Of a stretch of DNA of 64,000 bases, positions 1-64,000 are shown in pieces. The stretch's first letter is position 1, and every line of letters starts with the position of its first letter. The translations under genes were made by a program, and so were the position numbers. Under the pieces are notes generated by a model. It saw only the letters and a program-made list of their open reading frames with translations, was not told where the DNA came from and did no database searches. This DNA is from Prorocentrum cordatum (Eukaryota > Sar > Dinophyceae > Prorocentrales > Prorocentraceae): NCBI GenBank assembly GCA_963575745.1, contig CAUYUJ010020549.1, positions 679,222-743,221 of the forward strand. The letters are read 5' to 3'.

Positions 1-5
1 GGGGC

Positions 6-623
6 TTCCTCGCGCCACCCTGCCTCCAACCGCCGTCTCCCTGAACGACCGAATCACAATTTGGAATTCTTCGGAGGGTGTCTTTGGGCCATCTTGGGCC
101 GCCATGGGGCTCTCTGAGGGCCATCTTGGACCCGTGTTGTGCAGTTTTGGGGCTCTCTTGGACTGCCTGGAAGCCCTTTCGGATGGTTGTGGGGCGATTG
201 TGGAGCCTCCCAGGCGGCTTCGGACGCCCAGAAGACCGCCGTCTTGGAGCGTCGGGAAGCCGAAAAGAGGAGAACCCCAAAATTCACCAAAAACCCTACG
301 GAAAATCAATGATTTTTGCCTCGGGGGGCCTTCTTGGGAGTGCTCTTGGAGGCCTCTTTGGGGCCGTCCTGGAGGCCTCTTGGGCCATCTTGGGGTCACG
401 TCGGTCACTCTTGGAGCGCTCTTGTGCTGTCTTGGGGGTCTCTGGGACGTCTCCGATGACTCTCCTGATCGCCCGAAGTGTGCTGGGAAGGCTTGGCAAA
501 ACGCCTTGCGAGGCCCGGTGGCTGCTTCGAGGCCCGTCCAGAGGGCCCCAAATCCCCAGGTCCCGGGAGTCCGGTTTTTGGGGGGGGGTGACGGGTTTCC
601 CCCCCGCCCGGGCTTACAAAAAT
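6..623. repeat. 0.6-kb direct repeat, copy 1
   Basis: This stretch is repeated almost exactly at 976-1600, offset by about 968 bases. Both copies start near 'gccaccctgcctccaaccg' and end at a run of g followed by 'ccccccgcccgggctta'. The interior is rich in the degenerate motif TCTTGGGGCC. The long open frames here in two + frames and on the minus strand exist in both copies and look like products of this stop-poor repeat, not genes. Confidence 0.9.
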
Positions 624-975
624 AAAGGGAGAGGAATATATACACAAAATTGCAGTGGCGCTTCGCGCCATGCACCTTGGTCCTTGAAGTTTGGTATGCA
701 GGCGGAATAGCAGGAAGGTCAAGCCGACAATTTAGCGATAATTCCTGGTTGCCTGTTCTGGCATCGCCGCTATAATAATGTTGTTCGTTATCCTTCCTCC
801 ATGTTTCTTTTTCCTTATTTTCGCCATGCCCTGCGCATTCTCCCCATCCTCCTCAGCTCTTTCTTGCGGAGGCTCCTCCTTGCAGAGCCTCTAGGGGCCT
901 CACAAAAGTTGTTTCAGGCTTTCTTAAGGCCTTCTGGAGACCTCCTGGGCGTATTCTGGGGGCCTCCGGCGGCTG

Positions 976-1600
976 CCTCGGGCCACCCTGCCTCCAACCG
1001 CCGTCTCCCTGAACGACCGAATCACAATTTGGAGTTCTTCGGAGGGTGTCTTTGGGCCATCTTGGGCCGCCATGGGGCTCTCTGAGGGCCATCTTGGACC
1101 CGTGTTGTGCAGTTTTGGGGCTCTCTTGGACTGCCTGGAAGCCCTTTCGGATGGTTGTGGGGCGATTGTGGAGCCTCCCAGGCGGCTTCGGACGCCCAGA
1201 AGACCGCCGTCTTGGAGCGTCGGGAAGCCGAAAAGAGGAGAACCCTAAAATTCACCAAAAACCAATAGAAAATCAATCATTTTTGCCTGGGGGGGCCTTC
1301 TTGGGAGTGCTCTTGGAGGCCTCTTTGGGGCCGTCCTGGAGGCCTCTTGGGCCATCTTGAGGTCACGTCGGTCACTCTTGGAGCGCTATTGTGCTGTCTT
1401 GGGGGTCTCTGGGACGTCTCTGATGACCCCCCTGATCGCCCTAGGTGTTCTGGGAAGGCTTGGCAAAGCGCCATGTGAGGCCCGGGGACCGCTTCGAGGC
1501 CCGTCTGGAGGGTCCCAAAGCCCCAGATCCAGGGAGTCCGCTTTTTTTTGGGGGGGGGTGATGGGTTTTCCCCCCGCCCGGGCTTATGAAAATATATGAA
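976..1600. repeat. 0.6-kb direct repeat, copy 2
   Basis: Second copy of the 6-623 repeat, in the same orientation, with scattered substitutions and small indels. It ends right where the RCC1-like exon begins, so the exon is not part of the repeat: copy 1 is followed by unrelated sequence. Confidence 0.9.
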
Positions 1601-1736
1601 GAGGAATATGCGCATGCCGTTGTTGGTTGCCCATCCGTGGGTCGAGGACGTGGAGCAGCTCGCCGCTGGCGACAAGTTCTCCCTGGCGCGCACTGGCTGC
1701 GGCCGGGTCTTCGCCTGGGGTGCCAAGTCCAGCGGC
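1596..1736 (+). CDS. RCC1-repeat exon (partial gene)
   Basis: An exon-like segment whose translation reads VEQLAAGDKFSLART and then GRVFAWGAKSSG. This is the consensus of one RCC1 (regulator of chromosome condensation) propeller blade: a V-x-x-[IL]-AAG-x-x-[FH]-[ST]-LA strand, then G-R-V-[FY]-x-WG. The family forms seven-bladed beta-propellers used as guanine-nucleotide exchange factors or protein-interaction platforms; which role applies cannot be told from one blade. The frame is open from an ATG at 1596, but true edges are uncertain. An acceptor could lie at about 1600 or 1655, and GT donors lie near 1719 and 1727. Downstream the frame runs into a G run and loses family resemblance. No neighbouring blade was found within 30 kb; a weaker RCC1-like piece lies at 34115-34200 on the same strand. 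The domain is fairly clear, the gene model is not. Confidence 0.6.
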
Positions 1737-2099
1737 CGCGCCTGGGGGGGGGGGGGGAGCGGCGGCGTCACTGGCCGTGTCCACGCATTTGCGCGGGCGC
1801 TTCCCGCCGCCAGAGAAGCTGGCCGGGCACCTGGTGGGGCGCACGTTGCGGGGATCAATGCTGACGGGTGTCTGCCGATCCCTTCTGGCCGATCGGAAAC
1901 ATCTGAACTCCCTATCCTATGAACATAACGAAGACGTGGTTTCACTGAGGTCCCCGCTTGTGCATTAGAGATCGTACATTTGGGCGGTTTGGTTTGATGC
2001 ATCTATAGAGTAAAACTCTTCCCCTAATGTTTGAGGTCGCCTCCCAAAGGGTTAGGGGCCCTTTTATGCCTAATCAAGGCTTGGGAGCCACGTGAGCAA

Positions 2100-2235
2100 C
2101 GGAACAATAAGGGGGTCGTCTTCACCGACATTGGCGCGTCAGCTGCCGCGCGCAAGCGCCCTCGTTCCCGTTGAAGCCACCGCGTAAGATTGCTACGTCA
2201 TTTCGCGTGAGATCCTTTTATCGTCGCAGCTCATT
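2100..2235. repeat. Dispersed repeat, pair with 37665-37840
   Basis: Shares the ordered words 'ggggtcgt', 'gacattggcgcgt', 'agctgcc', 'aagcgccctcgtt', 'gcgtaag', 'cacgtcat' and 'tcgcgt' with 37665-37840 in the same orientation. About 140 bases, diverged, non-coding. Confidence 0.7.
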
Positions 2236-2569
2236 CGGAGCCACCCCCCTGGGGACGGAGATTTTTGAATAACCACCTCATGTGGGAGCGACCATCAGGA
2301 GCGTAGAGGCAGTCGGTGGACATGCACACACTCGGGCCCTGATGGTGCCAACTATATGCATATCCCCCCCCTGCTGGGGTCCCCGAAGTTCGATCTCACA
2401 GGCGGTCGAGCCCCCTTCCCCTCCCTCCACCGACCCAGGCTTGGGATCCTCTGTCCGGCTGGCCGTGGTTCGCGGCTTGGCTGACCCGGGCTAGCGCTGA
2501 CCCAGGTTAGCGCGCCCCCGATCCATCGGGGGCGGAAAAGAGGGGGGTGATGACTAGGGGGGGGGGATA

Positions 2570-2720
2570 TCATGGCGCGGGCCATGATTTTTCCCCAGAT
2601 CTCATGGCGCCGCTTCTCATTTCATTACGTCCCCGCTCCCCCCGCTGGGCCGCGCACATGCCGCCGGCCATGATTTGCACCCCCCCCTCTTGGACACCCC
2701 CCTCTTGGCCGCTCCCGAAT
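2570..2720. repeat. Dispersed repeat, pair with 36165-36330
   Basis: Shares 'ctgggccgcg', 'gtgccgccggcca' (one mismatch), 'gat.tgc.cccc' and 'cctctyggrcacccc' in order with 36165-36330, same orientation. Diverged copy, no coding signal. Confidence 0.6.
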
Positions 2721-3596
2721 CCAAACCCCTGGACCTTGGCGTCGCGAAAGGCAGTTGGCATGGTAGTTTTCTTCTCAATCCCGATGCACTCCACGCGTGC
2801 CCGCCGTCGCCGCCCGAGGACCTGGCACAGGCACTGGGGCATCGGATCCTGGCGTCGCAAGACAAAACTGGTTCGGCCGCTTCCCCCCCCCCTTCCCTGG
2901 AAAAAGCGGTTTTCGGGGCTCTCCGCTCCCTGTCTCGGGGCTGCATCGCAACAGGCCAGGGGGGGGAGGAGGAAACAGCCCCCGGGGAAGAGGTCGAGAT
3001 GGCCGCGGCCAGGGGCCATGCCATACAACAGACAGGGGAAGGTGGAGTGGGCGCCTGGCGCTTGGCATAAGAGTGAACAGCACCAACGGTCCTTAGTTCG
3101 GGAGGAGTGCCTCGTGCTCTTCGTGTTTGGGCTGCCTCTGCCGGAGTCTGGTTCGTTCAGGTCTCTCCATGGGGCGCGGGGCCTTCGGCAAAAGGGGCTT
3201 CTGCTGTCGACCAGCATCTGTCGGCCATGTGTTGGCTGCATTCGCTGGTGGACTCTGGTTCTATTGGAGGATCCACTCGCTGGTAGCGGTGGCCGCCTTT
3301 GGTCACCGCTGCGGCCGCCGCAGTGGCGAAAGGATAATGAGGAGGAGGACAAGTGTAAACCCAAGACGCGTCAACGGTATGGCAATACGCCCTCCCTCCA
3401 AGTTCTATCTTCGCAGGTCTCTACAATAATTGAAAGTCTTTGCCAAAATTGCTTCGTTGATCATCATCAGTCGTTACTATCGCTCCCGCCGCCTCTTTCT
3501 TGATCATCGTTCGCGCGACATTGCGCGCGTTTGGCTCAAGTGCCTTGTCAAGGACTGGACCCGTCCGCGTCTAGCGGGAAAAGATGCGCCCGTCTT

Positions 3597-3660
3597 TCTC
3601 TCTCGTTCTCTCCCTCTCTCTCTCTCTCTTTCCCTCTCTCTCTGTCTCTCTCTCTTTTAT
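3597..3660. repeat. (TC)n microsatellite
   Basis: Imperfect TC dinucleotide tract with occasional CCT interruptions. Confidence 0.95.
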
Positions 3661-6600
3661 GTACGCATCACCACCCAGACATGTACTTCTACCACGCCAC
3701 GCCATGCCATGTCATCCGCCGTGTGTTGGCCGCGGATGACCAGCGGGCCAGTAGGTGATGCTGCCGTTATGACACCCATGGATGCCCGAGGAGGGGCGCG
3801 GAAAGCAAAGGTGGAGAGACCCGGGGCCCCTTGCCGCTCTTGCCCCGCCGTTAGCACCTCCTTGCAACGACACCATGGAAGTACACAGGACCCCCAAAAC
3901 AAAGTGGCTCCAAGAGAAGGTGGCCGCACCAGCGGTGGCGCAATGCGTCTACATCATGCATTCACACATGCCGACCCCTTTGGCGCCACAAAGGCAGATG
4001 ACCAAGACATCACAAAACAATGTCTGACATCGCCTGGTGCACACACACACGCACACGCAGGGCGAGGGACCCAATAACCACGAGCCCCAAGCCTGCAAGC
4101 ACGGCCCCGGCTGCGAGGGGCTCGTGGGCGGCTGGCCATTCGGTAGAAACCGGTGGCCTGGCAGATGGGAAGGGCAAGCCCCCCCTTGGTGCCGCCCCCG
4201 AACGGTTGAGCGAACCCGCCGCAGGCAGAGCGCAGTGTGGAGACACAGACACCGACAGCGCAGCCAAGCCATGTGCTTGTCGACCAGGGAACAGCCGGAG
4301 CTCCTCGCCCTGCATGCTTTCCTTCCCGCGCCTCCTCACGAACACATGCAGAGGTTGGCACTGATGGCCACCTTCTGGTGTCGAAGGGTCGTTTTGGGGT
4401 GCCCACCTCGCCCGACCATGGCCGCAACCACCGCCGAGCGACACGGACACCCAGGGGACGCACGCCCAACCCGACCATGGCCAGAGCCACCGCCGATCGA
4501 CATGTGCCCACCCGGGTGGCGGTGCGCCTTAACCACGGCGCCGCCGTCCTGCCTCTCCGTCCCCTCCCAGGGGCAAGGCCCGAGGACCCCACCGCCCCTG
4601 AGAGGGTGTTGGACGAGGAGGGCTGTGCCTTCCCGCGCCCGATCGCCGCGCGAAGTCCGGAAATGTGCCCAGCAAGACTAAGGCCCAACCCCAAAGGCAC
4701 AGCGAGCCTAACCCCACCAACGGCCCGAGAGGGGGCGCCTCCCAGGGGGGGGGCACGGGTTAACCGTATCCCCTCCCGCCACCACCCCTCCAGGCCCACA
4801 CATGCCGATGAAGCCCAGACCGCACAGACCTGCCCCCAAGAAGGGCGGGGGGGCCACGTCATGAGTGTGAAGCCCAAGGGAGGAGAGGAAAGGAAGGGAG
4901 GAGGGGAGGAGGGGCAAAGGGAGGAGAGGAAAAGAAGGGAGGAGGGGCAAGGAAAGCGGCGGAAGGAAGGGGCACAGCCTATACACTGCCTGCCCCCCAC
5001 CCCCCCGGGGGCGCATGGGATGGGGCCGGGTGGTGAGGAGTAGGGACGCGTTGTCCCAGGTGCGGCCACGTGGGGGCCTTTGTAATTCGAATATGAGTTC
5101 CACCTACCTGCCCGAAAACAATCGCCATGTCGCACATTATCGTTTGGCATCCCTTGAATTAAGAGAAAGAAGGCAGCCCCTGAGTTAAGAGTAGACGAGA
5201 GCAACGAACGCAATCAATCTTCGAGGAATGACTTGGGTCGGGTCCGATCCAGCTAAAGGTGGTGGCACGTTGTTATTATAGACATCATGCAAGCAGCCAC
5301 AGGATGGACACCGAATCGTCGCTAGACTTTGGTTGGTGCAACGAGGCCCAGCCGTTTCCAAGCTGCGTGATTTGCACGTATATATATATAGAGAGAGAGA
5401 GAGAGAGACACAGAGAGAGAGAGAGGACAACTGAGCAACGGGATGAGGGAGGAGTAATTGGAGGGAGTGGCGAGATGCGCGAAGCGGCCAGGAAGGGGGA
5501 CAGAGAGGAGGATAAGGAGGGGGGAGAGGGGGAGGGGGGAAGGGAAACAGGAGGGGGAGGGCTCCTTTTGCCTTGCGTTTTTCTCTGTAGTCGGGCGTCG
5601 GCTGATCGTGGACTGGTCAAGCCCGCCGCAGGTCTGCAAGACATGTGGGGGGGGGAGGGCGGACAGGAATGAGGGCGATCAGAACGTCGAGGGCAGGGGA
5701 CAAGGGTGCAAATGCCGGGGCAGATGACGCCGTATGATTCTCGCAAGCATCGTCAAATTGGAGTGTCGCTCACCGCGCCGTTGGGTCAAGTTCGGCTCTG
5801 GATTCGCTGGTGTCGGTACCTCTGGCGTTCCGCTGGTGCGCGGGGTGTCGGGCCGGCAAAAATATGTTTGCCGACCACAGCTGGCAGTCTTTGTGGACGT
5901 TCGCCGACCTTAGAAAAAATGCGGCCGGGGGTTGTGCGTGGGCAAGTTTTGCCAGCCTCTTCCCGCCAGCGCCATGCGGGGACGGAAACGATGGCAACGT
6001 CCAGGTCTCGTTTTTTTGTCGGTTGCTTGGGGCTCCGCCGGAGTCCAACCAGGGCGTCAGGAATTATTTGAGGGGCACAGAGGCATCGGGAACTCAAGGA
6101 GGGACAGGGCCTTCGGGGATTCATTTTCACTTTTTCGCAGTGCATTTCATATGGCAGTGCGCAACGGGTAGGACCCTGTTTTGGCAGCCCAGAGCTGGAA
6201 GGACCAAGGGGCTGCCCCTAGGCAGTGACAACTGACGTAAACACGGCAAGTGAACACATTCATTCTTGATGCAATCCCGTCCATTCGTTTACACATTGCA
6301 GGCGATCCACGATCAGAATAGCAAGTGGCACGTCCCCCGTTGATTATACCCGTGCGCGTCCCATTTCTTTCCTCCATCGTGGCCCGCGCCTTGGCATGGG
6401 CAGTCGAAAACCAACGCGCGCCTGGCAATTTCTGTTTGGTGACCGTTCGAATGGTGCCAAATACGCGGTGCCACCGCGCTACCCCCCCAGGCGTAACCGG
6501 TTCGTGCCCGCCCCAAGGAACGACGATTATTTGGCACAGCGTGCGTTGCCATCTGGAAGTCTGATGGTTCGAGATTTTGACGCCGTGCGTCTGTGCCTCC

Positions 6601-6700
6601 TGGCAATCTCCGCAGGACCTGTACGTGATACGAAGGGTCGAAGTAAAGGTGGTGAGCCTGCAAAACACGAATACCCAGAAGACCGATTCGAAAATACTAT
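3661..6700. other. Gene-poor interval with microsatellites
   Basis: No supported gene. It contains a purine-rich GGA/AAG tract at 4862-4975 and a (TA)n-(GA)n tract at 5379-5425. Open frames at 5706-6071 (+) and 6147-6720 (-) have mixed amino-acid composition but no recognisable domain or splice context. Confidence 0.55.
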
Positions 6701-6807
6701 AGCACCCCGCAATTGCGGATAAGAGTGAGGGGGCGGGCGCGGGCGACGCGGGCGTCGTCAAGCCGGCGGACCTCGTGGCCCCCACCTTCCCTGTCGATGG
6801 CGCTCTC

Positions 6808-7080
6808 CTTCTCCCCCTCCTCCTCCTCCTCCTCCTCCTCCTCCGCCTCCTCCTCCTCCTCCTCCTCCTCCTCCTCCTCCTCCTCTTCCTCGTCCTCGTC
6901 CTCGTCCTCATCGTCATCGTCGTCCTCCTCCTCCACCTCGTCCTCCTCCTCCTCCTCTTCTTCCTCGTCCTCCCTCTCCCCCCCTCGTCCTTCCATCATC
7001 GTCCTCCCATTGTCGTCATGATCCTCCTCGTCGTCCTCCTCCTCTTCCCCCCCTCCCGATCCTCCCCCCTCCTCCTTTTT

Positions 7081-7119
<39 letters not shown>

Positions 7120-7190
7120 CCCTTCCTCCTCCCTCCTCCTCCTCCTCCTCCTCCTCCTCCTCCTCCTCTTCCTCCTCCTCCTCCTCGTCC
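6808..7190. repeat. (TCC)n / (GTC)n trinucleotide tract
   Basis: Long imperfect trinucleotide array, mostly TCC with a pure GTC block at 7080-7120. It yields poly-Ser, poly-Leu and poly-Glu/Asp frames that are not genes. Confidence 0.95.
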
Positions 7191-7203
7191 TCCTGCAAAA
7201 GCA

Positions 7204-7545
7204 GCCCGCCGCAGGCGCCGAAAAATTTGGTTTGTACACTGAACGTGGTTTGGGTCGCTGGTGGGCCGCGGGTTCTCCACCAGGAACGAATGCACAAGAT
7301 GCCCGCCGCAGGCGCCGAAAAATTTGGTTTGTACCCTGAACGTGGTCGCGGGTGGGCTGCGGTCTCTCCACCTAGAACGAATGCAAAAGATGCCCGCCGC
7401 AGGCGCCGAAAAATGTGGTTTGTACCCTGAACGTGGTTTGGGTCGCGGGTTGGTCGCGGGGTGGGTCGCGGGCTCTCCACCTGGAAGGAATGCAAAAAAA
7501 ACCCGCCGCAGGCGCCGAAAATGTTGGTTTGTACCTTGAACGTGG
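7204..7545. repeat. ~100-bp tandem repeat containing CCGCCGCAGGCGCCGA
   Basis: Four units begin with GCCCGCCGCAGGCGCCG (or a one-base variant) at 7204, 7301, 7392 and 7501, each followed by 'aaaaattt/gtggtttgtac.ctgaacgtgg'. The same 17-bp word heads unrelated units at 22.4-22.7 kb. Confidence 0.9.
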
Positions 7546-7880
7546 TTTGGGTCGCGGGTGGGTCGCGGGTGGGTCGCGGGGTGGGTCGCGGGTGGGTCGC
7601 GGGTGGGTCGCGGGTGGGTCGCGGGTGGGTCGAGGGTGAGTCGCGGGGTGGGTCGCGGGTGGGTCGCGGGTGGGTCGCCGGTGGGTCGCGGGGTGGGTCG
7701 TGGGGTGGGTTGCGGGTGGGTCGCGGGTGGGTCGCGGGTGGGTCGCGGGGTGGGTCGCGGGATGGGTCGCGGGGTGGGTCGCGGGGTGGGTCGCGGGTGG
7801 GTCGCGGGTGGGTCGCGGGTGGGTCGCGGGTGGGTCGCGGGGTGGGTCGCCGGTGGGTCGCGGGGCGGGTGGCGGGTGGG
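7546..7880. repeat. GGGTCGCG(GGT) minisatellite
   Basis: About 30 units of GGGTCGCGGGT and the variant GGGTCGCGGGGT. The same unit occurs at 20083-20160 and at both inner edges of the 48.8-50.4 kb array. Confidence 0.95.
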
Positions 7881-7883
7881 ACG

Positions 7884-7891
7884 ACGACAAC

Positions 7892-7960
<69 letters not shown>
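7884..7960. repeat. (CAA)n microsatellite
   Basis: Nearly pure CAA run of about 25 units at the distal edge of the minisatellite. Confidence 0.95.
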
Positions 7961-7974
7961 ACAATTACTAGCAC

Positions 7975-8398
7975 GTGGGGACACTCCGTTCTCACCAGTG
8001 CCAGGGTTTTCATAGGAGGCGGGCAATACCCCCACTTTGTGGGGGGGCCGGTTCAAGCTCTACCAAATTTCCAAACGACTCTTCGCCACCACCCACACCC
8101 AGCTTCCCGCCCTATGACGTTCGGACACTTCACTTCGTGGCATGCGGACGACCGTGGTTATTATTCAGGGCCCCGCGGCCGACGACGACGGCGTGCGCGC
8201 GCGAAGAAAAAACGAATGTGTCCCGCATGGTATTATTTGACAGGGATGATGGCCCTGGCAGGTGCGCAACCGTTATTGCAGAAGTTCGAAAAAGTTGCTC
8301 GCAAGAGCCCGTTTGACAGAAATGTTGAAAAAGTATTGGGTTTCCTAAGAAATCCGCAAGAGCGCGCGGGATGAATTTTTGAAGCTTTTTTTTGTTTG
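7975..8398 (+). other. Possible coding remnant
   Basis: Two + frames show protein-like text. One ends at 8316 (TNVSRMVLFDRDDGPG...). The other ends at 8374 (LLQKFEKVARKSPFDRNVEK...). The pieces could be one ORF with a frameshift or two exons. No family is recognised. A short hairpin (CCCCCAC/GTGGGGG) lies at 8028-8046. Confidence 0.25.
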
Positions 8399-9942
8399 AA
8401 CATGATGGACCCACGAACCCGGAAAGGGATATAGACATGCGCAGCATGGTCACGTTTTCACGATACCCAACTGGGCGACATCTCACAAAACATCCCACGA
8501 GACACCCCGCGAAACATCCCACGAGACACCTCGCGAAACATTCCACGAGACACCTCGCGAAACGTTCCACGAGACACCCCGCGAAACATTCCACGAGACA
8601 CCCCACGAAACATTCCACGAGACACCCACGAAACATTCCACGAGACACCCCACGAAACATTCCACGGGGGTGCGACTGGGTGTGGTCGTGCTGGGGTGTG
8701 GTCGTGCTGGGGTGTGGTCGTGCTGGGGGGGTGGTCGTGCTGGGGGGTGGTCGTGCTGGGGGGTGGTCGTGCTGGGGGTGGTCGTGCTGGGGCGTGGTCG
8801 TGCTGGGGCGTGGTCGTGCTGGGGCGTGATCGTGCTGGGGAGTGGTCGTGCTGTGGTGAGGTCGTGCTGGAGTGTGGTCGTGCTGGGGTGTGGTCTTGCT
8901 GGGGTGGGGCCGTGCTGGGGTGGGGTCGTGCTGGGGTGGGGTCCTGCTGGGGTGTGGTCGTGCTGGGGTGTGGTCGTGCTGGGGTGGGGTCGTGCTGGGT
9001 GGGGTCGTGCTGGGGTGTGGTCGTTCTGGGGTGTGATCGTGCTGGGGTGTGGTCGTGCTGGGGTGGGGTCGTGCTGGGGTGGGGTCGTGCTGGGGTGGGG
9101 TCGTGCTGGGGTGTGGTCGTGCTGGGGAGTGGTCGTGCTGGGGTGTGGTCGTGCTGGGGGGTGGTCGTGCTGGGGGGTGGTCGTGCTGGGGGGGTGGTCG
9201 TGCTGGGAGGTGGTCGTGCTGGGGCGTGGTCGTGCTGGGGCGTGGTCGTGCTGGGGCGTGTCGTGCTGGGGTGTGGTCGTGCTGTGGTGAGGTCGTGCTG
9301 CTGGGTGTGGTCGTGCTGGGGTGTGGTCTTGCTGGGGTGGGGTCGTGCTGGGGTGGGGTCCTGCTGGGGTGTGGTCGTGCTGGGGTGTGGTCGTGCTGGG
9401 GTGGGGTCGTGGGGTGGGGTCGTGCTGGGGTGTGGTCGTTCTGGGGTGTGGTCGTGCTGGGGTGTGGTCGTGCTAGGGTGGGGTCGTGCTGGGGTGGGGT
9501 CGTGCTGGGGTGTGGTCGTGCTGGGGAGTGGTCGTGCTGGGGTGTGGTCGTGCTGGGGGGTGGTCGTGCTGGGGGGTGGTCGTGCTGGGGGGGTGGTCGT
9601 GCTGGGAGGTGGTCCTCAGAATTCAGGTCCCCAGGAGAGGACAATCTATAACACAAAACAAGCGTTTCGCTCGAGACATCCTCACCATTTTCTGAAAAAC
9701 AAGCGTTTCGCTCGAGACATCCTCAAATTTTAATTCGCGGGCGCTCAAAAACAAGCGTTTCGCTCGAGACATCCTCAAATTTTAATTCGCGGGCTCGTTA
9801 TTTATCAGGGAAAAATTCGCCGGCCTCCTTCGACCTCGTTATTTATCAGGGAAAAAATTCGCCGGCCTCCTTCAAGCAGGCACCGGGGGACTATGTTTAC
9901 ATACTAAAAGAGAACCCTGGGCCTCTGCCCTTTCCGGGGAAA
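8399..9942 (+). mobile_element. Composite minisatellite element, copy A
   Basis: Ordered, reproducible structure. (1) A unique leader (8399-8482) starts AACATGATGGACCCACG. (2) A 24-bp tandem array (8483-8667, unit built on CCACGAGACACCCC and ACGAAACATT) follows. (3) A 16-bp minisatellite (about 8672-9610, GTGGTCGTGCTGGGGT) comes next. (4) The tail has three copies of AACAAGCGTTTCGCTCGAG, two of CGTTATTTATCAGGGAAAAA, and a unique end CCCTTTCCGGGGAAA. The leader contains CCCGGAAAGGG and the end its inverse, a short imperfect terminal inverted repeat. Copies B and C share both boundaries. Long frames on both strands here simply translate the arrays. Confidence 0.75.
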
Positions 9943-10344
9943 AACCATTGGGTTTTTCATGTTTTTATGTTAAAATCGCTACGAAAACTAAGGTTTTGGA
10001 AGGATTTCATCTTGCGCGCGCGAGTGTGCACTTCGTGTCATTTTTTGCAAAAGGATTCTTGAAGTTTGGTTATGTTAGAACAAGACATGTCATTTTATAT
10101 TGTTTTTTTGACAGGGAAAGCGGGCGTCAACAAAACAACCGGATCCGGACTCCCCCGTTTTGCCTGAGACTAAAATGATGAAAATGTGGCTGCGGCCTAG
10201 GCGCGGCGAGGGGGGCGTGCACCAGGGGGCCCAACAATAATTATTCTTTAGAAGTAATAATATTCAACAACAACAACAGCAACAACAACAACAACAACAA
10301 CAACACCAACAACAACAACAATAACAATAACAACAACAACAACA
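9943..10344. other. AT-richer spacer and (CAA)n tract
   Basis: Unique, noticeably less G+C-rich spacer between composite copies A and B. It ends in an imperfect CAA array at 10262-10344. A 76-codon frame at 9948-10178 has no recognisable features. Confidence 0.7.
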
Positions 10345-10425
10345 GCACGAATCCGCACCGCGGAATCCCACTTCAGCCACGCACCCAGGGACAGTGAATG
10401 ACTGTTCGGCCCCTTTCATTCTGAC
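10345..10425 (-). repeat. L-type terminal motif (copy 1)
   Basis: Read on the minus strand this is GTCAGAATGAAAGGGGCCG followed by words also present at 48763-48840 and 63875-63951 ('tcattcactgtccctgggtg', 'ggctgaagtggg', 'cgc.gcggatt'). In all three places the inner end abuts a TTG/CAA-type array. Confidence 0.85.
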
Positions 10426-10476
10426 CTTTAATTGGTGAGGTTGGCCCAGAGTTGCACGACAACGCGCTTGCCCACA

Positions 10477-11979
10477 AACATGATGGACCCACGAACCCGG
10501 AAAGGGATATAGACATGCGCAGCATGGTCACGTTTTCACGATACCCAACTGGGCGACATCTCACAAAACATCCCACGAGACACCCCGCGAAACATCCCAC
10601 GAGACACCTCGCGAAACATTCCACGAGACACCTCGCGAAACGTTCCACGAGACACCCCGCGAAACATTCCACGAGACACCCCACGAAACATTCCACGAGA
10701 CACCCCACGAAACATTCCACGAGACACCCCACGAAACATTCCACGGGGGTGCGACTGGGTGTGGTCGTGCTGGGGTGTGGTCGTGCTGGGTCGTGCTGGT
10801 CGTGCTGGGGGGGTGGTCGTGCTGGGGGGGTGGTCGTGCTGGGGGTGGTCGTGCTGGGGCGTGGTCGTGCTGGGGCGTGGTCGTGCTGGGGCGTGTCGTG
10901 CTGGGGTGTGGTCGTGCTGTGGTGAGGTCGTGCTGGGGTGTGGTCGTGCTGGGGTGTGGTCTTGCTGGGGTGGGGCCGTGCTGGGGTGGGGTCGTGCTGG
11001 GGTGGGGTCCTGCTGGGGTGTGGTCGTGCTGGGGTGTGGTCGTGCTGGGGTGGGGTCGTGCTTGGGTGGGGTCGTGCTGGGGTGTGGTCGTTCTGGGGTG
11101 TGATCGTGCTGGGGTGTGGTCGTGCTAGGGTGGGGTCGTGCTGGGGTGGGGTCGTGCTGGGTGTGGGGGTGGTCGTGCTGGGGTGTGGTCGTGCTGGGGC
11201 TGTGGTCGTGCTGGGGCGTGGTCGTGCTGGGGCGTGGTCGTGCTGGGGCGTGGTCGTGCTGGGGCGTGGTCGTGCTGGGGTGTGGTCGTGCTGTGGTGAG
11301 GTCGTGCTGGGGTGTGGTCGTGCGTGGTCGTGTGGTGAGGTCGTGCTGGGGTGTGGTCGTGCTGGGGTGTGGTCTTGCTGGGGGGGCCGTGCTGGGGTGG
11401 GGTCGTGCTGGGGTGGGGTGCTGGTGTGGTCGTGCTGGGGTGTGGTCGTGCTGGGGTGGGGGTCGTGCGTGGGGTGTGGTCGTTCTGGGGTGTGATCGTG
11501 CTGGGGTGTGGTCGTGCTAGGGTGTGGTCGTGCGTGGTCGTGCTGGGGTGTGGTCGTGCTGGGGAGTGGTCGTGCTGGGGTGTGGTCGTGCTGGGGGGTG
11601 GTCGTGCTGGGGGGTGGTCGTGCTGGGGGGGTGGTCGTGCTGGGAGGTGGTCCTCAGAATTCAGGTCCCCAGGAGAGGACAATCTATAACACAAAACAAG
11701 CGTTTCGCTCGAGACATCCTCGACAAATTCTGAAAAACAAGCGTTTCGCTCGAGACATCCTCAAATTTTAATTCGCGGGCGCTCAAAAACAAGCGTTTCG
11801 CTCGAGACATCCTCAAATTTTAATTCGCGGGCTCGTTATTTATCAGGGAAAAATTCGCCGGCCTCCTTCGACCTCGTTATTTATCAGGGAAAAAATTCGC
11901 CGGCCTCCTTCAAGCAGGCACCGGGGGACATGTTTACATACTAAAAGAGAACCCTGGGCCTCTGCCCTTTCCGGGGAAA
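10477..11979 (+). mobile_element. Composite minisatellite element, copy B
   Basis: Same leader, 24-bp array (10561-10745), 16-bp minisatellite (about 10750-11650) and tail (11651-11979) as copy A. Leader and tail are nearly identical to copy A while the 16-bp array differs in unit order, implying recent duplication plus rapid array turnover. No target duplication is obvious at its edges. Confidence 0.75.
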
Positions 11980-12939
11980 GAGCATCGATTCCCAAGGACG
12001 ACCTCGAACGACGGAGGAGGACTTCCTCGGATCGCAGGGCAATGGTTGCACCGGGCAAGCTTTGCTAGGGAGATTGCTCCTACGGTGGATGGAATTCTGT
12101 CATCACGAGGCAGTGAGGTCGCCTCGCAGGGTGCCAACGTCTTGGCGCATGGGGCCGACCTGTAGGCAAACCGCTACGATGAAAACACGAAAGAACCGAT
12201 CGGAGTCGTTGATGTACAATCTGACGGTCCAGAGAATGATGAGGTGGCAGATAATTGCGCCGCTGACGCCAGACCTGCCCATTCTAAGCCGCTCGAGGCG
12301 AACTGCCTTTGTGCCCCAGCACCTTACTTTGCTTTGGGGCATGAGTACCGAATGGCTGCTGATGTTTCTTTTTTTCCACCTATGTTTCCCTCCGTTGCCG
12401 CACTTGCAGCAGCAGCACCGCTTTCGATACCAACCCCGGTTGCGGCGACGCAAGGGGCAAGACGATGACGACGACGAAGACGACGACAACGACGACGACG
12501 AGGATTTCGAGGGCGAGGACCAGGACGACGGCGACGACCAAGCAGATAATCCGAACATCCACTCAGACCAGCCAGGTAGATCAGCCAAACCAGACCAGCC
12601 AGCCAGGTAGATTATCCAGACCAACCAAACCAGTCAGCCGGTCGGACCAACGAAGCACAGACCAGACTAAGCAGACCAACCTGCCCGCCTGCCCGGACCA
12701 AAAAAGACTAGCCAGACCAGCCAGCCCAATTAGCCAGGTAGACCAACTAGACCAGGCAGGCCAGCTTTCCGTTCAGACCAGGGAAGCCACGACCAGACTA
12801 AGCAGACCAACCTGCCCAGACCGAGCAGACCAGCCAGACCAGCCAGTTAGACCAGGCAGGTAGACAAACCGGACCATTTTAAGTCTTAAGCTTGATCTTA
12901 AGTCCCAAGCTTTAAGTACACACGGCGCACAGGGCCCAG
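11980..12939 (+). other. Low-complexity interval with one exon-like stretch
   Basis: At 12167-12468 a frame preceded by a good acceptor (gacctgtag, ending 12166) reads ANRYDENTKEPIGVVDVQSD and onward to a stop, with even amino-acid use. It may be an internal or terminal exon of an unrecognised gene. The remainder is GAC-rich (12465-12540) and a CCAGACCAGC-type repeat (12560-12870) related to the satellite at 17.9-19.3 kb. Confidence 0.3.
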
Positions 12940-13394
12940 GGGCCCAGGGCCGGAACCTCGACCACAAATGTGGGGACCGGGGCCCCGGCCCGCCTGTGGG
13001 AGGCTTAAAGTCGCCCCAGCAGGGAGCCCTCAGACAGCAATCTCGGCGGCCCCAAACGGTTTCGAGACACGCCCAAGACTCCGTCCAGGGGTCTTTGGCG
13101 ACGCACGATGTGTTTCAAAGTGCCCCGGAGGTCCGGAGGCCCCCAAGACGCCCCGAGAGGACTTTAAGATGCCGCCCAAGAGCGCCCCGAGAGGACAAAG
13201 TCGTTGATTCTCATTTGTTTTGTTCGATGTTTTTTTGCATTCTCGCTGTTTCGTGTTTCCGGCGCTAAAGCACCGCCCAAGAGGCCCCCCAAACCGCTAA
13301 CAGACGGCCCAAGAGGCCCCCAAGAGGGCCCCAAGACGGCCCAAGAGAGCTCCGAGAGGGCCCCAGAGCCGCCCAAGACGGCGCAAGAGGGTCC
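12940..13394. repeat. G+C-rich 'aagaggcccc' repeat, interrupted copy
   Basis: Matches 16880-17280 over its length (accacaaatgtg.ggaccgg; gacagcaatc.c.gcggcc; atgccgcccaagagcgcc; cattctcg.tgtttcgtgtt). It stops abruptly at 'ggcgcaagagggtcc', and the missing continuation is found at 15490 onward, so 13392-15489 is an insertion into this repeat. Confidence 0.85.
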
Positions 13395-13413
13395 GTAGCC
13401 ATCTTGGCTCAAG
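13392..13413 (+). other. Relict dinoflagellate spliced leader
   Basis: These 22 bases match the dinoflagellate trans-spliced leader at 21 of 22 positions; the only change is C for T at leader position 12. Genomic leader relics in front of ORFs are known in dinoflagellates as marks of mRNAs reverse-transcribed back into the genome. The leader's first base coincides with the point where the host repeat is interrupted. The following 5' untranslated stretch is 86 bases. Confidence 0.9.
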
Positions 13414-13499
13414 CCGCTTCGGCCCGGCAGCGACCCTCGGAGTCGCCAGCGTTCGAGAAGCTCGCCCAGAGGCAGCTTTGAAGTCTCCTCGCCGCCGCG

Positions 13500-13976
13500 A
13501 TGCACGGGGGCCGCGCCGCCGCCTGCCCCCTGCTGCTGCTGGCCACCGGGGCCGCCGGTGACGAGACGTGCGGCGCGGGCGAGTGTGGCGCCGACGAGGC
13601 CGCCTCCTTGGCGCGCAAGGCGGACGTCCACAAGCACGGACAGGGCGCAAACGCAACGGGCACGATATGCGACGCCATCGACGTGCCAGGCCCGATGGCA
13701 AAAGGGTGCAGCTGGATGAAGACTCCTCCCGGCGACGACTGCGCACAAGCCACCGAGGGGGCGTGCATGTGCCGGGACTACAACCTGTACAGGAACGGCT
13801 GCCCGATTTGTGAACCGAACCCGTGCACCAAGCGCTATTGCTTCGACATCGTTGACTTGCCGGGCAACAACTGCCAGTGGATGTGCAACAGCGGGGGCGA
13901 TTGCCAGCAGCAGACGCCCAGCGCTATCGACTGCCGCAATACTAACCAAGCAAATTGCCCGCACCCCTGCCGCTAG
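13500..13976 (+). CDS. Secreted cysteine-rich protein (retrogene)
   Basis: Intronless 158-codon ORF. Residues 1-20 form a signal peptide (Leu-rich core at 11-14, cleavage likely after A-A-G before DETC), so the product is probably exported or sent to the cell surface. The mature part has 17 cysteines. Two internal modules align, at residues 57-91 and 114-145: C, then VDxPG or IDVPG, then [GN]CxWM, then GxDC and Q. An N-glycosylation sequon (N-A-T) lies at 51-53. The start is chosen because it is the first ATG after the relict leader and gives the signal peptide. No named family is recognised; a disulphide-stabilised extracellular protein is inferred. The leader, lack of introns and target duplication indicate origin by retroposition. 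The frame is intact, so it may still be functional. A promoter cannot be identified. Confidence 0.75.
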   Translation: MHGGRAAACPLLLLATGAAGDETCGAGECGADEAASLARKADVHKHGQGANATGTICDAIDVPGPMAKGCSWMKTPPGDDCAQATEGACMCRDYNLYRNGCPICEPNPCTKRYCFDIVDLPGNNCQWMCNSGGDCQQQTPSAIDCRNTNQANCPHPCR

Positions 13977-14377
13977 GGCCGTCTTCTGTGAGGCGTTGGC
14001 CACCGATCCGATGATCTGCGTGCATGTAGGTTTGAAGAGCCGCTCCTTTGCTCTGGGTGACCCCCCTATTGCAGAGGCTTCTGTCGAGACCCTCGACCGC
14101 GGCGCAGCGTTCTTAGTTCGTTCCCTACGTGGCAAAGCGGTGCCGCGCGCGACGCGGTTTCGACAGCGTGGCTCGAGGTGCTGACCGTCGGTTGCGAAGT
14201 CGACTCATCATCGAGTGAAGCGCTCGTGCGATTTATATGCGCACGTGGAGCTGCCTACCAGTGAGCGCCAGCCATCCATTTGTAGGCAGGTCCTCTTTTG
14301 AGACGCGAGAAAGACAGCACTCAGGCGGGGGGGCCCCGCATCGCCGCATCGTTGCCTCCGCGCTCCATCGCGGGGAA
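13977..14377 (+). other. 3' region of the retrogene
   Basis: Unique sequence between the stop codon and composite copy C, presumed 3' untranslated region. No coding signal or clear polyadenylation signal; a GAAAA stretch immediately precedes copy C. Confidence 0.5.
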
Positions 14378-15487
14378 AACATGATGGACCCACGAACCCG
14401 GAAAGGGATATAGACATGTGCAGCATGGTCACGTTTTCACGATATCCAACTGGGCGACACCTCACGAAACATCCCACGAGACACCCCGCGAAACATCCTA
14501 GGAGACACCTCACGAAACAACCCACGAGACACCTCACGAAACATTCCACGAGACACCCCGTGAAACATTCCACGAGACACCCCACGAACAGGCAACCACT
14601 CAACCAGACACCCCACGAAACATTCCACGGGGGTGCGACTGGGTGTGGTCGTGCTGGGGCGTGGTCGTGCTGGAGTATGGTCGTGTTGGGGTGTGGTCGT
14701 GCTGGGGTGTGGTCGTGCTGGGGTGTGGTCTTGCTGGGGTGGGGTCGTGCTGGGGTGGGGTCCGGCTGGGGTGTGGTCGTGCTGGGGTGTGGTCGTGCTG
14801 GGGTGTGGTCGTGCTGGGGTGGGGTCGTGCTTGGGTGGGGTCGGGCTGGGGTGTGGTCGTTCTGGGGTGTGGTCGTGCTGGGGTGTGGTCGTGCTGGGGT
14901 GGGGTCGTGCTGGGTCGGGGTCGTGCTGGAGTGTGGTCGTGCTGGGGTGTGGTCGTGTTGGGGTGTGGTCGTGCTGGGGCGTGGTCGTGCTGGGGTGGGG
15001 TCGTGCTGGAGTGGGGTCGTGCTGGGGTGTGGTCGTGCTGGGGTGGTCCGAACCCTGTGACTTATCGATCGGGTCGTGCTGGGGTGTGGTCGTGCTGGTG
15101 CTGGGGTGTGGTCGTGCTGGGGTGTGGTCGTGCTGGGGTCCTGCTGGGGTGTGGTCGTGCTGGGGTGTCGTGCTAGGGGGTAGAAAAAACAAATTCTGAA
15201 AAACAAGCGTTTCGCTCGAGACATCCTCGACAAATTCTGAAAAACAAGCGTTTCGCTCGAGACATCCTCAAATTTTAATTCGCGGGCGCTCAAAAACAAG
15301 CGTTTCGCTCGAGACATCCTCAAATTTTAATTCGCGGGCTCGTTATTTATCAGGGAAAAATTCGCCGGCCTCCTTCGACCTCGTTATTTATCAGGGAAAA
15401 AATTCGCCGGCCTCCTTCAAGCAGGCACCGGGGGACAGGTTTACCTACTAAAAGAGAACCCTGGGCTTAAGCCCTTTCCGGGAAAAA
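14378..15487 (+). mobile_element. Composite minisatellite element, copy C
   Basis: Third copy, shorter. It has the leader, a diverged 24-bp array (14459-14628), a 16-bp minisatellite (14634-15180) and a tail with three AACAAGCGTTTCGCTCGAG units and two CGTTATTTATCAGG units. It lacks the 'cctcagaattcaggtcccc' segment that starts the tail of A and B. It forms the 3' part of the retro-insertion, and its terminal A run lies directly before the right target duplication. Confidence 0.75.
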
Positions 15488-15489
15488 GG

Positions 15490-17600
15490 GACAGCGCAAG
15501 AGGGCCCCAAGAGGGGCCCAAGAGAGGGAACGCGATCTGACAAATCAAGCTCACCGCCCCACGACGCCCCCGAGAGGCCTCGAGAGGTCCCCGGGAAGCC
15601 CCAAGAGCCCCCCAAGAGGCCCCCAGGAAGCCCCGAAGAGGCCCCACGAGATCTTTAAGAGGCCGCACGCTGCGTTTTAAATTGCCCCGGAGGCCCCCGA
15701 GATGCCCCAAGAGGCCTTTAGGATGCCGCCCAAGAGCGCCCCGAGAGGGCAAAATCGTTGATTATCATTGGTTTTTTCCATTTGTTTATTGCATTTCTTT
15801 TTTTCCTTTCTGCATTTTTTACATTTTTTGCATTATCGCTGTTTCGCGCTTCCGCGCTAAAGCACCGCCCAAGAGGCCCCCGAGAGGGCCCCGAGACGGC
15901 CCAAGAGAGCCCCGAGACGGCCCCGGAGCCGCCGAAGACGGCGCAAGAGGGCCCCAAGAAGGCCCCGTAAGGGGCTCAAGAGAGGGAGCGCGATATGAAA
16001 AATCAAGCTGTCCGCCCCACGGTGCCCCCAAGAGGCCCCAAGAGGCCCCCAGGAAGCCCCGAAGAGGCCCCAAGAGGCCCCCACGAGGCCGCGCGATGCG
16101 GTTTGAATTGCCCCGGAGGCCCCCAAGACGCCCCAAGCCTGCAAGATGCCGCCCAAGAGCGCCCCGAGAGGGCAAAATCGTTGATTATAACGTTTTTGTT
16201 GTATTCTCGCTGTTTCGTGTTTCCGGCGCTGAGGCACCGCCCAAGAGGCTCCCCAAACCGTTAACAGGCGGCCCAAGAGGGCCCCAAGACGGCCCAAGAG
16301 AGCCCCGAGACGGCCCCAGAGCCGCTCAAGACGGCGCAAGAGAGTCCCAAAGAGGCCCCGAGAGGGGCACAAGAGAGGGAACGCGATCTGAAAAATCAAG
16401 CTCTCCGCCCCGCGATGCCCCCAAGAGGCCTCAAGAGGTCCCTGGGGAGCCCCAAGAGCCCCCCAAGAGGCCCCGAGAGGCCCCCAAGAAGCCCAATAGA
16501 GGCCCCAAGAGGCCCCAAGACGGCACCCAAAAGGCTTCAAACCTTTTTCTAAGAGGCACCCGAAGACATGCCAAGAAAATCCCATGGCGACTTCAAGAAG
16601 CAGTCCTGGATGCTCCGAGGAAGCCCCAAGAGGTTCCCAAGAGAGCCCAAGAGGCCCCCAACAGGCCCCCAAGCTGACTCAAGCAGCATCCAGGAGGCCG
16701 GAAAGAGGTTCCCAAGAGCCCAGCGGTCCAGGCGGGGGCCGAACTAACATTTCTAGCCCTGGGCTCCCGGAAGCCCAGCAGGAAGCCCTAAGAGTTCGAC
16801 CGTCTAGCCTAGCTAGAACTTGAGCGCGCGCGCGATGGTTTTATTTTTATACATATAACGGCGCACCTGGCTCGGGGGCCGAGGGCCAGAACCTCGACCA
16901 CAAATGTGAGGACCGGGCCCCGGGCCCGCCTCTGGGAGGCCTGAAATCGCCCCGGGGAGCCTTCAGACAGCAATCCCAGCGGCCTCAGGCGGTCTCGAGA
17001 CACCCCCACGACGCCGCCCAGGGGTCTCCGGCGACGCACGACGCGTTTTAAACTGCCCCGGATGCCCCCAAGACGCCCCAAAATGCCTTTATTTAAGATG
17101 CCGCCCAAGAGCGCCCCGAGAGGGCAAAATCGTTGATTTCCCTGTTTTGTTTTAACAGTTTTTTTTTGCATTCTCGTTGTTTCGTGTTTCCGGCGCTAAG
17201 GCACCGCCCAAGAGGCCCCCACAACCGCTCGAGCCCCGAGACGGCTCCAGAGCCGCCCAAGACGGCGCAAGAGGGTCCCAAGAAGGCCCCAAGAGGGGCA
17301 CGAGAGAGGGAACGCGAACTGAAAAATCAAGCTCTCCGCCCCAAGACGCCCCCCTAGAGGCCCCCAAGAGGCCCCAAGATGCCCCCAGGAAACCCCCAAG
17401 AGGCCCCAAGAGGCTCCCAAGAGGCCCCAAGAGGCCCCCAAGAAGCCCAAAAGAGGCTCCAAGAGGCGCCAAGACAGCACCCAACAGGCTTCAAATCTCT
17501 TTCTAAGAGGCCTCCGAAGACATGCCAAGAAGGTCCCATGACGACTTCAAGAAGCAAACCAGGATTCTCCGAGGAGGCCCCAAGAAGCTAGCTAGAATTT
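15490..17600. repeat. Cluster of 'aagaggcccc' repeats, three further units
   Basis: Units recur near 15719, 16143 and 17096 (with the one at 13168). Each begins ATGCCGCCCAAGAGCGCC, continues into an AT-richer core ending 'ctcg.tgtttcg.g.ttccg.cgct', then a long purine-rich arm of AAGAGGCCCC words. Open frames of 200-330 codons on both strands follow the roughly 12-base periodicity and are judged spurious. Confidence 0.85.
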
Positions 17601-17859
17601 GAGCGCGCGCGAAGCGCGCGCGATGGTTCTAGTTTGCTACGCTGAAGGTTTGCGTCTTGCCGTGCGCTGGTCTGGTTGGTCTGGCTGGTCAGGTTGAGTC
17701 CTCGTTTTCGTAGCTTTCGTCGTCCTGGTTGTCATCTTTTTTTTTTCTCGTCGCGATCGTGATGATACTCGTCGTGCTCATCCGTGGTCTGCCTTCTGTC
17801 TGCCTCTTGTGTTTTGTCCCCTCTCCTTCTCGCAACCTCGTTGTGCATTCGGCTTGTGT

Positions 17860-19335
17860 TCGATCGGTTCCAGACTCAATTCGGACCAGCCCAGCCAGAC
17901 ATTGACCAGACCAACCAAATCAACCAGACCAGCCAGACCAGATGCAAACAAACATGCGACGCAACAGAACACACCGCAAACAATATTCACATCTTAAGCG
18001 AAAGCTGCAGCTCTAAGCTCAAACCAGACCCGCCAGACCAGAGGCCAAAAAACTGCCACGCAAAATAATTTGCAAATCGAAAGCAACTGCAATGCCAAAC
18101 AAACTTTTCGGTGGTCGTAGTGGTGGGCGCTGCCTCCCTGGACCTTCCCTAAACCACTCCCCCACGAATCCTAAGTTGAAGCTGAAGCACTAAACTCAAA
18201 CCAAACGAGCCAGACCCGCCAGACCAGATGCACAAAAACAAGTTGCAACGCAAAAGAAGTTGCAAAGTAACAAACAGCTGCAATTCACACAGAGAAGCTG
18301 TTTGTCGGTGGTCGTAGTGGTTGGCACTGCTTCCCTCGACCTGCCGTAAACCACCCTCGCCCGAAACACAAGCTAAAGCTTCAGCACTAAACTCGAAGCG
18401 CACAAATCAGACCAGCCAGACGAGATGCAAACACACTGCAAGGCAAACCAATTGCAAAGCAAACAAAACTGCACCGCGGAAGACACATCCTAAGCTAAAG
18501 CTTCAGCACTAAGCTCAAACCAGACCAACCGGACCAGCCAGACCATATGCAAAACAAATTGCAATGCACGAGCAATTGTTTTGTCGGTGGTCGTTGTGGT
18601 TGGCGCTGCATCCGTTGACGTCCCCTAAACCACTTTCGTCCGAGTCCTGAGCTAAGGCTGCAGGACTAAGCTCACACCAGACCAACCACACCCGCCAGAC
18701 CAGATGCAACACAAACTCCAATGCAAAATCACTGCAAACCAAAAGCAATTGCAATGCAACCAAACTGTGATACGATGGTCGTTAGTAGTGGTTGGCGCTG
18801 CCCTCCTGGACCTCCCCACTCGCCCAGATCCTAAGCTACGCTTCCGGCATCAAGTTTGAACCAGACCAACCAGACTAGCCAGACCAGATGCAACACACTT
18901 CGCAATGAAAAAACAAAGCAGCACAACAACCATTGTACTGCAAACGCATCTTTTTTGGTCGTAGTGGTTGGCGCTGCTTCCCTGGACCTCCCCTAAACCA
19001 CTCTCCCCCGAATCCGAAGCTAAAGCTTCAGCACGAAGCTCAAACCAGACCAACCAGACCAGAAAGACCAGATGCTACAACGCAAGCTGCAATGCAGAAC
19101 AACTGTTCCTAAGCGCGACACATGCAATGCAAAATGACTGTAGTCGGTGGTCGTAGTGGTTGACGTTGCCTCCCTAGAACTTCCCGCGCGCCCGAATCCG
19201 AGGCTAAGGCTTCAAGACTCAGCTCAAACCAGACTAACCAGGTCCCCTAAACCACTCTCGCCCAAATCCTAAGCTAAGGATTCAGGACAAAGCTTAGACC
19301 AGTCCAACCAGACCAGCCAGACCAGATCTGAAGCA
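17860..19335. repeat. ~184-bp degenerate satellite
   Basis: At least seven units, each with GTGGTTGGCGCTGC, CCTAAACCACTC, CTAAGCTAAAGCTTCAG and a run of CCAGACCAACC ending in GACCAGATGCAA. Clear unit ends lie at about 18217, 18698, 18882, 19066 and 19322; the 18698-18882-19066 spacing is 184 bases. Some units are deleted. Non-coding. Confidence 0.85.
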
Positions 19336-19427
19336 TCCAGCGGAAGCTTAAAGCTGAAGCTTCAAGCTTGCGCTTTGGAAGTTTGGCGTCCCGCCGTGCG
19401 CTACATGGCAATTCATACATACATATG

Positions 19428-19520
19428 CACGTATATATATATATATATATATATATAGATGTATGTACCCATATGTATGTATACATACACCTATATACGT
19501 ATATATATAATGTATGTATA
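19428..19520. repeat. (AT)n and ATGTATAC tract
   Basis: AT dinucleotide run with ATGT/ATAC variants. Confidence 0.95.
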
Positions 19521-19712
19521 ATGCGTATTCTGCAAGACCTTCAGTTGGCACAAGGTGACAGTGCCCCGAGGTCGGGTTGTTGTGTGTTGCCAGGTTATTC
19601 ATTTTTCCCGCTTCCTCGCCGTCCTTCGCCCTCCCGCTCCGCCTCTTTCCCCGTCGTTGTCGTTGTCATTGTTTTGCTCGCGCAAAAGGGGGGGGGAGGC
19701 TGCCTCGTGCAG

Positions 19713-19807
19713 GGCCCCAGCGGGCCGAAGAACGTGGTCGAGCCCACGCCGGTGGCCTCCACCGAGTTCGGCAAGCAGAAGGCCGCCCGCTCGCTTTGGC
19801 ATCCCAA
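19713..19807 (+). CDS. Exon-like fragment, unknown gene
   Basis: Preceded by a CTCGTGCAG acceptor and followed by AA-GTCGCG. The frame reads GPKNVVEPTPVASTEFGK and then QKAARSLWHP. The even composition contrasts with Pro/Arg/Ala-rich frames around it. No domain recognised; could be an internal exon of a long host gene. Confidence 0.3.
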
Positions 19808-20038
19808 GTCGCGCGCCTCCCTTTGCCTCCGCCGCCCTCGGTGCTGTCCTGGGAGATCCCCCCCCCTTGTCCCCTTTCTGAGTACTTTCCCTGCAGAGGC
19901 GGGGCCCAGGCCCCTCCCCGCCCCACCGCCCTCGCCGTAATCGGGCCTCCAGAGCTCCCCACAAGGGCCCACACCTTCCGAAAGCATCCATGCTTGATCT
20001 TCGAGAAGTAATAGCTCCGAGGCGGGAGTTTATACCGT

Positions 20039-20180
20039 AGCCCGTCGCATTTGAGGATAAGAGTGAGGGGGAGGGCGCGGATAGGTCGCGGGTGGGTCGC
20101 GGGTGGGTCGCGGATAGGTCGCGGGTGGGTCGCGGGTGGGTCGCGGGTGGGTCGCGGGGGAGGCGATGGCAACAACAACG
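20039..20180 (+). mobile_element. R-type terminus with GGGTCGCG array
   Basis: 20039-20077 matches the terminal motif at 6701-6738 (shared core GGATAAGAGTGAGGGGG). It is followed at once by a GGGTCGCG minisatellite and then a CAACAACAA trace at 20169-20178. This is a short version of the 6.7-8.0 kb arrangement. Confidence 0.55.
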
Positions 20181-20197
20181 ATCATTTTTTGATTGGT

Positions 20198-20840
20198 CGT
20201 TCCTACCTGCTCGCGTGTCATTCAGCATGTATACCATGAGCCCTCGATGACCCGCCTTTTTCGTCTTCGATCGTATTCCCCTGGAGGGATATCTTCCTTA
20301 CGTGCCACGTGCAGCTGGCGCGGCCCCTAAAACACGGGAGGGGAGGGAGAAGGCAGGAGACAAGGGGGAGGGAGAAGGATGGAGCACGAGAGAAATTAGC
20401 AGGAGGGAGATTCGGAGCACGAAAGCAAGCGGCTGAACCAGACGGGCGGGTCGGGCCAGCGGACCCCAACGGGCGGGACGGGCGGGCGGGCCCAGACGGC
20501 CGGGTCGAGCGGGCAGGTCGTTGAAGCGTGAGCCTTGCATGAGTCCCAAGGAAGTTTCGAGTGAAATCGCGATTCTTGAGTGAATCGTGAGGAATGCCAG
20601 GTCGAGAGCGCGATTCCCCAGTGCCGAGCGCCGTCTCAATGTATTGATAGGAGCTCCCACGCGAGAGCGCGATCCCTGCGTAAACTGTGAGGAAGTCCAG
20701 CGTGAGAGAGCCATTGAAGGAGCATGAAGAAGCATCAAACGGGAGCCATTGCTGTTGCAGCTCGGGGACCAGGGGCCCATTCTGGGGCTCAAGGTTTTCC
20801 CTTGTGGAAGCCAAGGTGCGAGCCCCAGAGGGAGCCTCGC
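20198..20840. repeat. Direct duplication, copy 1
   Basis: Shares ordered words with 20930-21835, same orientation: GCTCGCGTG.CA, GAGCCCTCG, CTTCGTCTTCGATCG, GAGGGAGAAGGATGGA, TTGAAGCGTGAG / CTGAAGCGTGAG, CACGCGAGAG.GCGAT, TGTGAGGAAGT. Non-coding. Confidence 0.8.
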
Positions 20841-20929
20841 ACTGCAAAAACACAAGGTGCACTGGAGGGGGATCAACAATAGTTATCCTTTCGAAATGAG
20901 ATTTCATATGAACACTCATTTCAAGACTG

Positions 20930-21372
20930 CTCGCCGCTATCAGCTCGCGTGCCACTCAGCTGTATATCCCGAGCCCTCGGTACCCGGCCTCTTCGTCTTC
21001 GATCGCACCCCCTTGTGGTATATATTCCTTACCAGTCACGCGCATTCAGCGTAGCTCCTAAAAAGCGGACGAGAAGATGGAAGGGGGAGGGAGAAGGATG
21101 GAACACGAGAGAATTTAGCAGCATGGGGGCTAGGAGCAGAAAGCACGTGGTAGCACCCGACGGGCAGAACGGGCGAGCAGACCCTAAAGGGCGGGTCGGA
21201 AACGTGGGCCCAGGCGGCAGGTCGAGCAGGCGGGTTGCTGAAGCGTGAGTCCTGCATGAATCGCGAGAGAGTCCCAATCGAAACCGAGATTCCTGAGTAT
21301 CCCGAGTAAATCGTGAGAGAAGCCAAATCGATGTTCTTGTGTGTGTGGTGTGTGTGTGTGTGTGTGCGCGCG

Positions 21373-21425
<53 letters not shown>

Positions 21426-21835
21426 GCGCGTGCGCGTGCGCGTGCGCGTGCGCGTGCGCGTGCGGTGTGTGTGTGTGTGTGTGAGGGGGGTGCGTGTGTA
21501 TGTGTGTGTGTGTGTGAGTGTGTGTGTGTGTGCGCGTGCGCGTGCGCGTGCGACTGTGTGTGCGCGTGCGCGTGCGCGTGCGCGTGCGCGTGCGCGTGCG
21601 CGTGCCGTGTGTGTGTGTGTGTGTGTGGTCTGTTTGGGGTTGTGTGTGCGTGTGTAAGTCGAGGACGCGGCGTCTGAATACACTGCGGGGATTTCCCACG
21701 CGAGAGTGCGATTTTGGAATACGTTGTGAGGAAGTATCAGCTAGGAGCCGCTGTTGTTGTAGATCGGTGCCCAACAACCCAGTGTGGTGACATGTCATTT
21801 TCCACGTTGTAAACAAGAAGGATGCGAGCCCCCGA
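20930..21835. repeat. Direct duplication, copy 2 with SSR expansion
   Basis: Second copy of the 20198-20840 block. It is enlarged by the compound microsatellite at 21336-21650, which sits where copy 1 has a few bases, so the array arose after duplication or was lost from copy 1. Confidence 0.8.
21336..21650. repeat. Compound (TG)n / (CGCGTC)n / (GCGTGC)n microsatellite
   Basis: Alternating purine-pyrimidine tract. TG and CG steps over about 300 bases make it a textbook candidate for left-handed Z-DNA. Confidence 0.95.
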
Positions 21836-21964
21836 GTCTTCAACTGAAAAATGCGATGGTCACCGGGTTATACCTATACGACCGCCCTGCGGGCGATAAG
21901 GAGATTGGGGGGGATTGAGATGAAATGCCCACCCTGACTGACCTCCAGCCTGTCACCTTGATCT

Positions 21965-22045
21965 CATCTCTCTCTTTCTCTATGTCTCTCTCTCTCTGTC
22001 TCTCTCTCTGTCTTTCTCTCTCCCTCTCTCGCCCTCTCGGGGTGT
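21965..22045. repeat. (TC)n microsatellite
   Basis: TC run with CCTC and CTT interruptions. Confidence 0.9.
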
Positions 22046-22079
22046 GCCCTCTCGGGATGTGCCCTCCCAGTCTGCCGCG

Positions 22080-22700
22080 ATCGCGCCCAGGCGCCGACAA
22101 AAATGAATTGATGGATTGGGTTGGGTGGATTGGATTGGATGGGATAAGATGGATTGGATAAGATAAGATGGGTTGGATTGGAATACATGTATTGGATAAG
22201 ATAAGATGGATTGGATTGGCCGCCCTTGGGCGCAGAAACACGTGAATTGGTGGATTGGGTTGGATGGATTGGCTTGGGGTGGGATACGATAAGATGGGAC
22301 AGTATGGGTTGGATAAGATAAGATGGATTGGATTTGACAAGATGGATTTGATCACATAAGCTGGATTTGATAAGAAAGCCCGTCGCAGGCGCCGACAAAA
22401 ATAATTTGATGGATTGGGTTGGGTGGGTTGGATTGAATGGGATAAGATGGTTTGGATAAGATGGGTTGGATTGGAAGAAACATATTGGATATGATATGAT
22501 GGATCGGATTGGCCCGCCGCAGGCGCAGAAACAAGTGAATTGATGGATTGGGTTGGATGGATTGGCATGGGTGGGATAAGATAAGATGGGGCAATATGGA
22601 TTGGATAAGATACGATGGATTGGATTTGACAAGATGGATTGGAGAAGATAAGCTGGATTGGATATAAGAAAGCCCGCCGCAGGCGCCGAAACACATGAAT
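22080..22700. repeat. GGATTGG / GATAAGATGG tandem repeat
   Basis: Four units of 100-170 bases. Each starts with a CGCAGGCGC-type head (about 22085 degenerate, 22220 degenerate, 22378, 22512, 22670), then ATTGATGGATTGGGTTGG and blocks of GATAAGATGGATT. The head word matches the repeat at 7.2-7.5 kb. Confidence 0.85.
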
Positions 22701-22726
22701 TACAAAATTAGCAACATGCGTTAGCG

Positions 22727-22905
22727 CCGGGACGCCCGGGACACCCGGGACACCGCCCGGCCCAACTGGGACACCTCCCGGCCACCGGCGGACGGAAACG
22801 GACTTTCGCTCCTACTGACACCCGGGACACCCGGGACACCGCCCGGCCCATCTGGGACACCTTTTGGCCACTGGCGGACGGAAACGGACTTTCGCTCCTA
22901 CTTCG
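22727..22905. repeat. ~90-bp tandem pair
   Basis: Two units beginning CCCGGGACACCCGGGACACC and ending GGACTTTCGCTCCTAC, with a 90-base period. The unit contains CCCGGG palindromes. Confidence 0.9.
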
Positions 22906-23269
22906 GCCTAGTTACAGGAGGATCACGCGCAGCTTCGGCTCGCCCGCACGCACGACACGAACACGAAACCGAAGCCGATTTCCTGGTGGGGGGTCTCCGT
23001 TTCATTGCGATCTCACCCCCCAACCTCCGACCCTTCGAAGACCGAAGGAAACACCCTGTATCCTCATCTAGGGGGGCCAATCGGCCAGCGGGGCCCAGGC
23101 CAAGTCCATGGGGATAGGGGTCGGATAAACAGTCCTCAGAAGTGGTGGAGACCCGAGGGACCACGGGCGCGGCGCCTCCGGTCGGCTACCCCTCCCCCCG
23201 CCGCCGCCGCGCTCGGCTCGAGACGGAGGCAACGCGCTGGGGAAGAACCCCCCGCGCGGGCCGCCGCGA
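22906..23269. other. Unique G+C-rich spacer
   Basis: No gene recognised between the tandem pair and the purine tract. Confidence 0.6.
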
Positions 23270-24154
23270 GGAGGGGGGAGGGAGGAGGGAAGAGGGAGGG
23301 GGGAGGAGGGAGGGGGGACCGAGGGAGGACCGAGGGAGGAGGGAGGGAGAAGGGAGGGAGGAGGAAGAGAGGAGGAGGGACGTGAGAAGGGGGGAGGAGA
23401 GGAGGAGGAAGGTGGAAAGAGGAAAGAGGAAGAGAAACATGGAAGAGGGGGAGGGAGGAGAGGAGGGAGGAGGAATTGAGAAGGGAGGAGAAGGGAGGGA
23501 GGAGGGAGGGAGGAGGGAGGGAGGGAGGGAGAGGAGGAGGAGGAGGAGCAGGGGGAGGAGGAGGAGGAGGAGGAGGAGGAGGAGGAGGAGGAGCAGAAGG
23601 AGCAGGATGAGGAGGAGGGAGGGAGGAGGGAGGGGAGGAGGGAGGGGGAGGAGGGAGGAGGGAGGAGGAGGAGGAGGAGAACAAGAAGAAGGATAATAAT
23701 CAGGAGGAGGAGGAGGAGGAGGAGGAGGGGGAGGAGGAGGAGGAGGGGAGAAGGAGGTGGAGGAGAGAGGAGGGAGGAGGGAGGAAGGGAGGGAGGAATG
23801 AGGAGGGAGGAGGGATGGAGGGAGGAATGAGAAGGGAGGAAAAGGGAGGGAGGGAGGAAGTGAGGGAGGAGGAGGTGAGGAGAAGGAGGAGGAGGAGGAG
23901 GAGGAGGAGGAGGAGGGGGAGGAGGAGGAGGAGGAGGAGGGGAGGAGGAGGAGGAACGGAGGAGGGAGGAGGAGGAAGGAGGAGGAGGAGGAGGGAGGAG
24001 GGAGGGAGGGGAGGAGGGAGGAGGGAGGAGGGAGGAGGGAGGAGGGAGGAGGGAGGAGGGAGGAGGGAGGAGGGAGAAGGAGGAGGAGGAAGAGGAAGAG
24101 GAAGAGGACGAGGAGGAGGAGGAGGTTGAGGAGGACGTGGAGGAGGTGGAGGAG
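23270..24154. repeat. Polypurine GGA/GGGA tract
   Basis: About 880 bases, almost entirely G and A on the plus strand. Translations give poly-Arg/Glu/Gly or poly-Ser/Pro/Leu frames on both strands; none is taken as a gene. Confidence 0.95.
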
Positions 24155-24590
24155 AATAACATACAACAACAATACTAATAATACGATTAATAATAATAAT
24201 ACTGAGGATAATAATTCTACTAATACTTATACTAATCATAATAATAATGATACTAATACTAATAACACTAATAATAATACTTATACTACTACTAATACTA
24301 ATACGAATACTAATACTAATAATAATAATCACACTCATCCTACTAGTAATGATAATAATCATACTAATCATATTAGTACTAATAATATTACGAATTGTTT
24401 TTATAGTAGTAACACTACTAATATGAATAAGAATACTAATAAGAATAATAATAATAATAATGAGACTAATACGAATACTACGAATAAGACGAATAATGGC
24501 AATACTAAGAATAACAAGAATAATATTACTAAGACGAATAAGACGAATAATAATAATAATAATAATACGACGAGGAAGAATAATAATAAG
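24155..24590. repeat. AT-rich (AAT)/(ACTAAT) island
   Basis: About 435 bases of AAT, ACT and ACG trinucleotides, nearly devoid of G, inserted in the middle of the polypurine tract. It gives an Asn/Thr-rich frame. Confidence 0.95.
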
Positions 24591-24850
24591 AAGAAGAGAG
24601 GAGGAGGAGGGGAGGAGGAGGAGGAGGAGAGGAGGAGGGAGGAGGAGGAGAGGAGGAGGGAGGGGCAGGGAGAAAGGGAGGGAGGGAGGGAGGGAGGAGG
24701 GAGGGAGGGAGGGAGGGGGGAGGGGCAGGGAGGGAGGGAGGGAGGGGAGGAAGGAGGGAGGGAGGGAGGGAGGGAGGGAGGAGGGAGGAGGGAGGAGGGA
24801 GGGAGTGGAGGGGAATGAGGGGACGGAAGAGGGGAGGAAGGGGAGCAGGC
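24591..24850. repeat. Polypurine tract, distal part
   Basis: GGA/GGGA purine tract resumes after the AT-rich island, with a strong four-base GGAG/GGGA period at 24680-24790. Confidence 0.95.
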
Positions 24851-25473
24851 GGAGGAACGCAGGAGGAGGCAGGGGAGGCTGGGCGAGCCCCCGGCGCCAC
24901 GCCGCCCTGGCGCCATGATCGCGCCAGACGCCTTCGCGCGGCAGCAGGCGGCGCTGCTGGGCCCCAGCGCGGCAGCTCGGGGGGAGCGCAGCGCGCCGCG
25001 GCCTGCCAGCCGATCACGACGACGACGCCGACTCCGAGCGTCGGGACGCAGGAAGAGCAATTATCAATGACACGCTGCCTTTGGTACACAGCCCGTCCGG
25101 GTGCCACTCCTCCGTCTTGTGTTTCTGAAGGCCCGGGTGCCTCTTCCCCAGCATCACGCGGCTGCGTTCCCACGGCGGCGTGCCGTTGACCGACGGCGGC
25201 GGCGGCGGCGGCGGAAACGGCGACGGCAGGCGATGCACGGCCAGGCTGGACCGCGCCCGACGACGCTCGACGAGGCTCGACAACGAACTCCGAGCGGCCC
25301 GCACCGGCCGCGGCCGGCCGGCCGGGGTCCGCGCGGCGCCCCCCCCGGCCGGCGGCGCTGCTCGGCGGCACCGTCGCGCCGGGCGTCGTGCCCGGGGGCG
25401 GCGACGGGACGCTGCAGATGTCCATCAAGGCCCGTGGCGGGCGAACTGGCTCGGGAGGAGGCTCTGGCGTTAT
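24851..25473 (+). other. G+C-rich block, possible exons
   Basis: Three plus frames are open over long spans. One frame near 25330-25500 reads GGTVAPGVVPGGGDGTLQMS and another has an ATG at 24915, but no splice pattern or domain selects one. Left unassigned. Confidence 0.2.
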
Positions 25474-25628
25474 GTCGGGCCTGTCCCTCTACAGGGGGAA
25501 TGCCCAGAAATAGTAAGAATATAGTTTGGGGGCTATTTTTGGAGTATCTTCGACCATTTGGGAGCATTTTCGGAGTATGTTTTTTTTGGTTTCGTCGAAC
25601 ATCCCCCTGTATGGGGGACACGCCCGAC
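25474..25628. mobile_element. Fold-back (MITE-like) element
   Basis: Left arm GTCGGGCCTGTCCCTCTACA starts at 25474. The right arm, inverted, reads GTCGGGCGTGTCCCCCATAC and ends at 25628. Arms of about 29 bases surround an AT-rich core. Flanks are TTAT and TTAA, compatible with a short TA-containing target duplication. No ORF inside. Confidence 0.7.
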
Positions 25629-26689
25629 TTAACTCTGGCGGGGCCGGGACCAGGATACCTCGTTCCAGAGCGCACTCAGGGAGTTCCAGGACGCCACGAG
25701 GAGGCCGCGGCGCCCGAGACATCTTCCAGGATCGCCGGAGCTCAGAGGTCCTCGGTTTATCCCTGTCCGATGTTGTCCCGTCCCTGTCCTGGCTTCGTCT
25801 GGGAGGAGGAGGGGTCTGGCACTTTCGCGCTCTGGCAGCCCCGTCTCTGCTGGGGCCGACAAGACGCGGGGAGGGGCAGGGTGCGTATGTGTTCCTACGT
25901 TCCGATCTTCCGGTCCGTTCAGACATCGAGCTCGGCCTGAACTCAAAAGGCGTGCGTGCAGCCCCCTTGTACTGCTCCACCTCCTGCCCCAGGTTTACAT
26001 GAGCACGTGTCTCAGGGCCCATCTCAGGACCGCCTTGGGGCATTCTCGGTGCCCTCTTCTGCGGCTCGCTTTGCTCCCCTTGGAAGGGAATAGGCTTGAA
26101 GGCCAGTTTGGACGGTAGTGTGATCGGTCTTGAGGCTATCTGGAGGCGGTCTTGAAGTCCAGCCATGGAGCAGTCTTGAAGTCCCCCGGACCGAACTGGA
26201 GCAGTCTTGAAGTCCAGCCATGGCCCATCGGGGCCATCTTGGACGTCCCTGAGACCGTTTGGGGCTGCTTGGAGGCCTGGGACTCTCTCGGAAGCCCTGG
26301 AGCCCATCCTGGCGCCCTCTTAACGCCAAGAGGTGACGAGTGCAACAGATGCCCTGTAGAGGGCCTCTTGGGGCGTTCCCAGAACCAATTCGGTGCATCT
26401 TGGAGCCGTCTTGGGAGGAACTTTTGGCCTTCCGGCTGGGCTCCGACTCTTGGGACCTGGCCCGACTGGGGCCCGGAGGGGTTGGACGGTCCCAGCGCGT
26501 TGTCGTGGCGACGAGGGGGGGTGGGCGTTCAGTTTGTCCACACATCGCTGACAAACGCCCGGAGTGCGCACGCATCTGCGACGCGTACGACGCGCCGCAG
26601 GCGCGATGGTGGATCAATTGTCGGTGCGCGGCCGTGACTCTATTGACTGACGTTCCAGGGTGACTGAACACGGGATTGCAGCTATCAAG
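25629..26689. other. Gene-poor interval with dispersed repeat
   Basis: 25640-25790 carries GGCCGCGGCGCCCGAGACAT, which is repeated at 28165-28200. Parts of this arrangement (GTTCC..AGC, GACG..TCGTCTGG) recur near 28100-28290 and 39705-39900. The remainder is TCTTGGGGC-type repeat (26150-26480). No gene supported. Confidence 0.55.
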
Positions 26690-27260
26690 AGGGGGTGAGA
26701 AGGAAGAGGGTTGATGAGGATGAGTGGTTGATGAGGATGAGTTTGATGATTGTACTGAGGATGATGATACCGATGCCGATGCCGATGCCGATGCCGATGC
26801 CGACGACTATGATGATGTTGCTGCTGCTGATGATGATGATGGTGCTGCCGATGATGATGATGCTGATGATGAGGATGCTGATGATGATCATGCTGCTGAT
26901 GCTGATGATGATGATGCTGCTGCTGATGATGACGAGGTTGCTGCTGATGATGATGCGGATGATGAGGATGCTGATGATTATGATGTTGATGCGTATGGTG
27001 AGATGCTGATGATGATGATGATGATGATGATGATTCTGACGATGACGATGATACTGATGCTGATGATGGTGCTGATGGTGGTGAAGGTGATGGTGATGGT
27101 GACGGTGATGGTGTTGGCGATGGTGATGATGCTGATGCTGATGGTGGTGATGATAATGATGGTGGTGAGATGACGATGTTGGTGATTGTGATTGGGCTGG
27201 TGATAAGGTTGTTGCTGCTACTGCTGTTATTGCTGCTGATATCAATGAGGAGAATAATGA
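26690..27260. repeat. Imperfect (GAT/GCT)n trinucleotide tract
   Basis: About 570 bases of GATGATGCTGATG-type repeats. Yields poly-His, poly-Met and poly-Asp frames. Confidence 0.95.
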
Positions 27261-27274
27261 GGATTAGGATGATG

Positions 27275-27930
27275 AGGGTGGTGCTGAGGAAGAGGAGGAA
27301 GAGGAGGAGGAGGAGGAGGAGGGAGTCAGAGGACGAGGAGGATGAGGAGGATGGGAAAAGGAGGAGGCTATGGAGAATGAGGAGGGGCAGAGCAGCAGCA
27401 GCAGCAGCAGCCGCCGCAGCGGCAGCAGCTGCAGCAACAGCACCACCACCACCAGACCAGTACCAGCAGCAACAGTAGCAGCAGCAACGCGCAGACGCAC
27501 TCGCTTCGCGCTTCGTGGCCTTGGCAGGAGAGCTGCCCTTCTCCAGGGTTGCGGCCATTGTGCGCAAAGCTCACTGCGTGGCGCGAGGCGCGAAGCGCGA
27601 AGTTTGGCGTCCTCTGACCTATGATGGCTAGGAGGAGGAGGAGGAGGAGGAGGAGGAGGAGGAGGACCAGAAGGAGGACCAGAAGGAGGACGAATAGGAG
27701 GAGGAGGAGGAGGAGGAGGGGGACCAGAAGGAGGAGGAGCAGGAGGAAGAGGAGAGGGAGGAGGAGGAGGAGGAGGAGGAAGGAGGAGGAGGAGGAGGAG
27801 GAGGAGGAGGAGGAGGAGGAGGAGGAGGAGGAGGAGGAGGGAGGAGGAGGAGGAGGAAGAGGAGGAGGAGGAGGAGGAGAATGAGGAGGAGGGCGAGGAT
27901 GGAAGAGGAGGAGGGAGGAAGAGGTAGAGG
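27275..27930. repeat. (GGA)n, (CAG)n tracts
   Basis: GGA arrays flank a CAG/CAC block (27390-27490) and a short unique segment (27490-27620). Spurious charged frames only. Confidence 0.9.
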
Positions 27931-27985
27931 AGGCGGAGATCAGCGGCATCGCGGACCGAGGCGCTGCAGCGAGCCGATCCCGTAG

Positions 27986-28071
27986 CCCGAGAGCAGTGGA
28001 TGGCCTACTGCGACCAGTACGGCGAGGGCAAGCGGGACCCGCTGAGGCACGACGACTCTTTTATCCGGGGG
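27986..28071 (+). CDS. WxxYCD...RDPxRHD-domain exon
   Basis: After a possible acceptor (atcccgtag, ending 27985) the frame reads REQ then WMAYCDQYGEGKRDPLRHD and DSF. This matches the pattern at 32391-32609 (WWAYCDSSYSGIRDPSRHD): Q-x-W-[MW]-x-YCD, then RDP-x-RHD. Two independent occurrences with the same spacing support real protein sequence. I recall similar text as a repeated theme in dinoflagellate proteins but know no function. A GT donor lies at 28072. It could be a solo exon of a multicopy family. Confidence 0.5.
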
Positions 28072-28744
28072 GTCTCTGGAAGGTGCTCGCCTCCACGCTT
28101 CGGGGTGGGCTAGGACGAGGACGAATCCGTTCCAGAGCCTTCCGGGCCGCTCTCAGAGCGTTCCGGTAGGCTCTGAGAAGGCCGCGGCGCCCGAGACATC
28201 GTTCAGAGCTGGTGGATCTCAGAGATTTCCGATAAATCTTCGTCCGAATTGATTCTCGCTTTGGCTTCGTCTTAACGCTGGGAATGCATCCACATCCAGC
28301 GAACTGGAGACGTGCCCCCGAGGAGCTCGGGGAGCGTGGTGTGGACAGCTTCCCTGCCATCGGGGGGCAGGGCAGTACACGCCAGTCGTTGGAAGATGGT
28401 ATTCTTGGGCTCCTAGGTCTCAATGAACTTCAAGTGCCTTCCTACTTCAAGAGTCGATGGTTTTTGCGGTTCTTTTGTAACATTGTTCGGGCGGGCCACC
28501 CTACATGATCCGCCCTCCCTCTTCATAGTTCTGCCCACTTCTTGCGACTTGCGGGTATTGAGCTCCGCGAGACTTGGGGGCACGGCTCCAACTCGGTGGA
28601 TGTGGATCCGTCTTTTCAAAACAGAAAGAGATTCCGATACCGCTCCGCCTCCTCCCACTCCTCCGTTGTCGCTTGGCTTCCTGAGGAGCTCTCGTTCTCA
28701 TGGCTGGATTTTGCCTCGGAAGCCTGGCCAGGACACCTCCAACA
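28072..28744. other. Gene-poor interval
   Basis: Contains a relative of the 25.6-kb dispersed repeat (28100-28290, with GGCCGCGGCGCCCGAGACAT). Overlapping frames on both strands at 28420-28860 do not resolve into a gene. Confidence 0.55.
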
Positions 28745-29420
28745 AATGGCGAAGGCATAGCCTTGGCTCCCTAAGGGGGCGCCGCCAGTGGACATACCAC
28801 GGGCCTGTTTGCACCCAGATTGCGGGGATGTCCAGAGCGATTCCTTTTGTCGGGGTTGCCTGATCACCACGATGTAGCAGGCGCAGCACGCGAGCATCCC
28901 ACGGGGGCAGCCGCCAGGGCGCAGACCAGGGGCCCGGTCTCGCCCATATATCGTGGGGATGCCTGGACAGGCTCGCCGGTTTGGGAGGCAGACGTGCCTC
29001 TTTTCAGGACCGCGCGATCGCCGCCGTGCATCAGGCATGGTAGTTGAGCATCCCACGGGGGAGCCGCCAGGGCGCAGATCAGGGGCCCGTTCTCGCCCAT
29101 ATTGTGGGGATGCCTTGAACGGCTCGCCTGTTTGGGAGGCAGAGACGTGCCTCTTCTCAGGACCGCGCGATCGCCGCCGTGCATCAGGCATGGTAGTTGA
29201 GCAATCCACGGGGGAGCCGCCAGGGGGTCGCTTCTTTTAGGAGGTGGGCGTGATTCTCTTCGTGACCGCGTCATGATTGCGGTGTCGCCGCAGGCATAGC
29301 ACTTGGGCGTCCCCAGGGGGCGCCGCCACGGGGTATATCGCGCGCCCGTTCGCGCCAATATTGCCGGGATCTCTCGAGCGGACCGATGGTTGGAGGCAAC
29401 TTCGCTTCTTTCCAGGGCCG
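28745..29420. repeat. ~145-bp tandem repeat
   Basis: Four to five units. Landmarks are CACGGGGGAGCCGCCAGGG, GGGGCCCG.TCTCGCCCATAT, TGGGAGGCAGA..CGTGCCTCTT and CGCCGTGCATCAGGCATGGT. The two central units (28905-29205) are nearly identical; the outer ones (28750-28900, 29260-29420) are diverged. Frames through it are repeats of themselves. Confidence 0.85.
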
Positions 29421-29568
29421 CAGGACCATCGCGGTGCAGCAGGCGTGGCAAAGGGGGACCCCAAGTCTGGGGGTACCGCGGGCCGGCAGCCCACGGGAGA
29501 AGACAGCACACTGGGAAGACAGCCCAAATGGGGGAACGTCCACCAGGAGGTCGCGTTTGATGAGCTTG

Positions 29569-29717
29569 TTTTCCACCACCACCATAAGTTGGAGGGGGGA
29601 AGGAGGTGGAGGAGGAGGAGGAAGACGAGGAGGAGAAGGAGGAGGAGAAGGAGGAGGAGGAGGAGGACCAGGACCCCCTCCCCCCTCCAACTTATATATG
29701 GTGGTGGTGGGGGAAAA
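29569..29717. mobile_element. Fold-back element with GGA core
   Basis: The left arm (29569-29600) runs TTTTCCACCACCACCATAAG and on through TTGGAGGGGGGA. The right arm (29679-29717) is its inverse with two small insertions (a TA pair and three bases next to the poly-A/T end). The core is a pure GGA-type tract, so the whole 149-bp unit could snap back. Confidence 0.75.
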
Positions 29718-31164
29718 CAGGCCCAGCAGCGCTGGGGGAAGGCCCCCCTCGAGGGGGGGGCGGGCCGCCGCCCCGCTGGGAGAGCAGCCCACGGCGCAAG
29801 GCCCATGCGACCGACCGGGCCGCGAGCCTCTGGGAGGGGCCTCCACGAGCGGAGGCCGTTCCAGGCCGAGCCGCTCACGCGGTCGTCACCGCAGGGTGTC
29901 CGTTGGAGTGCGCTGCAGCCGCGCGGATATCCGGCGATGGCACGCGTGGATCAAGCGGGCGTGGATTAGCGTCGGGTCCCGCTTCCACTTGAAAGCGCAG
30001 ATGTCCGCCGCCGAACGAGGCGGCGCCGGCCGCATTTGGGGGAGGGCACCGCCCCCGATCCATGGGTTTGGCGACCGCGCGCCATACCCATGGATCGCTG
30101 ATGCATGTTTACGCGCGCCCCCGAGAATATCGTCATAGCTCGCAGCAAGTGGTTGGGCGAGTGCGAATCGCCAGGAGCCCATAGTGGGCAGCACGCCCAG
30201 CCTTGGATTGCTCGCAGACGTGCGAAAGACGGCGGCGCGGAGCAAGCAGGCCCACGAGCACTTCTTCACGCTGCCGTTACTCTTTCTCCTCCTCTTCCTC
30301 GCTGGGGGGCGGGGCGGGCACACTCCTGTTGGCCTCCTTTGTCAACGCCTTCCTGGCCTCCTACCACGCTGGAGTACGCGTCCAGACGGAGGGCGAGACG
30401 CTGTCGGGCTTCACTAGGATCATGATCAGGAACGCGGATTCTAAATCAACCCATCGACAACCTCCAGCGTTTCGGGAGTATTGCCCCTTACACATTGGGG
30501 AGTGGTAGATGCGGGCGATGTGCTGGTCCCCTACCAGCGGAGGGATGTGTAGATCCACCGCCCCCTGGGGAGATGCAGCAGGATTTCAGAAGTTGCGAAC
30601 ATGCTTCCAGACTGCGAACAGCTGCGATGCAGTGGGATGCTCGAGCTCTCCTCTGCATACGGGGAAGAGTGGGAGGGAGAGGGCGGAGGAGGGCAAGCGA
30701 GAAAGATATCATAGCAATGGGGAAAAAGCGGGAAGGGGATGCGCGAAAGGAAGAGGGGGACTGGGGAGGGGTTCGGATCGGGGATAAGCGACAAGACCGC
30801 TGCCGAGAGGGCCGCTGCCAGCGAGGAGGCCCCCCCGAGCTGGAGACCGGAGACTTCTCGGGCGGGACGGCGAAGAGCAGCGGCGCCACACCACCACGGC
30901 CCCTCGACCATGTTGGCGGTGGTGTCGTCGGCTCGCCTTGGTTCCTGGAGGAGGAGGAGGAGGAGGAGGAGGAGGAGGAGGAGGCGAAAGGAAGAAGAGG
31001 AGGAAGGCGGGGGTGGGGCACCTCGCCACGCGGACTTGTCGGCCACCCCGAGTCGGTCGCCGGCCTTCCTGAGCGCCTGGAGCGGCTTCTGCGCGGCGCA
31101 GGGCGGCGGGAGGGCGGAGCCGGAGATGCACGACGCCACCTTCCTTGGGCGTCGCGTGCAGTCA
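29718..31164. other. Gene-poor interval, scattered protein-like text
   Basis: Short stretches such as LASFVNAFLASYHAGVRVQT (about 30330-30400) and LSATPSRSPAFLSAWSGF (about 31035-31090) look protein-like, but frames shift between them and splice edges are not clear. A GGA array lies at 30948-30985. Confidence 0.3.
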
Positions 31165-31312
31165 ACCATGATAGTTAGGACGGGGCAACTTTCCAAGGCT
31201 GCCCTTGCATCCTTGCCCCTTCGGCATTCGGCATCCTTCCGCATTCTGCGGCGCTCCGCACGGAAAACGTCAGCATGGCGTTCCAGGGCCCTTGCATCCT
31301 TGCCGCGCATCC
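31165..31312. repeat. Dispersed repeat, pair with 40344-40490
   Basis: Shares with 40344-40490, same orientation, TTTCCAAGG.TGCCCTT, GC.TCCTTGC, CTTCGGC, TTCCAGGGCCCTT / TTCCAAGGCCCTT and CCGCGCATCCTT. About 148 bases, same overall length in both copies. Confidence 0.85.
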
Positions 31313-31925
31313 TTCAGGAGGGGGAAAAACACACAGACACAATGAATCCTCGATTTTCCAAAAGATATGGGAGAATATGGGAAGTGGGGGGGGAAGACGA
31401 AACAAATAATATGGGAAAATATGGGAACACTTTTGTTTGTGTGTATTTAATCGTGTGTCCCAGGGCCCCTTCGATCCTGCCTATCCTGGTCGACTGTGAG
31501 GGGGAGGCGACAGGTGGGGGGGTGGCCGCGCGAGGGCGGCAGCCGAGGGGCCCACCAAGGGGCCCCGTGAAGGGGGCTCCTCTCGGGCCCCACAGGGGGC
31601 TTTCAGGGCCCGTGGGTGCACCCTTTCTCCCCCCCCCCCCAACATCAACGGCTCAAAAAAACGGCCCTACCCTGGTTTTTTCAGCGCTGCGCGCTGAACC
31701 TCTTGTGGGCTGACAGGGTGAACCCTGCGCGTCGCGCGTGCCGCGCGGCGTCCTGGCGGCTCTCTGGCCCTCGGGAGCTCCCAGGAAGCTTACAGACCAC
31801 GCGCTTGTAACCCAGGGTAGGGGCGTTTTTGTTCATCCCTCACAACAAAACAAAACATTACACAACAAAAAATCCCCCCCACACGAAGCGCCCCCCCACA
31901 GAGCGACGCCCAGCTTCCACCTCCA
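31313..31925. other. Unassigned interval
   Basis: No gene seen. Contains ATGGGA/AATATGGGA words at 31366-31428 and a CAACAAAACAAA run before the next exon-like segment. Confidence 0.6.
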
Positions 31926-32018
31926 GTTCTTGGAGTACCTCGCGCAGGTCGCCGCTCAGGGCATGCAAGTCTCCGCTGGCGACGGGGCGCGGGTTGTCAC
32001 GGCCGCGGACGTCAAGGG
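31926..32018 (+). CDS. Exon-like fragment upstream of the RHD-domain exon
   Basis: A CCACCTCCAG acceptor leads into a frame reading FLEYLAQVAAQGMQVSAGDG and then ARVVTAADVK. It has balanced composition and lies 370 bases before the exon at 32391 on the same strand, so the two may belong to one gene. The 3' edge is unclear. No domain recognised. Confidence 0.4.
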
Positions 32019-32390
32019 GAAATCAGTTCGATGCAGGCGCCCTCCCCTCCTCAGGAAGTGTCGGCTGGGCATGATGGGAGGCCTTCGTCACCAAGCCTGA
32101 ATTCGCCTCTAAACCATGTTTCGGGGAAGCGTAAGACTCGAGTACACGGGAACTCGGGTTTGTTTGCGCTCTTTGACGAGCGCGTCCAGAGTTTTGACGT
32201 TCCAGTTTTCGTGGAACGTCTGCAGCGGGAGTTCGCGTCAAATTTCGGATTGGGTCTTGACATGTTCAGGATGGACCTGTCAGGCCAACCCGAGTCCACC
32301 GAACCCGAGATGTACGTCCCCCCGATTACTCAGAAAGTGTTTTAAGGAAGTCTTGGGAGATGTGGTATCGGTGTAGTCTCGTCCCCACAG

Positions 32391-32609
32391 GAGCAGGAGG
32401 ATCCCGTGAAGTGTGCGCTGGTGCAGCAGTGCAAGCAGTTCCAGAGGCGGGGCCCCACGGAGCAGCAGGCGTGGTGGGCGTACTGCGATTCCAGCTACAG
32501 CGGCATCCGGGACCCGTCCAGGCACGACGTGAACTCCCTCTCGAATTTCCTGGCGCTGTACATGGACGGAGGGGCCGCCGCACGGAGTGGCGGTGGAAGC
32601 TACGTGTAG
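32391..32609 (+). CDS. Terminal exon with WxxYCD...RDPxRHD domain
   Basis: The exon starts after a clear acceptor (cgtccccacag) and runs in one frame to TAG at 32607-32609. The translation begins EQEDPVKCALVQQCKQF, has WWAYCDSSYSGIRDPSRHD, then SLSNFLALYMDGG. The core repeats the pattern at 27986-28071. Known comparable sequences recur in dinoflagellate predicted proteins, usually near a gene's end, with no assigned biochemical role that I can name. A GT at 32604 could alternatively be a donor. Upstream coding is probably 31926-32018 plus exons not recognised. Confidence 0.6.
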   Translation, partial: EQEDPVKCALVQQCKQFQRRGPTEQQAWWAYCDSSYSGIRDPSRHDVNSLSNFLALYMDGGAAARSGGGSYV

Positions 32610-34114
32610 CGGTGACCAGTGGCAGCTGCGCGCGCTGCTCGGACAAAGGGTGCGCTGCTCTCTCATCCGCATCCTCCCGGGACGGTCCCTCCTGTTCAGC
32701 ACCGTTCGGGCATCTGCTCCGCGTTACGGTTTCGCGCTGTTTGTTGAAGCGATTTCTTGTTGCCCGCAGTAGCGATCGCACTGACAGTAAAGTCGCGCAT
32801 GCATGCAGCAATGTGTGGGTAGCCAGGCACCAGCTTGTGACCAACGCCGTGGGAGGGTGCACGAGTGCCTCAGCGCAACCTGACAACGGGTGCAATCATG
32901 CTCTTCCTTACTTCCTTATTGCGAAGGCCTTACGGCCGATGCCGCCGACCCTGGAGACGACCCTGTCGTCTGGGCGCGCCAGCCCTCGCGGATCGAACGG
33001 TGGCCGCGAGGCGCTGTCCGACGTCGGAGGCGTTGAAAGCGCGCTTGCCGCGCTCGGGAAAGTGTCCCTCCTCCGTTCTGTGATGGGGAATTTCTCCTCC
33101 ATCCTTCTCTCGTCTCCCCTCCCCCCTCTTCTACAGCTCAACATTCTGAATACTCCTGTCACCGCCGACCCCGTTCGGAAAATAGCCGATCCTCTCCGCG
33201 CACAGGTCACTACGGACATACTATGGCAACTGTGGTTTCCCCATGTGTTGGCTGCGATCCGACTGGTCTCGGTTTCCTACTGTTCTAAACGGCGTTTCCG
33301 CTTCAGCGTGGGCCTCATTTTCGGATCGGCAATTTGATATTGTCGTTCAGAATTGCCCTTTCGTTCCAGCGTGGGCCATTGTTCTGGATCAGAGTCCTTT
33401 TTCATCCTTGTCGCCCGCCCCGCATTTCCCATCCTCGACCTTCCCCTTATCTTCCCGCTTATCCCGCTCCTTCCACTCCATTTTCTGCTGCTGCTGTTCG
33501 TCCTCGACCTCGTCCTTCCACATCCTCACCCTTTTCATCCTGCTCATCATGCTGCTCACCCGCCAGCTCCTCTTCCTGCGTAGCGCAGCTCCTCCTGACA
33601 TGGCGCATAACACTACAGTGGCCTTTTGGAAGGGGGCTCTGCGTCGGTCGTGACACGCGTGCGCGGATAGAGAACAAGCAGGAGGAGGAGGAGGAGGAGG
33701 AGGAGGAGGAGGAGGAGATCCTCTTATCTCCCTTCATCCCTCCCTCCACACTGCCTCCCGTCCCCCGTCCAAAACACGATGGGCAGCTGGACATCCGCCC
33801 TCCGCCCTCCCTCCTCCCCTGCCCCGCGCCGAGGGACCACGGCCCGGTGCCCCCCTGCCATTGTAGGGGGGGGGGGGGAGGGGCGGTGGGGCAGAGCCAG
33901 GACTGCATCCACCCCCGGCTGCTTCTGGCGGGCGTGCGCCCGCAGCATCGTGCGGTCACACGGGCCGTTGCCCGTGCTTCCGCCCACCCGCCCGCCCACC
34001 CTCCCGTCCCTCCTCCGCTCTGCCTCCTCCGTGCGGCAGGCCGCCCTCCCTCCTCCCCCGCCCCTCTCGTGCTGCTCCTCGAGTGCGAAGGGGCAGCCCT
34101 CCAGCGCCCCCCAG
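32610..34114. other. Gene-poor interval
   Basis: Mixed G+C-rich sequence, pyrimidine-rich at 33405-33560, with a GGA array at 33679-33716. Frames on both strands are long but of biased composition. Confidence 0.55.
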
Positions 34115-34200
34115 CGAGAGCCGAGGTCGTGGAGCTGGCGGCGTCGAAGAACCGCTGCCTTGCGATCACGGACGAGGGCGAGCTCGTCGCGGCCGAGTGA
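34115..34200 (+). CDS. RCC1-like exon fragment
   Basis: An acceptor-like cccccag (ending 34114) precedes a frame reading AEVVELAASKNRCLAITDEG and then ELVAAE to a stop. V-x-x-LAAS-x-N-R-C-LA-[IL]-T-x-[ED]-G is the first half of an RCC1 blade, as at 1596-1736. The usual WG is replaced by AAE, so the exon may end earlier or the blade may be decayed. A near-copy of the final 24 bases (gagggcgagc.cgtcgcggccgag) recurs at 35575-35598. With one blade only, function is not assigned. Confidence 0.4.
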
Positions 34201-34265
34201 GATTCCCGCGCATCCCAGCAACAAGCAGCACGCTTGCCCTGGCCCCTTGCACATAGAAGTCCGGA

Positions 34266-35365
<1,100 letters not shown>

Positions 35366-35472
35366 TAATTCGTATGAAAGGATGGCGAGGCAGGAGTGCA
35401 GGGAAATGGCGAGAAGGGAGAGAGGTGAGGGATGCAGATGGAGAGGAAAGGAGAGTCGACGAAGAAACGACG

Positions 35473-35529
35473 GCATAAGCATAAGCTTTTTACGGTCCGC
35501 GCGGACCGTCGCAAGTTTATGTGTATGCA
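35473..35529. mobile_element. Solo inverted-repeat hairpin (terminal repeats only)
   Basis: The 57-base palindrome has left half GCATAAGCATAAGC...ACGGTCCGC and right half GCGGACCGTCGCAAGTTTAT...GC. The inverted right half matches the outer 28 bases of the 36408-36577 element's arms, so this is a core-less member of that family. Confidence 0.7.
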
Positions 35530-36407
35530 GTTATTTATCGCTTCTTCTTGAGAGGGATGAAGGGGCACGAAAGGAGGGCGAGCACGTCGCGGCCGAGACG
35601 CCCATGTCCGCAGTTCCCAGCGGGAACGCCCGCGGCTGCCAGGGATCCCTGCGGCGAGTGCGCGGCGCGGGCGCTCCCGGGGCGGGGCTCGGGGGCGCAG
35701 GCAGAGCTCGGGACCCCCCTCGCGTCGCGCAGAGACTTGGACGCATCAGGGGCGGCCACGACGGGGGTGATGATGATGATTGGGGGGATGCGCCCTCCCG
35801 ATGATTAGGGGTGATGATGATGATTAGGGGTGATGCGGTGATGATGATGATGATGATTAGGGGTGATGATGATGACTACGGGGATGCGGGGATGCGCCCT
35901 CCCGCCCCAGGGGGGCCACATCCAGGAGCTCCGCGCTGCCCCCCCGAGCTCCGGGAGAGGGGCCGCCTCGAGCGAGAGGAAGGGGGCGCCGCGCCACCAG
36001 GGCGGCCACTGGCCCCTGCCGCTGTTGGCCGCTGGCGGTGGCGCGTTCCCTTGCTCCTAGGGGCCCGCTGCCCTCCCGCCCCAGGGGCCATGATTACGAT
36101 TAGTGGGTGATGATTATGATTCTGATTCTGATTAGGGGGTGATGATTCTGATTAGGGGGATGTTATGGCAGGGGCCAATGGTATCTTCCTAAATCTCAGG
36201 GCGCCTCGTCTCACTGCGATGCCTCTCTGGCCGCCCCCCCTGGGCCGCGCCACGTGCCGCCGGCCACGATCTGCGCCCCCGCCTCTCGGGCACCCCTCGC
36301 TTGGGCGCCCCAGACGGAAGGTCCTTCGCGATTCTCTGCCTCTGGGCGCCTTTGCTGGACCACGGGACAGCGACAAGCGGCTCGGGGTTCGAGTGACGAC
36401 AGAAGAC
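35530..36407. other. G+C-rich interval with GAT microsatellites
   Basis: No gene supported. GATGAT tracts at 35765-35880 and 36090-36160. 36165-36330 is the partner of the repeat at 2570-2720. Confidence 0.55.
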
Positions 36408-36577
36408 GATGTAAACAGAAGCTTGCGACGGTCCGCGTGGATTTCTTGGATCGGCGCTGGTAGTCCCCCTGGCGGCGCCTCCGGCGCCGCCCCTGGCGCG
36501 CTCCGCGCGCAGGGGACAGGGGTTCAGCGCAGATCCAAGAAATCTGCGCGGACTGTCGAAAGTTTGTGTTTATGCAG
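36408..36577. mobile_element. Fold-back (MITE-like) element, long arms
   Basis: The left arm (36408-36460) contains CTTGCGACGGTCCGCG and GGATTTCTTGGATC. The right arm (36524-36577) inverted reads CTTTCGACAGTCCGCGC and AGATTTCTTGGATC. The centre is itself inverted (GGCGGCGCC and GGCGCCGCC; CCCCCTGG and CAGGGGAC). Almost all 170 bases can pair. No ORF. Confidence 0.8.
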
Positions 36578-37664
36578 TTTTTTTCACCAATTTTGGCAAT
36601 TCTTGGCCTTTTGGCAATTCTGGGCATCCGGGCGCCTTTGCCGGGGTGGACATGGTGGACAGTTTGTCCTGAGTAAGAGGTTGAAATAAATCACCGCGTC
36701 GGGAGTCTGGGCACTGGTCAGCCAGTCCCCTCTGGCTGACCTGGGTTTGGGAGCCTCGTGGAATCGCACTCTACCCTTCCCCCCCCTCCCCTCCCTCCGC
36801 TGACCTGAGTCTGAGGGCCAGAGACCATGCGGCCGGCATGGCCCTGAGTGACCCGCCATCTTAGGAGGCCTCGGCGGAGCGGTGAGCCGGCTCTGGTCAA
36901 ATGGTGCCGCGCTCTCGTCTCCTTGCGCTCTGTCTCGTAGCGTCTCTTGCTGCCCCGCCTCCCTCGTGTCCTCCTCCTTGGCGTTGGGGGGACAGGCTGG
37001 CAGTGTCGCACACCCTGTTCTTCCCTGGGGAATGATCGGCACGGAGACTGCAGAGATGCCGCGTCCGGCCGTCAGACCTCCTGCTCCCTCGCCCCACCTG
37101 CTTCTTGCTCCTGCTCAAGCTCGTGCCCCGTGCCCCCTTCTCCTTCTCACTGTCTCGTGTCTCGCTGCTCTCCGCGCGACTTCCTGCCCAACCCCCTCTC
37201 TTCCTCCATCTCCTGCTTCGCCTGTTCCACCTTCATTCCACTATTCCGCCCTCTCCGGTACGTTCCCTCTTCCACCTCCTCCCTGCTCCCCTCTCTCTTT
37301 CCTCCTGCCACCTCCCTCCTGGTTACCCCTTCCTCGTTCCTCCCTTCTCTCAACCTATTGAACCTCATATCTCCTCCTTTTCCTCCTTCTTGTCCCCTCT
37401 CTTCCTCCGTCACAGTATTCAGTTATCCCGACTCCGCCATCGCCTTCTCTCCCATCTGCCTCCTCTGTCTCCACCTATCTTCTCCTTGTTCCCCGCTGCC
37501 ACCTCTCTACCTGCCACCATCTTCTCCCTCTCCTCCTGTACTTCCTCCGCTTCCCCCTCCTCCTTAATACCCTTCCCGCTCCCTTTTCCCTTCCCCATCT
37601 GCCCTTCGTTCTTTCCGCTGCCCCTCCGCTTCCGCCACCCCTTCCTCCGTCTCCGCCAACTGGG
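36578..37664. other. Gene-poor interval, pyrimidine-rich
   Basis: 37080-37660 is dominated by C and T (CCTCTTCCTCC words). It produces Ser/Pro/Leu-rich frames without domains. Confidence 0.65.
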
Positions 37665-37840
37665 CGACGCGACAAAAAACGGGGTCGTTTGCGCAGACAT
37701 TGGCGCGTAAGCTGCCCGCGTAAGATCGCGCGTAAGCGCCCTCGTTTCCAACATAGCGTGCCGCGCCGCGGCCCGCGTAAGCCCCCGCGTAAGGTCGCCA
37801 CGTCATCTCGCGTAAGACCCGTTTTCGATTGTCGCTCAAC
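37665..37840. repeat. Dispersed repeat, pair with 2100-2235
   Basis: Carries GACATTGGCGCGTAAGCTGCC and repeated GCGTAAG words. Same order and orientation as 2100-2235. Confidence 0.7.
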
Positions 37841-38633
37841 TGGATGATTATTTACATCGAACAGTCTGACACGTCACTGCCATGTAGAATCACATGTTTT
37901 GCCGTCGTGGTTCGGTCTGGTCGGTTTATGCGTATTCGGTCGCCCTACAGGTCAGGGATACATCTCCTGAGCCAGACACAAACGTGCGCGACTGTTGCAC
38001 CACGGTGCCGCATTCCTCATGGGCCTGACGCCTGACAGGTGTGGAAGCTCCACGTTGCGTTGACGAGAGCACGTGGGGCGGGTCCGAAATGTGTCCGTTC
38101 GCTGCGCTGAACCGCTGAACTTCTGCAGGAGCTCAGGGCATGACGAAGGTTCAACATTTGGCGGCAGCGAGGGGGCAGGGTCCCGAACGGGTCCACGCGA
38201 CGCTAGCCCGCTCTACTCCACAGGTGCACATAAAGCTGCGAGAACTCCATGCTGGGGAGCACCCGGGGGAGCACGGGCCAGGGGTTGGAGAAGGAACAGG
38301 GAAATACACAATGAAACACGCACCCCAAGAGGAGGCGTGACTTGTAGACTCGTAGTTCTCATCCGTAGTCGTTTTTGTTCAAGGTGTACCCTGTCAAGCT
38401 GGACGGCTTCTGCAAATGCGATGGTGGTTTTGGACTGGATGATTCATGACGCATTGCACTCGCTGAGTCAGCATCCCATGCACAAGTACTGCAGCATGTC
38501 ACAGGCACCAGTATTTGTTTCGCGTGCTGATAGGGACAACTATAGATATACGTTGTCGCAGCGCACCGTTGTTGCTGCTTTCTTGGTTTCCTCTGTGGCA
38601 TGTTGTGGCTGCGCTCCCTCAAGTTTCTTGCAG
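37841..38633. other. Likely intron or 5' region of the following gene
   Basis: The plus frame is open through much of this interval but lacks domain texture until the acceptor at 38631-38633. A first exon could lie here (for example around 38419-38560) but is not resolved. Confidence 0.4.
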
Positions 38634-39332
38634 ATGTATGACCCCCCTCTGCGGCGCCAAGCGCTATCGATTGCTTTTGGAAGCTTGGATCCTAGAGCAT
38701 TGCAACTGCCGCTTGATTTAATGACGGCGGAGCTTCCTGCGCGTAGGTGCATAGCGTATTACCAGGACGGTGGTTGTGCACTGAATGTTCGTTTGCCCGC
38801 ATCCTGGAGCGAGATGCCTGCTTCCACGAACTTGCGGGGTGGGCTAAAAACGCTTCGTTTTGCGCTTCCTACGCGCATGACTGCAACGGTTCTTGGCAAC
38901 GCACCGCCAAAGGCTGTGGTTGAAATCAGATATGCTCCTGTTGGTCCTCCTCCACCTCGCTTGCGTGGCGCTCGTGGTGAAGCTCGGCTGCGAGAAGTGG
39001 AGGCGTGGCTCGACAGTTGGGAGGCGCAGTTCCCAGAAGCGAACCGCACGAGGCAAGCGCAGGTGAGAGGGAAGTTTGCGGTCGATGCAGGCGAGGCGGT
39101 AAAGTTGGTACTCGTTGGTTCGTGGGCGCAAGAGGGAGCCCCGCCAGCAGAAATGGTGCCGGCATGCGCGCTTCTTGCTGCGGTTTTGCCGGCCAAGCGC
39201 GCCGAGGAAGGCGAGCGGCAGTACGCCTTCTTCGTCAGCGCACTTGGTTCAGAAGAGGATGTTCTCCCAGCAGAGGCAACCTTTTCCGCGTTCGTCCGCA
39301 GTGCTCAGACTGACGACAGCTTTTATTTCTGA
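38634..39332 (+). CDS. Terminal exon, conserved-looking protein of unknown function
   Basis: Begins directly after a strong acceptor (caagtttcttgcag) with ATG TAT GAC and stays open for 232 codons to TGA at 39330-39332. The translation starts MYDPPLRRQALSIAFGSLD, has balanced composition, an amphipathic Arg/Glu segment near residues 105-135 (ARLREVEAWLDSWEAQF) and ends FVRSAQTDDSFYF. No signal peptide, membrane span or known motif is evident. It may be the last exon of a longer gene, or a whole gene starting at this ATG. It is the least repeat-like coding stretch between 14 and 47 kb. I do not recognise the family. Confidence 0.65.
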   Translation: MYDPPLRRQALSIAFGSLDPRALQLPLDLMTAELPARRCIAYYQDGGCALNVRLPASWSEMPASTNLRGGLKTLRFALPTRMTATVLGNAPPKAVVEIRYAPVGPPPPRLRGARGEARLREVEAWLDSWEAQFPEANRTRQAQVRGKFAVDAGEAVKLVLVGSWAQEGAPPAEMVPACALLAAVLPAKRAEEGERQYAFFVSALGSEEDVLPAEATFSAFVRSAQTDDSFYF

Positions 39333-41324
39333 CGAATCACACCTGTTCAAACATGGCTTATACTCGTTGGGAACAGTTCGCAGTCGTATGGACGCATGGC
39401 TTCGACTTTAAAGCTTCTCGAGTGCGTCTCAAAGCACGTGGGGCGAAGCAGAGGCCTCCGAGGAGGAGAGAGAGAGAGAGATGTGCAGTGGGAGAATGAG
39501 GAAGATAAGGAGGAGGGGGAAGAGCAGAAGGGGGGACAAGTGTTTTGAGGATGTCTGCTTGGGGGGCTTGGGGGCTCTCGGGTCTCGAGGGTGTTCTGGC
39601 TGCCTCCGCCTCTGGTGTCGGAGGATGCCCCCCAAAACACTTCCTACAACAACCTTCTACACTTCCCTCAAGTGTCCTCGGTCTCCCCCTCCCCCCTGCA
39701 GGCAGGCCTGGACAAGAGTGCAAGACGTTCCGTATCGTTCCGGAGCGCCTTCCGAGGCCTTCTGCAGCGCTCCGGCGCCGCCGCGGTGCTCGGCACATTC
39801 TCCGGACCCATCGGTTCGCGGACACTCCCCCGATCTGTCGCGTTCCGAGCTTGTCCCCTTCTTGCCGTCGTACTCGTCGGCAGGCGATGTCTCGCCCCCG
39901 ATCCCCGAGCTTTCCGGAGCAGTGACTCGCTGCTCAGAAAAAAGGAGCGCAGCACGGAGGTGCACCCCGGGGGGGGGCTGACCAGGCGCACCCCGTGTCG
40001 TGTATCCTCGAGCTGGGCCCCAAGCCATCTGGGTTATCAGGAGTCTCACGTCATGTTGCGTGTCATTTAACTCCGAGCCAGACCTCCAGATCGGTTTTGG
40101 GTGTCGCCGCGGCGGTCGCCGCGGCGAAGAATCGGGTCAAGGCTGTTGTCAAGGAGTAGCATGGTTCGTCCAAGCCCCTCCCGCTCTGCGATGTAGGTAG
40201 ACGTGGCTAATGCTTGACCATCCAGCGACGGAGAGTTGTCAATCCATGTCCAGCATGGGCAGTCCTCTTGTGCTGGCAAGGAGCCGACTATCACGCAACA
40301 AACGGCGCCAGGAATCGGTGACGACGTACAGTCAAACCGCATAGTAAGGATGAGCTATTTTCCAAGGTTGCCCTTTGCGTCCTTGCACCTTCGGCCCATT
40401 CTCAGCATCTTCCGCTGGCCAACCCCATTCGAGCATCGTCAACACGGCCTTCCAAGGCCCTTACATCGTTACCGCGCATCCTTATGGTGCGCTTTGGCTG
40501 TGCCCCTGGCTCGTCTCACTCCCACTGTCCCCCCCCCGCTCCCACCTCGCGTGCTGCTGGAACCCTCTCTCGCCTTGCCGCTGGTCACCCTGCGGCGCGG
40601 CGAGAGCTCTGCGGCTCTGCGGCGCGTCCCGGGCCGCCCCAGGCGCGCCGTCTTTCAGACTGCTGCGCGCGGCGAGAGCTCTGCGGCGCGGCCGCAGGCC
40701 GCCCCGGGCGCCTGCGGCGCGTCCTGGGTCGTCCCAGGCACGCCGTCTTTCAGACCGCTGTGCCCAGGCACTGCGGAGGACGTGGACGTCAAAGACAGAA
40801 TCCCCCCCCCGCGGGCAGGAGCCATGCGCCGATGCACGGCCCGTCGCGCGGCTGGGCGCATTCGGTGCGCCCCTCCTGAGGGGTCGGCCCTGATTGGCAG
40901 GTCGACCGCGCCAAATCGAGGGTACCTGTGTGTCCTGTCTGTCCCGACTTGTGCAAGCGCATGTCCTTTTCTGGTGTTCTGGGGCCACGCTGCCGTCGGA
41001 GGAAGCTCGTGCCCTCTCGGGTGCCCTGTCCGATCAAGTCCGGCTGTGCCCGGTGGCGGCGGCCTCCCGGGCCGTCCTGGTCGCTGCGGCTCTCGCTGCC
41101 GCTCGCCTCCCTGTCGCGCCCCCCCCCCCCTCCGCCCCCGCGATGCCGCTCCCCCCCAGAGGAGGAAAGGGCTCCCATCCAGTTGCCCTTCCTCCGCTTT
41201 CCCCCTGCTGGGGCCTCCCGGGGGGGCCCCTCGTCGCCACGGCTGGGTTCGCCGCGGCCTCTTGGAGAGGCAGTGTTGAAGCCTCTTGAGGTCTCTTGGA
41301 GGTCTCTTGAGCCTCTGGAGGGGA
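39333..41324. other. Gene-poor interval with dispersed repeats
   Basis: 39705-39900 resembles the 25.6- and 28.1-kb repeat. 40344-40490 is the partner of 31165-31312. A Pro/Arg/Ala-rich region at 40500-41280 is open in several frames (one reads LSDQVRLCPVAAASRAVLVA) without a clear exon. Confidence 0.5.
40344..40490. repeat. Dispersed repeat, pair with 31165-31312
   Basis: Second copy; see 31165-31312 for shared words. Both copies begin at 'catagta/catgatagt' and end at CCGCGCATCCTT. Confidence 0.85.
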
Positions 41325-41745
41325 TGATGAGGAGGAGGAGGAGGAGGAGGAGGAGGGAGGAGGGAGGGAGGGAGGGAGGGGGAGGGGGAGGGGGAGGGGG
41401 AGGAGGAGGAGGAGGAGGAGGAGGAGGAGGAGGAGGAGGAGAGAGGAGGAGGAGGAGGAGGAGGAGGAGGAGGAGGAGGAGGAGGAGGAGGAGCGGTCTG
41501 GGGAGCAGCGGTAGCGGTAGCCCATGGCTCCCCCCGGATGCCGCTCTTGCCTCCTTCCCTTGCTGCTCGCCCTCCCCAACGCTCCTCCCGCCCCCCGCCC
41601 CCGTCCCCCCCCCGGGTCCTTCCTCCCTCTCCTCCTCCTCCTCCTCCTCCTCCTCCTCCTCCTACTCCTCCTCCTCCTCTCTCCTCCTCCTCCTCCTCTC
41701 CTCCCCCACCTCTTCCTCCTCCTCCCCCTCCTCCCCTACCTCCTC
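41325..41745. repeat. Inverted GGA / TCC arrays
   Basis: A GGA-type purine tract (41325-41495) is followed after a 130-base unique spacer by a TCC-type pyrimidine tract (41625-41745). Opposite polarity means the two can pair as one hairpin of more than 100 bp. Confidence 0.9.
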
Positions 41746-41806
41746 CTCCCCGATCCCGCTCCTCCCCGCGCTGGGCACCGCCGTGGGCGGAGAGTGCCTC
41801 CCACAG

Positions 41807-41897
41807 GACGCCAGGCGCATCGCGAAGGGGGAGGTCGACGCCCGCACCCTGAAGGCCGCAAGCCGCAAGCCGGCTCCCCTCGGGGAGGGGTGGCAAG
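41807..41897 (+). CDS. Exon-like fragment, unknown gene
   Basis: Bounded by a CTCCCACAG acceptor and a CAAG-GTGCCC donor (91 bases). The frame reads DARRIAKGEVDARTLKAASR and then KPAPLGEGWQ. Good splice consensus on both sides and a balanced charged helix support an internal exon. No family is recognised, and partner exons were not found. Confidence 0.45.
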
Positions 41898-42089
41898 GTG
41901 CCCCCCGCCTCCAGGTCCATCTTCCTCCGTCCCTCCATCCCCTTCCACTTTCCTCAGTGGGCTCCATCCAAAGAGATCGGGGGACCGACGAGCAGGGCGT
42001 GTTTCCCCACATCCTGAATCCGGGGTTCATGTTGTTTTGTGGGGTGCCTCCACCTCCCTCCTCCCTCCTTCCCGCCTCCTTCCCCCTCG

Positions 42090-42520
42090 CCCACACTCAG
42101 ATTCAGTCGCATTCAGACCCCCCTCACATTCATACTCACTCATGTGCAGGCTCACACTCCGACTCACTCATACTCTGACTTGTTCCGACTCAGACTCACA
42201 GGAAAGAATTCATTCGCAATCTTATTCGTCCACACATATCCACTCACGTTCATACCTCTCTTGTACTAAGAGTCATCCATTCACAAGTCACACGCTCAGA
42301 TGCACTCTCGCAGGCCCACTGGCACTCCTACCCACTTATTACCAGACCCGTTCATACCCAGGTTCATTTACATTCAGTTCACTCGTACTCGAACACTCTA
42401 CGCGGACTCATAATAAGACTCACCCATACTCAGGATTTCACTCCTGGTTGGACACTGTACGCGGCCTCCGGATGCAGAATCACTCGCATTTAGACTCAAT
42501 CACCCAAAGGGGGGTTTTAC
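42090..42520. repeat. Degenerate ACTCA/TCATAC repeat
   Basis: About 430 bases of G-poor sequence dominated by CACTCATACTCA words with drifting spacing. Confidence 0.8.
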
Positions 42521-42747
42521 ACTCGCCCGCTCGCTGCCAGTGTATGGGGATGGAACAGTCGATTTGCTCGTTTCGCGGTTGAGGCTCCTCTGCTTTCAGA
42601 GTTCCGTATCATTTTTGGCTCGAACGCTTCTGGCTCAGACGGTGTTCGCCTGCGTTTGCGACATCATATATTTCAGAACGGCACGCTGTTGCTGCGGGCT
42701 TTCATTGGCTTCAGTCCTCTCGTTCAGTTCGAGGGATCTCAGCCCTC

Positions 42748-44111
42748 ATGCCATTACGCTCCTTTGGAACACTCGCCACCACGGTCCGCCTGCGGGAGCC
42801 ATGGGGGGAGGTAAGGGGGGTGCTGGTCGTTCCTCGCGGCGTCCATGACGTGCGGGGTGGGCGAGCTGCACCAGCAAAGGACACGGCAACTTGTTTGGAA
42901 ATGTTGGAGGCAGTTCTGTTCCGCCGTGGCGTCAACAGTGGCCCGTCTTGCGGTCTGGCCTTCAGCCTCCTCGTCGCGGTGGTTTTTTTTCTCCAGCGCG
43001 ACGGAGGCAAATGGGAGTGTTGCTGCTGTGGGTGCAAGAAGAATGAGACCTCACACTACTTCTGCAAGCGCTGCGGCTCGCTCTGCTTTTCGTCTGACAG
43101 CACTCTGCCGGGCTCGTGGGCAGGCGCATCTGGGCTGGGTTTGTTCGAGCCACGGCGATGTTGCTCGCGGCCTTGGTCTCCAAGGAGGTGGTGGACGCCC
43201 GCCGGTGGACGGAAACCGGCTCTCGTCGCTGTCGAACGTTGAGTTGGAGTCCTATATCGCTCTGTCGGACAAGCTTGGCAAAACTGATGACGCTGGGCGT
43301 GCTCGCCCTCAACTCGCCAATCGGCGTCCCGCGGCCCGGCCCGAGGTGGGCCTGGAGGATCAGTTGGCTCGACTTCAGCGCGATTGCGTCAAACATGGCC
43401 ACCGCCTGGACAAGGATATCAAGCGCATTGGCGCGTTGGAGACGCCGATCGCCACTCAGTGCAGGTTCGCCAAGACAATGGACTCCGAGTTGGAGCAGTT
43501 GGGCAGGAGCTATGAGGAGTTGGCGGGAAAGCTGTCCTTGGCGCAAGCTTCGTCGACGCCAGACCCTTTCTCCTGTTCCGTCCATCAGTTTGGAGGGCCT
43601 ATCGGTCAGCTAGGTGAAGTGTTTCAGCGCCGACGCGCGTTCGCTGTCTGGTTATGGTGACGAGAAGGCCGAGGAGGCCCGCGCGCAGGTGGCAGCTCGT
43701 CTGGGGGCCACGCGCAGGCGCACCAACAAAGGCGAAGCTGCTGGCGGTCCTCTCGCGGGTCAACCAGGTGCTGCCGGAGCCGCGGGTGGCGCTCCTGAGG
43801 CCGCCGCGTCTGACCAGGCCGCCGCTGTTCAAGCCTGGAGTGTCGGCGCCAGCCGCGGCCCCCCGAAGCGGCCCCCGGAAGCGACGGCGGCTCGGGCTCC
43901 GAAGAGACGCCCCCGCGCCCCCGCCGCCGCCCCGCAACTATTGAGTTGCGAGCGGGGTCTCGGGGGATCGGTCGCGGGGCCTTACATGTGTTTCGGATGC
44001 CTTGCTCTGTCGACAGTCCCCCGGGGCGCAGCTCCTCGCGGGACTTCCCTCGCCCCCGCCGGCGCCCGCGCGGGGTCCTCTTTCTTGGCCCAGGATCAAC
44101 GGCCCGTCTAG
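42748..44111 (+). pseudogene. Decayed zinc-finger / coiled-coil ORF (retroelement ORF1-like)
   Basis: Three overlapping plus frames carry successive parts of what looks like one protein. Frame 1 (42748-43242) has KWECCCCGCKKN...CKRCG, a RanBP2-type W-x-C-x2-C-x(n)-N-x(n)-C-x2-C finger. Frame 2 (about 43200-43570) has a coiled coil: LEDQLARLQRDC, then LDKDIKRIGALE, then MDSELEQLGRSYEEL. Frame 3 (from about 43614) continues EKAEEARAQVAARL, then an Ala/Pro/Arg-rich tail. Finger plus coiled coil is, from memory, the usual front end of multicopy dinoflagellate retroelement-like ORFs. The required frame changes near 43220 and 43600 indicate decay, or less likely introns. No reverse transcriptase or endonuclease follows, so the copy is truncated. 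Confidence 0.5.
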
Positions 44112-44609
44112 GGCCGACGAAGGTTTTGCGCCCCAGCCGCCTCCGACGCGGTCGCGCGGGCCCTCTCCTCTCATTCCCCCCGACGACTTGGGACAGATCT
44201 CCAGGTCCTTTTTCAGGCGTTCGGCGGTGGGTTAAGACGGGTTTGGCGCGGAGCCGTTTGAATTGGCCCTCGTGGCCCCCGGCACCGATCTGGACATTCG
44301 CCAGCGATGCTGCAGGCCTCAAGTGCGAAGGCATTGCTTCGCACGGCATTCCCACTCTGTCTCGGCAGAGAGGCCGTGCACTTCGGCCGACCCCCGCCCG
44401 TCGAGCCCGGCCGAAGACTGCGACTTCCGAGGGGCTTTCGGAGGGGGGAGGGCGCCCAGGCGGGGTCGGCGGGGACCTCGGGACCCCCCACTCCTAACCA
44501 GCCTCGAACTTGCTCCTATCCCTAAGGTGGGCGAACAATAAGCGAGGACGGTCTCAGGGATGTGCTCGCAGAGACCGAGGAAATCCTCTCAATGTCGGCG
44601 CCGAAGCGA
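44112..44609. other. Unassigned interval
   Basis: G+C-rich, several open frames, no domain recognised. Confidence 0.5.
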
Positions 44610-45330
44610 GGTGATTCCAAACACAGGGCTAGGGATATGTTTCGAACTGGTAAACTTCACGAGCGACGGCGACCCCATCTGTCGGGGGTGGACAGAACCC
44701 CCAACAGTGACACGTCGATTAGTGAATTGTCCGTTTTCGAATCTCGTGAGGGCGCCGTGGTCGTTATTTTCCAGGCTTGCGCCCGCCAGGTTTGGGCCCG
44801 AGGTCGTTTTCACTAAACCACGTTTTACTAAAAGGATGCTTGTCCATCCCCGAATTTGGGGGGGCGCCACCTGCGGGCCGGGGACCCAAAAACCCCCACT
44901 CCCGCCGCACAGCCTCGACCGAGGCGAGGTGAATTCCAAACACAGGGACAGGGATATGTTTCGAACTGGTAAACTCCGCGAGCGACGGCGATCCCCACTT
45001 GGAGGGGGGCCACTGGGGGCTGGGACATGTCTCGAACTGGTAGACCTCCACGAGCGACGGCGACCCAATCTGGAGGGGCGCCACCTGGGGGCCGGGGACC
45101 CCCAAGCCCCCATTCCCGCCGCACAGCCTCGACCGAGGGGGCCGGGGCAGGCGGGGCCTCGCCGAGGGGCCCATTCCTCAATACATAGCCGCCTCCGGCG
45201 CCGGGAGGCGCCGGGGAAATCAGCTACGCGAACTGATTCTCAAACCCCGCCTTTGCTATCCCCCCCTTTCGCCCGACCCGATGGGGGCCGGGGACCCAAA
45301 AGCCCCCACTCCCGCCGCACAGCCTCGGCC
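44610..45330. repeat. Irregular tandem repeat
   Basis: Two words alternate. GGGATATGTTTCGAACTGGT (near 44632, 44950, shortened at 45020) is followed by ACGAGCGACGGCGA. GGGCCGGGGACCCAAAAACC (near 44876, 45094, 45288) is followed by CCGCCGCACAGCCTCG.CCGAG. Unit length varies from about 190 to 330. Confidence 0.8.
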
Positions 45331-45454
45331 GAGGGGGGCCGGGGCAGGCGGGGCCTCCCGCGCCGTCGGGGCGGCCGCGGTCGCCGCCCGGGCGCCCCGC
45401 CCACTTGCGGCCGGCCATTGGGACCGCCACGTCTTGACCGACACCACGGACTCG

Positions 45455-45550
45455 CTTTTCCTCCTCCTCCTCCTCCTCCTCCTCCTCCGCCTCCTCCTCC
45501 TCCTCCTCCTCCTCCTCCTCCTCCTCCTCCTCCTCCTCCTCCTCTCCTCC
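45455..45550. repeat. (TCC)n microsatellite
   Basis: Nearly pure TCC run. A short CATCG pentamer run (45659-45682) lies just downstream. Confidence 0.95.
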
Positions 45551-47014
45551 TATTTCTTTACATGTCTCGCACTGCATGAGTCCAGACACCTCAGATCCTA
45601 GAGGCCATGGCCTCACACACCCGGTCTGCTCTAGGCCCAGACGCTGTCCGCAACGGTGGTCGCATCGCATCGCATCGCATCGCCACGTCTTGAGGGCGCG
45701 CTCCTGGGCCACCTCCCCTGACCTTCCAGGAGGGCTAAGAAACAGCACCAGGACGTCGACTTCCGGATTTCCGTCGGGGTTCGAGGCAGTCCAGATGGGT
45801 CTATAGGTCTGGTTTGCTATTTTTTAGCGCGCTGGAAAGTCAGGGTCAGCTTCAGCCATAAGCTCCCGGGACCAGCCTCGCCGACGGAAAGGGGGGGAAG
45901 CCTGGACAAGCTCATCCTGGCATGCGGTCGCCCACCCTGCGAGCGACCAGGGGCGGCAGGGGCGATGCGGTGCCCGTGGGGCTCGCCCTCCCAGCCGCCA
46001 CGACAGGCCAGGGGAGCCGGGGCAGGCGCCGTTCGCGGATCGTGGCCTCGGGCCGCGAGGGGCTTCTTAGGATTCGCGGGTCGCGTCTCAGTCGAAACGT
46101 CTTTCGATCCCTCGGCCGCCCGCGTGGCGCTGGCCACGCCTAGAGCGGTGTCAAGAAAGGGACTAACGGCTTCTACAGCCCTTTAAGGAACCACGGTGCC
46201 GTGCACTCGGTAGCTCGGGACCCCCCAGACCCTTACACTCATGGCCGTTGGCTCCCATTCATTGGGCTCTATCTCATATCAAACAGATCTGCATCGCCTC
46301 CTATCTCCTCGTCCTTGTCATTATCTCAATTATCTTTCTTCTCCCTCAGTAAACTCGCAATTTCCTGTGGTATTACGGCCATGTAGGACACTTACGTCGA
46401 GTGTTTTGGAGTTGTCGCACCAGGAAGCATGGGTAACACATGAAGGGGATAATGGGCGCAGGAGAAGGAAGACGGGGGACGGATGAAAGGATCTACGTAT
46501 GATGACGAGGATGGGGATGAGGACGAGACGGGAAAGACGATGATGTCGAGGAGAAAAGGGCGGGGGAGGGAAGGGGGGTGCGTTGGGGGGGAGGGAAAGA
46601 TCGGTGAGAAAAGAAAGGGCACAAGGAGGAGGAGGGAAACCAAAGTGAGGAGGATGAGGACGGGGATGAGGAGGAGGAGGGGGAGGGGAGAGCAGGAGGA
46701 GTGGCAGGGGGGATAGGATGATGAGAGATGCGGAGGAAGAGGGGGGAGGGGAGAGGGAGGAGGAGGGAGATGAAATTGACGAATGAAGAGGAAACGTAAG
46801 GGTAGCACTCTATACCACACACTGGTGAATCCATAAGGGTCGGCCAACGATCTGCAGTGCGAGCCCACCTCCCTCACACCCCTGGGTTCCGACTCCATCT
46901 CGTCCTCCATTCGTCATCGTGTTTGTTTGCGTCCATTTCAGTACCCTTCCTACCGTTCCATTGCCGTTTTGGGTCCAGTGCAGATAACTGTCCGAATAAT
47001 GTAGCTCGTTTCGG
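45551..47014. other. Upstream region of the transposase-like gene
   Basis: No gene supported. Purine-rich GAGG/GATG sequence at 46480-46780. The final 150 bases are AT-richer and could hold the 5' untranslated region of the following gene. Confidence 0.5.
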
Positions 47015-48436
47015 ATGGACGACCCCGACATTTATTTTGGCGACGGGCCTGATGTCGTGGCTGCGCCACCGCCAGCACGGAGGCGGGAGCTCCTCAGCAC
47101 GGGGCCCAAATGTTTGTTTCTCATTCTCGCGGTTGCCAGTGGGTGGCCTCAGAAGTTGCCAGGCGCTCTTCATCGGCAGATTGGTGGGGCTTTTGATATC
47201 GATGGTTCCGCAGTGCTGCTGGGCGCAGTTGTCGGCCACTGGCAGCTCGTGCCACTTTCAGATTTGGGTGGAGATGCAAACAGCGATTGGGCTAGGAGAG
47301 TTGCGCTGCATCCTTTGCGATCTGGTACTATGGTGGCTGGCTTTTTGACTTACAAAGTGGAGAGCGCAATATGTCTGACCAGCCGCGTGGTTGTTGACGT
47401 CGCAGCTTCAGCATTGGATATTGTTGCACACGCTAGGCTTCAAGAGACAACTGACATGGATTCACTTGGACACTGGATCGATGGATTTGGTGCAGGCCTC
47501 CCGCATAGCATTGTCAAGCTGAAGCCTGGGCTTGCAGCTAAAGTCACAGATGGCGAGTGGAGTATCTTCAAAAGCGTGGCAGTTGGACCTAAGATATATC
47601 ACAGAGGACGCAACCAGTTAGATACTCGACCGAACCATCGCAAGATGAAAAGATGGATTATGACACAAAACTGTGAAAGGTACCATCGAGAACCAAGTGA
47701 TCATGGCGCTGCCAAGCGTGCTTGGCCAGCAGATCTTGTGGTGGATTGGGCTGCGTCTACGCTGTTCCTCAAAGACATCAAACTCGCACACAAGGCCGCC
47801 GACTGTTTCGCGCAGTTGTTCAGTCGGAGGGGGCCCGCTTCCAAGGAAGAGCTGGCCAGCGCATTGGAGTACGTAAATGAGGACACTTTGAGACGGGCGC
47901 GCGTCAGGATTGACGCAGTTGCGTGCTTGTATTTTCGCGAGTTGTTCAGGCAGTTGTCAGCCGATTCATTGAACATTTACCTTTTTGCAGATGGATCGCC
48001 ACAACACAGAGGCCTGGAGATGTTCGCTGCATCGTTCGACTTATTTGCAGGACCTCTTCAGCAGCGCCGATACTTACCGTTCATATCTATGGAGCACGGT
48101 TTTTTGGATTCTACGTCGAAGGCTATCGGGCTTTTGTGGCAATTGTTCCTCATGTGTGGCCCGAGCTACGCCATGATGAGGAAGGCTTGCAACTCTATTC
48201 GGTCGATCACTACTGACAACGGCGCAGAACGTTTAGTCGCAAAGAAGCCAGATTTCCTTGGGGACTTTTTGAGATCTGTGGGGGCAACGGGTCGCGCCCT
48301 CAGGGGTTCGCAGCTGCTGAGGCGATTGTTCCCGAGAGCGCTCGTGGTGAGCGGATGGAGACACATCTGGGACAATGTGTTGAAGCGCGCTCTGTGGTCG
48401 TTACCTTTCTTGCCTGACTGGCTGGCCAAAGTGAAG
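47015..48436 (+). CDS. Transposase-like protein, exon 1
   Basis: Open from ATG 47015 (MDDPDIYFGDGPD) for about 474 codons with rich, non-repetitive composition. Two spaced acidic motifs stand out, YLFADGSPQHRG near residue 323 and SITTDNGAE near residue 400. They recall the first two catalytic Asp motifs of RNase H-fold (DDE-type) transposases; that assignment is inference. The end reads WRHIWDNVLKRALWSLPFLP, DWLAKVK. The frame would stop at 48496, but exon 2 (50531-51316) resumes the same kind of sequence. AAGGCTG occurs at both junctions (48434-48440 and 50528-50534), supporting splicing with a GC donor at 48437. Similar proteins are, to my recollection, multicopy in dinoflagellates. An upstream exon is possible. 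Confidence 0.65.
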
Positions 48437-50530
48437 GCTGCGTTTCGAACCAACCTCCTCCACAACATTAGGGGCGAGCCCGACAGCGTGGCATAACGCG
48501 CGCGTTGGCATCATGTACCAAATCAGTTTCACATAACACGTGCATATTATATGTGTCTAGGCATGGTTGCATGACTTATCATGAAACACATCCGTCTCAC
48601 ATCCATGGCATTCACGTTACCACCATACGCATTCACAAAAACGTTATCATATAAACTGCGGTGCCGTGCCGTGACGCGCAGTGCCCCGTTCCGTGCATTC
48701 CCGACCCCAAGCCACGATGCGTGGCGGGCGGATCCCAGGGCTACCCCGCCCACGGTGTCTAGGTCAGAGTGAGGGGGCCGAACGGTCATTCACTGTCCCT
48801 GGGTGCGTGGCTGAAGTGGGGATCCGCGGCGCGGATTATTGTTGTCGTTGGTGGTTTGTTTGTTGCGTCGTCCTGGGTGGGTCGCGGGCGGGTCGCGGGT
48901 GGTCGCGGCGCGGGTGGGTCGGTCGCGGGTGGGTCGCAGGTGGGTCGCGGCGCAGGTGGGTCGCGGGTGGGTCGCGGCGAGAGTGGCTCGCGGCGCGGGT
49001 GGGTCGCGGGTGGGTCGCCGCGCGGGTGGGTCGCGGCACGGGTGGGTCGCGGGTGGGTAGCCGCGCGGGTGGGTTGGTGGTGTGGCTGGTGGCGTGGTGG
49101 TGGTGTTGTGGCTGGTGGCTGGTGGTGGTGGTGGTGTGGTAGTGTGGTGTGGCTGGTGGTGTGGCTGGTGGTGTGGCTGGTAGTGTGGTTGGTGGTGTGG
49201 CTGGTGGCGTGGTGGTGGTGTGGCTGGTGGCTGGTGGCGGTGGTGTGGTAGGGTGGTGTGGCTGGTGGCGTGGCTGGTGGTGTGGTTGGCAGTGTGGTTG
49301 GTGGTGTGGCTGGTGGCGTGGTGGTGGTGGTGTGGCTGGTGGCTGTTGGCTGGTGGTGGTGCTGTGGTAGTGTGGTGTGGCTGGTGGTGTGGCTGGTGGC
49401 GTGTCTGGTGGTGTGGCTGGTAGTGTGGCTGGTGGCGTGGTGGTGGTGTGGCTGGTGGCTGGTGGTGGTGGTGTGGTAGTGTGGTGTGGTAGTGTGGTGT
49501 GGCTGGTGGTGTGGCTGGTGGTGTGGCTGGTAGTGTGGCTGGTTGCGTGGCTGGTGGCATGGTGGTGGTGGTGGTGTGGCTGGTTGCTGGTGGTGGTGGT
49601 GTTGTAGTGTGGTGTGGCTGGTGGTGTGGCTGGTGGTGTGGCTGGTAGTGTGGTTGGTGGTGTGGCTGGTGGCGTGGTGGTGGTGGTGTGGCTGGTGGCT
49701 GGTGGTGGTGGTGGTGGTGTGGTAGTGTGGTGTGGCTGGTGGTGTGTGGCTGGTGGCGTGGCTGGTGGCGTGGTGGTGGTGGTGGTGTGGCTGGTGGCTG
49801 GTGGTGGTGGTGGTGTGGTAGTGGTGGTGTGGTAGTGTGGTGTGGCTGGTGGTGTGGCTGGTGGTGTGGCTGGTAGTGTGGTTGGTGGTGTGGCTGGTGG
49901 CGTGGTGGTGGTGGTGGTGTGGCTGGTGGCTGGTGGTGGTGGTGTGGTAGCGTGGTGTGGCTGGTGGTGTGGCTGGTGGTGTGGCTGGTAGTGTGGTTGG
50001 TGGTGTGGCTGGTGCCGTGGGGGCGGTGGTGTGGCTGGTGGCTGGTGGTGGTGGTGGTGTGGTAGCGTGGTGTGGCTGGTGGTGTGGCTGGTGGCGTGGC
50101 TGGTGGCGTGGTGGTGGTGGTGTGTCTGGTGGCTGGTGGTGGTGGTGTGGTAGTGTGGTGTGGCTGGTGGTGTGGCTGGTGGCGTGAATGGTAGTGTGGT
50201 TGGTGGTGCGGCTGGTGGCGTTGTGTTGGTGGTGTGGCTGGTGGCTGGTGGGGTCGCCTCGCGGGTGGGTCGCGGCGCAGGTGGGTCGCGAATGATTCAC
50301 GGCGCGGGCGGGTCGCGGCGCGGTCGCGGCGCGGTCGCGGCGCGAGTGGTCGTTGTCGCCGCGCTTGCCCGCCCGCCCCCTCACTCTTATCCACAATTGC
50401 GGGGTGCTACGTATTCTGTGTGTTCTGAATGAAAGGTAACATGTGCGTCAATGGAATCAACATCGTGAACAGTGCTAGGTCGACCGCGCCGTTGTCAGTA
50501 GTGACCGATTGCTTTGCACCTCCTGGAAAG
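48437..50530 (+). other. Probable 2.1-kb GC-AG intron
   Basis: A donor AAG-GCTGCG and an acceptor GGAAAG-GCTGTG would join exon 1 and exon 2 in phase 0. The 7-bp direct repeat AAGGCTG spans both sites, a pattern expected when an intron arises by insertion. Inside lie the L-type motif, a 1.5-kb minisatellite and the R-type motif. An alternative is a GT donor at 48431, which would remove two residues. A third alternative is that this is an inactivating insertion and the gene is dead. Confidence 0.5.
48763..50408 (+). mobile_element. Minisatellite-carrying element with both termini
   Basis: The left end is the L motif (48763-48840, starts GTCAGAGTGAGGGGGCC). The right end, inverted, is the R motif (50370-50408, core GGATAAGAGTGAGGGGG). 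The two ends therefore share the inverted 12-mer AGAGTGAGGGGG. Between them are a TTG-like run, GGGTCGCG units at each inner edge (48880-49070 and 50255-50350), and a roughly 1.2-kb array of GTGTGGCTGGTGG / GTGGTGG words. There is no coding capacity beyond array translations. This is the only copy in the window with both ends close together. A transposition mechanism is not shown. Confidence 0.55.
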
Positions 50531-51316
50531 GCTGTGAATTATTTCTTGCGAGATCACACTGTCAGGGGCGCACTGGTAAAAGATTTGACAAGGCGTGGGC
50601 TGAGAGGGTTGGCGCTTGCGATACGAGACGCACATCTACCAAATTTTGCAAAGTGGAGGTGGGCTACTTTGGACAGGGTATGCAAGGAACTCAGCTGCTT
50701 TATCGAATCTTTGGCGCGGCATTTCAACGTTGGGGTGTTCGCGAGGGTTGCAGAGGAGGAGAACAGAACGAGATTGCGCATGGTAACGGAGTCGTTGCAA
50801 AGCCCCCAGTGGTTCCATCAATTCAACGCTGTGAAATGGTTATGCAATTGGCTATGCAGAATCATGGATTTCGCAGGGGCATGTCCGTGCCATTTAGACG
50901 AGTACTTCAGGGGTGAACAAGTTGAGTGCAAGAGAAAAGGTCGGGTTTTACCGTTATGCTACAACTTTGCAATGGAACGTCTGCGAGAAGGTTTGGCCGA
51001 GGTGAATGCTTGGACCCCCGCCCAGCATGGGGGCATCCAGCTGTGGCAACTTGTGCAGGGCGCAGCTCGCGGTGCGTTCGCAAACGGCCAGGCCAGAGTC
51101 AAACCGTACGATAACATACCATATCTTTTCAGTCGGCTCGGAGAGCCTGGCATCAAGGCACGAGTGCTAGATCAATTCAACAGAGCTCCAGCCCATGCTC
51201 ACGATGATGCAACCATGCATGTGATGTCAGGGCAGTTGAGGGCCGACTTCGACGCCATGGCCGACGACGGTGCCAACATGACGAACGCGTTGGCTTCCGA
51301 GGTCAGCAGTGATTAA
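50531..51316 (+). CDS. Transposase-like protein, exon 2
   Basis: Starts after an AG acceptor in phase 0 and runs 261 codons to TAA at 51314-51316. It begins AVNYFLRDHTVRGALVKDLT, continues with FAKWRWATLDRVCKEL, and ends DDGANMTNALASEVSSD. The R-W-x-T-L-x-x-[VA] segment and the preceding RDH motif look like the C-terminal helical half of the same multicopy family as exon 1. Together the exons encode about 735 residues. The segment has even composition, no stops, and lower G+C than the flanking minisatellite. If unspliced, an ATG at 50429 could start a shorter product, but that start lies in a region without family-like text. Confidence 0.65.
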   Translation, partial: AVNYFLRDHTVRGALVKDLTRRGLRGLALAIRDAHLPNFAKWRWATLDRVCKELSCFIESLARHFNVGVFARVAEEENRTRLRMVTESLQSPQWFHQFNAVKWLCNWLCRIMDFAGACPCHLDEYFRGEQVECKRKGRVLPLCYNFAMERLREGLAEVNAWTPAQHGGIQLWQLVQGAARGAFANGQARVKPYDNIPYLFSRLGEPGIKARVLDQFNRAPAHAHDDATMHVMSGQLRADFDAMADDGANMTNALASEVSSD

Positions 51317-51511
51317 ACACACATACATACACACACCTCCTCCCCCTCCAGGAAGGGGGGGGGGATGGAGGTGTCCTGCATCACCTCCTCCTCCCCCTCA
51401 TCCTCTTATTCATCCTCATCCCATTCCTCCTCCGATCTCCTCCTGCTCCCCTGCTGCATTCATAATCTGCCCATCCCACGCTCTGTCTGTTCATCCCGCC
51501 TCTCCCGAAAG

Positions 51512-51671
51512 GTCGACTCGATCAAGAACGTGCCTATCGACGACGCTATCGCCGAGGGCCCCCACAGCCTTGCGAAACGACTTCAAGACCACTCTCGCGC
51601 TGCTACTTGGGCGTGGGCGGCCAGCTCGTTACGACTGGAACAGAACCTCAAGGACCTGAAGGACCCTGCAG
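51512..51671 (+). CDS. Exon-like fragment before the second gene
   Basis: An acceptor-like CTCCCGAAAG precedes it and a CCCTGCAG-GTGATT donor follows. The frame reads VDSIKNVPIDDAIAEGPHSL and then WAWAASSLRLEQNLKDLKD, a plausible helix. It may be an early exon of the 52.4-54.1 kb gene, but its 3' phase does not match the 52422 acceptor directly, so an intervening exon would be needed. Confidence 0.45.
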
Positions 51672-52421
51672 GTGATTGATGAAATAAGTGGCGCGCAGAG
51701 TGCACGGGTGATCGGCGCGTGTGTTCGCATTCGCACATTCGGTTCCGCCTACCTCTCTCGACAACTCCTCTCTTGGACCCCTTCGCCATTCTAGGTTAGT
51801 GCTGGATGGGGCGACGGGTGATGAGGTGAGGGAACATGAAACGCGATCCCAATCGGGCGTAGCACCTGGTAGTACGCACATCAACATATTTTACCACGGC
51901 GCATGCGTGATGTGACGGGGCCATTGTGAAGCGCCCGCTGCCTCATCTTCGGCAGCGCAAGCAAATGAGGGGCAGGTCGCGGGCGGGTCGGGGGCGAGAC
52001 CAGCGATGGCGACAACTGTAACGGCACCGCCCGCTGCACCGTCGCACGATGAACGTAAACAGCATCAGCATTTGAAGCACCACCAATAATAATGATCAGC
52101 CGATCACGCTATGATAAGCAGCCTCAGCATCGAGCGCATCACCATCACTGGCAATCGCGCCACCAGCAACGCCAGTGCAGCAGCGCAAGCAACACTAACA
52201 ATGGGAGGCGCGTGGAGCATCAACAACATGAAACACCATCAACATGTGACAACATGCGTGACGGCCCTCACCCCTTAAAACATCCTCCTCCGCCCTCTTC
52301 TATCGTCCTCCACCTTCCCCCGCGCTCCACCCCCCTCCGTTCATTCCCAAGGGCGCGAGCCCGATCATGTGGGGTTTCGTTTCCCGAGGACCTCAGTGCA
52401 TGTACGTCGACGCCTTTGCAG
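51672..52421. other. Probable intron
   Basis: AT-richer, CATCAGCA/CACCA-type low complexity and pyrimidine stretches; ends in the acceptor gacgcctttgcag. Confidence 0.45.
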
Positions 52422-53366
52422 AGCAAGTGGGATATTTATTCTTCTGTTGTGAAGCCTCCTGGTGCGAGGAGGCCCGGTGCAAAGTTGCAAGTGAAGAGGA
52501 AGGAGTTTGAACATCGATTTTATGTTCTCGGGCGTGCTATGGGCGACGATCCAGACTTTGACGGGTTTGGCGGTGCAGGGCCCGACGAGCCTGGAGATCC
52601 TGGCCTTCCCGATCCTGGGCAGGGCGGAGGTCATCCTCCAGGTGGCGATGGCGGGGACGACGGAGGTGGCGATGGCGACGATGACGGTGAAGGCGATCCT
52701 CCTGATGAACCAGGTGGCTCGGATCACTTTAAGAAAGCTGTGCCGAAGCCATCTCGCAAAGATGACTCAATCAAATTGTTGCGAAGCTACTACTCCGCGG
52801 CACTGGCGCCGCATTCTTATGTGTCAATTCCCGTTCCGCCAGAAGATGATGGTGATGCTGGTGGTTCCAAGCTATATGTTTTTCAAGTGCTGGCATTGGA
52901 GACGCGGGATATAATTTTAGAAACGTGGGAAGCTAATATCAAAGAGGATTCGTTGTACGAGCTCACTGTGCAACCACTTGCGGTTTGGGCCGATAACAGC
53001 AATGCAGAGAAACCGCGCATCGAAGCCTTCACAGTCGAAGAGCCGCACAAAATTGACATCATCCAGTTGGTGGGCGATGACCCCGAGACCAGGAGAAACG
53101 TGTTGGCATGGGAAATATCAGAATTGCAAGTTGAAGGGTGCATCTCACTTACGTGTCCGAAAATGTGTGTTCCTACTACTCCCCTTGGGTCAAGCAGTAT
53201 ACCAGTCCTTTCATTGATGGACGCATTGGGCGTGCAGGGATTTCAGGCGGTGCACGAAAAAACTCCGACACGTCAAAGGTGGGCCCTCCAGGTACGACAT
53301 ACGGAAGGCTCCCTCCAGAAGGAATTATCTTCAATGTATCCTTTCACTTGGCACAATTTGGGATAA
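52422..53366 (+). CDS. Acidic companion protein, part 1
   Basis: From a phase-0 acceptor at 52421 the frame reads SKWDIYSSVVKPPGARRPGA and then a Gly/Asp/Pro-rich linker (52540-52720). A folded-looking region follows: SIKLLRSYYSAALAPHSYVS, FQVLALETRDIILETWEANI and DPETRRNVLAWEISELQVEG. After about 53140 the text in this frame loses quality, while the next frame (53138-53270, ENVCSYYSPWVKQYTSPF) and then a third (from about 53317) take over. That suggests one or two frameshifts, or very short introns. It lies 1.1 kb downstream of the transposase-like gene on the same strand and may belong to the same mobile unit. No domain is named. Confidence 0.5.
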   Translation, partial: SKWDIYSSVVKPPGARRPGAKLQVKRKEFEHRFYVLGRAMGDDPDFDGFGGAGPDEPGDPGLPDPGQGGGHPPGGDGGDDGGGDGDDDGEGDPPDEPGGSDHFKKAVPKPSRKDDSIKLLRSYYSAALAPHSYVSIPVPPEDDGDAGGSKLYVFQVLALETRDIILETWEANIKEDSLYELTVQPLAVWADNSNAEKPRIEAFTVEEPHKIDIIQLVGDDPETRRNVLAWEISELQVEGCISLTCPKMCVPTTPLGSSSIPVLSLMDALGVQGFQAVHEKTPTRQRWALQVRHTEGSLQKELSSMYPFTWHNLG

Positions 53367-54135
53367 AGGCGTCCTTGCTTTTGATTCCGACCTGTCTGCT
53401 GCGTACTACAAAATGTTGTTGTTGTCCAATCGGGTCTTGGAGGGGAGACCAACTGCCAAGGAGTGCAAGCGACGACTGGAATCCGATGAGAATCCCAAGC
53501 CATACAAGATGAAAGCATTGGAGTGCCCTCCTCCTGCGCCTCACCTCAAAGACCTCATTGACGATGATATTGTTGGCGGCGAGGGCGCTGGCGGCGATTT
53601 CCCGACGCCTGCAGCTATCGCCGAAAGTGCTGCAGAGACCCAGCCAGGAGATGAATCGGGCAAAGCAGCTGAAGGCAAGGCTTCGGCCCCAGGGAGTCCG
53701 TCGCCGCGGCCTGCATCGGAAGGCCGCAGTCCGCATCGAGAGTCGGGCAGCAGCGGAGACAGTGACCACCCGAGTAGCCGCCAGCAGAGTAGCTCCAGTT
53801 CGAGCTCATCTTCGTCTTCAGATGAGGGGTCCCAGAGCTCCGAGGACGAGCCGCCGAACGTCCCAGACGTCATATATGGAGTTCGCGCGAGCATCGAGAA
53901 GCGGTCGGACTCAACTGCAATTGGTGTTCGCGTGGACTGCCCCAACAAGGCGCATCCAGGATGTAACAAGTACAGGTCGCTCAGAGTGTGGAGAGAGCAT
54001 TTTGGCGATGATGCTCCCATTCTGTACTTGGGCGCTTGGCTCTCAGAGGCTTTCTCGAGGGGCCATGCGTCCCACGCTGGCTGGAGGCCTACGCTTGCGC
54101 AGGTTAGGAGGTTCCAGAGGCTAAACTCAGACTGA
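53317..54135 (+). CDS. Acidic companion protein, part 2 (Ser-rich, C-terminal domain)
   Basis: Reads LQCILSLGTIWDKGVLAFDS, DLSAAYYKMLLLSNRVLEG, then a Ser/Glu/Pro-rich stretch with eleven consecutive Ser (about 53791-53823). The compact C-terminal domain is VDCPNKAHPGCNKYRSLRVW, ILYLGAWLSEAF and WRPTLAQVRRFQRLNSD, ending at TGA. The C-x(6-7)-C-x3-YRS...YLGAWL pattern is one I associate with multicopy dinoflagellate element proteins, function unknown. The reading frame differs from part 1, with an in-frame stop at 53215-53217, so the whole gene is probably interrupted in this copy. ATG 53413 would be an internal start only. Confidence 0.55.
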   Translation, partial: RRNYLQCILSLGTIWDKGVLAFDSDLSAAYYKMLLLSNRVLEGRPTAKECKRRLESDENPKPYKMKALECPPPAPHLKDLIDDDIVGGEGAGGDFPTPAAIAESAAETQPGDESGKAAEGKASAPGSPSPRPASEGRSPHRESGSSGDSDHPSSRQQSSSSSSSSSSSDEGSQSSEDEPPNVPDVIYGVRASIEKRSDSTAIGVRVDCPNKAHPGCNKYRSLRVWREHFGDDAPILYLGAWLSEAFSRGHASHAGWRPTLAQVRRFQRLNSD

Positions 54136-54229
54136 CTGCTGGTTCCGGAGCTAGCGCGAGCGGAAGCAAGAAGCATCGATGTTGGCAGAAACGTGAGATT
54201 CCATTAAATTCTGGATGCATCCCCCCCCG

Positions 54230-54521
54230 CCAGCCCATCCAGACACGACGCCCAGTCGAGTTGAGGTGATGAGGGAAGTGCAGAGGCAAATGGGGGGGGG
54301 CAGCCGAACCGTTCGAATGATGGGGAGGATGAGGAGGAGGATGGATTGATGGATGAGGGAGAATGATGGCGAATATAATGATGAGGGGGAGGATGAGGGC
54401 GAGGATGAGGAACAGTATGATGATGGAGGATGAGGGCGAGCAAAGGGGTCAGAGGCCTCCTGGATGCCTCTCGGGATCTCAGGGGATATGTATATCTATA
54501 TTTATATCTATATCTATATCT

Positions 54522-54552
<31 letters not shown>

Positions 54553-55400
54553 TCTATATATATATATACATATTGGGCGCATCTTGGATGCTTCTTGGGG
54601 CGTCTTGGGGATGTCTTGGCGGTCCAGGGGTGATCTTGGGCGCCTTGGGTGCCTCGGGGGTGTCTCTGGACGCCGCGTGAGATCCTCTTGGGGGCCTTTC
54701 GGCGGCCTCTTGGGGCGATATTGGGGCATATTGGGGCATCCTGGGGGCATCTTGGAGCGTCTGGGGTGCATCTTGGGTGCCTCGGGGGTCCTCTTGGGGC
54801 TTCTTTGGGGTCTCTTCGGAGCCTCATGGATGCCTCCTGGGCGCCTCTTGGGGCCGTCTGGGCGCTTCTTGGGGCCCTCTTGGGGCTCTCTAGGGAGCTT
54901 GAGATGCGCTATTGAGGCCATCTTGGAGGACATCGATCACCAAAGATGGGAGCTCCAATTCGGGCCCCCCCTCGGGGCCCCCAAAACTTTTCCCTAGGGG
55001 CGCTCTTGGGGCGCTCCTGGGCGCTCTTGGGGCCGTCTTGGGGCCGTCTTGGGGCTCTCGTGGGCTTCTCTTGGGGCCAGATTGGGCCGTCTTGGAGCCA
55101 TCTAGCGGCCTCGGAAGGAGGCCATCAGAAGCGAAAATGCGAGAAAGCACAACACATTGATGTTCATGATGTTTTCGATGGGTTGCGGCTTCTTGGTGAG
55201 CTCCTTGGGGGTCTCGGAGACCTATAGGAGCCGTCTGGGGGCGGCATTGGGTCCTTGCAGGGCATCTTCGGATCCATCTTGGGGCATCTTAGTTTACATT
55301 GAGGAGCATTGGGTATCATATTGTGCTCTCCGAGGCGCTCTTGGACCAGTATTGGTCCATCGTGGACGCTCCAACCCCTCGCGGACCCCCCCCGTCCAGG
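54230..55400. repeat. 1.1-kb dispersed repeat, copy A
   Basis: Shares with 62680-63800, same orientation, GAGGTGATGAG.GAAGTGCAG, CAGCCGAACCGTTCGAA, a GATGAGGAGG block, GGATGCCTCTCGGGATCTC, long TCTTGGGGC arms, 'ttttcgatgg/atcataagc' and a terminal AACCCCTCGCGGACCCCC. The same terminal word also appears, diverged, at 56620-56660. Includes a TATATC microsatellite at 54483-54570. Confidence 0.85.
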
Positions 55401-55494
55401 TCCATGGGAGGGGGTATGGGGGGAGGGGTAAATCCCTCCCCGAAGGGGAGTAAGGGGGGTGCAAGAGGGAACGACCTAAACCGCCTACCACCAG

Positions 55495-55552
55495 CTAAAA
55501 CTCAATCTTCAAACGCGTTGCAAGTGGCGCGCGTTTGAAGATTGAGTTTTAG
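55495..55552. repeat. Perfect 23-bp inverted repeat (hairpin)
   Basis: The arm CTAAAACTCAATCTTCAAAC plus GCG (55495-55517) is matched without error by its inverse at 55530-55552 across a 12-base loop. A (GAC)n run (55557-55595) follows. Could be a minimal fold-back element or a transcript hairpin. Confidence 0.9.
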
Positions 55553-55682
55553 ACTTCGACGCCGACGACGACGACGACGACGACGACGACGAACCGATGC
55601 AATGCCACTCATTGTATTGTGTCCGTAGGTGTTTTGGGGTTCGAACACCGACTTTTGTTTTGTGAAGCTGCCAGCAGGGAAG

Positions 55683-56052
55683 ATGGCATCTCACGATCGT
55701 TTCGATGGTCCAATGGAAACGCCAATACGCCAGCAACGTTTACACGATACGCAATCAAAGTTGGAATGTGAGACACCAGACGCCTCACAAGATTCGGACC
55801 TTTGGTATACTCCTCCGTGGTGCAATCCAGCACACCCGAAGTACGATGAAATCATGCGTGCGGGCGAGGCTGAACACAAACTTCGGATGAAACATAAACC
55901 AAAGGGACGGGCAAAGAAGTGGTGGCAGATTGACGAGAAACCCAAAATTGGCGTGTGGTTGCCAAAGTTGAAGAAGGGTTGTTCAACCAGCAGTGTATCT
56001 AAGAGTTGTGCTTCGCCCAGTTGTGTAACTACGACGGGCTGGTGGAAAAAAG
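55683..56052 (+). CDS. Small basic protein or exon, unknown function
   Basis: ATG 55683 opens a frame reading MASHDRFDGPMETPIRQQRL, DLWYTPPWCNPAHPKYDEIM and KGRAKKWWQIDEKPKIGVW, then Ser/Cys-rich text. A strong donor (AAAAAAG-GTGAGG) at 56053 suggests the exon ends there; read through, the frame stops at 56090. A CTGCCAGCAG acceptor-like site lies just before the ATG, so it may be internal. G+C is lower and composition far more balanced than in flanking repeats. No family recognised. Confidence 0.5.
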
Positions 56053-58067
56053 GTGAGGTCGTGATCATTGATTGGGTGCACGACGTTTAAGTTTGTGCAT
56101 GAGGATTGCCGCTGGACGGGCAAGTGTGCTGCGCTAGCTGTCAGATTGTAAAACATAAGGGTCGTCCTCCTCCTCCACCTCCTCTCCTCCCCACCCTCCC
56201 TCCCCCGCCTCCCTGGCCACGTTCCAGAGAGGGGCTGGCTCGACCTTGGGACCTGGACGCCGCGGCCTGGGTTGCAATGCGTTGCTACGAGAATGATGGC
56301 CTGAGGGGGGTTGAGAATAGATGGCGATGAGGAGTTTGAAAAGGAAGTGCGCACTGACCACGTCTTGAATGCGCGTCGGATGCTATCTTGAGCCGTCTTG
56401 CATACGCGTCGGGGGATGTCTTGAGCGCGCGTATTGGATGCCATATTGGACCATCTTGAGATGCTTGCGGGGCTGGCGGGGCCTCCTTGGATCCTTTCGG
56501 GGCCGCGTTGCATGCACGTCGGGGGCTATATTGAGCCATACTGACGCGTCTTGAACCGTATTGGAAGCCACCATTTGCAATCCTAGGCATTCTTGGAGCC
56601 ACCGTTGGCCAAACAGTGCCCTCTGCAACCTCGCGGGGCACCCCGTCCAGACCCAGGGGAAGGGGGTCGGGGGAGGGGAAAGCCTGTCCCCGAATATTGA
56701 AAGGATAGGTTTTGGAAGAGTTAAGGCAAACCATGTTAAACCACATCCGCAAGGATGGCTAGTGCAAAACAGCGCATGTACAAACGCGTGCCTGAACCGA
56801 ATCCGCCGCGAGCAATACATGAACGTGCGAAGTGACGTAACAACGCATGCGTGTGTACACTTGTACATATGCGCAACAACGTCACTATGCGAACGACTGT
56901 GTGTATGGAATGCGGGTACACGTCGCGCGCGCCAGCGCAAGCGCACGCAGCGCCGCGCGCCGCCGCTTGCACTTGAACCCATGTCCATTTGCACATGCGG
57001 GCGCAAGCTAGCCAATATGCGCACGCGCGCGTTTTTTAATGCGCAAGGGCAAGGGCCCGCAAATTGATACACGCAGGTGTCTGGATCCAGGACAAGCATG
57101 CGCGCGCGCTTGCGCGCGTCCGCGGCCACGCGCCAATGCACGCGCGCATGCGTCACCGCGCGCGCGCGCGAAACGACTTTCTAGATTTATACAGCGGCGC
57201 GCACTTGCATTGGGCGCGTTGTTTTTCCCATGTGCAACGCGTGCGCCATCTTGCGCGCGTGCGAACGCGGCCCGACCGCGCAGAACGCCAACGCGCCCTT
57301 GTTGGCATGCGTTCCGCCAGGTACATATTCAACATGCGCAGGGGCGCCCCGTGCACGCAGCACCGTTGTCAGCCATTCGGCTTCGCTCCCGTCAGGTAGT
57401 ATGGCGACGCGTCATTGGTTCGCTGCCGTTGCGCGGGGATATGGAACGCGCGGCTTAAACGCATGCCCGCGACGAGCAACGCCGCGTGTCGGTGAGCTGC
57501 GCGACAGGACGCAAAACGTCGCGATGCTGGCGGAACTGCGCCGAGCTGCACAAAACCCCTTTACAGTAAGAGGCGTCAGATCCGCGCCCAACGCAACCAA
57601 ACGTGGCCAAACAAGAATGATGGCGTAAGCCTTGTTACCCTGCGCTGCGCAGGTTGTGCCGCGCTGGCCCACGCCGCAATCTCGGCGGCGGCTGAAGCTG
57701 CGGCTGGTCGCCGTGAATAACGCAACGCGGATATCCCTGCTGCGAACGCGCGCGTTTCGTATTTGCGCAATGTATTGTTGGCATTGCCGCATTTCCCGTT
57801 CGCAGATCGGCGTTGTCGCCAAGTCTGCGCGGCCAGGGAAACGTCGTCGCGGCGCGCGAGGAAACGGAGTTGACGGTGTCAGCCGCCGAGTAGACGGGGG
57901 GATGGCGCCCAAATGTTGTAAATTTATAGGCTGCAGCGACCTCGCAAAATCGAGAGGACGGGCTCGCGAAATCTCAGAAACACGAGTTTACGGTTTCGTG
58001 CGCGGCAGCCGATGCGCGTTTCGCGCATCCAAGTTCTGGCGGCGTTGGCAGCCACGCCAGCATGGGA
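56053..58067. other. Repeat end, then CGCG-rich block
   Basis: 56340-56600 is TCTTGAGCG-type repeat and 56620-56700 carries the end of the 1.1-kb repeat family. From about 56750 the sequence is strikingly rich in CGCG and TGCGCA words with alternating purine-pyrimidine runs. Frames are Arg/Ala-rich and not supported. Confidence 0.6.
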
Positions 58068-58280
58068 ACCGAGTAGGAACCGAGTAGGAACCGAGTAGGA
58101 ACCGAGTAGGAACCGAGTAGGAACCGAGTAGGAACCACTCGGGTGAGTAGACGCCGAGTAGGAACCGAGTAGGAACCGAGTAGGAACCGAGTAGGAACCA
58201 CGTAGGAACCACTCTGTGCGTCGAGACCGAGTAGGGGCCGAGTAGGAACCGAGTAGGAACCGAGTAGGAACCGAGCACGC
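58068..58280. repeat. 12-bp minisatellite GAACCGAGTAGG
   Basis: About 15 units, interrupted near 58140-58155 and 58200-58235. The period is a multiple of three and gives a repeated LLGS or VPTR frame. Confidence 0.95.
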
Positions 58281-59919
58281 GCGCTCATCGCAAGATGCAA
58301 CGCATGCGCAATGATCCAGCCAGAACAACATAGAACGGTGTGGACGCTGCGAGCTTGAAGCAAGCTTGCGTCAGAGCAACATACCCTGGGCAACGAGCGC
58401 AGCCTGAGCGTTTCGCGAAAGGGGCGATGTCGAACTCATGGGTTGGCGCGATTGCCGAGCAGCGGCATTCGTACCAGGGCAGAAGCCATGGCCCACGCAG
58501 TGCGAGCTCGCGCGATCTCAGCGACCAAGATGGGTTCATGCGGCCGATGCCGCGACATTTAGACATGGGACGGCTGATCTATATCAGCAACGCGTTCCGC
58601 TTGGGAGAGCGAGGCGGTCATGCGGCGTCATTGATTGCATTGGCTTCGGCGCGGCCGCTGCGCACCATCGCCATTGCAACTTCCTCTGCAGCAATGCCCC
58701 TCGCGCTCATCGGCGTCGGCGCCATGACGCGCGCGCCGCTGAGCCGCCCATCTCGAGCCCTCCGCCGCCAGCCCCCGCCGACGCGCGACCCCCCACCCCA
58801 CCCGCCCACCCGCCCCACCCACGCACCACCAATGCGCGCGATGGCGCCGCGCTGCCACTCGTCGCGCGCCCGCGATGACATGCTGGAGCTGCGCCGCGCG
58901 AATCTGCGGCCATCGGCCACGCCCGCGAAGTTCACGCTCGCGCGCGAAGCGTGCCTCTGGCCCTGGCAAGTGCAACATCTTCCCCCCGACGGATGGGCGC
59001 GTGAGGCCTGGCGTTGATCGCGCGCGCCCGAGCGGTGGCCCTTCTGCTTGCGAATATCAGCCGCTCGCTCGTTTGACGACGGGGCGTGACGGCCATTCGC
59101 GGCCGACGCATTCACGGGCTATGAAGCGGCTCAAACGCCCCCGACCGCGAGAAAAAAGTTGCACATCCGCGGGGGCAACGGGAGTATCGAACAGCGCGGA
59201 AACAATTGCTCTCGCGCGCGCGGCCCCGTCGCCGTCTCGGCCCCGAAGCGCGCCCCTGCGCGCGCGCTCGATGCGCTGGTGGCAAGCCATTGCGGTTCCA
59301 CTTGCGGCGTGCCCAGCAACGCCCGCGCGCGCAGCCGCTCGCTGGGGCGCGGGATGCCGCGCTTCCAACCCGCGCAAAGCTTCGGTTGAGATCGCTGGCG
59401 GCAGCGGCTGGGCCGCGCGAGGCGACCCCGCGGCGGTCGATTGCGCCCGACTCGTAATCGGGGCGTCTCGGCCCCACGCATCACTTGCGCCCTTGCCGAC
59501 GTTGGCGCCGTCGTCGGGCAGAGGCCGTGTCGCGCGCAATAGGCGCGGCGGCGCCGCGGATCGGCCAGCGTCGGCCATTGCGCAGCGGCCGATGCTCGGC
59601 CAGCGCCCCTGGGAGCGCGCCGCCGTCGTTCGACGCTGTTCGGGGCGGTTTGGCGCGCTGGTCGGCGCGATGGTCGCGCGCGTCGGTCCTGCGCGCAACG
59701 CCGACGGCATCAATCGCGCCCCCGACTGCCCCCCCCCCCCCCCTAGCGGTTCGTGCGGACGACGTATTCCAGCCCGCGCGGCGACGCGGAAATGCCGTTG
59801 AGTCAAGTTGCGCCGCGAGGGGTCGTCGTCGGCGCGCCCCGTTCGCGCTGCCGTTCCGCGACGCGACGAACCCCCTGGCGCGTCCGCGTTGAACCCTGAA
59901 CGGTGGCCCAGCGGACTTC
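58281..59919. other. CGCG-rich block, no supported gene
   Basis: Plus-strand frames of 225 and 308 codons (58340-59017 and 58875-59801) and long minus frames overlap in the same DNA. High G+C and scarcity of stops explain them. No domain or splice signal was found. Confidence 0.5.
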
Positions 59920-61100
59920 TGACTGCCACATTAGCTTCCACGCCAACATTGCGAATTCTCGTTTGTGGACAACACAGAGCCCCCCACTCGCGCGCGTGGA
60001 AAATGCGCAAAGACGCATGTTAACTCCAAAGTCAAACCTGTCACCGCTAAGGGTTCTTTCGGGTTCCCACACCAGCTTTGCGACTTGTTGATTTTCGAGT
60101 GTGGACTTCGAATACAGAGCTCCCCCCGCGCGCGTCCACGCGCGCGCGCGTGGTGAGTGATAGTAGAAATCGTACAAGAGAGCGAATATTAACGTGAAAA
60201 TCAAATCGGTCACTGTTAAGGGGTTCATTGTAGTTTCCAGACCAACATTGCGACTTCTTCGATTGTGGGCAATCCAGAACTCCTCAAACCGCGCGCGCGC
60301 GCGCCGCGTCTCGCGCGCGTTGGAAATGCGCAAAAATTGCCATTATGTTCAACATCCGATCGGGCACCGTTAAAGGACCCTGTGGGTTTCCAAGCCAGCA
60401 TGCCGACTTTGCGATATTGGACACTGCGGAAATGCCACGCGCGCGCGGCGGGTGACACGCCCACCGCGCGTGTCACCCCAGAAATATTGCTAGTCACCGT
60501 TAGGAGGTTATTTTGTTTTCCATGCCAGCATGGCGACTTTTCGATTGTGGGCGATACAGAATTCCTCACCGCGCGCGCGCAGTCCACCGCGCCACTTAAT
60601 GCATTGGATTTGAAGTTAAGATGCGTGTTGCGCATTTCCAACGCGCGCGCATGGGGAGTTCTGTGTTGTCCACAATCGAAAAGTCGCCATGTTGGCCTGG
60701 AAACTAAAGTGAGCCCTTAACGGTGACCAACAGGATTTCTGGGGTGACACGCGCGGTGGGCGTGTCACCCGCCGCGCGCGCGTGTGGGAATGTCCGCTGT
60801 GTTCGCAATCGAAAAGTCGCCATGTTGGCTTGGAAACTAAAGTGGGTCTGGACGGTTACCGACTGGATTCTGAACTTAAGAGCCGTTTTTGCGAACGCCC
60901 TACGCGCGCGCGTGGGGGGTTCTGTGTTGTCCTCAATCGAAAAGTTGCCATGTTGGCTTGGAAACTCAATTGAACCCTTAGTGGTGACCGACGGGATTTC
61001 GGGTGACCCGCGCGGTGGGTGGGTCACCCGCCGCGCGCGCGTGGCAATTTCTGGAGTGCCCACAACCGAAAAGTCGCCATGTTGGTCTGGAAACTAAAAG
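59920..61100. repeat. Inverted satellite array
   Basis: Units of 100-170 bases with GGTTTCCA.ACCAACAT, GCGACTTTTCGATTGTGG, ACACAGAACTCC and a CGCGCGCG run. Five units (from about 59930, 60050, 60225, 60380, 60510) lie in one orientation and four (about 60655, 60780, 60910, 61040) in the other, with the switch near 60600. Three units carry a GGGTGACACGC/GCGTGTCACCC hairpin (60450-60480, 60740-60770, 61003-61031). Confidence 0.85.
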
Positions 61101-61627
61101 TTAACAAATATCGGTGACGACCGATTGGATTACGAGTGAAGGGTGGGCTGGATGAACTGCGCAATCACAAACGCGAACATAAAAAAACAAACAACAAAAC
61201 ATAACAACAAACACGCACACACTAAAAAACACACACACATACGTATTAGCTGCGCAATCCCAAGTACCAGTACGATGGCGACGGGAGAACATTAACCGAA
61301 ATCGACGGCCCGTCCAGAAACGATGCAGGTACGCCGGAGTAAATCAATAAAGCTGCACGATTGAAATGGATCGAGGAAGTGCAAATTTGGGCGGCATGTA
61401 GGCCACCTTCGGACGTTCTGGTTGAGTGCGCGGGCTGGGGCGACATGGAGACGGAGGGGTCGCCCCCTCATCGCTCCCGCCCCTCCCCCCCCCGCGCCCT
61501 TCTCACCGCCCTTCTCTCCCGCAGCTCGACGGCCTCAAGCTTGGATTTCTGCCATCACTCAGTCCGCGCCTCCTGGCGAGAGGCCAGGTGCAGTGTAAGT
61601 CCAGCTTGCTTGGCCCCAGCGGCAGTG
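61101..61627. other. Upstream region of the HU-like gene
   Basis: A CAACAAACACAC low-complexity segment (61170-61245), then a pyrimidine-rich run and several candidate acceptors (cttctctcccgcag at 61511-61524; ggccccag at 61613-61620). A first exon is not resolved. Confidence 0.4.
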
Positions 61628-61912
61628 ATGCCGACGATGGGGCCAACCGCGTCTGCAGCTTCCCCACAACGCCCTGCCGACGCGAAGGGGCCCTCGCCCA
61701 ATGAGCCCCTCCCGCGCAGCCCAGAGAAGCCGAAGATGAAGGTCAAGAGGTCCAAGCCGAAGGGCCAGCACAAGCCCAAGCCCAAGCCCATGCTCACGCA
61801 GATCAGTCACGTTGGCACGGCCGAGGTGGTCACGGCCGTTGCGAAGATGGTGCGTTTGAAGGAGGGCAAGGTCGAGAGGATGCTCAAGTGTTTGAGCCGC
61901 GTGTGCATCGAG
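61628..61912 (+). CDS. HU-like DNA-binding domain, exon 1
   Basis: ATG 61628 begins MPTMGPTASAASPQRPADA, followed by a Lys/Pro-rich tail (MKVKRSKPKGQHKPKPKPM) and a helical domain TAEVVTAVAKMVRLKEGKVE, RMLKCLSRVCIE. This matches the two-helix front of bacterial-type HU/IHF proteins (T-x-L-[IV]-x-A-[VI]-A then L-x-x-[KD]-V-x-x-[VM]-[LM]-x-x-[LF]). Dinoflagellates use HU-like proteins as chromatin proteins. Exon 2 at 62055 supplies the EIKKG and beta segment. Splicing from GA at 61913 (CATCGAG-GATCCC) aligns best with the family. A canonical GT at 61931 would add six residues. Unspliced, the frame ends at 62011. Confidence 0.55.
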
Positions 61913-62054
61913 GATCCCGAGCGGGAACAGGTTCGGCTTGAGGCGGAGGTGGGGGGTGGCAACGGGGGCGAGGGCGGGGCGGAGACGACTTCGCCCCCGC
62001 CCTCCCAATAGCACCCCCCCCGCCCTCCAAACCATCGAACCCTCCTGCCCCCAG

Positions 62055-62294
62055 GAGATCAAGAAGGGCACGCAATCCATCTCCATCGACGGCGTCGTAA
62101 CATTCCAAGTGCAGCACGGCAAGGATAAGAAGAAGCAGCCCACGTCCACTGCGATTGGAATCCCGAGCCTGTGGATTGGGGCGGCCAACCCTTGGCCCAT
62201 CACGAGCTCGACCAAGATGAGCATCCCTTTGGCCGACGACTCGGATTGCGATGGCCGTGCCAGCAGATGCGCCTTGGTTCGATGTCCAGTGCAA
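62055..62294 (+). CDS. HU-like DNA-binding domain, exon 2
   Basis: After a gcccccag acceptor the phase-0 frame reads EIKKGTQSISIDGVVTFQVQ and then HGKDKKKQPTSTAIG. It aligns with the HU segment [EA]-x-[LI]-K-x-G-x-x-[IV]-x-[IL]-x-G-[FV]-[GV]-x-F. The DNA-contacting arm and C-terminal helix expected next are not obvious; the frame runs on through less typical text to 62510, and a GT donor lies at 62295. A different frame at about 62262-62398 (PWFDVQCKVVGASNGRVLNA) may be a later exon. Domain call moderate, exon 3' edge poor. Confidence 0.5.
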
Positions 62295-62649
62295 GGTCGT
62301 TGGGGCATCCAACGGCAGAGTCTTGAACGCCACCTTTCAGCGCTGCATGTATATACGCATTGTGATTTGCAGCAGTTTCGGTCATTACAAGATATGGTAA
62401 CGCACTTGAGCCATTCGGATTCGGCGGCGGCATTCTTGAGCCATGATTGGAGTAGGTCGGCAGAGAACGAGGATACCTCATCATTCTCCTTATCTTCCTC
62501 CCTCCTCTGATGCATGTGTCATTCGTGCTTCTCATTATCCTTGTCTTCCTCCCTCCCCCGTGCATCCCCCCATTCTCACCCCTCCTCCTCCTCCTCATCC
62601 ATCCTCCTCCCCCCCGAACTCCCCCCATTCCCTTTCTGGTGGTCTGTGT
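62295..62649. other. Possible later exon and spacer
   Basis: Protein-like text PWFDVQCKVVGASNGRVLNA overlaps the exon 2 end in another frame and stops at 62398. The remainder is pyrimidine-rich (62505-62640). Confidence 0.3.
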
Positions 62650-63800
62650 TTGAATTCTTGACGCTTTGCGCATCCCCATCGGCCAATCCAGAAACGACGC
62701 CCATGTGAGTCGAGGTGATGAGTGAAGTGCAGTGGCAAATAGGGGGGCAGCCGAACCGTTCGAAGGATGAGGAGGAGGATGAGAATGATGATGGGTGGTT
62801 TGATGAGGGAGGAGGGGTAAGCTGACGATAATGATGATGAGGAGGAGGAGTCGGCGGACGAGGAGGAGGATGAGGAGTGATGAGGAGGGCGAGCAAAACA
62901 GCAATGGGCCTCTTGGATGCCTCTCGGGATCTCTTTGGGTATATTTTGGGCGCATATTGGATGCCTCTTGGGCCGCCTTGGTTGCGTTTTTGCGTTCCAG
63001 GGGTGCCGATGGGCGTTGTGGGTGCCTCGGTGGTGTCTCTGGGCGCCGCTGGGGGTCATATCGGGGGCCTTGGGGGGGGGGCCTCTTGGGGCAATATGTG
63101 GACCTCTTGGAGCATCTTGGGTGCCTCTTGGATCGTCTGGTGTGTGGTGGGGAAGGGGGGTGGTGGTGGCATATTGGGTGCCTCTGGGGCCATGTTGAGG
63201 CTTATTGTGGGTATATTGGGGGGGGAGGGGGGGGGGGGGCTCTGGGATGCCTCATGCGCGCCTCTCGGAGCCGACTGGGCGCCTCCTGGGGCCCTCTTGG
63301 GGCGCTCTTGGGAGCTCGAGGGGCGCGCTTGGTCCTCGATCAAACCAGATGGCAGCTTCAATTATGGCCGCCCCCCTCGGGAGCCCCAGAAATCGCATCC
63401 TGAGGCGCTCTCTTGCGATGTTGGAGCGCTCGTGGGCGCCCTCGGGGGCGCCTTGAGGCTCTCCTGGGCCTCTCATGGGGCCCTCTTGGGCCATCTTGGA
63501 GCCACCTTGAGGCCTCGGAAGTCCATCATAAGCAAAATGACGAGACATCATCAAACATTGGTTTTCTTTAAGATGTTGGAGGCTATCGGCTCCTTGGTCG
63601 GCTCCTTGGAAGTCTCGGAGGCATCTTGGAGTTGTCCTGGGGCGGTATTGCGGCCTTTTGGAGCATATTCGGAGCCGTCGTGAAGCATCGTAGGCTATCT
63701 CGAGGAATATTGGACATCATCTTGGGCTTGCCGAGGCGCTCTTGGAGCCGCCTTGGGCCATCTGGGACATCCCAACCCCTCGCGGACCCCCCCCCCCCAC
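62650..63800. repeat. 1.1-kb dispersed repeat, copy B
   Basis: Second copy of 54230-55400, same orientation, ending AACCCCTCGCGGACCCCC before a C run. Contains GATGAGGAGG microsatellite and TCTTGGGGC arms. Frames of up to 268 codons are repeat translations. Confidence 0.85.
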
Positions 63801-63874
63801 ATTGATAGTTTGCCATTGGATCATTCAATTTTCAGATTTCTCGGGGCCCTCAGGGGGCGCATCAAGTGTCAAGT

Positions 63875-63950
63875 GTCAGAGTGAGGGGGCCGAACGGTCA
63901 TTCACTGTCCCTGGGTGCGTAGCTGAAGTGGGGGTCCGCGGCGCGGATTC

Positions 63951-63951
<1 letters not shown>
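63875..63951 (+). repeat. L-type terminal motif (copy 3)
   Basis: Starts GTCAGAGTGAGGGGGCC. Nearly identical over about 75 bases to 48763-48840 and to the inverse of 10345-10425. Confidence 0.9.
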
Positions 63952-63995
<44 letters not shown>

Positions 63996-64000
63996 TGTTT
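63952..64000. repeat. (TTG)n microsatellite at window edge
   Basis: Pure TTG run directly inside the L motif; truncated by the window end, so the rest of this element copy lies outside. Confidence 0.95.

Follow-up and report, generated by a model that had tools for sequence, protein, structure and literature searches.

A spliced-leader-tagged mRNA retrocopy in Prorocentrum cordatum satellite DNA, with junctions that favour LINE-type insertion

Results

Layout of the locus

The window, which is the whole stretch of 64,000 nucleotides analysed here, comes from the 4.13-Gb assembly of Prorocentrum cordatum. In it, a G+C-rich satellite is broken by an insert that carries a relict spliced leader, an intact reading frame and a copy of a high-copy element, arranged as follows.

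12922-13391, + strand: left flank, G+C-rich satellite (host DNA), aligning to units 15664-16150, 16113-16600 and 17000-17500
13377-13391, + strand: left target-site duplication GACGGCGCAAGAGGG, 14/15 against 15490-15504 and flush with the leader
13392-13413, + strand: 22-nt dinoflagellate spliced-leader relic, 21/22
13414-13499, + strand: 5' UTR of the retroposed mRNA, starting CCGCTTCGG at the trans-splice junction (by comparison with locus L017)
13500-13976, + strand: 158-codon ORF for a Cys-rich protein; frame intact, 91% to P0001, no Pfam match
13622-13623, + strand: putative exon-exon junction, where the match to genomic exon 1 copies (contigs C13467 and C14575) stops
13977-14379, + strand: 3' UTR, ending GGGGAAAA, with a separate terminal module from about 14214 that is common to type A copies
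14380-15482, + strand: copy 3 of the high-copy element, CATGATGGACCC...CCCTTTCCGGG, containing tandem repeats of 24 bp and 16 bp
15483-15489, + strand: AAAAAGG, the element end and/or the rest of the retrocopy's A tail
15490-15504, + strand: right target-site duplication GACAGCGCAAGAGGG
15490-17500, + strand: right flank, where the satellite resumes and its units show the empty site
8401-9938, + strand: element copy 1
10479-11975, + strand: element copy 2

A preliminary description treated 13377-15507 as one retrogene. The retrocopy is real but ends near 14379, and the remainder to 15487 belongs to an unrelated high-copy element that makes up about half of the insert. We conclude that 13392-14379 is very probably a processed copy of an mRNA that had been trans-spliced and polyadenylated, placed by LINE-type insertion and most likely joined later by the element. 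No LINE was recognised within the 64-kb window itself, since 84 frames picked from its 195 frames of at least 150 aa gave 0 Pfam matches.

Spliced-leader relic, target-site duplication and empty site

The sequence TCCGTAGCCATCTTGGCTCAAG at 13392-13413 differs at one position from the leader DCCGTAGCCATTTTGGCTCAAG; the match is unique in the 64 kb at up to three mismatches, and 100 shuffles gave 0. As in other dinoflagellate retrogenes, the relic lies directly 5' of mRNA-derived sequence, and locus L017, which lacks the leader, has ...GCGCAG immediately 5' of CCGCTTCGG. A leader of this kind shows, to the base, where the template really began, which is impossible with ordinary processed pseudogenes. 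The leader's first base was also considered as proof of independent RNA events and was dropped, since it may be part of the duplication in L009 and L011.

The relic starts, as first described, where the G+C-rich repeat breaks, and alignment of the flanks to the neighbouring repeat units, a check proposed at the outset, finds the empty site: all three downstream units run continuously across the break and lack the insert. Both of the flanking 18-mers reported initially are present, but the true duplication is 15 bases long, because the final TCC of the left 18-mer is the first three bases of the leader. Within the same repeat array, 25 of 2481 positions (1%) equal the match quality of the left flank, 21 of these 25 being in homologous register. 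Because the target repeat has 11-bp subunits, a duplication-free alignment is possible for this locus: in an alternative ungapped register the right flank fits the repeat from 15497, in which case there is no duplication and the GACAGCG match is due to chance. Two additional G's separate the A run from the right duplication, which counts against LINE-type insertion. Inspection of the printed sites by eye gave no obvious target nick motif, nor a TT/AAAA-like one.

The retroposed gene, its tail and its parent

The 158-codon ORF was confirmed as intact, and its product, judged by eye, is probably secreted. Its relative P0001, from P. cordatum, bears the name ShKT domain-containing, which is a UniRef label alone; no Pfam family was found for the window protein, P0001, P0002 or P0004, and no PDB relative. 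Both the ORF and the 5' end of the element are absent from the viral contigs searched. P0001 is identical to the frame of retrocopy L013 on contig C14611, a warning that a listed protein of this genome is the product of a retrocopy. Substitutions private to single copies, counted over all eight copies, fall 24/23/25 by codon position and are 50 nonsynonymous to 22 synonymous (2.3 against 2.6 expected), with 7 to 1 in the window copy, and thus give no sign of the purifying selection that marks a functional retrogene. Since these substitutions look neutral, the open frame mostly reflects youth; on this sequence evidence the ORF is young, still open and without sign of selection.

The suggested search for an intron-bearing parent yielded no complete one: exon 1 only was found on C13467, with no further match either in the 19 kb read beyond it or in a separate search in which 35/35 candidates were scored. 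On C13467 and C14575 the genomic copies of exon 1 break off at 13622, ahead of GC, and exon 2 was not found. At its 3' end the window retrocopy reads GGGGAAAA (14372-14379), after which the element intervenes. The four A's of this sequence may be encoded, since genomic copies of the module have them too, followed by sequence other than A. The AAAAA noted earlier is real at 15483-15487, but it is not simply the tail of the messenger because it comes after the unrelated repeated element at 14380-15482.

Sister copies and a second gene

The co-occurrence of leader, ORF, A run and duplication, initially thought unusual, is real with that qualification of the A run, and it recurs in the genome. There are nine full-length loci of this gene copy including the window, and six of the eight elsewhere retain the leader. 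The other two, L012 and L016, begin within it, the 5' truncation known from LINE-type insertion and what incomplete reverse transcription would leave. L014 and L015 have identical flanks (300/300 bases on either side) and are a DNA duplicate pair, counted once to give eight insertions. Recurrence of leader and ORF elsewhere was named at the outset as a possible refutation; it does occur, but the recurrences stand at unrelated sites, most with duplications of their own, which supports independent retroposition. Divergence among copies is star-like (92-96% pairwise); the L016 frame from ATGCAT encodes 159 aa, and that of L014 changes near its end.

Seven of the eight insertions of this gene have their own 13-19 base duplication adjoining an A run (window 14/15, L009 16/17, L011 18/19, L012 15/17, L013 18/19, L014 13/13 and L016 18/18), and L010, one of the nine insertions tested, has none. 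The ninth, L019a, is an insertion of another gene; it has a leader, an A6 run and a 19/19 duplication, and lacks the intron that its parent array has. Long duplications, beyond the roughly 7 bases that mark LINE-type insertion, thus accompany eight of nine insertions; these score 11-19, compared with a mean of 2.4 and a maximum of 10 for 72 cross-paired control flanks. A runs precede the right duplications in the sister copies, with A7 in L009, L012 and L014; L012 and L014 share the same 3' endpoint, with the duplication immediately after A7. At further leader-like loci, no duplication was found at L019b (only 606 nt), L020, L021 or the second L010 site (only 532 nt), or within 1.1-1.4 kb at L074, L076 and L077, and that of L075 lies only inside a CT microsatellite. 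The generality of the pattern is judged from the loci named here.

The high-copy element

Both ends were read for 21 element copies: the junctions are A-rich and the mean duplication score is 2.4, compared with 1.8 for cross pairs, and no copy has a 13-19 base duplication. Three of them score above 5, the 95% value for cross pairs: L038 (8/8) and L036 and L044 (both 7/7, their matches being A-rich runs), so that the element may make short duplications. A 16/17 match at L031 was rejected as an element duplication because it is satellite. Neither Rfam nor tRNA searches matched the element, four foldings of its end sequences did no better than shuffles, and its repeat frame, used as a protein query, returned nothing among 8000 candidates scored. 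Most likely, the element at 14380-15482 inserted later, into the A tail of the retrocopy, as these duplication scores and A-rich junctions suggest, together with L012 and L014, which stop at the same 3' point and pass from A7 straight into the duplication.

Discussion

Mechanism and alternatives

That a trans-spliced mRNA was recycled by LINE-type machinery, as proposed initially, is supported by the long duplications; that a LINE made the retrocopy, and which LINE, we infer. A LINE-encoded endonuclease would have nicked the satellite DNA and the A tail of the mRNA would have been primed at the nick. Reverse transcription would have continued up to the leader's first base, and the target would have been duplicated when the second strand was joined. 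A member of the separate high-copy family found at A-rich sites would later have jumped into the A tail, so that it now stands between the retrocopy and the right duplication.

The fixed 5' end of the element abuts the 3' end of the mRNA and the duplication lies outside both, an arrangement that would also follow if reverse transcriptase had started on element RNA and then switched templates to the leader-capped mRNA at its A tail, the two being inserted jointly with one duplication. Chimeras of that kind, with 14-bp direct repeats, are described in Magnaporthe in the available part of one report (PMC2104539), and 57 bp before element copy 1 begins there is a 14/16 match, equalled by random 31-mers in 11/1000 cases, or 79/1000 in a wider search. 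Nevertheless, we regard this single event as unlikely, given the lack of 13-19 base duplications in the 21 element copies. Right flanks were searched up to 1.4 kb upstream in 15/21 of these (6 being too short), the strong matches apart from the window copy (L031, L025, L037) lie in repeats, and a satellite unit in L031 seems to be an empty site without duplication.

LTR integrases leave 4-6 base duplications, and the 13-19 base duplications and 3' junction A runs seen here are unlike their products, which makes an LTR-type (Ty1/copia) origin of the retrocopy highly improbable. This is so even though a review, in its available text, states the enzyme type behind dinoflagellate mRNA recycling to be unknown and favours LTR elements as the likely agent (PMC6050394), and retrotransposon-like EST clusters of Oxyrrhis, in the accessible part of another paper, are all Ty1/copia (PMC3942190). 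Simple duplication of DNA, or rearrangement of the satellite, around a gene that has leader-like letters by chance, for which the L014/L015 pair is a precedent, can hardly account for the clean satellite break with its empty site, nor for the other copies, which have no common unique flank and in which, satellite similarity in L009, L013, L014 and L015 excepted, similarity begins at or inside the leader and stops at the 3' end.

The genome contains a LINE-like family that gives an RVT_1 match. The two copies read, L074 and L077, have a leader at the start and an ORF that by eye is of zinc-finger/coiled-coil type; a frame downstream of L077 has RVT_1 and zf-RVT matches, both under the curated cut-offs. 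In all, 21 long family matches begin upstream of the leader, within query bases 1-4 (the two copies read being the ones inspected), but four others lack the leader, starting at bases 35-38, and another two start at 148 and 192. Tentatively, and with the odds rather against it, the leader might be built into the retroposition machinery, with this leader-starting family, its own mRNA trans-spliced, making the enzyme, the leader that LINE and host mRNAs have in common helping to complete the 5' junction and any trans-spliced mRNA being a good template. If true, this would account for the large number of mRNAs that dinoflagellates recycle.

Comparison with known systems

Dinoflagellate retrogenes with a relict DinoSL were reportedly described by Slamovits and Keeling in 2008 and by Song in 2017, both cited in the review mentioned above (PMC6050394). 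They are also described by Haro 2025, in the part of that paper available (PMC12014239), and leader-tagged retrogenes are thus already known; what the junction anatomy here does is favour LINE-type insertion. The window copy resembles those retrogenes, which are abundant in dinoflagellates, in the leader relic at the 5' end of an mRNA copy. It differs from the published cases in that the genomic ends are read, with the leader flush with long target duplications, A runs and several independent copies; the available portions of the literature on DinoSL retrogenes yielded no comparable junctions. Once both junctions are read for several copies of a single gene, the type of enzyme can be tested from the assembly alone, and the result here points to LINE-type insertion.

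Mammalian LINE-1 processed pseudogenes are full-length or 5'-truncated mRNA copies with a 3' A run, long target duplications and neutral evolution. Taken together, the copies described here share these traits, the 3' A run being seen in the sister copies; they differ in that their template bore a trans-spliced leader and that the LINE-type enzyme is deduced from its products. As in the Magnaporthe chimeric retrogenes (PMC2104539), as far as the available text describes them, unrelated sequences adjoin between one pair of direct repeats; unlike in those chimeras, the second component here lacks long duplications of its own at other loci and more probably inserted later.

Leader relic and target-site duplication at the window locus

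Genome-wide searches covered an assembly of 4,128,499,153 bases, in which the window corresponds to C19700:679222-743221. The leader relic that the preliminary description placed at the break of the repeat is present with a single mismatch to the 22-nt dinoflagellate spliced leader, and no second match with three or fewer mismatches occurs in the window, nor any in shuffled sequences. The expectation that neighboring repeat units preserve the empty site was borne out, with satellite units 15664-16150, 16113-16600, and 17000-17500 running uninterrupted across the break position. The insert and the duplication at its right end are placed as follows:

13392-13413, leader relic
13392 to about 14379, retrocopy
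14380-15482, high-copy element
15490-15504, right copy of the target-site duplication

The flanking duplication also described earlier is present but spans 15 bases rather than 18 (the same 15 bases at the left-flank end and the right-flank start, 14/15 identical); the 18-mers first given take in the TCC of the leader itself. Because the satellite has 11-bp subunits, the right flank also permits a register with no duplication, and 25 of 2481 satellite positions equal the right flank in their match to the left flank, which places chance overlap from the repeat alone at ≈1%. We prefer the duplication register, since without it the agreement over the seven bases GACAGCG (6/7) would be accidental and since sister copies carry duplications. 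When sequence downstream of leader sites was scanned, the best match for the window was a neighboring satellite unit and not its own duplication, as expected inside a repeat. The window also contains a direct repeat of ≈640 bp (3-639 and 971-1609; 93.6%).

Most sister copies carry target-site duplications

The DNA of 13392-13990 matches 14 places, comprising nine full-length copies (window included), two partial copies, and three matches around the leader only. Similarity among copies begins at or inside the leader, excepting satellite similarity in L009, L013, L014, and L015, and two alternative 3′ ends (types A and B) diverge at ≈14214. L014 and L015 have identical flanks over 300 bases on either side, and the nine full-length loci therefore count as eight insertions. 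Duplications are found in seven of these eight, or in eight of nine when L019a, a retrocopy of another gene found by its leader, is included; none was found at the insertion ends of L010.

Target-site duplications (matching bases/length) and 3′ end types of retrocopies
Window: type A, 14/15
L009: type A, 16/17
L010: type B, none found
L011: type B, 18/19
L012: type A, 15/17
L013: type B, 18/19
L014: type A, 13/13 (L015, same flanks: type A)
L016: type B, 18/18
L019a (other gene): 19/19

Duplication scores are 11 to 19 in the eight positives versus a mean of 2.4 and a maximum of 10 in 72 cross pairs. One leader base may be part of the duplication in L009 and L011, and most of the leader is lost in L012 and L016. 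The longer L009 insert (1517-3320) continues past the first 3′ end into another Cys-rich stretch and a further copy of the terminal 3′ module, followed by A7 and the duplication; its template was probably a read-through or alternatively spliced transcript. At least four AAGASS motifs occur in both 200-bp flanks of 4/9 insertion sites (window 13177-13391, L009, L013, and L019) versus 7/587 background windows of the window; this post hoc comparison points to a possible preference for insertion into the CCAAGAGGG satellite.

The L013 frame on C14611 is identical to P0001, the best protein relative of the window ORF, labeled Prorocentrum cordatum. Changes unique to one of the eight copies number 24/23/25 at the three codon positions and 50:22 as nonsynonymous to synonymous, a ratio of 2.3 versus 2.6 expected without selection (7:1 in the window copy and 2:6 in L013). 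Since the overall ratio is near the neutral expectation, the open ORF is no evidence of function.

Template processing and parent genes

Exon 1 occurs without the leader on C13467 (95.7% over 209 bases), where ...GCGCAG lies immediately 5′ of CCGCTTCGG, and a second, more distant copy is found on C14575. Both matches end at 13622 with GC next, a common donor in P. cordatum, for which the published genome description gives 59.7% G+C and 51.4% GC donors (PMC10666404), values that agree with the window. Exon 2 was not found on C13467 in the 8.9 kb after exon 1 or the next 10 kb, nor outside retrocopies among 35/35 scored candidates, a search that a diverged exon could escape. In the type A mRNA, the terminal 165 bases form a module of their own that has many copies in the genome, part of them preceded by AG; GCTCCGC follows GGAGAAAA in most copies read. 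Because the exon 1 copies break off at GC and the terminal module has separate genomic copies, these alignments suggest that the window mRNA was processed before copying, with the parent found only in part. An array on C1481 (L068) holds five copies of the 165-base module joined to spacers with A10 at the end and looks like a copied spliced transcript; a search for a duplication there found none.

For L019a, sequence comparison makes a clean case for intron loss: exons 1 and 2 of its parent lie apart in a tandem array on C15485 and in copies on C14217 and C14050, and the ≈200 bases with inverted repeats between them (one parent copy read) are absent from L019a. The L019a frame encodes 401 aa, and its match to F5/8 type C falls just under the cut-off (28.1 versus 28.2 bits). 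The parental intron with its inverted repeats (L072, C15485:14850-15330) is introner-like. The parental acceptor ends in GGCTCAAG, the last eight bases of which are also the last eight of the leader, and is perhaps an older, decayed leader relic.

A high-copy element within the insert

Elsewhere in the window, BLAST found two more copies of insert positions 14378-15487, at 8399-9943 and 10476-11979; the element copies, with further loci L022-L051, are:

8401-9938, high-copy element
10479-11975, high-copy element
14380-15482, high-copy element within the insert

Its first 80 bases gave 298 candidates genome-wide, and the best 40 of 298, which were scored, are all identical. Thirty fetched loci and the window provided 21 copies readable at both ends and 16 more starts without a readable end. 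The left side ends in AA before CATGATGG in 21/21 copies, and the right side is rich in A; several copies (L036, L044, and L047) are placed on the A tail of a further element copy. Duplication scores in the 21 copies are barely above cross pairs (means of 2.4 versus 1.8), and 3/21 exceed the cross-pair 95% value, the best being L038 with 8/8. The element has fixed ends and tandem repeats of 24 and 16 bp; its insertion sites are rich in A and lack long duplications. An 11-bp subterminal inverted repeat, CCCGGAAAGGG, was recognized by eye.

L012 and L014/L015 share their 3′ end point with the window copy, but there A7 and then the duplication follow at once. The simplest order would have the retrocopy inserted first and the element entering its A tail afterward; joint arrival of the two as one chimeric insertion seems unlikely.

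Leader sites without duplication and a LINE-like family

Eight further leader-bearing or leader-like sites (L019b, L020, L021, a second L010 site, and L074 to L077) yielded no convincing duplication (0/8), with 606 bases scanned at L019b, 532 at the second L010 site, and 1.1 to 1.5 kb at L074 to L077. The leader-like site of L021 has four mismatches. A candidate at L075 was rejected, the match lying inside a CT microsatellite.

A query of 421 bases from the start of the leader-tagged element L077 (C12535; leader at query 18-39), with the best 40 of 106 candidates scored, gave at least 42 matches. Among the matches listed, 21 of ≈400 bases or longer start in the first four query bases, within the CCT repeat that precedes the leader; four long ones start at 35-38, without the leader, and two at 148 and 192. 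The 21-base leader core is perfect in both copies read, L074 (C19586) and L077, and both begin with the leader, next to CCT repeats. Downstream of L077, a 1133-aa frame that is open at either end (L078) gives matches below cut-off to RVT_1 (E of 8e-6, 26.1 bits; cut-off 29.6) and zf-RVT (8.9e-4, 20.3; cut-off 27.5), and a PDB search gave no match. The family resembles a LINE that frequently has the leader at the start of its own genomic copies.

Relation to known leader-tagged retrogenes

Leader-tagged retrogenes are already well known in dinoflagellates as a class. A literature search of partial coverage found no report of target duplications at such retrogenes. The anatomy of the window locus makes the question of the retrogene-making enzyme directly testable. 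One earlier study calls the type of mediating retroelement unknown and favors LTR elements (PMC6050394), and another infers LINEs for viral insertions from their neighborhood (PMC10235124).
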